Below, in pieces: positions 1 to 38,804 of a DNA stretch of 38,804 nt. Source of the stretch: Nanobdellati archaeon (GTDB taxonomy: Archaea > Nanobdellota > Nanobdellia > Woesearchaeales > GCA-2686295). Below the pieces are notes generated by a model that worked only from the letters and a program-made list of their open reading frames with translations, was not told the DNA's origin and searched no databases. The first letter of the stretch is position 1. The number at the start of each line of letters is the position of its first letter. Made by a program: the position numbers and the translations under genes. The stretch lies in contig JACNFY010000023.1 of NCBI GenBank assembly GCA_014384375.1, forward strand, positions 1-38,804, written 5' to 3'.

Positions 1-119
1 CGTTGAGGGAGTATTTATATTTTTCTTCAAAAAAAGAAAGACTTGGGACAAACTCTATCCATTAGAAAAGTTTTTATACTATAACCTTCATTTTCATATC
101 AAGGGAAAGAGAGGTTTTC

Positions 120-1226
120 ATGAGAGGAAAAAACAAAGGGTTTATACTTGGAGCTTTACTTCTGATTTTTTTCACAGTTTACACTTTTAGAGATGAATTC
201 TATAAGAGTATTTTAAAGAATTACACCTCTTTATCAGCTGGGATTGTCTCTTGGATTCCGAAGTTTGTAACTATAGTAGTCATAATCCTATTTGCCAAGC
301 TGATAATATCATTCGTCAATTCACTTCTTGAAAGGTATTTCAGATATGTTGGAAAGGAGAAGGAGTATTACTCTGTGAGTTCAATAGTGAAATACATTGT
401 CTGGATACTCTCAATACTTGGTATTCTGTCAGTCATAATAGGCAACCTTGGCGTCTGGCTAACATCTGTTGGATTGATAGGTTTTGGAATAACGTTTGCA
501 CTGCAAAAACCAATACTCAACTTTGTAGGCTGGTTAACGATAATCTTCAGCAAGACATACAGTCTTGGTGACAGAATAAAGGTTGGCGATGACAAAGGGG
601 ACGTTATCGAGATACAGATGATGAGTACAGTCATAGACGGCTTGTTGGAAGACAGTGATGAATTAAGCGGCAAGATAATAACCTTACCAAACGCGCAGGT
701 ATTGACAAGCCCAATTATCAACTTCACCAAGAGTGGAGAATATATCTGGGACGGTCTGTCAGTGGATATAACTTATGAAAGCAACTGGAAAAAAGCAGAG
801 GAGATTCTGAAAGATGTCACTTTTAAAGTTGTCAATAAATATGTAAGTGTGTCAAAAGATGATCACTCAGAGAAGCATGAGCATATAATGGAGACTCTAG
901 GTATATTGAAGAAACATCATGGTGAGACAGAGAATGTTGCGGAGAAACAGATAATAGAGAAAAGGATGGGTGAAATACAGGAAGAGAGAAAGAGGCTTGA
1001 AGGAATAAAGAAATTCGCTTTTAAGGATATAAAGAAAGAACCTTCTGTAAGAGTCTCTCTTAGAGATTCATCCGTAGGACTGAGTGTTAGATACCTAGCT
1101 CATTATCGCAGTCTTAGAATGATGAAATCCGAGATAAACGTTGCTTTCCTACACAGAGTAGCGAGAACAAAGAACGTAGAGATAGCATACCCGCACTTAC
1201 AGATAGTTAGAAAAGGGAAAACATAA
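120..1226 (+). CDS. MscS-family mechanosensitive ion channel
   Basis: Multiple N-terminal TM segments followed by 'GVWLTSVGLIGFGITFALQKPILNFVGWLTIIFSKTYSLGDRIKVGDDKGDV', typical of the MscS pore/beta domain; SD AGAGAGGT before ATG. Confidence 0.85.
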   Translation: MRGKNKGFILGALLLIFFTVYTFRDEFYKSILKNYTSLSAGIVSWIPKFVTIVVIILFAKLIISFVNSLLERYFRYVGKEKEYYSVSSIVKYIVWILSILGILSVIIGNLGVWLTSVGLIGFGITFALQKPILNFVGWLTIIFSKTYSLGDRIKVGDDKGDVIEIQMMSTVIDGLLEDSDELSGKIITLPNAQVLTSPIINFTKSGEYIWDGLSVDITYESNWKKAEEILKDVTFKVVNKYVSVSKDDHSEKHEHIMETLGILKKHHGETENVAEKQIIEKRMGEIQEERKRLEGIKKFAFKDIKKEPSVRVSLRDSSVGLSVRYLAHYRSLRMMKSEINVAFLHRVARTKNVEIAYPHLQIVRKGKT

Positions 1227-1253
1227 GTATAAGTGTTATTTATTCTTAATCAA

Positions 1254-1772
1254 ATGAATCTGAAAAGAATCATTATGGGATTGATTATTCTCTTACTTAT
1301 TATAGGAGTTCTATCCTTTACTATTGGGAGAGAGATTGTTGCAGGTAAGCAACCAACTTTGGATTCTTTTGCAGTTGTTCACTTTAGCGGGTATCTTTTT
1401 TTCATATTGATGCCTGTCGAACTACTTGTTCCTTATTATCTTTCAGAAGGTTACTCTGGTATAACGTTGATTGTAATAGCTCTCATCACTGCAATTATAG
1501 CGCAGCTGCTTGATTACAGCGTCGGCTTTCTCTTCAGCGATAGATATATTAAATATTTTGTCAGCGAATGGAGATATCGAAAGGCTAAAAAAACAGTTGA
1601 GAAATACGGCAACTGGGCTATCCTAATATTCAACCTTTTTCCATTGTCATCACCCATAATAATCTTAGCTGCGGGAATGATGAAGTTCAGCTTGAAGAGA
1701 GTGTTATTTTACAGCTTCACTGGTTTGTTGGTGAAGTATATAGTGATAGTTTCTGTGTTTGGATTTTTCTAA
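1254..1772 (+). CDS. DedA/SNARE-associated-like (VTT) small membrane protein
   Basis: Hydrophobic ORF with 'KYGNWAILIFNLFPLSSPIIILAAGMMKFSLKRVLFYSFTG', a VTT-like motif; ATG at 1254 is more plausible than the track start at 1233. Confidence 0.6.
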   Translation: MNLKRIIMGLIILLLIIGVLSFTIGREIVAGKQPTLDSFAVVHFSGYLFFILMPVELLVPYYLSEGYSGITLIVIALITAIIAQLLDYSVGFLFSDRYIKYFVSEWRYRKAKKTVEKYGNWAILIFNLFPLSSPIIILAAGMMKFSLKRVLFYSFTGLLVKYIVIVSVFGFF

Positions 1773-1816
1773 GATTTTGAAACATTTATAAATTACTGAT
1801 TAATTCAGTGTGAAAG

Positions 1817-3235
1817 ATGAAGTTGGGGATTTTTCAGGATAAAAGGTTTCTTAAGAAAGATTATGTATCATTGATAGTTATTTTTTTCTTAGTGATTTAT
1901 TTTATTATTCAACTCTTTGGATTTAAAGGTTTTTATTCTTATGGTTGGGATGAAAGTGTCTACATGCACATGAGTGATTATATTCAGTCTGGTGGCGAAA
2001 TAGGGCTTATGGAGACAGGCAGGCCTGTGATTTTCCCAATAATTCTCATTCCTTTTTCACAAAGCATCTTCCTTTTAAGATTGTTTATTCTGGTTTTGTC
2101 AATCGTTACATTGTGGATTTTTTATCTTATTGGGAAGAAAAGCCTTGACTCAAAACTTGACTGGTTGTTTCCTGCTTTATTAGCTGTCTTTCCTTTTTTC
2201 TTCATAACTTCAAATTCAATACTTTCAGAAATTCCAACTTTATTCTTTCACGCTCTTTGTATTTACTTTTTCCTGAATAGGAAATACACATTATCTGGGA
2301 TTTTTGGTTCAGTAGCTTTCCTAACCAGATTCCAATTTGGTATTTACCTTCCAATATTATTTGTTGCTATTTTTTTCTTTGAGAAAAAGAATAATTGGTT
2401 CAAACATCTTTCAAGGTATTTATTGGGGGTGTTTGTTGCAATACCTTTACTTTTCATCAATGTTTTTCTCTTCTACAAAGAAACAAGTAATTTCTTCCTT
2501 GCAATGTTCTATCCGTTTATAAGTCAATTAACTGAGTCACTCGTAGGGTATGCTTGGTTCTACAAAGAGAGTGTTTTATTTTACCCACAACATATTTTTA
2601 CTTGGACATTCTTCTCTGTCTTTGTATTAGTTGGTTTTGCATTCTTGTTTTATAATAAATCAAAGAAAAATATTTTTCTGGCTTTTTTGCTAATTGTCTC
2701 TTTCATATATTTAATCGCTTATCCTCAGAAAGTTGTAAGATTCCTGATGTTATGCGTCCCCTGGATAGTTTATTTCATAGCTTATGGTTTAATACAGACT
2801 TTTAAGAATATTGAATTTGATAAAAAACAATTATTTATTGGTTTAGTGTTAATAATCTTGTTTGCAAATGTTTTAACAACATCCTACAATAGAATCAACG
2901 AATTTCATTACGCTCCAAAGGAGTTCTATAACGAATACTTGTTTGCTTTAGAGAATAAAACTGAAGCAAAGATAATAGTTGCTTTTCCGATGATCAAAAC
3001 AAAATCAAAAATAGACATTGGTTATTACAAGAAAGGTTTGTCAATGTATGAAAAGCTAAATAAAGAGGGATATGATTATATTTTCTACAGTGATCATTGG
3101 TTTCCATGCCAAGAAGAAGACGAAAAATGTCATAACTTCAACAAGATTCTTGGTAATTACATACACAATAATTATGATTTATATATAAACTACTCTCTCT
3201 ATGGCTCTGACTTTTTGTTGTATTCTAAAGTTTGA
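1817..3235 (+). CDS. Polytopic membrane glycosyltransferase (GT39/PMT-like)
   Basis: Many TM segments with an early 'YGWDESVYMHMSDYIQSGG' acidic motif as in ArnT/PMT-type enzymes. Confidence 0.65.
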   Translation: MKLGIFQDKRFLKKDYVSLIVIFFLVIYFIIQLFGFKGFYSYGWDESVYMHMSDYIQSGGEIGLMETGRPVIFPIILIPFSQSIFLLRLFILVLSIVTLWIFYLIGKKSLDSKLDWLFPALLAVFPFFFITSNSILSEIPTLFFHALCIYFFLNRKYTLSGIFGSVAFLTRFQFGIYLPILFVAIFFFEKKNNWFKHLSRYLLGVFVAIPLLFINVFLFYKETSNFFLAMFYPFISQLTESLVGYAWFYKESVLFYPQHIFTWTFFSVFVLVGFAFLFYNKSKKNIFLAFLLIVSFIYLIAYPQKVVRFLMLCVPWIVYFIAYGLIQTFKNIEFDKKQLFIGLVLIILFANVLTTSYNRINEFHYAPKEFYNEYLFALENKTEAKIIVAFPMIKTKSKIDIGYYKKGLSMYEKLNKEGYDYIFYSDHWFPCQEEDEKCHNFNKILGNYIHNNYDLYINYSLYGSDFLLYSKV

Positions 3236-3338
3236 AGGAGAGTATAACTCTATTTTTGTATGATGAAGTATGATGTTCATAGAAAACTTTAAATATAAGT
3301 AAGCTATTTTTATCGGCACTATAGAGGAGGTGGTTTTT

Positions 3339-4433
3339 ATCAAAACAACTTTAAGTTTAATAAAAGCAGATGTTGGTAGTATAGCTGGTCATGTTGTTCC
3401 AAGCAAGGAACTTGTAAAGGCTGTTAAGGCTCATGTTAAATCCAGCGGTATAGTAAAGTCATATTATGTTTTTACTACAGGCGATGATGTTTCGATTTTA
3501 ATGGCGCATAACAAAGGAAAGGATAATGAGGACATCCACAAATTAGGCTGGGATGCTCTTGAGAGAGGTGCAGAAGTTGCAAAGGAGCAGGGCTTGTACG
3601 GAGCAGGACAGGATTTATTGGCAGATGCATTTTCAGGAAACGTTAAAGGCTTAGGTCCCGCTGTTGCAGAAATAGAATTTGAAGAAAGACCGAACGAGCC
3701 ATTTGTTGTTTTTGCAGCAGACAAAACAGATCCGGGAGCTTATAATCTGCCTCTTTATCTGGGATTTGCAGACCCTATGCATAACTCGGGTTTAATGCTG
3801 AGTCCAAAAATGAAAAAGGGTTTTAAATTCACAATAATGGATGTTGCCCATACAACAGGAGATAAAATTATTGAGTTGAAGTGTCCTGAAGACCTTTATG
3901 ATATTGCGTGTTTGTTAAGAGACAATCAGAGATATGTTGTTGAAAGCATTCACTCAAATATAACAGGTGAACAAGCAGTATCAGTTTCAACAACAAGGCT
4001 TCATAACATTGCAGGAAAATATACGGGAAAAGATGATCCTGTTTGCATTGTTAGAGTACAAGGAGAATTTCCAGCAACAGGAGAAATATTAAGCCCTTAT
4101 GAAATATGTCATTATGTTGCAGGTTTTATGAGAGGAAGCCATACAGGACCTTTAATGCCAGTAAGAAGTCATTCAACAATCTCCTTTTTCGATGGTCCGC
4201 CAATTGTAAGCGCTCATGGTTTTTGTGTCCATAATGGTGTTTTAACAGAAGCAATTGATTTATTTGATCATCCTTTCTGGGATCATGTGAGAAACAAGGC
4301 AGCAGATAAAGCGATTAATATAAGAGAGCAGGGCTTTAGCGGAAACGCAATGCTTGGTATGAACGAACTCGAATATGGTGGTATAAAAGAAAAGTTGGGT
4401 AAGTTAGAAAAGAAATTTATTGTTAGGAAATAA
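3339..4433 (+). CDS. fbp: Fructose 1,6-bisphosphate aldolase/phosphatase (archaeal class V)
   Basis: (x)KTTLSLIKADVGSIAGH, GLYGAGQDLLADAFSGNVKGLGP, DKTDPGAYNLPLYLGFADP, RGSHTGPLMPV, FDGPP are family hallmarks. Coordinates assume initiation at ATC 3339; the track uses GTG 3330, which lies inside the SD. Confidence 0.95.
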   Translation: MKTTLSLIKADVGSIAGHVVPSKELVKAVKAHVKSSGIVKSYYVFTTGDDVSILMAHNKGKDNEDIHKLGWDALERGAEVAKEQGLYGAGQDLLADAFSGNVKGLGPAVAEIEFEERPNEPFVVFAADKTDPGAYNLPLYLGFADPMHNSGLMLSPKMKKGFKFTIMDVAHTTGDKIIELKCPEDLYDIACLLRDNQRYVVESIHSNITGEQAVSVSTTRLHNIAGKYTGKDDPVCIVRVQGEFPATGEILSPYEICHYVAGFMRGSHTGPLMPVRSHSTISFFDGPPIVSAHGFCVHNGVLTEAIDLFDHPFWDHVRNKAADKAINIREQGFSGNAMLGMNELEYGGIKEKLGKLEKKFIVRK

Positions 4434-4486
4434 GCCTCTTCTAAAATCGTAACATTTATATAACAGTTGTAATAATATTATTACGT

Positions 4487-5026
4487 ATGTTACAAAAATA
4501 TAACAAATACAGGCTTTTAAGGGTGTTTTTTGAAGACCCTTTGCCAAAAGGTATAGGATTTCAGCTTAGAGAGCTCAGTAGAAAGATAGACTTAGCTCCA
4601 ACCTCTGTCAAAAAGTATTTGAACGAACTCGAAAAAGAAGGTTTGATAACAAAAGAAAAGCATAGAATACACTCATATCCTGTGTATTATGCTAATAGAG
4701 AGGATGAGAATTTCAAATTTCTAAAGGAATTAGATATAATTATGATGATAAAAAAATCTGGGTTGCTGGAATACCTAGAAGGTCGTTGTATGCCTGATGT
4801 AATCATACTATTCGGGTCTGCTTCAAGAGGAGAGGATGTGAAAGGAAGTGATGTAGACTTGTTCTTGTTATGCAAGGAAAGACGTTTGGACTTGAAAAAG
4901 TATGAATTACGATTAAGCCGAAAAATTTCCGTTTTTTTTTGCGAAAATTTTAATAATCTTAGTAAGGAGTTACGAAACAACATCATTAACGGGGTGTTAT
5001 TAAAAGGTTATCTGAAAGTGTTTTAA
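4487..5026 (+). CDS. wHTH + MNT-type nucleotidyltransferase
   Basis: N-terminal winged helix, then 'IILFGSASRGEDVKGSDVDLFLL' (GSxxRG...SDxDL). Likely partner of the downstream HEPN ORF. Confidence 0.75.
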   Translation: MLQKYNKYRLLRVFFEDPLPKGIGFQLRELSRKIDLAPTSVKKYLNELEKEGLITKEKHRIHSYPVYYANREDENFKFLKELDIIMMIKKSGLLEYLEGRCMPDVIILFGSASRGEDVKGSDVDLFLLCKERRLDLKKYELRLSRKISVFFCENFNNLSKELRNNIINGVLLKGYLKVF

Positions 5027-5434
5027 ATGAATGGCTTAATAAGAGTAACTCCTGACAAAGAAAAAGCAAACTCTATTCTGAAAATGGTTAATAAGACGTT
5101 AGAAATGGTTAAAGAAATTGATATCGGCAGATTCCCATCAAATGTCACAAAAGAGTATTATGAGGTTATCAGAGAATTGATAAGCATAGTTCTATTATTA
5201 GACGGATATAAAGTTGCTGGAGAGGGCGCTCATAAAAAGCTGATAGAGTATCTAGAATCCAACTATAAACAATTTGGTGCTTACAGGATTTCATTGATTG
5301 ATGAATTGAGAATAATTAGAAACAGAATTGCTTATGACGGATTCTTTGTGAAAAAAGATTATCTTGAAAGAAAACTAGGAGATATTAAAATCATAATAAA
5401 CGAATTAAATCAAATAATAAAAGATAGATTATAA
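5027..5434 (+). CDS. HEPN-like protein (MNT/HEPN-type module)
   Basis: Small all-alpha ORF starting directly after the MNT gene stop; 'IRNRIAYDGF' resembles the HEPN RN...Y motif. Confidence 0.6.
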   Translation: MNGLIRVTPDKEKANSILKMVNKTLEMVKEIDIGRFPSNVTKEYYEVIRELISIVLLLDGYKVAGEGAHKKLIEYLESNYKQFGAYRISLIDELRIIRNRIAYDGFFVKKDYLERKLGDIKIIINELNQIIKDRL

Positions 5435-5436
5435 AC

Positions 5437-5448
5437 CTCTGCCGAGAC
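5437..5448 (-). pseudogene. Duplicate of the tRNA-Thr 3' end
   Basis: TCTCGGCAGAGG on the minus strand is identical to the last 12 nt before the terminal C of tRNA-Thr. Confidence 0.55.
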
Positions 5449-5507
5449 AGTCAAAAACTTGGGGTTTTTGGGCCTCTGCACAGTCTTTTCACGCTAAAGC
5501 TTTGAAA

Positions 5508-5615
5508 AGCCTCTGCCGAGATTTGAACTCGGGACCTTTACCTTACCAAGGTAACGCTCTTTTCTGCTGCGCGTAAACCTTCGTTTGCACGAAGTACCAG
5601 CTGAGCTACAGAGGC
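5508..5615 (-). tRNA. tRNA-Thr(GGU) with a 35-nt insertion in the D-loop
   Basis: Acceptor GCCTCTG/CAGAGGC, D-stem GCTC/GAGC, anticodon arm TTACC-TTGGTAA-GGTAA, T-arm CCGAG-TTCAAAT-CTCGG, N73=T. Removing 5560-5594 (or the 1-nt shifted equivalent) gives a canonical cloverleaf. Confidence 0.88.
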
Positions 5616-5617
5616 AA

Positions 5618-5679
5618 CAACCTTTTGCGAAAAGCTTGGACAAAAGCCAGCTCCTTGCAGTCGCGACGCCTATGGCGTC
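5618..5679 (-). repeat. Structured repeat, copy E2 (divergent)
   Basis: Minus strand GACGCCATAGGCGTC-GCGAC...GTC-CAAGCTTTTCGCAAAAGGTTG; same layout as E1/E3/E4. Confidence 0.55.
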
Positions 5680-5727
5680 CTGTGTGGCTTTACGCCACAC
5701 CTCGGTGTAAACGGACGAAACCGTTTA

Positions 5728-5739
5728 GCTACAGAGGCA
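5728..5739 (-). pseudogene. Duplicate of the tRNA-Thr 5' end
   Basis: GCCTCTGTAGCT on the minus strand is identical to the first 12 nt of tRNA-Thr and is preceded by a similar AAAGGTTGTT leader. Confidence 0.55.
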
Positions 5740-5740
5740 A

Positions 5741-5799
5741 CAACCTTTATCAAGCTTGACCAGGATCATGCTTCCTTTGGTCGCGACGCTTTGCGTCAA
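5741..5799 (-). repeat. Structured repeat, copy E1
   Basis: Minus strand GACGCAAAGCGTC-GCGACCAAAGGAAGCATGATCCTGGTC-AAGCTTGATAAAGGTTG. Confidence 0.65.
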
Positions 5800-5991
5800 C
5801 TTGAAAAAGGTAATATCTTTGAGAAATTAGAGAACTATATTTAAAGTTTACTTTATTCTAATAGAAACTATTATAAAATTAATAGTGTTTTTATATCTTG
5901 CTCTGTTCTTAAGACTCTAGGAGTTTGCTTTCGGGCTGCTGTGATTTGAGTTGAGTAAGCAGAGCGACATTTTTCTTCTTATTGCTTTAAC

Positions 5992-6237
5992 TCACTTCTT
6001 TCTTGACCTTAGCTCTCTATACACATCATATGCAAATGCAAATGACAGTAGCAATGAACTCGCTATGAACATTGGTTGGTATAAAAGGTATGGTTTGTCA
6101 TAGCTGTAAACAGTGTAGAGAATCATCGATACCAACACAATCCATCCGAATGTTTCTCTCTTCTTAGCATAGAGATACCCTAATCCAGGAATAATGAAGT
6201 TGAGAATTGCAGCTAGTGTCGGGTTCTTTTTTTCCAT
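5992..6237 (-). CDS. Small two-TM membrane protein (TM2-like)
   Basis: MEKKNPTLAAILNFIIPGLGYLYAKKRETFGWIV; 'IPGLGYLY' resembles TM2/DUF5683-type small proteins. Confidence 0.6.
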   Translation of the reverse strand: MEKKNPTLAAILNFIIPGLGYLYAKKRETFGWIVLVSMILYTVYSYDKPYLLYQPMFIASSLLLSFAFAYDVYRELRSRKK

Positions 6238-6282
6238 CGAAACATCACTATATTTATTAATATATAAATTTTTTCTAAATAT

Positions 6283-7065
6283 ATGAAGAATAATTGTGAA
6301 TTAGAGTTAAAAAGGTTGACAGGAAAGAAGTATTTAGTGTTTGTTAGGAGAGGTAATACTGCAATACTCGCTTCTTTAAAATTGGTGAAAAAATTAGGTT
6401 ATGAAACCGTTTTAATCCAGGATCAGGGTGGATGGATGACTTATCAGCAGTATATCCGGAAATTGAAGCTGAACGAGCTTAGGTTGAAGACTGATTACGG
6501 CTTAGTATCTAATATAAAGGAGAAAAACGCTGCTTTGCTTTTCAACTCTATGGCTGGTTACTTTGCATTACAAGATATGAAGCTTATTAGTGATTTTTCA
6601 AAGAAAAACAAGCTGTTCCTGATAAATGATGTATCTGGCAGCATTGGAACTGAAGAAGCTAAATACGGCGATGTTATCGTTGGCAGTTTCGGTAGGTGGA
6701 AATCGCTGAACCTTGAAGAAGGAGCCTTCATAGCAGTTGATAAAAAGGAATATTACGATTTTTTTCAGGATTTCAGCGTTGATATTGATTATGAGAAATT
6801 GTATAAGAAGCTTTCTAGATTAAAAGATAAGTTGTTGTTCTTTGATGTCGTGCGTACAAAAATAATTCATGAGTTATCGGATTATGAGGTTATACATAGG
6901 AATAAACTTGGCATCAATGTTATAATTAAATTCTCTTCTGATGATGAAAAAGAAAAATTAATAAACTATTGCAAAGAAAATAACTATGAGTTCGTTGAAT
7001 GTCCTCGCTATATAAAGGTGTTGGACAACGCTATAAGTATAGAGGTTAAAAGATTGGAGCTATGA
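6283..7065 (+). CDS. Short PLP-dependent aminotransferase-fold protein
   Basis: 'LINDVSGSIGTEEAKYGDVIVGSFGRWKSLNLEEGAFIA' resembles the DegT/type I fold D...SFxxxK region; only 260 aa. Confidence 0.55.
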   Translation: MKNNCELELKRLTGKKYLVFVRRGNTAILASLKLVKKLGYETVLIQDQGGWMTYQQYIRKLKLNELRLKTDYGLVSNIKEKNAALLFNSMAGYFALQDMKLISDFSKKNKLFLINDVSGSIGTEEAKYGDVIVGSFGRWKSLNLEEGAFIAVDKKEYYDFFQDFSVDIDYEKLYKKLSRLKDKLLFFDVVRTKIIHELSDYEVIHRNKLGINVIIKFSSDDEKEKLINYCKENNYEFVECPRYIKVLDNAISIEVKRLEL

Positions 7066-7074
7066 GGTGACCAA

Positions 7075-7473
7075 ATGTCATTAAGATTTCCTGAAAGTAT
7101 GGATGAATGTGTTTATTTTACTAGAAGAGCTATTGGTAATGGAAAAGCAGTTGCTTGGGTTTTTAGAGAGGAATGTCCTGAATGCAAGAAAGCTTTGATG
7201 AGCAAACCTAAAGATGAAAAAACTGGCAAGCCTAAAATTAGAGCTTCAGAGTATGTCTGTCCGGAGTGTAACTATACAGTTGAGAAGAAAGAGTATGAAG
7301 ACACTTTGACTTGTAGTATTCAATATACTTGTCCTGAATGCATGAACTCTGGAGAAGTACAAGTTCCTTTCATGAGAAAATCTTACAAAGGAGCAAAAGC
7401 TGTAATCTTCAACTGTGAAAAATGTGACGCAAAGATCGCAGTCACAAAGAAGATGAAGGCTTTGAAGAAATAG
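7075..7473 (+). CDS. Zinc-ribbon protein
   Basis: Four CxxC knuckles (CPEC, CPEC, CPEC, CEKC); SD GAGGTGA before ATG. Confidence 0.6.
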   Translation: MSLRFPESMDECVYFTRRAIGNGKAVAWVFREECPECKKALMSKPKDEKTGKPKIRASEYVCPECNYTVEKKEYEDTLTCSIQYTCPECMNSGEVQVPFMRKSYKGAKAVIFNCEKCDAKIAVTKKMKALKK

Positions 7474-8049
7474 TCAGATTGTTATTCTTATTATCTTTTG
7501 TGCGACAGCTATCGCTGAGTTCTCACATGTTCTGTAGTCTTTTGCAAATGTGATTATCAGAATGTTTTCTTTCTTAAACTCAAAACTCTCGATTATCTTC
7601 CTGTAGTCTTCAGGATTCTCTCTCTTATACTCGTAATCTAGGAATGGTATTGCAAGGTCTTTGTCATATAGAAACATTATTGCGCTGTAAGCACCTGACC
7701 TTATCGCTTCGTCTCTCAGATCAAGTGTTATCTTTTTCTTGCTGGGTTTTTTGATGAGTAATCCACAGCTCTTCAATCTCTTGTACTCCTTGAGAGCTAG
7801 TTTTTTCGGTCCACTGATTTTTTCTATTATTTTTTCTTTTCTTTCTTTTCCTTTTCTTGATAGGAAGTGTCCTGGTTTGTTTGATTTTAACAGTTTTTTA
7901 TTCTTCAAGTTGTTAAGAATTGTCCTTATGGTTCCTTCACCTAATGATAATTTTTTCACCAGTTCCATTCTGCTTACTGGTTTTTCATCTATGTATAAAA
8001 ACGTCCTGAGCACATCCTCTTTTCTGTAGTTGGGTTTGTTGCCAACCAT
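7474..8049 (-). CDS. Winged-helix transcriptional regulator (DUF4443-like)
   Basis: N-terminal HTH 'SRMELVKKLSLGEGTIRTILNNLKNKKLL'. Confidence 0.55.
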   Translation of the reverse strand: MVGNKPNYRKEDVLRTFLYIDEKPVSRMELVKKLSLGEGTIRTILNNLKNKKLLKSNKPGHFLSRKGKERKEKIIEKISGPKKLALKEYKRLKSCGLLIKKPSKKKITLDLRDEAIRSGAYSAIMFLYDKDLAIPFLDYEYKRENPEDYRKIIESFEFKKENILIITFAKDYRTCENSAIAVAQKIIRITI

Positions 8050-8118
8050 GCAAATAGAAAGGTTTAAATAGTATAAATAGTTTTCTATTGGATATAATAT
8101 CCAACAGGGGTTTTTAGA

Positions 8119-9411
8119 ATGGGGAAAGGGATAATATATCTAGTAGCAATGATTTTGCTAGCAGTTGTTGCTCAAGCAGCAAACGTAGGTGTTGTAGTTC
8201 TATTGGCAGATGGAACAATATATACAGATTGTGTGACTATCAATGATGAGCAATCTGCTTATGACGCATTCCAGAAGACAACTCTGGACATGGTGTGGCA
8301 GAATTTCGGCTTTGGTTATTTCCTAGAATCTGTTGAAGGAGTCGCAAGCGATGCAGGAGCAGGAAAGTATTGGTCTTTCTGGCATATAGATTCAGCAGGC
8401 ACAGATTTCGAAGCTGCAATGGTCGGTGCAGGTGACTATGAGATAAGCACTGATGATAAGGTTATAGGTTTGTCTTACACAGCTTTTGATGTGTCATTCA
8501 ACCCAATAACAAATCCCCCTTTCTACGGATATGATAATTTATGTCCTAATAAAATGAGTGTCAGCAAAGTTCAAGCAATCGTTGATTCAGATAGTGAGAG
8601 TGTTGATGAAGGTGATAAAATCGAGGTAAAGCCTGGCTCGAAGCTAGTGATAGTCATAAAAATAAAGAATCTGGATGAAGAGCTTGAACTTGAGAATGTG
8701 GAAGTTGAAGGAGTTATAGAAGGTATTGATGACGGAGATGACTTGGAAGCTGAGTCTAACAGCGTAGATATAGATGAGGATGAAAAAGAAGAAGTTGAAT
8801 TGGAGTTTGACATCCCATTGGATGCAGATGATGATGAGTATAATTTGATATTGACAATAACCGGAGAAGGAGAGCTTCCCTACAGAGAAATAATCACTTA
8901 TGAAGTGGAAGTCGAGAAGGAAAAACACGAATTAGTGGTAAAAGTTCCTGACAGCAAATCTGTGAGTTGTGGAGGATATATTACTATGGATGTAAAAGTT
9001 AGCAATATAGGGCAAGAGGATGAAGAGGTCACAATACAGGTAACTAATGCTGATCTTAGTGTAGATTTGGTAAGAGATTTAAAGTTGGATGAAGCTGATA
9101 CAGAGACAAAGTCCTTTACTGTTCGGGTTCCATCAACTGCTGAAGGAGAGTATGACTTGGAAACTATTGTGAGTTACTATGATGAGACAGACACTTATCA
9201 CACAACATTAACAGTTGATTGTGAGGAAGAAGAGCAAACCAATGTCCAGCAAACACTGTTTGGAAGAGAGGAGTCTTCATTTCAAGAGGATTATGAGTTC
9301 ACAGAGGAAAAGGAAAATATAAAAGGAAGTATGAATATCTCTTATATAGCATTATTAATAATTGTCAATGTTGTGTTTATATCATTGATAATATTTTTGG
9401 TAAGGAAATGA
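8119..9411 (+). CDS. Secreted/anchored protein: DUF4430-like N-terminus plus CARDB/NEW3-like repeats and C-terminal TM anchor
   Basis: Signal peptide; 'SAYDAFQKTTLDMVWQNFGFGYFLESV...KYWSFWHI' resembles a DUF4430/transcobalamin beta-grasp; Ig-like repeats; terminal 'ISYIALLIIVNVVFISLIIFLVRK'. Confidence 0.6.
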   Translation: MGKGIIYLVAMILLAVVAQAANVGVVVLLADGTIYTDCVTINDEQSAYDAFQKTTLDMVWQNFGFGYFLESVEGVASDAGAGKYWSFWHIDSAGTDFEAAMVGAGDYEISTDDKVIGLSYTAFDVSFNPITNPPFYGYDNLCPNKMSVSKVQAIVDSDSESVDEGDKIEVKPGSKLVIVIKIKNLDEELELENVEVEGVIEGIDDGDDLEAESNSVDIDEDEKEEVELEFDIPLDADDDEYNLILTITGEGELPYREIITYEVEVEKEKHELVVKVPDSKSVSCGGYITMDVKVSNIGQEDEEVTIQVTNADLSVDLVRDLKLDEADTETKSFTVRVPSTAEGEYDLETIVSYYDETDTYHTTLTVDCEEEEQTNVQQTLFGREESSFQEDYEFTEEKENIKGSMNISYIALLIIVNVVFISLIIFLVRK

Positions 9412-10082
9412 GTCAGAAACTAAAACTTAAACAAAAAAAGAAGCAAAAACAAAAAACAACTACAAAGCAGAAGACAGATGTGAAGCAAAGGGTTGCATTG
9501 CATGCTTTGCAGAAGCAACTGAGTGTTTTGAATTTGCGAGAGGCGTTAATACTGATATCTTTCATACTCGGAGCTGGTTTACTAAGAGTGCCTATGCAAG
9601 CAATACCAAGCGCTGAACCAATAACTTTCTTTGCTTTATTGGCTGGATGGTTGTTTGGCAAGAAAAAAGGGTTTTTAGTAGGAGCAGGTGCTTTATTGAC
9701 AAGCAATTTCTTTGTTTTCGGAGGCCACGGACCATGGACATTGTTTCAGGCGTTAGGCTTTGGTTTAGCGGGATTCTTAGGTGGCTTCCTGAGGAAGAGG
9801 TCTGGCTATGTATCTACAGTTTTGATAGCAATCGCAGCTACGTTAGTGTTTGAACTTGTTTTGAACATAAGCTCATTATTCATCTTCCCGTTTGGCTTCA
9901 TAGTATTCATAACTGCACTACCATTCACACTTATACATCTGGTAAGCAATATTGTTTTTTCTATGGGTTTGCCAAAAGCGAGGAAGTTAATCTATGAAAA
10001 AGGACAATTTAATGAAAGGGCTCTTTGTCGTGAGCTTATTGCTAAGTTTAAGTCTGGTAAGCTGTCAAGAGCAAAGCAATGA
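9408..10082 (+). CDS. ECF-type transporter S-component-like membrane protein
   Basis: 'ITFFALLAGWLFGKKKGFLVGAGALLTSNFFVFGGHGPWTLFQALGFGLAGFLGGFLRKRS' resembles S-component topology; ATGA overlap with the previous gene. Confidence 0.65.
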   Translation: MSQKLKLKQKKKQKQKTTTKQKTDVKQRVALHALQKQLSVLNLREALILISFILGAGLLRVPMQAIPSAEPITFFALLAGWLFGKKKGFLVGAGALLTSNFFVFGGHGPWTLFQALGFGLAGFLGGFLRKRSGYVSTVLIAIAATLVFELVLNISSLFIFPFGFIVFITALPFTLIHLVSNIVFSMGLPKARKLIYEKGQFNERALCRELIAKFKSGKLSRAKQ

Positions 10083-10359
10083 AGGAGAGGTCACCCTTGT
10101 TCTAAGAGTGTTAGGAAATAATGAGACTTCACAGTTTGCTTTCAAAGATGCGACACTTCTTGATATTCTGAAGAATAAATACGAAGTGAAGTTGAAGAAA
10201 ATCTTTTATACAGAATACGTTGAATGTATTAATGAAGTATGCGCTAATGATGAGTACTCATGGCTATACTATGTCAATGATAAACCGATGAATCTAGGAG
10301 TGGACGTTTACAAGGTCAAAGATAGAGATGTGGTTCTGTTTGCTTACAGGAAGGTTTGA
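9994..10359 (+). CDS. DUF4430-domain putative lipoprotein
   Basis: Signal peptide ending LSLVSC; 'ATLLDILKNKYEVKLKKIFYTEYVECINEV...YSWLYYVNDKPMNLGVDVYKVKDRDVVLFAYRKV'. Overlaps the end of the upstream ORF. Confidence 0.65.
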   Translation: MKKDNLMKGLFVVSLLLSLSLVSCQEQSNEGEVTLVLRVLGNNETSQFAFKDATLLDILKNKYEVKLKKIFYTEYVECINEVCANDEYSWLYYVNDKPMNLGVDVYKVKDRDVVLFAYRKV

Positions 10360-10403
10360 TATTTTATTTTTTCAAAAAATTTATATAGTTCTAAGTTTTA
10401 TTA

Positions 10404-10565
10404 CGCTGTAGCCGGGAATCGAACCCGGATGACCTGTGACAGTCAAATGCTTTCTGACCGCCCAACACTACATAGGGTGGTTTCAGGCATTTGCCACAAC
10501 AAAAAGCGAAGCTTTTTGGGTTCCAAAAATCTGTGATTTTTGTTATATCATTAGGCGACTACGAC
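10404..10565 (-). tRNA. Probable tRNA-Ser(GGA), type II, with insertions in the D-loop and anticodon loop
   Basis: T-arm CCGGG-TTCGATT-CCCGG, acceptor GTCGTAG/CTACAGC (one C-A mismatch, one G-U), N73=G, V-arm TGAC...GTCA, anticodon stem AATGC/GCATT. Removing 10455-10483 gives loop CTG+GAAA = CTGGAAA. D-stem GCC/GGC encloses ~57 nt with two hairpins. Confidence 0.6.
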
Positions 10566-10580
10566 AATTCTATTTTTTAG

Positions 10581-10692
10581 CGGCAGGGACGGGACTTCCA
10601 AGCCCAAGGAGCAATAAGCTTTTGAACCCATGAGACCCGTCAAGGTCACTCGATCATAAGTCGAGCGCAATGCCGAACTATGCGACCCTGCC
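10581..10692 (-). tRNA. tRNA with UAU anticodon, type-II-like variable arm and an insertion in the T-loop
   Basis: Acceptor GGCAGGG/CCCTGCC; D-arm GCAT-AGTTCGGCA-TTGC; anticodon arm CTCGA-CTTATGA-TCGAG; V-arm GACC/GGTC; T-stem ATGGG/CCCGT with TTCAA then ~26 extra nt in the T-loop; N73=G. Confidence 0.65.
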
Positions 10693-10737
10693 ATTGCTAA
10701 ACGTAAAATATTTAAAATACAGAACTTTATGCATATT

Positions 10738-10769
10738 ACCCGTCAAGGTTGCTGGGCTATGCGCCCTGC
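10738..10769 (-). pseudogene. Decayed fragment of the UAU tRNA
   Basis: Minus strand GCAGGGCGCATAGCCC...ACCTTGACGGGT matches the 5' arm and V-arm of the UAU tRNA with the anticodon arm missing. Confidence 0.5.
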
Positions 10770-10856
10770 ATTTCTTTTAAATTTTAGAACGAATGCTTCT
10801 TATTAAGCGCTATGCAGATATTTGTCCAGTGCAAAATTTTCTCGTCACGAAAATAT

Positions 10857-10872
10857 CCCGGATGACCTGTAG
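10857..10872 (-). pseudogene. Decayed fragment of tRNA-Ser
   Basis: Minus strand CTACAGGTCATCCGGG matches the tRNA-Ser segment CACAGGTCATCCGGG. Confidence 0.4.
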
Positions 10873-10935
10873 TTTTTTCCCAATCAGAAACTTTCAATAA
10901 CAACCTTTAAATATAATTCTTCTCTCAACATCGTC

Positions 10936-12915
10936 ATGGGAAAAAAATTTTATGTAACTACTGCGATTGCATACCCGAATTCCAGGCCTCATTTGGGTCA
11001 TGCTTTGGAAATTGTACAGGCTGATGTAGTTGCACGTTTCCATAAATTATTGGGAAAAGATGTTTTCTTTCAGACTGGTACTGATGAGCATGGAACAAAG
11101 AACTGGGAGACTGCTCAAAAGGAAGGGAAGGAAATAACCTGGTTTCTCAACGAGAATGTCGCTGTTTTCAAAAAACTCTACAAACAGCTAAACATTTCTT
11201 ATGATTATTTTATTAGAACTACTGATAAGAAGATTCATCATCCTGGGGCAATAAAGCTCTGGAAAGAATTAGTTAAATCTGGTGATATTTACAAAAAAAA
11301 GTATAAAGGCCTTTATTGTGTTGGCTGTGAAACTTTTAAGACTGAAAAGGAACTTGAAGATGGAAAATGCCCTAATCACCCTAAATTAGATATCAAACAT
11401 GTTGAGGAGGAAAATTATTTTTTTAAACTTTCAAAGTATAGCAAGGAAGTTATGCAAAAAATAAAATCAGATGAATACAAAGTAATTCCTAAAGAGAGAA
11501 AAAATGAAATCCTGTCTTTCTTAAAGGATGCAAAGGATATAAGTTTTTCCAGACCTAAAACTTCTTTGCCTTGGGGTATCACTGTTCCTGGAGATGATGA
11601 CCAGGTTATGTACGTGTGGTGCGACGCCTTATCTAATTATATAACTGGCGTGGGTTATGGTAGGGATGATAAACAGTTTAACCAAATATGGCCTGCAGAT
11701 GTTCATATAATTGGAAAAGATATATTGAGATTCCACGCTGCTTTTTGGCCTGCAATGCTTCTCTCTGCTAAGGTTCCATTGCCCAAGCAATTGTTCACAC
11801 ATGGTTTCATACTAACAAAAGGCGCCAAGATGAGCAAGTCTTCAGGCAACGTTATTGAGCCTTTTGAACAGATTGAGAGGTATGGTGCAGACAGGTTCAG
11901 GTTTTACATAATAGGCACAATGCCCCTGGATTCAGATGGGGATTATTCAGAAGAATTATTGGTTGAAAGAACTAATTCAGAGATTGTTAGTAATCTCGCC
12001 AACTACATATATAGAACATGCTCTTTTTTGAACAAGAACTTTGACGGTAAGGTGATTAGTGCAAGGGATGATGCTTTCACAAAGCCATTGGAGAAAAAGT
12101 TTGCTGAAGCAATAAAACAGTATGAAGATTATGATTTTAGAAAAGCGGTAAACACAGTTCTAGCAATAAGTGCTGAAGGAAACAAATATTTTCAGGACAA
12201 AGAACCCTGGAGCCTGATAAAAAAAGATAAGGAAAAAGCACATCAAGTCCTGTCTTTATGTACCAACCTAGCAAAGAACATTATTATCTTGTTAAAACCT
12301 ATTCTTCCTGTCTATACTGCAAATATCGAGAAGCAGTTGAACTTGAAAGACTTGTCATTCAAAGATTTGAATTTTGATTTGAAGAATCATACTATTGGCA
12401 AAGCAGAGATATTTTACAAAAAGATTGAACCTATAAAGCTTCAGGCTGAGGAAAGCGCTTTTTCAAAGCTGAATTTGAAGGTTGCAGAGATTAAAGAGAT
12501 TAAGGATCACCCATCTGCTGACAAGCTCTACATATTAAAGGTTGATATTGGTGAAGAGAGGCAGCTAGTTGCAGGATTAAAGGGTCATTACTCGAAGGAT
12601 GAGTTGAAGGGTAAGAAACTCGTTGTTGTCACTAACCTGCAGCATGCTAAACTGCGTGGCGAGAAGTCAGAGGGTATGCTGTTGGCTGCTGCTGCTGGGG
12701 AAAAAGTTGGTATACTTTTTGTTGACAAAAGTAAACCGGGTGAAAATGTTCTTGTCGAAGGAGCAAAGCCAAACAATGAGCAGATTACTTTCAACGAGTT
12801 CATGGATGTCAAGTTAGAGGCAAAGAGTGGCAAAGCATACTTTGAAGGGAAACCTTTGAAGACTAGTTCTGAAATTGTCCATGTGGACAAGAAGATAGAA
12901 GGTAAGATTAGATAA
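10936..12915 (+). CDS. metG: Methionyl-tRNA synthetase with C-terminal EMAPII-type tRNA-binding domain
   Basis: TAIAYPNSRPHLGHALE, QTGTDEHGTK, KGAKMSKSSGN, and C-terminal 'KVAEIKEIKDHPSADKLYILKVDIG'. Confidence 0.97.
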   Translation: MGKKFYVTTAIAYPNSRPHLGHALEIVQADVVARFHKLLGKDVFFQTGTDEHGTKNWETAQKEGKEITWFLNENVAVFKKLYKQLNISYDYFIRTTDKKIHHPGAIKLWKELVKSGDIYKKKYKGLYCVGCETFKTEKELEDGKCPNHPKLDIKHVEEENYFFKLSKYSKEVMQKIKSDEYKVIPKERKNEILSFLKDAKDISFSRPKTSLPWGITVPGDDDQVMYVWCDALSNYITGVGYGRDDKQFNQIWPADVHIIGKDILRFHAAFWPAMLLSAKVPLPKQLFTHGFILTKGAKMSKSSGNVIEPFEQIERYGADRFRFYIIGTMPLDSDGDYSEELLVERTNSEIVSNLANYIYRTCSFLNKNFDGKVISARDDAFTKPLEKKFAEAIKQYEDYDFRKAVNTVLAISAEGNKYFQDKEPWSLIKKDKEKAHQVLSLCTNLAKNIIILLKPILPVYTANIEKQLNLKDLSFKDLNFDLKNHTIGKAEIFYKKIEPIKLQAEESAFSKLNLKVAEIKEIKDHPSADKLYILKVDIGEERQLVAGLKGHYSKDELKGKKLVVVTNLQHAKLRGEKSEGMLLAAAAGEKVGILFVDKSKPGENVLVEGAKPNNEQITFNEFMDVKLEAKSGKAYFEGKPLKTSSEIVHVDKKIEGKIR

Positions 12916-12928
12916 CTTTAAACTAATA

Positions 12929-13276
12929 TTATTTCTTTTTGTAGCTAAATCTTTTATTGTATTCTTTATGATTATGAATGTCTAGGATGAAAGCTATTAT
13001 TTCCACTTCTTGATTTTCTCTTAGAGTGTAAAGCATTCTCCAAAACATCGGAAGAGAAACTCTGTAGAGGTTTTTTATATTGTGTTTAATTCGGTATTCT
13101 TTAGGAATAAGTTTCTTTTGAACTTTTAATCCATAGAAAGGATTTGTTTTTATTAATTCAAATTTATATTCTATTGCTTTTAGTAAGGTTAATTCTTTTT
13201 TTGTTATTCTCCTTTTGTTTTTTAATCTTAGAAATACTTTCTTAGCATCTTTTGAAAGAATTATTCTTTTGTTCAT
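12929..13276 (-). CDS. RelE/ParE-fold toxin-like protein
   Basis: 'NLYRVSLPMFWRMLYTLRENQEVEIIAFILDIHNHKEYNKRFSY' matches the RelE-type C-terminal beta pattern. Confidence 0.6.
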   Translation of the reverse strand: MNKRIILSKDAKKVFLRLKNKRRITKKELTLLKAIEYKFELIKTNPFYGLKVQKKLIPKEYRIKHNIKNLYRVSLPMFWRMLYTLRENQEVEIIAFILDIHNHKEYNKRFSYKKK

Positions 13277-13351
13277 AGAGGATTCTTATAAATTCTTCTT
13301 AATAAGTATTCTCCAAGTTTTTTCGGAAATATTTTGGCGTCCACAGAAATA

Positions 13352-13618
13352 TTAATCTTTTTTATCTGGTTTCCATTCATAACCTTCTTCAATAGCTTTT
13401 TGAAGTTTAGGACTATCATTATAAATCCATAAAATGCCATCAGGACAGTAAATGATCTTTTTACTATCATACAAATAATGTAGTGCTTCCATCAATGTGT
13501 AATGATTAACTTTTTTTGGAAGTATTTTTTTTAGATTAGCAAGTGTTATTGCGCTGTCTTCCATGTTCTTCAGAGTATTTTCAATCATTAAGATTGTTTT
13601 TAATCTTGGTGAACCCAT
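13352..13618 (-). CDS. Winged-HTH antitoxin-like partner
   Basis: Small ORF just upstream of, and co-oriented with, the RelE-like gene; HTH-like N-terminus, charged C-terminal tail 'SPKLQKAIEEGYEWKPDKKD'. Confidence 0.5.
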   Translation of the reverse strand: MGSPRLKTILMIENTLKNMEDSAITLANLKKILPKKVNHYTLMEALHYLYDSKKIIYCPDGILWIYNDSPKLQKAIEEGYEWKPDKKD

Positions 13619-13787
13619 TTTAGTGTCAGATTGTTATTAATTGATAAATAATGGATACTAATTAGTATATAAATCTTTCTATTTTAAAGTTAAAAATACT
13701 CCTGAAGATGATAATATCCTAATATTTTATTAATAGAAAATTATATAAGGGACAAGGTTGATTAAATACCTAAAAGAGTGTTGGTTG

Positions 13788-16700
13788 ATGAAGAGAAGAG
13801 CCTTGTTAATATTGTTTCTACTAATTCCTTCTGTTAGCGCTCTAGAGCTGACTGGTTTGGAATTCTTGGAATTTGAAAGTCACGGCAGACCTATAGGTGC
13901 AATCTCAACTGGGAGAGTGCCTAATATTGATATGAAGATGGTCATTAGAGGAGAAGACTTTGTCAGGCTCACAGCGGATGTTTCAGGCCTGAACAGGAAC
14001 GATGCTATAGTTCAGGAGAGAGGATACGAGAACATGGTTGTTCAATCAAGCTCGTGTCAGAAGGAGAATGATACATACACCTGCTATATAAGGAGACTTC
14101 TGCTACTTCTCTCCTCAGATACTGTTACTATTCCGATAACTCTTTACAACGATACAAATAGCACACTACTTGAAGAGGTTTATATCTTTGAGCTCGATGA
14201 CACTGCTCCAAGGGTTACTTTCATAGGAACAGAGGCTTGTTTGGAAGACACTTGCTATATTCCTTCTGGAGTGTATGCTCCTATAAAGATACAGTTTGAG
14301 GATGAGAAAGGAACATTTGAGAAGAGACTTATCAGGTATTCGCTTGCAGGTGCAAAGCACTTCGTGCATACATGTGATGGACAGACTTGTTATGCAAGAG
14401 CAAAGACAACCTGCAGCTCAGGTCAGAGAGTAACCATCAAGATAATCCCAGACCAGACAATGGACGACGCCTACAACAAAGTAAGCAACAGCCTTAGGAG
14501 GGAGTTGGTTTGTGACTCTAAAGACCCAGTTGTTCTTAGTACAAAGGTGGAATCACAAGTAGCAGAGTATGTCAAGTTGGGGGACACGATGATAATCACT
14601 ATGAATGTTAGTGAGGATATAGGACCTGTCTCTGGTGTGGCAAACTTCTCTGCTTTTGGAGGTGAGGAGGTCCCTGGTAGTTGTGCACAGGAAGATGAAA
14701 TCTGGAAATGCGTATTCTCATCTGTTGTTTATGGAGATGACCCCTATATTGGAGATGTAAAGATTACAATCAGAGATCTTGCAGGTAATACGATTGAGGA
14801 GACTGTTGAACAAGAAATCCTTGGCTTGTCTCAAGAATTAGAACCTGATTATTGGAGGATAAGTTATGATTATTCTCCTAGCACAATTAACAAGCAATTC
14901 ATGCCTTATGTGAATAAGAAAGTATATCTTCATTCTACATTAAGTCCAAAGTCTGGTAATGTGGAAGTGTTAAATTTACGGATATCAGATTGCAAAGCAG
15001 AGAATGGGACAACTTACCAAACTAGAGGTAGTCCTAAATTGTTCAATTTTGATATTGGAAATAAGAATCCTGTGGCTGTTTTCTCGTTCACCCAATCCTC
15101 CTTGCCTGATGAGGTTGAAAAAATAAAGTTTAACTGTACTTTGAGTATTCAGACTCGAAAAGAGACAGCTGTAGGAAAGTTCTTTGTCACTAATCCTGAG
15201 AAGGAAATAGTTAAGCTGGAGATAAACTTTGCTAACTTGGAAAGACCAGAAGAACAAATAAGAGCAGAGGTTGCTAGTATTCAACAAAAAGCACAGGAAT
15301 GGGAGAACAAGTATGGTTTTTACAGGGACATTCTAACTAATTATAGATTGTTTTGTGGTGGAATGAATGCAATGAATGTAATTTCCGGAGGTCTTAGTAC
15401 TCTTGGTGTTTCGATGCAAGGTTTTCCTCCTACTAAACCTGCGGGGCAGGTTGTAACCAAGGTAGGAACTACAGTAGGTGTTGTTCCAGATGCAGCATTT
15501 AGTGTTCCGAAAAGTCAGGGCATGTGCCAGATAATGCTTTGCAAAGCAGATTTTCAGACAAAAGCTACTGATGTCATAGGAAAACTGCCTGGGGTTGAAT
15601 TTATGTCTAAAGTCGCGGGTTATGAGAGCTATGCCGACTTTGTCAACCCTGATAATAGTTTGGTTATGAGTGTTCTGACAATGTGTCTTCCTTCTTTTAT
15701 GTACAATTTGCAAAAGGCAAAAGCCATTGATTGTGAGTATCTAAGTTGTTTGAACAGGGATTTTCTTCATGGGGGATTTCCTCTTAGTGGTTGCGCTGAG
15801 ATGAGAACTGGTAACAAGTGCAAATTCTATGTTGGTGAGTTTTTTGAGGTTTTTCCCTATTCAGCAATAGCTGATGATATGATGAAGCTTCTCAAAGATT
15901 CACTCAGTAATCCAGCTAGTCTAGTTGGCACTTCTTTATCTACCTTTTGTTATTTTACAGGAGGAGGTATAGGCGGTGTTACAGAGGGTATGTGCAATAT
16001 AGCTGCTTCAGTGAGTAAGGTTACAAAGTTTTTAAACAGTTTTAGTGGCGTCCAGAATCTTCAGGCTAAATACAATCAACCTATAAGCGTTTGTGATAGC
16101 ATACTTGGATCCCTTGACCGTCCATACGATGACCGTGTTTTTGAGCCAGAAGAACCTGCGCAACCTGATGAATTCTGCAGTGTTCATGGATGTAAGAAAG
16201 TTGTTGGTAACACAAGATATGAGCGAGTGGGAGATTATTATTATGTAAACGGGAAGAAAGTAAAAGCAGAAGATGTGCCTTCTGAAATTAAAAATGATTT
16301 GGATCATTATCATGCTTCTTGGCAGCAACAAAGACTAGATAGTCTGCCAGCAACTATAAGAGAGGGTTATGCTGAGTATTCAACACTTAATCAACAGGCC
16401 ATAGATGCTGGAACTGAGTATAATGATGCTCAGAGCACTTATAATGACCACAGAGCTGCTTATAGTGATTACAAAGGTATTGGAAGATGGAATTGGTTAA
16501 CAAGACCATCAGATGAAGATAAACAAAAACAAGATGAGCAAAGAAAGAAACTTGCAGAGCAGATAACAGGTAATACAGAGGCTAGTGAGGAACAGATAAA
16601 AACGTTTTTAGACTCTGAGGAAGAAACAGTTGATGGAAAGAAAGACGACTTTAAAACGAAAAGAAAAGAGGCAGATGATAAGCTTAAAGAAACAAATAGA

Positions 16701-17303
16701 GAAGCATTCAATAGACTCAATTGGAATTCTGGCGATAGATGGGCTGACTATGCCACAGCACTAAATTCTGTCAGAGGCTTTAATCAGATATCTAATTTCT
16801 TGGTTGATGCAGGTATTATGATTGAGTGGAGAGATGCTATTGATAGACGTCTTCACAACGCATTTACTGATAAGGAATACCGTAAAAGCGTGATATGCGA
16901 CAAGAAGTTTTCCAGTGAATTCCCTGAGACCGCATTCACCATTTCAGGCAGAATTGGTACTGCTGTAGCTGCTCATGTGCAAGCCGAGAGAACAGGCTTG
17001 TTGGAGAATGTGACAGGTGGTAAATTCTACACCTATACAATATCAGGGTTAGTGGCGCCTAAGAAGCCAGGTTTGGAATTTAAGATAACGCTTAATCCAG
17101 GAGAATACAAAGTTTATCAGAATAAAACAGTAGAAAATGAAACTATATCATTTGTCAAGGATAAGATGATAATACTGCATAACGAAAAGAAGTACAATAA
17201 GGTTTGCTTGGAGTTCGAAGGAAACTGGAAGGAATACTTTGATGTGAGACACTCTAGTGCAAGCAATAAGCTCTGCAATTCAATACCAGAGGTTGAAACA
17301 TGA
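13788..17303 (+). CDS. Large secreted surface protein
   Basis: ATG 13788 gives signal peptide MKRRALLILFLLIPSVSA; Ig-like N-terminal region, Cys-rich middle, coiled-coil Lys/Glu-rich segment. Confidence 0.7.
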   Translation: MKRRALLILFLLIPSVSALELTGLEFLEFESHGRPIGAISTGRVPNIDMKMVIRGEDFVRLTADVSGLNRNDAIVQERGYENMVVQSSSCQKENDTYTCYIRRLLLLLSSDTVTIPITLYNDTNSTLLEEVYIFELDDTAPRVTFIGTEACLEDTCYIPSGVYAPIKIQFEDEKGTFEKRLIRYSLAGAKHFVHTCDGQTCYARAKTTCSSGQRVTIKIIPDQTMDDAYNKVSNSLRRELVCDSKDPVVLSTKVESQVAEYVKLGDTMIITMNVSEDIGPVSGVANFSAFGGEEVPGSCAQEDEIWKCVFSSVVYGDDPYIGDVKITIRDLAGNTIEETVEQEILGLSQELEPDYWRISYDYSPSTINKQFMPYVNKKVYLHSTLSPKSGNVEVLNLRISDCKAENGTTYQTRGSPKLFNFDIGNKNPVAVFSFTQSSLPDEVEKIKFNCTLSIQTRKETAVGKFFVTNPEKEIVKLEINFANLERPEEQIRAEVASIQQKAQEWENKYGFYRDILTNYRLFCGGMNAMNVISGGLSTLGVSMQGFPPTKPAGQVVTKVGTTVGVVPDAAFSVPKSQGMCQIMLCKADFQTKATDVIGKLPGVEFMSKVAGYESYADFVNPDNSLVMSVLTMCLPSFMYNLQKAKAIDCEYLSCLNRDFLHGGFPLSGCAEMRTGNKCKFYVGEFFEVFPYSAIADDMMKLLKDSLSNPASLVGTSLSTFCYFTGGGIGGVTEGMCNIAASVSKVTKFLNSFSGVQNLQAKYNQPISVCDSILGSLDRPYDDRVFEPEEPAQPDEFCSVHGCKKVVGNTRYERVGDYYYVNGKKVKAEDVPSEIKNDLDHYHASWQQQRLDSLPATIREGYAEYSTLNQQAIDAGTEYNDAQSTYNDHRAAYSDYKGIGRWNWLTRPSDEDKQKQDEQRKKLAEQITGNTEASEEQIKTFLDSEEETVDGKKDDFKTKRKEADDKLKETNREAFNRLNWNSGDRWADYATALNSVRGFNQISNFLVDAGIMIEWRDAIDRRLHNAFTDKEYRKSVICDKKFSSEFPETAFTISGRIGTAVAAHVQAERTGLLENVTGGKFYTYTISGLVAPKKPGLEFKITLNPGEYKVYQNKTVENETISFVKDKMIILHNEKKYNKVCLEFEGNWKEYFDVRHSSASNKLCNSIPEVET

Positions 17304-19438
17304 AGAAAGGTCAGATAACAATATTTGTAGTAATAGGATTTGTGTTGTTGATAATCGTTGGGATACTTATATTAATAAACAAGGTTTCGAAAGAGGTTCC
17401 TCCTCCTGGGGAAGAGATTGAGTATACATTTGAAGAATCAAAGGTAAAACAACATATAGAGTTCTGTCTTGCTTCGATTGCAGAGGAAGGTTTGAGGAAA
17501 CTAGGTGATAGTGGAGGTTATATACATCCTGAAAGATATGGGTTTGTAGCTATAGGTGATATGCCAACTTCTAGCTCTGCAGTTGCATTCTCTCCTGAAA
17601 GTGATTATGTGATTCCTTACTGGTATTATATGAAGAGTTCAAATAAATGCTTAGACTGTTATTTTTCCTCTGGACAGCCCCCAATTGAGAAAACTGGGGG
17701 AACAAGGTCTGTGGAGTATCAGTTGGCTGATTACATTAATAATAATTTGGATAAGTGTGTTGATTTTTCGCAGTTTAAGGAGTTTGAAGTTAAAGAAGAT
17801 GATGATAGCGAAGTAAACTCAGAGGTTGTAGTAGGAGAATCAAGAGTTGTTGTTTCTGCAGAGTACCCTTTAAAGATAATTGGTGAGAGCAATAGCGTCC
17901 AGAGGATTTCAGATTTTGAAACTTCACTTGATTTGAACCTAAAAAAGTTTTTTGACATTGCTGATGAGGTAATGTCTATAGTAAAAAGACAGGGTTTCTT
18001 TGAGCAAGTAACAACTGAGCTTATAACTATCAATTCGTTTAGTGATGGAGGAAAACCTTCAATACCTCCTATAAGCGGTGATTCATCAATAGATTTTAAG
18101 GTTCCCCATATGTGGACAATCCAGGAAGTTAAAGAAAAGCTAAAAATTATTCTTGCAGACAACATTCCTAATATACAGATAGCAGGTTCCAGAGATAGTT
18201 TTATCTTTACTAGTGATAATCCTTATTTTCAATCTTTCTATATGAATCTGGTTATCGGAGTTGATTACTCTCCTGAAGTGCTTGAAGATATCGAGATTAA
18301 TTTCTTGTATATGCCTTGGTGGGATCCTTATCTCAGAGTTACACCTGGAAAAGGAGCGTTAATAATGGAAAGTCCTGACTCTATTAGATTAGGATTTATT
18401 GATATAATGCTCTTGAAAAACCAGTTTTCTTATGATGTATCATATCCCGTAGTTGTAGCGTTATCAGATACAGAGTCATTTAATGGCGAAGGTTATAGTC
18501 TTAAATTTGCAATCGAAGTCAATGTGAGAGCAAATAGTTATTATGAATTCAGGAAAGAGGAAGATGAAGAACTAGAAGGAATAGAGTTTTTAAGACCTTC
18601 ACTATTCTCTGACCCTGCACATTGGAATAGCGGTGAGGTTACAATAAACACTGTAAATCTTCATGATAATTCTTCTATTGAAGATGTTTCTTTAACATTT
18701 ACCTGTGGAAATGAGGAGATATTTTTAGGTAATTCCTTAAAGGATAATTTAGGTGTTGCTAATATCAAGACCAAGCTTCCTGTTTGTCTGGGAGGGTTGA
18801 TATCTGGTTTCAGACATAATTATTTTGTCACGAGTCAAGGAGTTGACACTTTATTAGATGTGGATCAAGTAGTAAATCTTCATGTAGAACCAAAGAAAAC
18901 TTTGAATGTTTTATTTAAGGAAAAAATCGTTGGCAAGGAAATTGAAGGCAGTAATCTTGTATGGAAATTCAGATCTTCTTCAGAACGGGATGTTGGTTTT
19001 GACGAACGAGTTGTTGCAATATTTACAAGAGTAGCTCAGCCTGGAGAGGATGAGTTCATATCACAAGTTACTTTTTTAGGAAACCAAACAGAGGATCCTC
19101 AGATAGAACTTGTAACAGGTTCATATACTGTGGAAGCATTCCTTTTCAAAAGTGGAGTTGTAATTCCTGAAGAGGAGCTATGTGTTGATGATGAATGCTA
19201 TACAATCCCAGAGATGAACTTCAACGAGTCTTTCTACGCAGGAGGATTACAACTCGATAACGAGACAATTGGTTACTTCAACGTAACATTTGATGATTTA
19301 CAAAATGATAATATAAAGGTACAATTATTAGCTTTTGAAGCCAGTGACTTTACAAGTTCAACAGATCTAGAACAGCTTGATGAGATTAATAATTATATAA
19401 TAAATAATGAGAACTATTTCTGGCCACAATTCGAATAA
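17300..19438 (+). CDS. Surface protein with class-III-signal-like N-terminus
   Basis: MKKGQITIFVVIGFVLLIIVGILILINKV; ATGA overlap with the upstream gene, so likely co-translated. Confidence 0.65.
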   Translation: MKKGQITIFVVIGFVLLIIVGILILINKVSKEVPPPGEEIEYTFEESKVKQHIEFCLASIAEEGLRKLGDSGGYIHPERYGFVAIGDMPTSSSAVAFSPESDYVIPYWYYMKSSNKCLDCYFSSGQPPIEKTGGTRSVEYQLADYINNNLDKCVDFSQFKEFEVKEDDDSEVNSEVVVGESRVVVSAEYPLKIIGESNSVQRISDFETSLDLNLKKFFDIADEVMSIVKRQGFFEQVTTELITINSFSDGGKPSIPPISGDSSIDFKVPHMWTIQEVKEKLKIILADNIPNIQIAGSRDSFIFTSDNPYFQSFYMNLVIGVDYSPEVLEDIEINFLYMPWWDPYLRVTPGKGALIMESPDSIRLGFIDIMLLKNQFSYDVSYPVVVALSDTESFNGEGYSLKFAIEVNVRANSYYEFRKEEDEELEGIEFLRPSLFSDPAHWNSGEVTINTVNLHDNSSIEDVSLTFTCGNEEIFLGNSLKDNLGVANIKTKLPVCLGGLISGFRHNYFVTSQGVDTLLDVDQVVNLHVEPKKTLNVLFKEKIVGKEIEGSNLVWKFRSSSERDVGFDERVVAIFTRVAQPGEDEFISQVTFLGNQTEDPQIELVTGSYTVEAFLFKSGVVIPEEELCVDDECYTIPEMNFNESFYAGGLQLDNETIGYFNVTFDDLQNDNIKVQLLAFEASDFTSSTDLEQLDEINNYIINNENYFWPQFE

Positions 19439-19451
19439 AAGAAAAAAATAA

Positions 19452-20216
19452 TTATGCTTCTTGATGTTCTGGTTTTTTATGCATATATTTGTTTAGGTTA
19501 TCAATTGTTAGTTTGGCTCTGTCTCTATATGCTTGATGAATGTCTCTTGCTATGTCTGCTGGAATCACTTCTTTCTCTATTCCTGCAGCTTTGTATTCCT
19601 CGTTTATCTTCTTGGCTAATACCTCTGCAGATCCCAAGTGATAATCCTGGTCATCAGGCGGCACTATTTCATGCAAGAGAGCAGTTTCATCTCGTGCTCT
19701 ATGATATGCGATAATGGCATTAACTATTATCTGTTTTGCCTGTGAAGCATGACCTTCTTTTATCGCTTGTAGAACCTGACTTCTTGTTGTTCCAGCCTCT
19801 TGCTTTGTCAAAGAGTCAAACTTGTCCAAGTATAACTCTAAGTGTTTGTAATTGTCATCAGGTGTGTCTTCGTTGCCGATCTTCATTGCAGGGCCTACTA
19901 CATTGGATATTTTTTTGAAGAAGTCCATCTGCTCATTATAGGTTAGTTTTTTACCTTCATTTGCTTTTTCTTCAAATGTTTTGTATAGGTCTTTTGATAA
20001 CTCGCCGATATCTATTTCTACTGCTCTTTTAACATGTTCACTTCCTACTTTTGGTGCTTGGCGATATGACACAAGTATTGCGTGACCTCTATTGAGTCTT
20101 TCTTCTAAGTCCTGAATCTCTCGACTTTTCCTTGCTTCCTCTACAAAACCGTTATGATCAAGCTTCATATAATCAGGTTTTTCTTCTTCTCCTTCCTCAG
20201 CCATAAATATCACCAA
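19452..20216 (-). CDS. Hypothetical acidic helical protein
   Basis: Long ORF convergent with the upstream gene; no family recognised. Confidence 0.55.
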   Translation of the reverse strand: MVIFMAEEGEEEKPDYMKLDHNGFVEEARKSREIQDLEERLNRGHAILVSYRQAPKVGSEHVKRAVEIDIGELSKDLYKTFEEKANEGKKLTYNEQMDFFKKISNVVGPAMKIGNEDTPDDNYKHLELYLDKFDSLTKQEAGTTRSQVLQAIKEGHASQAKQIIVNAIIAYHRARDETALLHEIVPPDDQDYHLGSAEVLAKKINEEYKAAGIEKEVIPADIARDIHQAYRDRAKLTIDNLNKYMHKKPEHQEA

Positions 20217-20343
20217 TTATTTTAATCATCATTTTACGGTTACCACATTAATAAAACTTTCGATTTATTCACTTATTTTAAAGCACAACTTTTATAAATC
20301 GCTTTGGAATAATAAACTAATATTATAATCAAGGGTGAGGTCG

Positions 20344-22149
20344 TTGGCAAAGAAAAAGAATAAAAAAAAATCTTCTCTAGAGAATCTACCAAAGGATATT
20401 CCTGATGAGACAAAGAAAAAATTAGTAGCGATAAAATCCAAGCTTGACAAGTTCAAGACTAAAATTCTATCAAAGTTTGAGGATTATGTGATGGGCATAG
20501 CTCTACTCCCGCCTGCAAAGGAGGAGGAGAATAAAGACAAGATCAATGTCTTGGTTCTGGTTGATGATAGTGACAGCCAGAAGATGCCTAAGGGAGAACT
20601 CAAGGATAAGCTTTTAGCAATAATGAAGAAGATGGCTGAGGAGCTTGACAAAAACTTGAGTCCTGAAGTGGTTATATTAACAGAGTTGTGGCAGTCATGT
20701 TATGATGGAAAATACGAGTTGTTACAGATGATTGCTCTAGCAGCGCCTGTATACGACAAGGGTATGCTTGCCGCTATCAAAATTGCAGAAGTCCACAAGA
20801 CCATGGTGTTGAAGAAGTTCGAAAAGTACATTGTCTCATACGTTCTTGCAGGTTCTCTTGTCCAAGGAAAAGCGACTCCCCAGTCTGATATCGATGTATT
20901 CATAGTCATCGACGACACAGATGTCAAGAAGATGACCCGTGCAGAGTTGAAAGATAAACTTAGAGCGATAATTATTGGTATGGGTCTTGACGCTGGTAAG
21001 ATGACAGGTATTGAGAATAAGCTAAACATACAGGTTTACATACTAACTGATTTCTGGGAAAACGTAAAGGAGGCAAACCCTATAATATTTACCTTCCTAA
21101 GAGATGGAGTCCCATTCTATGATAGAGGAATATTCATGCCTTGGAAGCAGCTACTCCAGATGGGACGAGTCAAGCCAAGCCCTGAAGCTATCGACATGTT
21201 CAAATCCACAGGAGACCAGATGATACAACGTATCAAGTTCAAGCTTCGGGATATTGGTATGGAAGATTTATTCTACGCAACTCTAACACCTTCACAAGCA
21301 GCTATCATGCTTTTCGGCATACCACCACCTACTCCAAAAGAGACTCCAAATGTATTAATGGATGTATTTGTCAAAAAAGAGAAACTCTTGGAGAAGGAGT
21401 ATGTTGATATCTTGCAAAGCATTATAGATCTTAGAAAAGACCTTGAACACGGCACTAAAAAGGAAGTGGCAGGAGCAGACATCGACAAGCTCTTAGCAAA
21501 AGCTGAGAAATATCTGAAGAGACTCAACAAGCTGTTCAAACAAATAGAAAAGGTCAAAGAACAGGACACAGTTGTCCACAACTATGAGGGTGTCATCACA
21601 ATTATAAGAGATATTCTACGTTTAGAAGGAGTCGAGCGTGTGAAGGATTCTGAGGTGATAAAGATTTTCGAGTCAGAGGTTATCAACAAAGGCCTTATAC
21701 CTGAGAAGTATCTCAGAATATTGAAGCAGATAGTGAAGGCAAAGAAGGAATACGATGCTAAGAAACTGTTGAAGCACGACGTAGCAAAGCTGAACAAGGA
21801 TGTAAGAGAGCTCATAAAATTCTTGGTAGAGTACATCCAGAGGAAGAGAGGACGGGAACTAGAGAAAACCAGGATTAGGGTGAAGCACGGCAAGAAGTTC
21901 GGAGAAGTGATACTGCTTGGAAAACAAGCCTTTATAATACATGACATAGACAACGAAGACAAAGACATATCCTCTGCTAAGATAAACGATGATGGTTCTA
22001 TAAGTGACATAAAGAAGTCATCCCTTGAAGAATTAGAAAAAGCACTGACAGCGGTTGAGATCCCACCAAAGGTCTTCATAAAAGAACCTATATTTGAAAA
22101 CCTGAAGGGTATCTTCGGAAGGGATGTCGAGGTCTTGATAAACTACTAA
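20344..22149 (+). CDS. Double nucleotidyltransferase-domain protein
   Basis: Second domain 'YVLAGSLVQGKATPQSDIDVFIVIDD' matches NTase motifs; first domain ('MGIALLPPAKEEENKDKINVLVLVDD') looks degenerate. TTG 20344 is 6 nt from AGGGTG. Confidence 0.65.
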   Translation: MAKKKNKKKSSLENLPKDIPDETKKKLVAIKSKLDKFKTKILSKFEDYVMGIALLPPAKEEENKDKINVLVLVDDSDSQKMPKGELKDKLLAIMKKMAEELDKNLSPEVVILTELWQSCYDGKYELLQMIALAAPVYDKGMLAAIKIAEVHKTMVLKKFEKYIVSYVLAGSLVQGKATPQSDIDVFIVIDDTDVKKMTRAELKDKLRAIIIGMGLDAGKMTGIENKLNIQVYILTDFWENVKEANPIIFTFLRDGVPFYDRGIFMPWKQLLQMGRVKPSPEAIDMFKSTGDQMIQRIKFKLRDIGMEDLFYATLTPSQAAIMLFGIPPPTPKETPNVLMDVFVKKEKLLEKEYVDILQSIIDLRKDLEHGTKKEVAGADIDKLLAKAEKYLKRLNKLFKQIEKVKEQDTVVHNYEGVITIIRDILRLEGVERVKDSEVIKIFESEVINKGLIPEKYLRILKQIVKAKKEYDAKKLLKHDVAKLNKDVRELIKFLVEYIQRKRGRELEKTRIRVKHGKKFGEVILLGKQAFIIHDIDNEDKDISSAKINDDGSISDIKKSSLEELEKALTAVEIPPKVFIKEPIFENLKGIFGRDVEVLINY

Positions 22150-22217
22150 ATCCTTTGTTTTGATAGCAAAATTTTTAAATCTGGCCTTTTTTTAGGGCTC
22201 GTAACTCAGGGGTAATC

Positions 22218-22760
22218 ATGAAAACCGGAATAAAAGTCGCGGATGCTATGACAAACAAGCCAGTTATGGCTAGTTCTGAGCTCACAGTGACTGAGTGTGC
22301 AAAGCTCATGAGAAAATACGCTGTTGGTAGCTTGCTTATAAAAGAGGGTAAGGATATCATTGGTATCCTAACAGAGTTTGATTTCGTTACAAAAGTGGTT
22401 GCAAAAGGAAAGAATCCTGATGATCTAGTTGCAAGGGATATCATGGAAAAAAACTTGATAACAATTTCTATGGACAAAGATATCTATGATGCGATGATGG
22501 ATATGAGGAGAAATGATATAAGAAGACTTCCTGTCAAGGACGATGAAAAAATCGTTGGCTTCTTGACTATGAAGGATATTCTAAAGATAGAACCTCAACT
22601 GTTTGATTTAATGGTTGAGAAAATAAGTCTTAGAGAGGAGAAGTCAAAGCCTATTACAGGCGGAAAGTTTGAAGAGGGCATGTGCGAGAGCTGCGGAAAT
22701 TTCTCATACAGGCTTCGTGATGAAACAGGTCTTAAGCTGTGCCCTGATTGTTCTAGCTAA
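22218..22760 (+). CDS. CBS-domain protein with C-terminal zinc ribbon
   Basis: Two CBS motifs plus C-terminal 'CESCGNFSYRLRDETGLKLCPDC'. Confidence 0.85.
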   Translation: MKTGIKVADAMTNKPVMASSELTVTECAKLMRKYAVGSLLIKEGKDIIGILTEFDFVTKVVAKGKNPDDLVARDIMEKNLITISMDKDIYDAMMDMRRNDIRRLPVKDDEKIVGFLTMKDILKIEPQLFDLMVEKISLREEKSKPITGGKFEEGMCESCGNFSYRLRDETGLKLCPDCSS

Positions 22761-23406
22761 CATCTAGAAATGTCATATACGCGTCTATACTTGTTCTAGG
22801 TATCTCTCCAAACTCACAATTCTTACAAGTCCAGTCCAGATAAACCCATGAAAAGTCTCTCTTATACTTGCTAAGAGCCTCAGGAAGCTTGATTCTCAAG
22901 AAGGCGTGCCCTGGGACGAATACTAGCTGGCTGTTTATACCAACTGCTTCCATCAGATTGGCCATGAGCAATGTTCCTGATTCACAGTCTCCACCGCCAG
23001 AAATCATAAAGTCCTGTGGCATCTCCACGTATTCAAAGTTAACAGGATCTCTTATATAATCAAAGTTGTCTCTCACGAAATAGTAGATTGCTTTTGCATG
23101 GCAAACCTTCTCACCATTGCAAGCTATGGATGCTATCCTGTTAGCTGTTGTTTTGATTACAGGGTTTTCTGGGATGATGAAATTTAGAAAGTCTTCTCTT
23201 GTTTTCAAAGTTGCAGTTTCTGTCGACAAATTCTTTTCAAAAAGAAAAACCTCTTCAAAAGTTGGTATTTTCTCTGGCTGGGGGTCGAGCTTCACGCCAT
23301 AATGCGGAAAAATCATCAAAACTAATAAGAGGACTAGGAAAACAGCTATTATGTATATTAGCGGACTCTTTTTTTTCTCTTCATCAAGAGGTTCTATTTC
23401 ATCCAT
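22753..23406 (-). CDS. Membrane-anchored transglutaminase-like protein
   Basis: N-terminal TM; 'GGDCESGTLLMANLMEAVGINSQLVFVPGHAFLRIK...YLDWTC' Cys-His-Asp triad pattern. Confidence 0.75.
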   Translation of the reverse strand: MDEIEPLDEEKKKSPLIYIIAVFLVLLLVLMIFPHYGVKLDPQPEKIPTFEEVFLFEKNLSTETATLKTREDFLNFIIPENPVIKTTANRIASIACNGEKVCHAKAIYYFVRDNFDYIRDPVNFEYVEMPQDFMISGGGDCESGTLLMANLMEAVGINSQLVFVPGHAFLRIKLPEALSKYKRDFSWVYLDWTCKNCEFGEIPRTSIDAYMTFLDVS

Positions 23407-23461
23407 ATGTGTTACTTATTTAGGAAAATATTTAAATATTCCTTATTTTTCTAGCTTCAGC

Positions 23462-24172
23462 ATGAAACCAACGGATAATCCAGTTCCTAGGCATGTAGGT
23501 ATAATTCTGGATGGTAATAGACGATTTGCTAAAAGGTTGATGATAAAGCCTTGGAAAGGACACGAGTGGGGTGCTAAGAAAGTCGAGAAGTTATTGACTT
23601 GGGCTAAAGAGCTTGGCATAAAGGAGCTCACGCTTTATTCTTTCTCACTCCAAAACATGGACAGGCCTAAAGAGGAGTTTAACTATTTGATGAATCTTTT
23701 CAGGAAGGAATTTAGCAGACTGGAGAATGATCCAAGGCTAGAGAAAGAAAAAATAAGAATTAATATCATCGGCAGAATACACCTATTGCCAAAGGACATA
23801 TACGAGTTGTTCCAAAGGATAATGGAGAAGACAAAAAACAATGACAAATTCATAATTAACTTTGCGATAGCATATGGTGGCAGAGAGGAAGTTATTGACG
23901 CTATTATGAAGCTCGGAAAGGATATAAAGAATAGGAAGGTTGATGTTAAAAAGATAAATGAAGAGGTGTTTGAGAATTATCTGTATACTACACATGAGCC
24001 TGACCTGATAATAAGGACAGGCGGCGCTCACCGAACTTCTAATTTCCTTATATGGCAGTCAAACTATTCAGAATATTTCTTCTTTGAAAAAACCTGGCCA
24101 GAATTTGAAAAAGAAGACTTAATAAATGCTGTGGAAGATTACAGTCAAAGAGAGAGAAGGTTCGGGAAGTAG
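23462..24172 (+). CDS. uppS: cis-Prenyltransferase (undecaprenyl diphosphate synthase family)
   Basis: HVGIILDGNRRFAKRL, LTLYSFSLQNMDRPKEE, PDLIIRTGGAHRTSNFLIWQSNYSEYFF. Confidence 0.93.
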   Translation: MKPTDNPVPRHVGIILDGNRRFAKRLMIKPWKGHEWGAKKVEKLLTWAKELGIKELTLYSFSLQNMDRPKEEFNYLMNLFRKEFSRLENDPRLEKEKIRINIIGRIHLLPKDIYELFQRIMEKTKNNDKFIINFAIAYGGREEVIDAIMKLGKDIKNRKVDVKKINEEVFENYLYTTHEPDLIIRTGGAHRTSNFLIWQSNYSEYFFFEKTWPEFEKEDLINAVEDYSQRERRFGK

Positions 24173-24174
24173 CT

Positions 24175-25752
24175 TTATCTGGCTATGACACGTATTTTTT
24201 TGGTTTTTTCTATGTGGTTAAGAATTTCTGCGAATATTCTTTTTGCTCCGTTAGTTCTTGCCTCAACAGTGTTACCTGCTATGTGTGGTGTTACAATGGC
24301 GTTGTCTAGTTCGTAAAGCTCTGTATATTCTAGCTCTTTCTCGAACACGTCAATGATCGCTAGTTTTATCTTTTTCTCTTTTAATGCATTGAGCAACGCT
24401 TTTTCTCTGATTATTGCTCCTCTTGAGGCATTCACCAGTATAGCATCTTTCTTCATAAGATTGAATTCTTCTTCGTCGATCATATACTTTGTTTCCTCTG
24501 TTAGTTCAGGGTGCAGGGTTATGATGTCGCATCCAAGCACTTCTTTCAGTGTGTTCTTTGCTTCTGGGACATATGGATCATATGCTTTGACTTCCATTCC
24601 AAAAGCATTAGCTCTTCTCGCAACTCTCGTACCTATATTTCCAAAGCCCACTATTCCCAGAGTCTTTGATCTCAATTCGAATCTCTTGTTTTCTTTTTTT
24701 ATCTCTCTGAACTTGTTGGTTTCCTTTAGTAAGTTGTTTGTATAGAAAATATCATCTGTAGCTTGCATGAGCATTCGGAAAACATAGTCTGCAACAGCGT
24801 CTGCGTTTTCTCCTTTAGATTGGACTACTTCTACCCCTTTTTTCTTTGCATAATCAAGATCGATATGATTAAGGCCTGTCGTTGCTGTGGCTATAAGCTT
24901 AAGATTCGTTGCTTTGTCAAGGAATTCCTTATCTATTTTTCGATTTGTCCTTATAACTATTATTTCAATCTCGCGGATAATTTCATCGTTCATAATGGTT
25001 GTGTCTTCCACTCTTACATCTCCTATCAAAGTTAATGATTTCTGAGCGATCTCATGCACTGTTTTGTCAACCACTATCTTGTAATTTTTGTCTTCTATAA
25101 GGTCTAGTATTTTAAGAAGGTTTTTCTCTTTAATTCTTAGATGTACTGCCTCGTTGACCTTTGGTTTCGCGCAGAAGGCTATGCCTATATCTGCTGTTTT
25201 TAGCATTGGGATGTCATTTGCACCATCACCAACAGCTATAGTGATATCTGCTTTGAAGTGTTTTTTTGCTTCGTTGAGAAGGATATCTTTATTCTTATTC
25301 ACGAGTAGCTTGAATCCTCCTGTAAGAAGCTTGCTTTTTATTTCTAACTTATTTGCTATGAAGAAATCGATGTCTAACTTTTTCGCGATCTTATCTACTA
25401 CAATATCGTAGCTCCCACTAATAATGCATGTTACAAATCCTTTTTCTTTCAGCTTTTTTACTAGTTCTTTTGCTCCTGGCATTAATGGCAATGTGTTAGC
25501 TATTTCTTCAATTTTTCCGAGTGGTATTCCTTTTAAAAGTGCTAATCTTCTTTTTACTGATTCTTCAAAGTCTAATTGTCCATTCATTCCTAGAGCAGTT
25601 ATTTCTGCTACTTCTTTTTTCACTCCTATTTCTGCTGCAATAACATCTAGTGTTTCGCAATCTATCAAGGTGCTGTCCATATCGAAGCATATTAATCCTG
25701 TCATTTTTGTTGGTGGTGTTTTAGAGGAGAACATATATAAACATTTTGACAA
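24175..25752 (-). CDS. Fusion: phosphoserine phosphatase (SerB-like HAD) + D-3-phosphoglycerate dehydrogenase-like
   Basis: N-terminal 'FDMDSTLIDCETLD', 'GDGANDIPMLKTADIGIAF'; C-terminal 'LGIVGFGNIGTRVARRANAFGMEV', 'NASRGAIIREKALLNAL', 'TPHIAG'. Confidence 0.9.
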   Translation of the reverse strand: MSKCLYMFSSKTPPTKMTGLICFDMDSTLIDCETLDVIAAEIGVKKEVAEITALGMNGQLDFEESVKRRLALLKGIPLGKIEEIANTLPLMPGAKELVKKLKEKGFVTCIISGSYDIVVDKIAKKLDIDFFIANKLEIKSKLLTGGFKLLVNKNKDILLNEAKKHFKADITIAVGDGANDIPMLKTADIGIAFCAKPKVNEAVHLRIKEKNLLKILDLIEDKNYKIVVDKTVHEIAQKSLTLIGDVRVEDTTIMNDEIIREIEIIVIRTNRKIDKEFLDKATNLKLIATATTGLNHIDLDYAKKKGVEVVQSKGENADAVADYVFRMLMQATDDIFYTNNLLKETNKFREIKKENKRFELRSKTLGIVGFGNIGTRVARRANAFGMEVKAYDPYVPEAKNTLKEVLGCDIITLHPELTEETKYMIDEEEFNLMKKDAILVNASRGAIIREKALLNALKEKKIKLAIIDVFEKELEYTELYELDNAIVTPHIAGNTVEARTNGAKRIFAEILNHIEKTKKIRVIAR

Positions 25753-25794
25753 AAAATAAAAGAATTTATATATAAAGACTCATTTTGATAATAT

Positions 25795-26442
25795 GTGACA
25801 AATATTCAGAGAGAGGTCTGGAGGGTTATAGATAATGACGCCTCTGTAAAAAAGAATTTACTAGAGAAACTAATAAACATAAGTGCTTTAGCCAGAAAGA
25901 TAGCTAAGGAACACAGCTTAGACAGTAACATCGACGCGGTTATTAGCGCAATAAGAAGATATGAAGGCAATGTCGAGAAAAAGCAACATTTGAGAAAAAT
26001 CTACTCTCTATTAAAAGAAGCAAAGCTCTCAACAAGAACAAAGCTTGCATCAGTCCTGTTCAAGAAAAATATGGGTATTCGGAAGAAATTAGCTGAGTTG
26101 TATTCAAAAATCGATTTTGAAGGAGGAGACACACTCAGGATATTTGAAGTCACAAAATATATCAAGATAATCATCGATGACAAAACAGTTAAGCTGGTCA
26201 AGGATATCTTTGAAACCAAGGAGATAGTGAATGTAGCAACTAAACTTGGAGAACTCTCAATAGATTACAATCTTGACATAACCAAGACTCCAGGGATATT
26301 CGCAACACTATCAAACGAGCTAGCTTCAAATGGGATAAGCATAGTGGACTCGATGATTTGTTATTCAGAGCATATCATTATAGTAGACGAAGAAGATCTG
26401 GAAAAGACTTTTAATGTAATATTCATGTTGATCCGTAAATAA
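25795..26442 (+). CDS. ACT-domain-like putative regulator
   Basis: C-terminal 'ITKTPGIFATLSNELASNGISIVDSMICYSEHIIIVDEEDLEKTFNVI' has ACT-like pattern; GTG start close to a TATA box. Confidence 0.65.
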   Translation: MTNIQREVWRVIDNDASVKKNLLEKLINISALARKIAKEHSLDSNIDAVISAIRRYEGNVEKKQHLRKIYSLLKEAKLSTRTKLASVLFKKNMGIRKKLAELYSKIDFEGGDTLRIFEVTKYIKIIIDDKTVKLVKDIFETKEIVNVATKLGELSIDYNLDITKTPGIFATLSNELASNGISIVDSMICYSEHIIIVDEEDLEKTFNVIFMLIRK

Positions 26443-26444
26443 GT

Positions 26445-27536
26445 TTAGATATTCCTTTGTATAACAAAATCTGCTAATTCTAGGAAGAATCTCTCGTAAT
26501 CTTTTTTCAAACCAGCTTTTTTGAGCCAGTTCTTGCCTTGTTTTACTTTCCTCTCTGCAAGTTTTTTGCAGTACCCAACAGCTCCGCTAGTATGTAGGGC
26601 GTCTATAGCTTTTTTCATCTCTTTTCTGCCGGAATTTGCTTTTCCAAGCACTTTTAGTATTCTTCTCCTTTCTTTTCTATCACCTAATTCCAATGCTTTG
26701 ATGACTAGCAGTGTTCTCTTCCCTGCTTTTATATCCGAGCCAAGATCGTGACCTTTCTTCGATTCAGGATTGATATCCATGAAATCGTCTCGTATCTGGA
26801 AGGCAAGTGTTATGTTCATTGCACATTTTGCAAGCGCTTCTCTTTGCTTTTTGCTAGCTCCTGCTAAGACAGCGCCAATCTCGACTGAGGCTTTGACAAG
26901 GTATGCTGATTTCTTCTCAGCCATCTCGATGTAGTCTTCTTCTGAAGCATCATCTTTAGTGACTAACTCTATGTCCAGTAACTGTCCGTCATTCACAACA
27001 ATGAATGCTTCGTTGTATATCTTCTGGCATTCTCTCACTGCTTCTGATTTGAAATTTGAGTTGGTGATGCATTCCTCTCCAAATGAGAATAAGATGTTCC
27101 CCATAAGTATTGCTTTAGAAACAGCATCTCTTGATGACTCTCTGTTGAACAACGATCCTCTGTACCTCTTTTCCTTGTTATTCCTTAGGTATTCATCCTT
27201 GAAAGTTTTGTAAACTGTTGGCTTATTCCTCCTCAACTCATCCTCGTCCATGATATCATCTTCTACCAATGTGGAGTTGTGGAAGAGCTCGACTGACAAC
27301 GCTTCTCTAAGAATGTTTTTTCTGCCACCAAATCCTTTGTACGCGCAGATTAATGCCATTGGCCTTAATCTCTTGCCGCCATTAAGAACGAACCTTTCAA
27401 GGACATCGCAGTATTTTTTTATTAGGTAACTTAGATTTTTATCCTTCTTTTTCTCTGAGAAGAATCTTTTAATTTCAGAGTCTATCTGTTTTTTGTGTTT
27501 GGAAACAGTCGCTATAAACGAATTCTTTGATTCCAT
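26445..27536 (-). CDS. Trans-polyprenyl diphosphate (GGPP) synthase
   Basis: First Asp-rich motif 'LVEDDIMDEDELRRNKPT', second 'AFQIRDDFMDI'; 'GGKRLRP'. Confidence 0.93.
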   Translation of the reverse strand: MESKNSFIATVSKHKKQIDSEIKRFFSEKKKDKNLSYLIKKYCDVLERFVLNGGKRLRPMALICAYKGFGGRKNILREALSVELFHNSTLVEDDIMDEDELRRNKPTVYKTFKDEYLRNNKEKRYRGSLFNRESSRDAVSKAILMGNILFSFGEECITNSNFKSEAVRECQKIYNEAFIVVNDGQLLDIELVTKDDASEEDYIEMAEKKSAYLVKASVEIGAVLAGASKKQREALAKCAMNITLAFQIRDDFMDINPESKKGHDLGSDIKAGKRTLLVIKALELGDRKERRRILKVLGKANSGRKEMKKAIDALHTSGAVGYCKKLAERKVKQGKNWLKKAGLKKDYERFFLELADFVIQRNI

Positions 27537-27569
27537 GATAATCCGAGAAATGAGGTCTATTTAAATATT

Positions 27570-28118
27570 TTATTCAGAGAAAACCTCTGCCTGGAACTTG
27601 TAAATCTGGTTGTTCAGGTCTTCCCAGGCACTGAAAGGCAAACCTGCTTTCTGGCATAGACAGTTGAGAAATTGTCCGACTGTGAAATTGTGTTCAATCG
27701 CCACTTGTGGAAGCAGCAGTCCTGAGCCGTGAACGCTTCTGATTATCAAGCCATTCCTTCCTATGGATATGTTCTTGGTGTATTCTGTTGAGTCGTTAAC
27801 CTTTATGAGTTCAGGGACTGTGATGACTGATATCTCGATTTCAACGTCTCTAAGCTCATCCTTTGTCAGTAGGGGAAATCTTGGATCACCGAATGCAGCT
27901 TCGCGGGCTGCTTCAATCACTGCTTTGTAGAGGGACATTATTGGCTCCGGAAAACCTATACATCCCCGTAGCTGTTTATTCTTGTGCAATGTGACAAATA
28001 CCCCTTGCTCCTCGTTTAGATGCATAACGTCGTTTATGTTAGGCTCCTGTCTTTTGAAGTGAGTCACTATTGCTTCCCTTGCGAGTTTCAGAAGGAGTTT
28101 CTTGTCTTCTTCGTTCAT
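27570..28118 (-). CDS. AMMECR1 family protein
   Basis: 'LRGCIGFPEP', 'AREAAFGDPRFPLLTKDEL', 'GLLLPQVAIE'. Confidence 0.92.
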   Translation of the reverse strand: MNEEDKKLLLKLAREAIVTHFKRQEPNINDVMHLNEEQGVFVTLHKNKQLRGCIGFPEPIMSLYKAVIEAAREAAFGDPRFPLLTKDELRDVEIEISVITVPELIKVNDSTEYTKNISIGRNGLIIRSVHGSGLLLPQVAIEHNFTVGQFLNCLCQKAGLPFSAWEDLNNQIYKFQAEVFSE

Positions 28119-28175
28119 ATTATCTAGAATGAGGATTTTATTATTTAAATTTATTGATTAAAACTTTAAAGAGAT

Positions 28176-28448
28176 TTATTTTAATCTCTTGAACTTTGTC
28201 AAGAACTGCTTGTTCTGCCTCTTCAATCTCTCGACAGCGTCTAGAATTGCTTTTCTAGCTGCTTTGCCAGAGGTTTCAACAATCAGTCTTGGAACGCCTA
28301 TCAACGGATGCTCAACATTATAGGCAGAAACCTTTACTTTTTTGTCATTCCACAACTCTTTTTTCAGAGAATTAGCAAGAGCATGACCTGCTCCTTTTAT
28401 GTCGACGACCACCTTGTATTTTGTGTCTTCGATGAATTCTAATTCCAT
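28176..28448 (-). CDS. rpoL: DNA-directed RNA polymerase subunit L
   Basis: 'GAGHALANSLKKELWNDKKVKVSAYNVEHPLIGVPRLIVET' is the RPB11/RpoL signature. Confidence 0.9.
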   Translation of the reverse strand: MELEFIEDTKYKVVVDIKGAGHALANSLKKELWNDKKVKVSAYNVEHPLIGVPRLIVETSGKAARKAILDAVERLKRQNKQFLTKFKRLK

Positions 28449-28541
28449 GTTTTTTTGTGAACAAGCATTCCTTTATAAATTTAACTATGCGAAAGAAAGT
28501 GTATAGCGAAGTGACATATGTCACTAGTTGCTTTTTTGTGT

Positions 28542-28675
28542 TCAAAAAAGCTTTTCAAAGGAGTTGTATATGTCTGCAGGAGCCTTGTTTTCAAGGCTGC
28601 TGTGAGGTCTAAAATGGTTGTATCTCATTCTAAAAAGTTCTAAATCATTGCTGCAGAATCCTAGTTCTTCATCCT
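28542..28675 (-). pseudogene. 3' remnant of an IS481/rve-type integrase
   Basis: Minus-strand translation ...EDEELGFCSNDLELFRMRYNHFRPHSSLENKAPADIYNSFEKLF*; YNxxRPHSSLxxxxPA is the rve C-terminal hallmark. No upstream catalytic region. Confidence 0.8.
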
Positions 28676-29092
28676 CTAGAGGAGCGTGTTTGGGTCAAGG
28701 TTGATCATGTTAAGAATGAGACTACTTATTATTTTACTAAGCAAAACGTCAGAGTCGTAAATGAGTCAGGAACGTTTGATTTTACGTATGTTTATCATAA
28801 CGGTGTTCTTGTTTCGCAGGAAGTTGGTGGGACAAAGTATTATATCCATGGAGACCATTTGGGGAGTACATCAACAGTTACAGATAGTTCAGGAACAGTA
28901 GTGGAGAATACAACTTATAGTCCATTTGGAGAAATAGTCACAGGTGGACAAGCAGTTAGAAAACATTATGAAGGAATGGAGTATGACTCAGTAGTTGGAG
29001 ATTATGATTTCAATTTTAGGAAATACAAAGCGGAATGGGGAACGTTTACGCAACCAGATACATTAATACAGAATGTTTATGACCCACACTAG
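28670..29092 (+). pseudogene. RHS/YD-repeat core fragment (RHS-C)
   Basis: Open frame HPLEERVWVKVDHVKNETTYYFTKQN...YYIHGDHLGSTSTVTDSSGTVVENTTYSPFGEIVTGG...; DHLGSTxxVTDxxGxVV...YxPFGE is the RHS core hallmark. No proper start. Confidence 0.85.
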
Positions 29093-29111
29093 TTCTTTAA
29101 GTTTTATAACT

Positions 29112-29234
29112 TTATAAGTTTCCTATTGCTTCTAATAGTTTTTTATGTCCTTCAACTAGTTTGTTAAAGTTATTAATTTCTTCTGAGACTATTTTGTATC
29201 TTAGTTTATCTTTTGAATTCTCTGATTTTGCCAT
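29112..29234 (-). CDS. Unlisted 40-aa ORF overlapping the end of the Doc/Fic-like gene
   Basis: ATG within the last codons of the upstream gene: MAKSENSKDKLRYKIVSEEINNFNKLVEGHKKLLEAIGNL*. Confidence 0.5.
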   Translation of the reverse strand: MAKSENSKDKLRYKIVSEEINNFNKLVEGHKKLLEAIGNL

Positions 29235-29616
29235 TTTTTATCCACTCCTTGATTTCTTCTTTTGAATAATAATCTTCTCTTATGCCTTGCATAACTCTCG
29301 CATACTGAGGTTCATCTTTTATTCTGAATTTTGCTTTGTTTGTAAGCACGAAATATTTGGTAGCAATAAATGCTGTCCTTCTATTACCACTTGCGAAAGG
29401 ATGTTTTTTAATCAAGCCTTTTAGCAGGATTATTGCTTTATCATAAATGTCTCCTTTTATTTCTTCACATTCTTCAATAACATCATATATGTGTTTTATA
29501 CTTAAAACTTTCGCTTTGTCAGCTTTTTTTACTTTTATAATGTTTAGCACTAGAAGGTTATACTCAATAATCTTATCAACCGAGGGATAAATAATCTTTA
29601 TCGACATTTTTATCAC
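29206..29616 (-). CDS. Doc/Fic-family toxin-like protein
   Basis: 'IIKKHPFASGNRRTAFIATKYFVLTN' matches HPFxxGN(K/R)RTA. Confidence 0.8.
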   Translation of the reverse strand: MIKMSIKIIYPSVDKIIEYNLLVLNIIKVKKADKAKVLSIKHIYDVIEECEEIKGDIYDKAIILLKGLIKKHPFASGNRRTAFIATKYFVLTNKAKFRIKDEPQYARVMQGIREDYYSKEEIKEWIKNGKIREFKR

Positions 29617-29651
29617 TTATAATGTTTTGTGCATTATAAATTTTGCGTATA

Positions 29652-29762
29652 GCACTAATTAATAGTCTTAACCAACTCTATAAAGTTTACAACGGTAGCG
29701 AAGTTAATGCCAGTAAATTATTGCAAGAATACACATACCACCCTATTGAAGAAAGAATATTA
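29652..29762 (+). pseudogene. RHS core fragment (RHS-B)
   Basis: ALINSLNQLYKVYNGSEVNASKLLQEYTYHPIEERI, an RHS repeat-like segment in a short open frame. Confidence 0.65.
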
Positions 29763-29810
29763 GGTGACCACATTCTCATTTCTTCTTCTTTTTTGTAGTC
29801 ACCTTTTTGG

Positions 29811-30461
29811 TTAGCGATATTTATTTTCTTCAGCATATATTCTTTTGAATAGTTTTGAAGGCAGAAATGTTATTTCTTTTAGTTGTTTCATGGTCTCTTC
29901 TAAGTCTATTAGTATCCATTCGTTTTGTTTTCGTTGTGTTATTGCTTCATCTATTATGAAGTCCCAGTTTATGTCTTTGTCCTGCTCTATTATTGTTTGT
30001 ATGTCTTCAAAATCTTTTTCTCTTTTGGTTATTGCTTTTAATAGTATTATGTCTTCTTTCGACAGTATCTTTACTATTAGCTCTTTTTTTCCTATGAAGT
30101 CGTGTCTTGAGAAGAATCTTTCTTTGATTTTGTCAGTAATTTTGAATCCAAATATTTTGTTCAGGAATAAGTCGAATCGTTCATCTCCTCTTGTAAACAT
30201 GAGTGGCTTTGAACTTGATTTAAGTCTTTTTTCAGGGTATATTCCTTTAATAGACATTTCTTTGTATCCTAATTGCTTAATCGCTTCTATGAATACTTCA
30301 AGTTCTTTTCTGGTTTGAAATAGCAAGTCTATGTCCCTTGTTGTGTTTTTGTAGCCGTAGAACATCATCGCTGTTCCGCCGAGGGCATAGCACTCTATGT
30401 CTTGGTCTATGTATTTGCTTATTAGTTCTAACAATTCTCCCTGGTCTTTTGTGTTTATCAT
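29811..30461 (-). CDS. Nucleotidyltransferase (AbiEii/DUF6036-like)
   Basis: 'YALGGTAMMFYGYKNTTRDIDLLFQT' NTase signature; downstream of an HTH gene. Confidence 0.75.
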   Translation of the reverse strand: MINTKDQGELLELISKYIDQDIECYALGGTAMMFYGYKNTTRDIDLLFQTRKELEVFIEAIKQLGYKEMSIKGIYPEKRLKSSSKPLMFTRGDERFDLFLNKIFGFKITDKIKERFFSRHDFIGKKELIVKILSKEDIILLKAITKREKDFEDIQTIIEQDKDINWDFIIDEAITQRKQNEWILIDLEETMKQLKEITFLPSKLFKRIYAEENKYR

Positions 30462-30464
30462 TTT

Positions 30465-30962
30465 TTACAACTCATATTTTTTTGGCATTCGCCTGCATTT
30501 CATAGTTTTTCTTGCTTTTGAGTATAATTCGTGTATTTCTTTTTCTACTTTGTTTTTTTTTGCAAGATCAAATAATCTTTTCCAATTAGCAACTCTTTTG
30601 AATAAATACATGGTTGCTTCTAGTGTTCTTGCATCGCCTATTTTTATACCGTCAATGATTGCTTGTTCAATAGTGTATCTTCCATGAACTACATGTTTAA
30701 AGCTTGGGACTAGTTTTAGTTTTGAATATTTATTTATAAGGTCATAAAAACCATTTGTTTTTTCTTGTGGTAATTGGCTGATATGGTAAATTCTTTTTTG
30801 TTTTCCACCTCCGGAAACAGTAACTTTCCCCTCTTTTTTTAACCTTGACAGTAGATTGATTGCTGAACTCTTCTTTATTCCGAGTTGCTTTGACACAGTT
30901 TCAATAGTGTGTGTTCCCGTTATCAATAAAACACTCATAACTTGTTGTCCATACAAACTCAT
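30465..30962 (-). CDS. HTH regulator paired with the nucleotidyltransferase (AbiEi-like role)
   Basis: N-terminal HTH 'HTIETVSKQLGIKKSSAINLLSRLKKEGKVTVSGGG'; 3-nt gap to the NTase gene. Confidence 0.65.
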   Translation of the reverse strand: MSLYGQQVMSVLLITGTHTIETVSKQLGIKKSSAINLLSRLKKEGKVTVSGGGKQKRIYHISQLPQEKTNGFYDLINKYSKLKLVPSFKHVVHGRYTIEQAIIDGIKIGDARTLEATMYLFKRVANWKRLFDLAKKNKVEKEIHELYSKARKTMKCRRMPKKYEL

Positions 30963-31006
30963 ATTTAAAGTTTTCGTTTTTCGAGTGATGCAAACAAAAC
31001 TTTATT

Positions 31007-31081
31007 AATGATGCTAACTGTAATTTCGTCTCTGGTGATGGAAAGTACAGAGAATATAATAGTCTTAATCAGCTTTGGAAG
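31007..31081 (+). pseudogene. RHS core fragment (RHS-A)
   Basis: NDANCNFVSGDGKYREYNSLNQLWK resembles 'YDANGNLVSGDGKxYEYNxLNQLxK'. Confidence 0.65.
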
Positions 31082-31739
31082 TCCGCCAGCATCCGACTCT
31101 TATCCTTTCAATCTTCTTTCTGTGGTGTTTCATGCTGTGCTTTATTGGGAAGTCGAACTCGAAGTAATGTGTCATTTTGAAGTTTAGGTCTTCTATCTTC
31201 TTATCTATGAAGTTTTTAGTCTCTGACTTGTGGAAAGAGTAAACAATGTTGGATAAGGTTGTTGCTTTCTCTAAGAATCTGATATCCGCATGCTTCTTCT
31301 TGGTGCCAAAAGGCGGGTTTTGCACGACAACATCTACTTTTTTATTGAAATAGGTTATGTCAGAGTTTATTATCTCGAAATTGTTTTTATCGACATACTT
31401 TAGGTTTTTCTCCAATACTTTGATTGCTTCCTTGTCTTTCTCTACAAAAAAGACTTTCTTTGCACCCATCAACAAGCATCCAATGCCTAGGATGCCGGTT
31501 CCAGCTCCTAAATCAGCGATTATCTTTCCTTCTATGTCATCATTCAGGCTTGCAAACCATAGAATATCTGCAGCTATTTCTGAGTCAGTTGGGTACTGCT
31601 CTGATTTTATCTCTACCGACGAGAAAATGTCTAATCTTGATAGTGTGATTGCCAGCTCTTTCTTTGTCATTGCATCGAAAATGCTTGCTTTCTTTTTAAA
31701 TATTTGTAGGAATACAAATCTATACAAATATTTCAACAC
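31065..31739 (-). CDS. METTL5-like RNA N6-adenine methyltransferase
   Basis: 'IIADLGAGTGILGIGCLLMGAKKVFFVEKD' SAM site and 'VVVQNPPFGTKKKHADIRFLEKA' NPPF motif. Confidence 0.85.
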   Translation of the reverse strand: MLKYLYRFVFLQIFKKKASIFDAMTKKELAITLSRLDIFSSVEIKSEQYPTDSEIAADILWFASLNDDIEGKIIADLGAGTGILGIGCLLMGAKKVFFVEKDKEAIKVLEKNLKYVDKNNFEIINSDITYFNKKVDVVVQNPPFGTKKKHADIRFLEKATTLSNIVYSFHKSETKNFIDKKIEDLNFKMTHYFEFDFPIKHSMKHHRKKIERIRVGCWRTSKAD

Positions 31740-31813
31740 TACAATATATGAGATGTTAGCATAATAATCTTTAAAAAAACTTATTAGCTCGCCTTTGTGG
31801 GGGTGAATCGAAG

Positions 31814-32347
31814 ATTTTCAAGAGTAAGAAATTTACAGCTATAACTAAGAAAGTACTCACACTTTCACATGATTTGGCTGCATTAAAGAATAATCTGAAG
31901 GGTGTTTTTCAATCGATGAAAGATGACTTAGACGTACATCTTGACTCTATAAACCAGAATACTAATGAGATACAATCCAATTATGAGTATATGGCTGATA
32001 TAGATGCAAAGATTGAGAAGTTATCAGAAAAGATTGATGAGGTCCAGATGCGGCTTGATCCTCACTTTTACACCAAGTTTTTCGATGATATACGCATTTC
32101 CAGAAAGGAACAGGATGTATTCTTAGGCCTTTACACCGAGGAGGACAGGATTTCTATTCCTGATTTAGCTAGGAAGCTAGGTCTAACTGTGGAAATGTGT
32201 CAGGTTCTTCTTAGCAGTCTAAAAGCAAAGGGTATACCAGTAGTTAAGCAGCTTGTCGACGAGCAAATACATGTTTCTCTTGACTATACCTTCAAAGACT
32301 TGCAGGCCAGGAAGAACGTTCTCAGGATAGAAGCTCCTTTTTGTTAG
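31814..32347 (+). CDS. Hypothetical coiled-coil protein with C-terminal wHTH; likely starts at ATT 31814
   Basis: Frame open from 31775; SD GGGGGTGA at 31799-31806; no ATG/GTG/TTG until 31874. C-terminal 'EDRISIPDLARKLGLTVEMCQVLLSSLKAKGI' HTH-like. Confidence 0.55.
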   Translation: MFKSKKFTAITKKVLTLSHDLAALKNNLKGVFQSMKDDLDVHLDSINQNTNEIQSNYEYMADIDAKIEKLSEKIDEVQMRLDPHFYTKFFDDIRISRKEQDVFLGLYTEEDRISIPDLARKLGLTVEMCQVLLSSLKAKGIPVVKQLVDEQIHVSLDYTFKDLQARKNVLRIEAPFC

Positions 32348-33216
32348 TTTTCAAAAAATTTTTCATGCAATAATCCTTCATAGAAAGGTAACAAATCCTC
32401 TGGGATATAGATTATTGACAGTATCTCTCTTTCAGCTATCTTTTTTTCAGATTCTGCTAGCACACTCTGGGATTTCTCTGCTCTATGAAGAATTGCTACA
32501 AATAAGGATTTATCTCTTAACTCGTATTCAAGAAAGAATGCAAAAGCTTCTGTTCCGTAGAAGTTTTCTTCAAACTTTTCACCATAATATCTTTCGTAGT
32601 ATTCCCGTGTACTAAAAAAATCAGTGAATGAGTCGTGTATTCTATCTTTAAAGCCATGTTTTTCATGAATGAATTTATAGCCTGTGAAAATATCTGCTTC
32701 AGTATCTGAAGCGAGTTCCAAGAATTCCTTTTTAGCTTCTATAAACTCTCTATGGTAATGCTTTATTTTTTCTGTAAAAGCCTCTCTTTGCTCATCTGAT
32801 AACTCATTCTCCCAGTAGTCATGCGCTAACTCATGAAACAAGTATTTCAGCAATATGTTTTGCTCATACAGGTATTCATCTTCATCGTCCGGGGTTTTGA
32901 TAAATATGTGTGCATGTCTTTCCTCAGTATTATAGAAACCTCCTGGTTTTTTCCATCTCCACGTTGATATTCCATAAGATAAACTATCTAATTTTTGCGT
33001 ATAAGTAGAGTCTAATAAGTCTGAAGCTATCACGTCGTCAATAGTTTTTTTTAGTAATTCTTCGTATGAAAGCCTTTCAAATGTAGATCCTACGAAGGGT
33101 CTTTCTGGCTCTGGAAGTGTATAATCTTTAATAACCCTAGTCGAGCTACAACCTATTATTGTTATGGCTGCTGTTGTTAGCAGAGTTCCTCCAATTATCC
33201 TCACTAATTGATTCAT
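32344..33216 (-). CDS. Putative lipoprotein with HELAH zinc-peptidase-like motif
   Basis: Signal peptide with lipobox 'TIIGCSS'; 'LKYLFHELAHDYWENELSDEQREAF' HExxH motif. Confidence 0.65.
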   Translation of the reverse strand: MNQLVRIIGGTLLTTAAITIIGCSSTRVIKDYTLPEPERPFVGSTFERLSYEELLKKTIDDVIASDLLDSTYTQKLDSLSYGISTWRWKKPGGFYNTEERHAHIFIKTPDDEDEYLYEQNILLKYLFHELAHDYWENELSDEQREAFTEKIKHYHREFIEAKKEFLELASDTEADIFTGYKFIHEKHGFKDRIHDSFTDFFSTREYYERYYGEKFEENFYGTEAFAFFLEYELRDKSLFVAILHRAEKSQSVLAESEKKIAEREILSIIYIPEDLLPFYEGLLHEKFFEN

Positions 33217-33333
33217 TTTTATGCTGGGAATGATGTTTTGTTTAAATACATATTTTTTTTAGGGATTTTTTTGGCTGAAAAACCGCTATTTTCACAATTT
33301 TTTAATATCGCTCGTCCAATAAATAGTACATAC

Positions 33334-33357
33334 AATATATAGTCTAATCTATATATT
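33334..33357. promoter_or_regulatory. Perfect 9-6-9 inverted repeat (extends to imperfect 11-6-11): operator or dif-like site
   Basis: AATATATAG-TCTAAT-CTATATATT; extended ACAATATATAG-TCTAAT-CTATATATTTT (33332-33359). Confidence 0.5.
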
Positions 33358-33401
33358 TTACAACCAATATATTTATAAAAGTTTTTCCAGATAAAAAACC
33401 T

Positions 33402-33764
33402 ATGACTCAGAAAAAAACAGTGACGACGAAGCAGAGAATAGAATCTGAGTATTTGGAGCTCAAGGGGTTCTTGAGCTTCTTCATACTACACGAGGTTGGC
33501 CAGAAGAGGCTTTGTGGCGAGGACTTGGCGAAAAAAATAGGGAGGAGGAAGGGGGCGATGCTTACTCCAGGGACTATTTACCCTGCTCTAAAGAAGCTGA
33601 GAAAGAAGAAATTAGTCAAGTACAGGAGGTTTGGTCGAAAGAAGGTGTATCAATTAACACCTGAAGGCGAAAAGGAGTTGATGTTGCTGTATAAATTGTT
33701 CAGCAATTATTTCTATGGTTTGAAACACATCATAAAGAGAAAGAACTACCAAATCATGAAGTAA
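33402..33764 (+). CDS. PadR-family transcriptional regulator
   Basis: 'GAMLTPGTIYPALKKLRKKKLVKYRRFGRKKVYQLTPEGEKEL'. Confidence 0.8.
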   Translation: MTQKKTVTTKQRIESEYLELKGFLSFFILHEVGQKRLCGEDLAKKIGRRKGAMLTPGTIYPALKKLRKKKLVKYRRFGRKKVYQLTPEGEKELMLLYKLFSNYFYGLKHIIKRKNYQIMK

Positions 33765-33789
33765 AACATTTAGAATTTGATTAAAAGTT

Positions 33790-34070
33790 TTAAGCTTGAT
33801 ATTTACCTACAATTTCTGCTAGCTTTGGCTTAATCTGTTTTATAGACAAGTTCCATTTCTTTTGATCTAGTTGGAGAAGCTTGTCGAATGTTTCTCTTTG
33901 TCTTGTTGGAGATCATATAAGTCTGCCTCACTATCCTGGTAGCTGTGGTGTGCTGCAATCATAGGAACGATTGCTAGCGGAATGGTTGTAAATAAAGCAA
34001 TTGGACCTATTACAGTTAATGAACCCTTGCTTTTTCCTTCAAAAAGCGGCCTTTTCTGGCATAATAAGGG
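33790..34070 (-). pseudogene. Frameshifted small membrane/coiled-coil protein gene
   Basis: Minus strand encodes RPLFEGKSKGSLTVIGPIALFTTIPLAIVPMIAAHHSYQDSEADLYDLQQ in one frame and QRETFDKLLQLDQKKWNLSIKQIKPKLAEIVGKYQA* in another, overlapping at CAACAAGACAAAGAG. Confidence 0.4.
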
Positions 34071-34172
34071 GTTCTAAATACCTTCATCGTCGAGAAAACG
34101 AAAGATTTAAATAGAATACTTCGCATAATGTATCTTACCCGAAGTTTTTCAAGGGTAAAAAGAGGTGATTAT

Positions 34173-34415
34173 ATGGAAAAACTTCAAAAACAACCACCAA
34201 AAGGAGCAACAATAATCGGGAAAGAGGTTATAATTGGTGTCCTATCATTGACTTTAGGAGGATATAATCTTCTCAGCCAGTATGGGATTGTGAGCCAGAA
34301 GATAGAGACTCCTCAAATTATTGGAAATATATTGTTAGTTATTGGAGGATTATTCCTTTTGATACAAGCCTATAAGATCATGAGACATGAATATCACTTG
34401 AGAAGCCTATTCTAA
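34173..34415 (+). CDS. Two-TM hypothetical protein
   Basis: SD GAGGTG 5 nt before ATG 34173 (MEKLQKQPPKGATIIGKE...); track start 34128 is less likely. Confidence 0.6.
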   Translation: MEKLQKQPPKGATIIGKEVIIGVLSLTLGGYNLLSQYGIVSQKIETPQIIGNILLVIGGLFLLIQAYKIMRHEYHLRSLF

Positions 34416-34416
34416 A

Positions 34417-35223
34417 ATGCTAGAAAAGCTTGAAAACGAGTTAAAATTAAGGGGTTACAGCCCTGAAACAAGGAAAGCGTATCTGAAGTACAACAAAGAC
34501 TTCATATTTTACTCTAGGAAAGATTCTAGCATAGTGACAGTTGATGATGTGAAGGCTTACCTTGGCTACTTAATATCTGATAAGGGTTTATCTGCTAGAA
34601 GCATTAATCTGGCAAGATCAGCCCTGCTTTTCTATTATAATGAGGTTCTTGGCAAAGGATTTGTTAACATAAAGACTCCAAAGATTGCTAAGAAACTGCC
34701 CACAGTGCTTTCAAAGGAGGAAGTGAAAGAAATAATAAAGCATGCCAGCTCTAGGAAGAGTAAATTGATGATTAAGATGCTCTATGCATCTGGAATAAGG
34801 GTGTCTGAGCTTGTTAATATGAAGGTTGATCAGCTTGAATTGGATAAGAACACTGCTTGGGTGAGAGGTGGAAAAGGTGCTAAGGATAGGCTTGTTATTC
34901 TCTCTGAAAAGCTTGTTAAGGACATTAGAAAGTATCTCGAGAAACATAACTCAGAGTATCTGTTTCCTGGAAGACGAGGTGCACTAACCACTCGCAATGT
35001 TCAACAAATTGTTAGTTCTGTTGCAAAGAAATCAAGCATTAGAAAAAGGGTAACTCCGCACACTCTAAGACATAGTTTTGCCACTCATTTGTTGGAGAAT
35101 GGAACTGATATTAGACTGATTCAGGAACTGCTTGGACATGCTGATTTGTCGACGACACAGATATATACACACGTATCTGATGAGGCTAAGAGAAAGGTTA
35201 AGAGTCCTTTGGATACTATTTAA
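34417..35223 (+). CDS. xerA: Tyrosine recombinase XerA-like
   Basis: 'LYASGIRVSELVNMKVDQL', 'TPHTLRHSFATHLLENGTDIRLIQELLGHADLSTTQIYTHV' contain the catalytic R...HxxR...H/Y residues. Confidence 0.92.
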   Translation: MLEKLENELKLRGYSPETRKAYLKYNKDFIFYSRKDSSIVTVDDVKAYLGYLISDKGLSARSINLARSALLFYYNEVLGKGFVNIKTPKIAKKLPTVLSKEEVKEIIKHASSRKSKLMIKMLYASGIRVSELVNMKVDQLELDKNTAWVRGGKGAKDRLVILSEKLVKDIRKYLEKHNSEYLFPGRRGALTTRNVQQIVSSVAKKSSIRKRVTPHTLRHSFATHLLENGTDIRLIQELLGHADLSTTQIYTHVSDEAKRKVKSPLDTI

Positions 35224-35468
35224 TTATTTTGATAAATCTCTTTCTAAAAATTTTTGTCAAAAACTAAACTTTTTATTAGCTTATTTTTTCTTATTTATTG
35301 CTTGTCCAATATATTGTTTTTCCAATAAATAGAAAAAAATGTTGTTCTAAAACTTTTAAGCAAAAATCAAATTCTTCATAACGTATTTTTTTCAAAAATC
35401 CGGAAGATTTTCGGATTAAAAACCAAAACATTTAAATATGTGAAGTCACTTTCTAGTGATGACAAAAA

Positions 35469-36665
35469 ATGCGTATTAGAAAACCTAAGATTACAATAAG
35501 AAAACCTAAAAATACAATAATTCAACCAGAAAAGGAAGATATTGAATTTCTGATTGCGAATATCATTGAATTTAGAAAGTTATACAATATAGATGATTCT
35601 GAACTATTTTATCTTGATGAGGAAGTTAAATATCTTGATGAAGCAGTTATGGCCATTACAGATAGGGAAGAATATGAAGAGCATCGTAGAGTTCTAAATA
35701 ACCCAATAACTCTTTTTAAAGAAGAAGCCCAGAAGGGCCATCTCATAACACTCTACGAGAATAAAGCAGATGAAGCAGAGAAGCAAGGTAACGAAGCAGA
35801 GGCAGAAAGATTAAAGGGAAAAGTTATTTTAATCTCAGAGAGAGGAATTGCATTCTCAGCACAGGATAGAACTGATATAGAGAGAATAGCTTCGCAGAAT
35901 GAAAATTTAATAGGGATAAGGAAAGCTATAGCAGAGAATGAACCATGGATTGCAGGCGAGCACAAGGACCAATTGGAAAAATTATTGGGATATAGTGCAA
36001 TATTTGCTGACCTGACAGGGGTTGACGTGCCTTTTATGAGAGAAGTCGATGTAAAATCATTGTATTCAGCAATGGAGTTCCTATATGATAAGATTTGTAT
36101 TATCGAAGATAGGCAGGAAGCAAGAGGAAAAGATGTCAAATTTGCAGCTAGAAAACAAGCAGAGAATATACTTAACGATCAAAGAATAAAAGAGATAGTA
36201 GACAATCCAAATATAGGAAAGGTCTACAAAGGAAAAATAGGCTTAACGCTCATTCTAAGCGATAAATGTCACGACCCAAACAATATAGAATACTATCTTA
36301 ATAGACCTACGCCAAAAGAAGAAGCAGAAGAGAAAGAAGACGTAAGTGAAGTTGAGCCGACTCAACCAGTAATGTTCCAGATTGAATCTGAGAAAATATC
36401 TTTGTCCAAAAGGATATTTCCGATTTACATACTATCAGCGACACGTTACAGGCAACTAGGAATGATTTCGTCTCCTGAGGCAGCGGTTAAACCAGAACCA
36501 AAGAAAGAAAAACAAAAGAAGTCAAAGGAAACTGTGCAACCTCAAGAACAGACCCTTCAAGAGTATATAGCAGAACACGGTGGAGGACCAGTATCTGACG
36601 TATACGCAGAGTTTCAATATCGCTTAAATGAAGTAGAGCTCCTATTCCCGCACTTGGCAAATTAA
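35469..36665 (+). CDS. Hypothetical protein
   Basis: Long acidic/helical ORF with N-terminal near-repeat RKPKITIRKPKNTI; TATA-like sequence upstream. Confidence 0.6.
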   Translation: MRIRKPKITIRKPKNTIIQPEKEDIEFLIANIIEFRKLYNIDDSELFYLDEEVKYLDEAVMAITDREEYEEHRRVLNNPITLFKEEAQKGHLITLYENKADEAEKQGNEAEAERLKGKVILISERGIAFSAQDRTDIERIASQNENLIGIRKAIAENEPWIAGEHKDQLEKLLGYSAIFADLTGVDVPFMREVDVKSLYSAMEFLYDKICIIEDRQEARGKDVKFAARKQAENILNDQRIKEIVDNPNIGKVYKGKIGLTLILSDKCHDPNNIEYYLNRPTPKEEAEEKEDVSEVEPTQPVMFQIESEKISLSKRIFPIYILSATRYRQLGMISSPEAAVKPEPKKEKQKKSKETVQPQEQTLQEYIAEHGGGPVSDVYAEFQYRLNEVELLFPHLAN

Positions 36666-36672
36666 TTCTATT

Positions 36673-37935
36673 TTATGAGACGCTACGAGCTCTCTTTATG
36701 TATTCGAAATCTGTGTCTGCAAACTTTTTAAGATTGGTTAGGATTTTCATAGCACTATTCTCTATATTTACTTCTTTATTTACAACTCCTATCAGTCTAT
36801 CAGTCCACATAATTGAATTATCAAAATTAGGGGGTGTTGTTCTCAAGGAGTCTACTAGATTCTGTGTATATTGTCTGGCTAATCCTAACTCTTTTTCTTT
36901 GAAATCTTCTACCCTCACAAATTCTTCTGTTAAGTTTTTAATAGCCAGAGACTGATTAAGCGCGTGAGTTATCAGGTCTCTAGCATATTCCTCTCGCTTC
37001 TCATCTTTGATGTCCTTTCTATCTTTTAGCTCCTCTATAAGCTTTTTTTCATCAATTTCATCTCTTTTTAGGTTTTGTATCTCTTCTAGGCCGTATTTTT
37101 CAATTGTCCCGGTAATTTCTTCCTGCTTCTTAATAATCTCTTGTTCTCGAGATTCATATTTGACAAGCTGTGAGATTATACCCATCAACCGTGAGACTTC
37201 CTTTGTTGCTTCCTCTCCTTCAACTCCTTTAGCCTCTGTTAATGCAGCTTTAAGCTTTCGTAGAAGGTCTATCAGTCTTCTAGAGTCAAACTCTTCTTCC
37301 GCTGCAAGTTTTTTCAATTCTTCAATGGAGCTTTCCTCTCGATCCATTATATCAGATGCAAGAGTCTCATCCTGTTGCTTCCTCCTTGCTAAATTTCTTG
37401 TCTTTCCAGATTCTGCATCTAACAGTTTACTTCCTGCAGATGTCTTGCCGAAGTGTGATCTAACCCTGCCAACCCATACTAAGAGACCCCAGAAGAGGAT
37501 TATAAGCAAGATAATCATTACTAAAGAGAACCATGTTGTTATGAACAGGTATAAGTAGTATGCTAGCGGTGAGCCAAAGGTTACTAGTAACGAGACTGCA
37601 ACAGCGAATGTTTTTCTGGCGCCAGGTGTTCTTTTTCCTTCCGATGTATTGAATGGAGGAATTATTCCAGAGGCTACCCAGATGAGTGTGAACATTATGA
37701 GCCAAGTTAAGAACAAGTGTAGATATGTGACTGTATGACCATATATAGGCATAGTGACTGTAGAACTTCCTAGTCTATTTATTACGTTTATAAATCCTTC
37801 AACAATTCCTGTGATAGGGTCAAAACCTAGATTAGGCGCTGTTAACGGCTGAACTCCTGGTGCTGGTTGTGCACTAACAAGAGGTATTATGCTAAGAACT
37901 AATAGGATTCCAATCAGAATTGATAATTTTTTCAT
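36673..37935 (-). CDS. Membrane protein with coiled-coil C-terminal region
   Basis: Signal peptide MKKLSILIGILLVLSIIPLVSAQPAP, several TMs, long helical tail; SD GAGGTG-CGCCAG-ATG puts the start at 37935. Confidence 0.7.
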   Translation of the reverse strand: MKKLSILIGILLVLSIIPLVSAQPAPGVQPLTAPNLGFDPITGIVEGFINVINRLGSSTVTMPIYGHTVTYLHLFLTWLIMFTLIWVASGIIPPFNTSEGKRTPGARKTFAVAVSLLVTFGSPLAYYLYLFITTWFSLVMIILLIILFWGLLVWVGRVRSHFGKTSAGSKLLDAESGKTRNLARRKQQDETLASDIMDREESSIEELKKLAAEEEFDSRRLIDLLRKLKAALTEAKGVEGEEATKEVSRLMGIISQLVKYESREQEIIKKQEEITGTIEKYGLEEIQNLKRDEIDEKKLIEELKDRKDIKDEKREEYARDLITHALNQSLAIKNLTEEFVRVEDFKEKELGLARQYTQNLVDSLRTTPPNFDNSIMWTDRLIGVVNKEVNIENSAMKILTNLKKFADTDFEYIKRARSVS

Positions 37936-38075
37936 CTGGCGCACCTCATGTTTTTATGATTATTATACTCTTATTCCTGAGAATACTACTATATAAAGTT
38001 TTCTAATATTAGTATTCCTATAGAAAATTTTAAATACTCGAAGGTTTATAAGGTGTTTAATAGAGGTGAAATATC

Positions 38076-38192
38076 ATGTTGATGTCCCCTGCAGATTTCG
38101 TCAAAGGCATATTACTTGGTTTCTTTATCGGTGCGATATTCATGTTCTTAGTGGCTAAAGATGTAATCCCACTATCCTTCTTAGGGGTATAA
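38076..38192 (+). CDS. Unlisted 38-aa single-TM microprotein
   Basis: SD GAGGTG 7 nt before ATG; MLMSPADFVKGILLGFFIGAIFMFLVAKDVIPLSFLGV*; TATA-like TTTTAAATA upstream. Confidence 0.6.
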   Translation: MLMSPADFVKGILLGFFIGAIFMFLVAKDVIPLSFLGV

Positions 38193-38208
38193 GAAAATCT
38201 TATTCTAT

Positions 38209-38266
38209 CAACCCTTATCAGTGTTGACGGGGATAATGCTCCCTTTGGTCGCGATGCTGAAGCATC
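38209..38266 (-). repeat. Structured repeat, copy E3 (3' side of rpl35ae)
   Basis: Minus strand GATGCTTCAGCATC-GCGACCAAAGGGAGCATTATCCCCGTC-AACACTGATAAGGGTTG. Confidence 0.7.
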
Positions 38267-38273
38267 AGAAAAC

Positions 38274-38528
38274 TTACTCTATCTTTACTTTCCTGCCTAT
38301 GCTCTGTCCAGGCATTCCGGTCTCGAAAAGAACTCTTAAAGCTCCTTTATTGCCGTGAGTGCTTCTAACTTCTCCAACGATGTCCTTCTTGCCGCTGTTC
38401 CAGACAACTTTCTTGCCGACAAGCTTATCGGCAGCGACTTTGTTCGTTATAGAATCAGCTATGACTATCATCTGGTTGTCGTAAGTGTGATGTCTTCCCT
38501 GTCTGAAGTTTGCAATGACTCCTTCCAT
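38274..38528 (-). CDS. rpl35ae: Ribosomal protein eL33 (L35Ae)
   Basis: MEGVIANFRQGRHHTYDNQMIV...VGKKVVWNSGKKDIVGEVRSTHGNKGALRVLFETGMPGQSIGRKVKI. Confidence 0.92.
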   Translation of the reverse strand: MEGVIANFRQGRHHTYDNQMIVIADSITNKVAADKLVGKKVVWNSGKKDIVGEVRSTHGNKGALRVLFETGMPGQSIGRKVKIE

Positions 38529-38567
38529 TGCTCGGGAGAATCAGGAACTATTTAAAAAGATTACTAT

Positions 38568-38622
38568 CAACCCTTATCAGGATTGGGCGGGATAATGCTC
38601 CCTATGGTCGCAAGCCTTCGGC
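38568..38622 (-). repeat. Structured repeat, copy E4 (5' side of rpl35ae)
   Basis: Minus strand GCCGAAGGC-TTGCGACCATAGGGAGCATTATCCCGCCCAATCCTGATAAGGGTTG. Confidence 0.7.
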
Positions 38623-38685
38623 AAAAAACAATAATTTCTATAAGAGCAAATTTTATAAATCAAATTCGTTTTGTTCTTCCTCGAT

Positions 38686-38759
38686 GGGTCCGTAGTCTAG
38701 TGGTTTATGACGTCGCCCTTACAAGGCGGAGGTCCCCGGTTCGATCCCGGGCGGACCCA
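38686..38759 (+). tRNA. tRNA-Val(UAC), uninterrupted
   Basis: Acceptor GGGTCCG/CGGACCC, anticodon arm TCGCC-CTTACAA-GGCGG, T-arm CCCGG-TTCGATC-CCGGG, N73=A; TATA-like TTTTATAAAT at 38651. Confidence 0.95.
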
Positions 38760-38804
38760 CTAATACCCTTTCTTTAGTGAAGACAAAACTTTAAATATCT
38801 ATAG

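Follow-up and report, generated by a model that had tools for sequence, protein, structure and literature searches.

Candida carries a single serine-type class II tRNA, tRNA-Ser(CAG), that reads the leucine codon CUG and is tied to codon reassignment. Bacterial allo-tRNAs likewise combine serine identity with non-serine anticodons, of which UAU is among the commonest; they are defined by an 8/4 or 9/3 acceptor/T-stem, their anticodons extend over 35 codons, and two of them inserted serine at Leu codons in Escherichia coli (PMC7609411). The nev-tRNAs of nematodes are leucine-charged tRNAs with a V-arm and anticodons unfit for that charging, Gly(CCC) and Ile(UAU), that occur alongside normal isoacceptors; the part of that report drawn on here mentions no introns (PMC4300185). 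In archaea, noncanonical bulge-helix-bulge (BHB) introns have been described in Thermoproteales, ARMAN, and N. equitans (PMC4033280), and work in H. volcanii showed that A73 specifies Leu, that G73 repels LeuRS, and that serine identity is independent of the anticodon (PMC9976931).

Here we describe an interrupted class II, G73 tRNA gene in a 38,804-nt stretch of DNA (the window), which is contig C3 of the archaeal genome G000, a 1.27-Mb, 95%-complete metagenome-assembled genome (MAG) of Woesearchaeota type whose MetRS has Woesearchaeota and Nanoarchaeota MAGs as its closest named relatives. We consider it reasonably probable, from sequence comparison, that this gene is a partly degenerate member of an order-wide class II family with serine identity and NAN anticodons, which read NUN codons, that is matured by splicing. 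By analogy, allo-tRNAs appear to be the nearest functional parallel to the family, which differs from them in being archaeal, in its 7/5 acceptor/T-stem, in having anticodons of the NAN type only, and in being spliced from intron-bearing precursors. The family shares with nev-tRNAs a V-arm, ill-fitting anticodons including UAU, and accompanying normal isoacceptors, whereas nev-tRNAs are eukaryotic and leucine-charged. Several members have the anticodon CAG, as in Candida, but the family has many anticodons and no sign of reassignment.

Results

The 162-nt gene lies on the minus strand, with its 5' end at 10565 and G73 at 10404 (Table 1), between metG (plus strand, from 10936) and a small ORF, also on the plus strand, that ends at 10359. 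An earlier note had interpreted it as a multiply interrupted tRNA-Ser(GGA), and the anatomy given there was borne out on the minus strand: an intact T-arm (CCGGG-TTCGATT-CCCGG), V-arm (TGAC/GTCA), and anticodon stem (AATGC/GCATT, perfect, enclosing 36 nt), together with an acceptor (GTCGTAG/CTACAGC) containing one C-A mismatch and one U-G pair. The D-stem GCC/GGC encloses 58 nt, with hairpins CAAAAATC-ACA-GATTTTTG and CAAAAAGC-TTC-GCTTTTTG. The long variable arm and G73 are serine-type features, and they and the two interruptions proposed by the note are supported in a genome rich in tRNA introns at many positions. The gene was called neither by ARAGORN nor by Rfam at its gathering threshold, while a tRNA-Ser 3'-half model built from other genomes alone detected it at 19 bits. 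The BHB fold, the match to the serine model, and an ortholog in a congener confirm that this is a real tRNA gene rather than a chance resemblance.

Table 1. Features of the interrupted tRNA gene and its surroundings in the window
Feature	Position	Strand	Evidence or remark
Class II, G73 tRNA-like gene	10404..10565	minus	Sequence, folds, splice-motif scan, G002 ortholog; predicted spliced anticodon GAA
Anticodon-loop intron, 29 nt, canonical 37/38 (predicted)	10452..10480	minus	Motif AATGC-CTGA-AA-CC ... GG-TCAG-AAA-GCATT
D-loop insert, 47 nt, inverted-repeat ends AACAAAAA/TTTTTGTT	10498..10544	minus	Absent from G002 ortholog
Two hairpins in D-loop insert	10524-10542 and 10500-10518	minus	Sequence, folds
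Neighbouring odd tRNA, class II, G73, loop CTTATGA (anticodon UAU)	10581..10692	minus	R3 model, 93.8 bits
T-loop intron of neighbouring odd tRNA, 26 nt	10595..10620	minus	Mature T-loop TTCAAAT
Degenerate partial tRNA copy, repeats neighbour's V-arm ACCTTGACGGGT	10730..10770	minus	Direct repeat D2, 10635-10646 / 10738-10749
Conserved upstream control region, boxes GTGACGAGAAAA and GCACTGGACA	10771..10871	minus	Alignment A4, R2 match 90 bits, repeat D1

The anticodon insert folds as a near-canonical BHB, with a core helix CTGA/TCAG between AATGC/GCATT and an inner helix (CC.CCC/GGG.GG). Its 3' bulge is AAA and its 5' bulge is AA, which extends to the canonical 3 nt if one C-G pair opens, so that the 4-bp core helix, 3-nt bulges, and canonical cut sites of archaeal BHB introns can all be recognized. 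A splice-motif scan returned one strong solution, in which each strand is cut 3' of its second bulge base (CTGAAA|A), which predicts a 37/38 junction, the loop CTGAAAA, and the anticodon GAA. The note had instead removed 29 nt (10455-10483) to obtain CTGGAAA, the Ser(GGA) loop, with a junction apparently at 34/35. Its arithmetic is right but not unique, since a 3-nt slide of the same removal gives CTGAAAA, and the 34/35 junction did not stand because those cuts would fall inside the 4-bp core helix, with 37/38 the only strong motif in the scan.

An ortholog in the congener G002 has G73 and an intact D-loop (GCC-TAACCTGGTTAT-GGC). It shares the CTGA/TCAG core helix and the AAA bulge with the window gene, again with GAA as the predicted anticodon at 37/38; Ser(GGA) identity is thus contradicted by the splice motif in both genomes. 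The ortholog's intron is longer and shares an ACCACCC/GGGTGGT hairpin with that of the window gene. Because an intact Ser(GGA) is encoded elsewhere in G002 (L175), the ortholog is not the Ser(GGA) isoacceptor. Among 147 genomes, the exact 3' splice-region pattern occurred in G000 and G002 only, other matches being mismatched in the manner of a reversed-pattern control, and this anticodon-intron type is known from those two copies. Following metG synteny in relatives did not lead to this tRNA.

The D-loop insert has a different character. Its removal leaves GCC-TAATGATATGT-GGC with an 11-nt loop, and no strong splice motif spanning it was found by the scan, only weak A/U-rich candidates; in controls, the scan located the D-loop introns of Ser(GGA) and Ser(CGA) exactly and proposed good candidates in two Arg tRNAs, while the D-loop introns of the Thr and Phe tRNAs escaped it. 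Left in place, the insert is predicted to pair with the T-arm. Its two-hairpin layout occurs at two other sites in the genome, one shortly downstream from Ser(GCU) and the other within the T-loop intron of a CCC-anticodon Gly tRNA, and its single hairpins recur near other tRNA loci. The insert therefore has the appearance of a repeat that arrived recently, not of an intron long in place. Position 19 has also changed from G to A, and the minimum-energy structure of the fully spliced RNA is not a cloverleaf. With the D-loop repeat, the lost G19, and the lost acceptor pair, the window copy looks partly decayed and is probably weak or dying.

Another serine tRNA for UCC and UCU, which the note had proposed to look for, is present: the UCY-reading Ser(GGA) of this genome is on contig C34 (~383-519), with D-loop and T-loop introns, a mature GCATAACCTGGTATTGCG and a TTGGAAA loop, and it scored 50 bits against the serine 3'-half model compared to 19 for the window gene. 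Ser(GGA), Ser(UGA), Ser(CGA), and Ser(GCU) are all encoded elsewhere in the genome, each interrupted by other introns. Excision of the predicted introns from Ser(GGA) and Ser(CGA) yields GCATAACCTGGTATTGCG, the D-arm of G002 Ser(UGA). D-loop introns also occur in Thr(GGU), Phe, Arg(UCU), and Arg(CCU), and T-loop introns in Gly(UCC), Ala(GGC), Pro, and Ser(UGA), while relatives carry uninterrupted mature forms. The single splicing endonuclease found in the genome (EndA, C23 58770-59030, L027) has both EndA domains, with its best matches among the enzymes of N. equitans and M. jannaschii. The splice motif, endonuclease family, and multi-intron tRNAs are those of the noncanonical systems reported previously (PMC4033280); what differs is the host, a Woesearchaeota-type genus, and the range of introns, which sit in the D-loop, the anticodon stem, and the T-loop and reach three per gene in Ser(CGA).

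Some individual loci illustrate this range. tRNA-Ser(CGA) (L235, G000 C1 ~26967-27200, minus) has introns in the D-loop, anticodon loop, and T-loop, and tRNA-Ser(GCU) (L014 715-860, G000 C18) has one that splits the anticodon stem on its 5' side (29/30) and is absent from the uninterrupted form in relatives (L168, L169). In the window, tRNA-Thr(GGU) (5508-5615, minus) has a ~32-nt D-loop insert; ARAGORN misses it and Rfam matches it partly. Two genes labelled as serine tRNAs by ARAGORN are something else: its "Ser(gga)" at C18 is an Arg(UCU) gene carrying a D-loop intron, and its "Ser(cga)" is the initiator Met gene. In regular tRNAs (L192, L024, L028, L212, L208), the long T-loop introns contain a related repeat, AACAACGRTTTCG...GAAAGTCC, that also lies beside tRNA genes, and its occurrence in both places suggests that tRNA introns may arise from a dispersed element.

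The window gene begins 15 nt downstream of a second odd tRNA on the same strand (Table 1). G000 encodes seven such tRNA-like genes, with a class II arm, G73, a short T-loop intron, and the anticodons UAU, GAU, CAG, GAC, or GAA; in a genome scan no other match fell between these seven, which scored 82 bits or more, and Ser(GGA) at 50 bits. A model of the seven matched 142 of 359 genomes of the order at E <= 1e-11, some matches being ordinary serine tRNAs. We examined 84 distinct sequences, of which 77, from 47 genomes sampled, have A35 and 7 have true serine anticodons; training on A35 genes biases the model toward A35, although that threshold also admitted true serine tRNAs that have T-loop introns and C35 or G35. 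The A35 anticodons were GAA (19), GAU (10), CAA (10), UAA (9), CAG (8), UAU (7), GAG (6), GAC (3), AAG (2), and CAC, AAC, and UAG (1 each), corresponding to NUN codons for Phe, Leu, Ile, and Val. G73 was present in all 83 complete copies, including all 76 complete A35 copies.

The A35 genes have diverged to a median pairwise identity of 0.59. In an alignment fitted to the model, which favours pairing, 99.2% of stem cells were paired and double-sided compensatory cells numbered 437, compared to 129 in shuffles. The T-loop splice helix, which lies outside the search model's own structure, was complete in 63/76 A35 genes and in 2.4% when shuffled, and a canonical cut there gives the normal T-loops TTCAAAT (58/76) or TTCGAAT (13/76). 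U33 was found in 71/76 and a purine at 37 in 75/76, and some members have Leu-like D-arms. The window gene has the class II arm, G73, and, given the predicted 37/38 cut, A35. It scores as a partial match only and has an anticodon-loop intron instead of the short intron at 59/60, its TTCGATT T-loop being intact; lacking that intron, it was classed as a related, divergent relative rather than a typical member. We found no description of the A35/G73 family in a literature search whose coverage mostly excluded subscription papers, and it has probably gone unnoticed. Viral contigs gave no matches to two narrow T-loop-intron patterns.

The control region upstream of the tandem pair is common to four other odd-tRNA loci of the genome. 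A region containing a TTTTC-ATGACGA-GAAAA box and CACTGGACA precedes five of the seven local odd loci and the G002 ortholog, in which the control region is directly upstream of the gene. The CACTGGAC region upstream of the window gene is shared with its tandem neighbour and was found upstream of 30/76 family genes (background 0.016 per 330 nt), often 129-147 nt from the 5' end. In many family genes a copy of the gene's own anticodon arm begins about 78 nt upstream, and permuted arms did as well in 0 of 1000 trials. In distant genomes, most weak matches to the control-region model were A/T-rich noise. We rejected a C/D-box RNA reading of the leader: the boxes are unfit, and the best Rfam match, snoR21 (E 2.9), is below its cut-off. 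Separately, a 14-nt stretch of the window gene's V-arm/T-stem (10424-10437) is repeated exactly in the control region (10857-10870; repeat D1).

Discussion

We propose that the splicing endonuclease would cut the window gene's precursor in the anticodon loop at 37/38, giving GAA for the Phe codons UUY, and that other family members would be spliced in the T-loop at 59/60. With introns at these sites, a member could adopt a normal T-arm or anticodon loop only after splicing. Since G73 repels LeuRS and serine identity is independent of the anticodon, at least in H. volcanii, the family would most likely be charged with serine. The anticodon plays no part in recognition by seryl-tRNA synthetase, and a mature family tRNA that reaches the ribosome would therefore insert serine where hydrophobic residues are encoded; this would most plausibly happen only while the common upstream control box is active. 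In the window copy, a dispersed two-hairpin repeat would have landed in the D-loop, with G19 and one acceptor pair lost. Codon reassignment was rejected, as the genome has normal Phe(GAA), Leu(GAG, UAA), and Val(UAC, CAC) tRNAs. As a partial alternative to selection, A35 may reflect descent from tRNA-Leu, which would leave A35 in place and fits the Leu-like D-arms of some members.

Of the other explanations, an ordinary multiply interrupted tRNA-Ser(GGA) spliced at 34/35 is very improbable. The class II arm, G73, the 29-nt removal that can yield CTGGAAA, and the many noncanonical introns of the genome agree with it, but its cuts lie within the core helix where the scan finds no such motif, a high-scoring Ser(GGA) exists at C34, and G002 has an intact Ser(GGA) in addition to the ortholog. 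A plain pseudogene, meaning the decayed copy of some tRNA gene, whatever its origin, with an inserted repeat and neither spliced nor used any longer, deserves more weight while still being unlikely. The insert without a strong splice motif, A19, the C-A mismatch, and the poor cloverleaf are what decay would leave; the gene is redundant for Ser and Phe codons, and its insert matches a repeat whose only two other genomic sites are both at tRNA genes. Against this, G002 shares the T-arm, anticodon stem, V-arm, and core splice motif, all of them intact, and the tandem pair is preceded by the control region. The earlier note had held that a normal Ser(GGA) elsewhere, with no transcription here, would make this locus a pseudogene; the Ser(GGA) is there, yet "pseudogene" is not the whole answer for a gene that groups with a conserved family.

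It is also conceivable, if rather doubtful, that the family is real and not for decoding, its members acting as serine-charged donors for a tRNA-dependent transferase or as decoys or regulators. A large load of serine-for-hydrophobic errors should be harmful, which makes a non-decoding role possible, and nematode nev-tRNAs mature normally, with no detectable mistranslation (PMC4300185). However, such roles give no reason for strict A35 beside diverse positions 34 and 36, and the prevalence of U33 and purine 37 also argues against them. Returning to serine-decoding tRNAs, a bolder version is speculative and more likely wrong than right: an order-wide set of switchable serine tRNAs for NUN codons, silent until spliced and sharing a control box that also precedes a methyltransferase locus, might make a deliberate swap of Phe, Leu, Ile, and Val to Ser under stress or attack.

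Should the family decode, serine-for-hydrophobic mistranslation would have an organised source in many genes of a large group of uncultured archaea, and the case would be far stronger than that of the known single odd tRNAs; if the family does not decode, a conserved set of tRNAs with a strict A35/G73 rule needs another job. The introns cause family genes to be missed by ARAGORN and to fall below the Rfam gathering cut-off, so the tRNA inventories of these archaea are incomplete and often misassigned.

A ~69-aa protein with no Pfam match lies behind the control region in several relatives (L237, L239, L240, L241, L245; downstream in L217). By our reading of the sequence, a similar control region precedes a ribbon-helix-helix/DNA-methyltransferase-like gene pair (L282, G000 C27:39742-39828, minus), and the C31 odd locus and its G006 counterpart are followed by apparently the same MGMT-like gene on the opposite strand. 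In genome G120 (L383, C38:400-4400), several A35/G73 tRNA genes are clustered in about 2 kb; for two of them, an exact or near-exact copy of the anticodon arm lies some 78 nt upstream.
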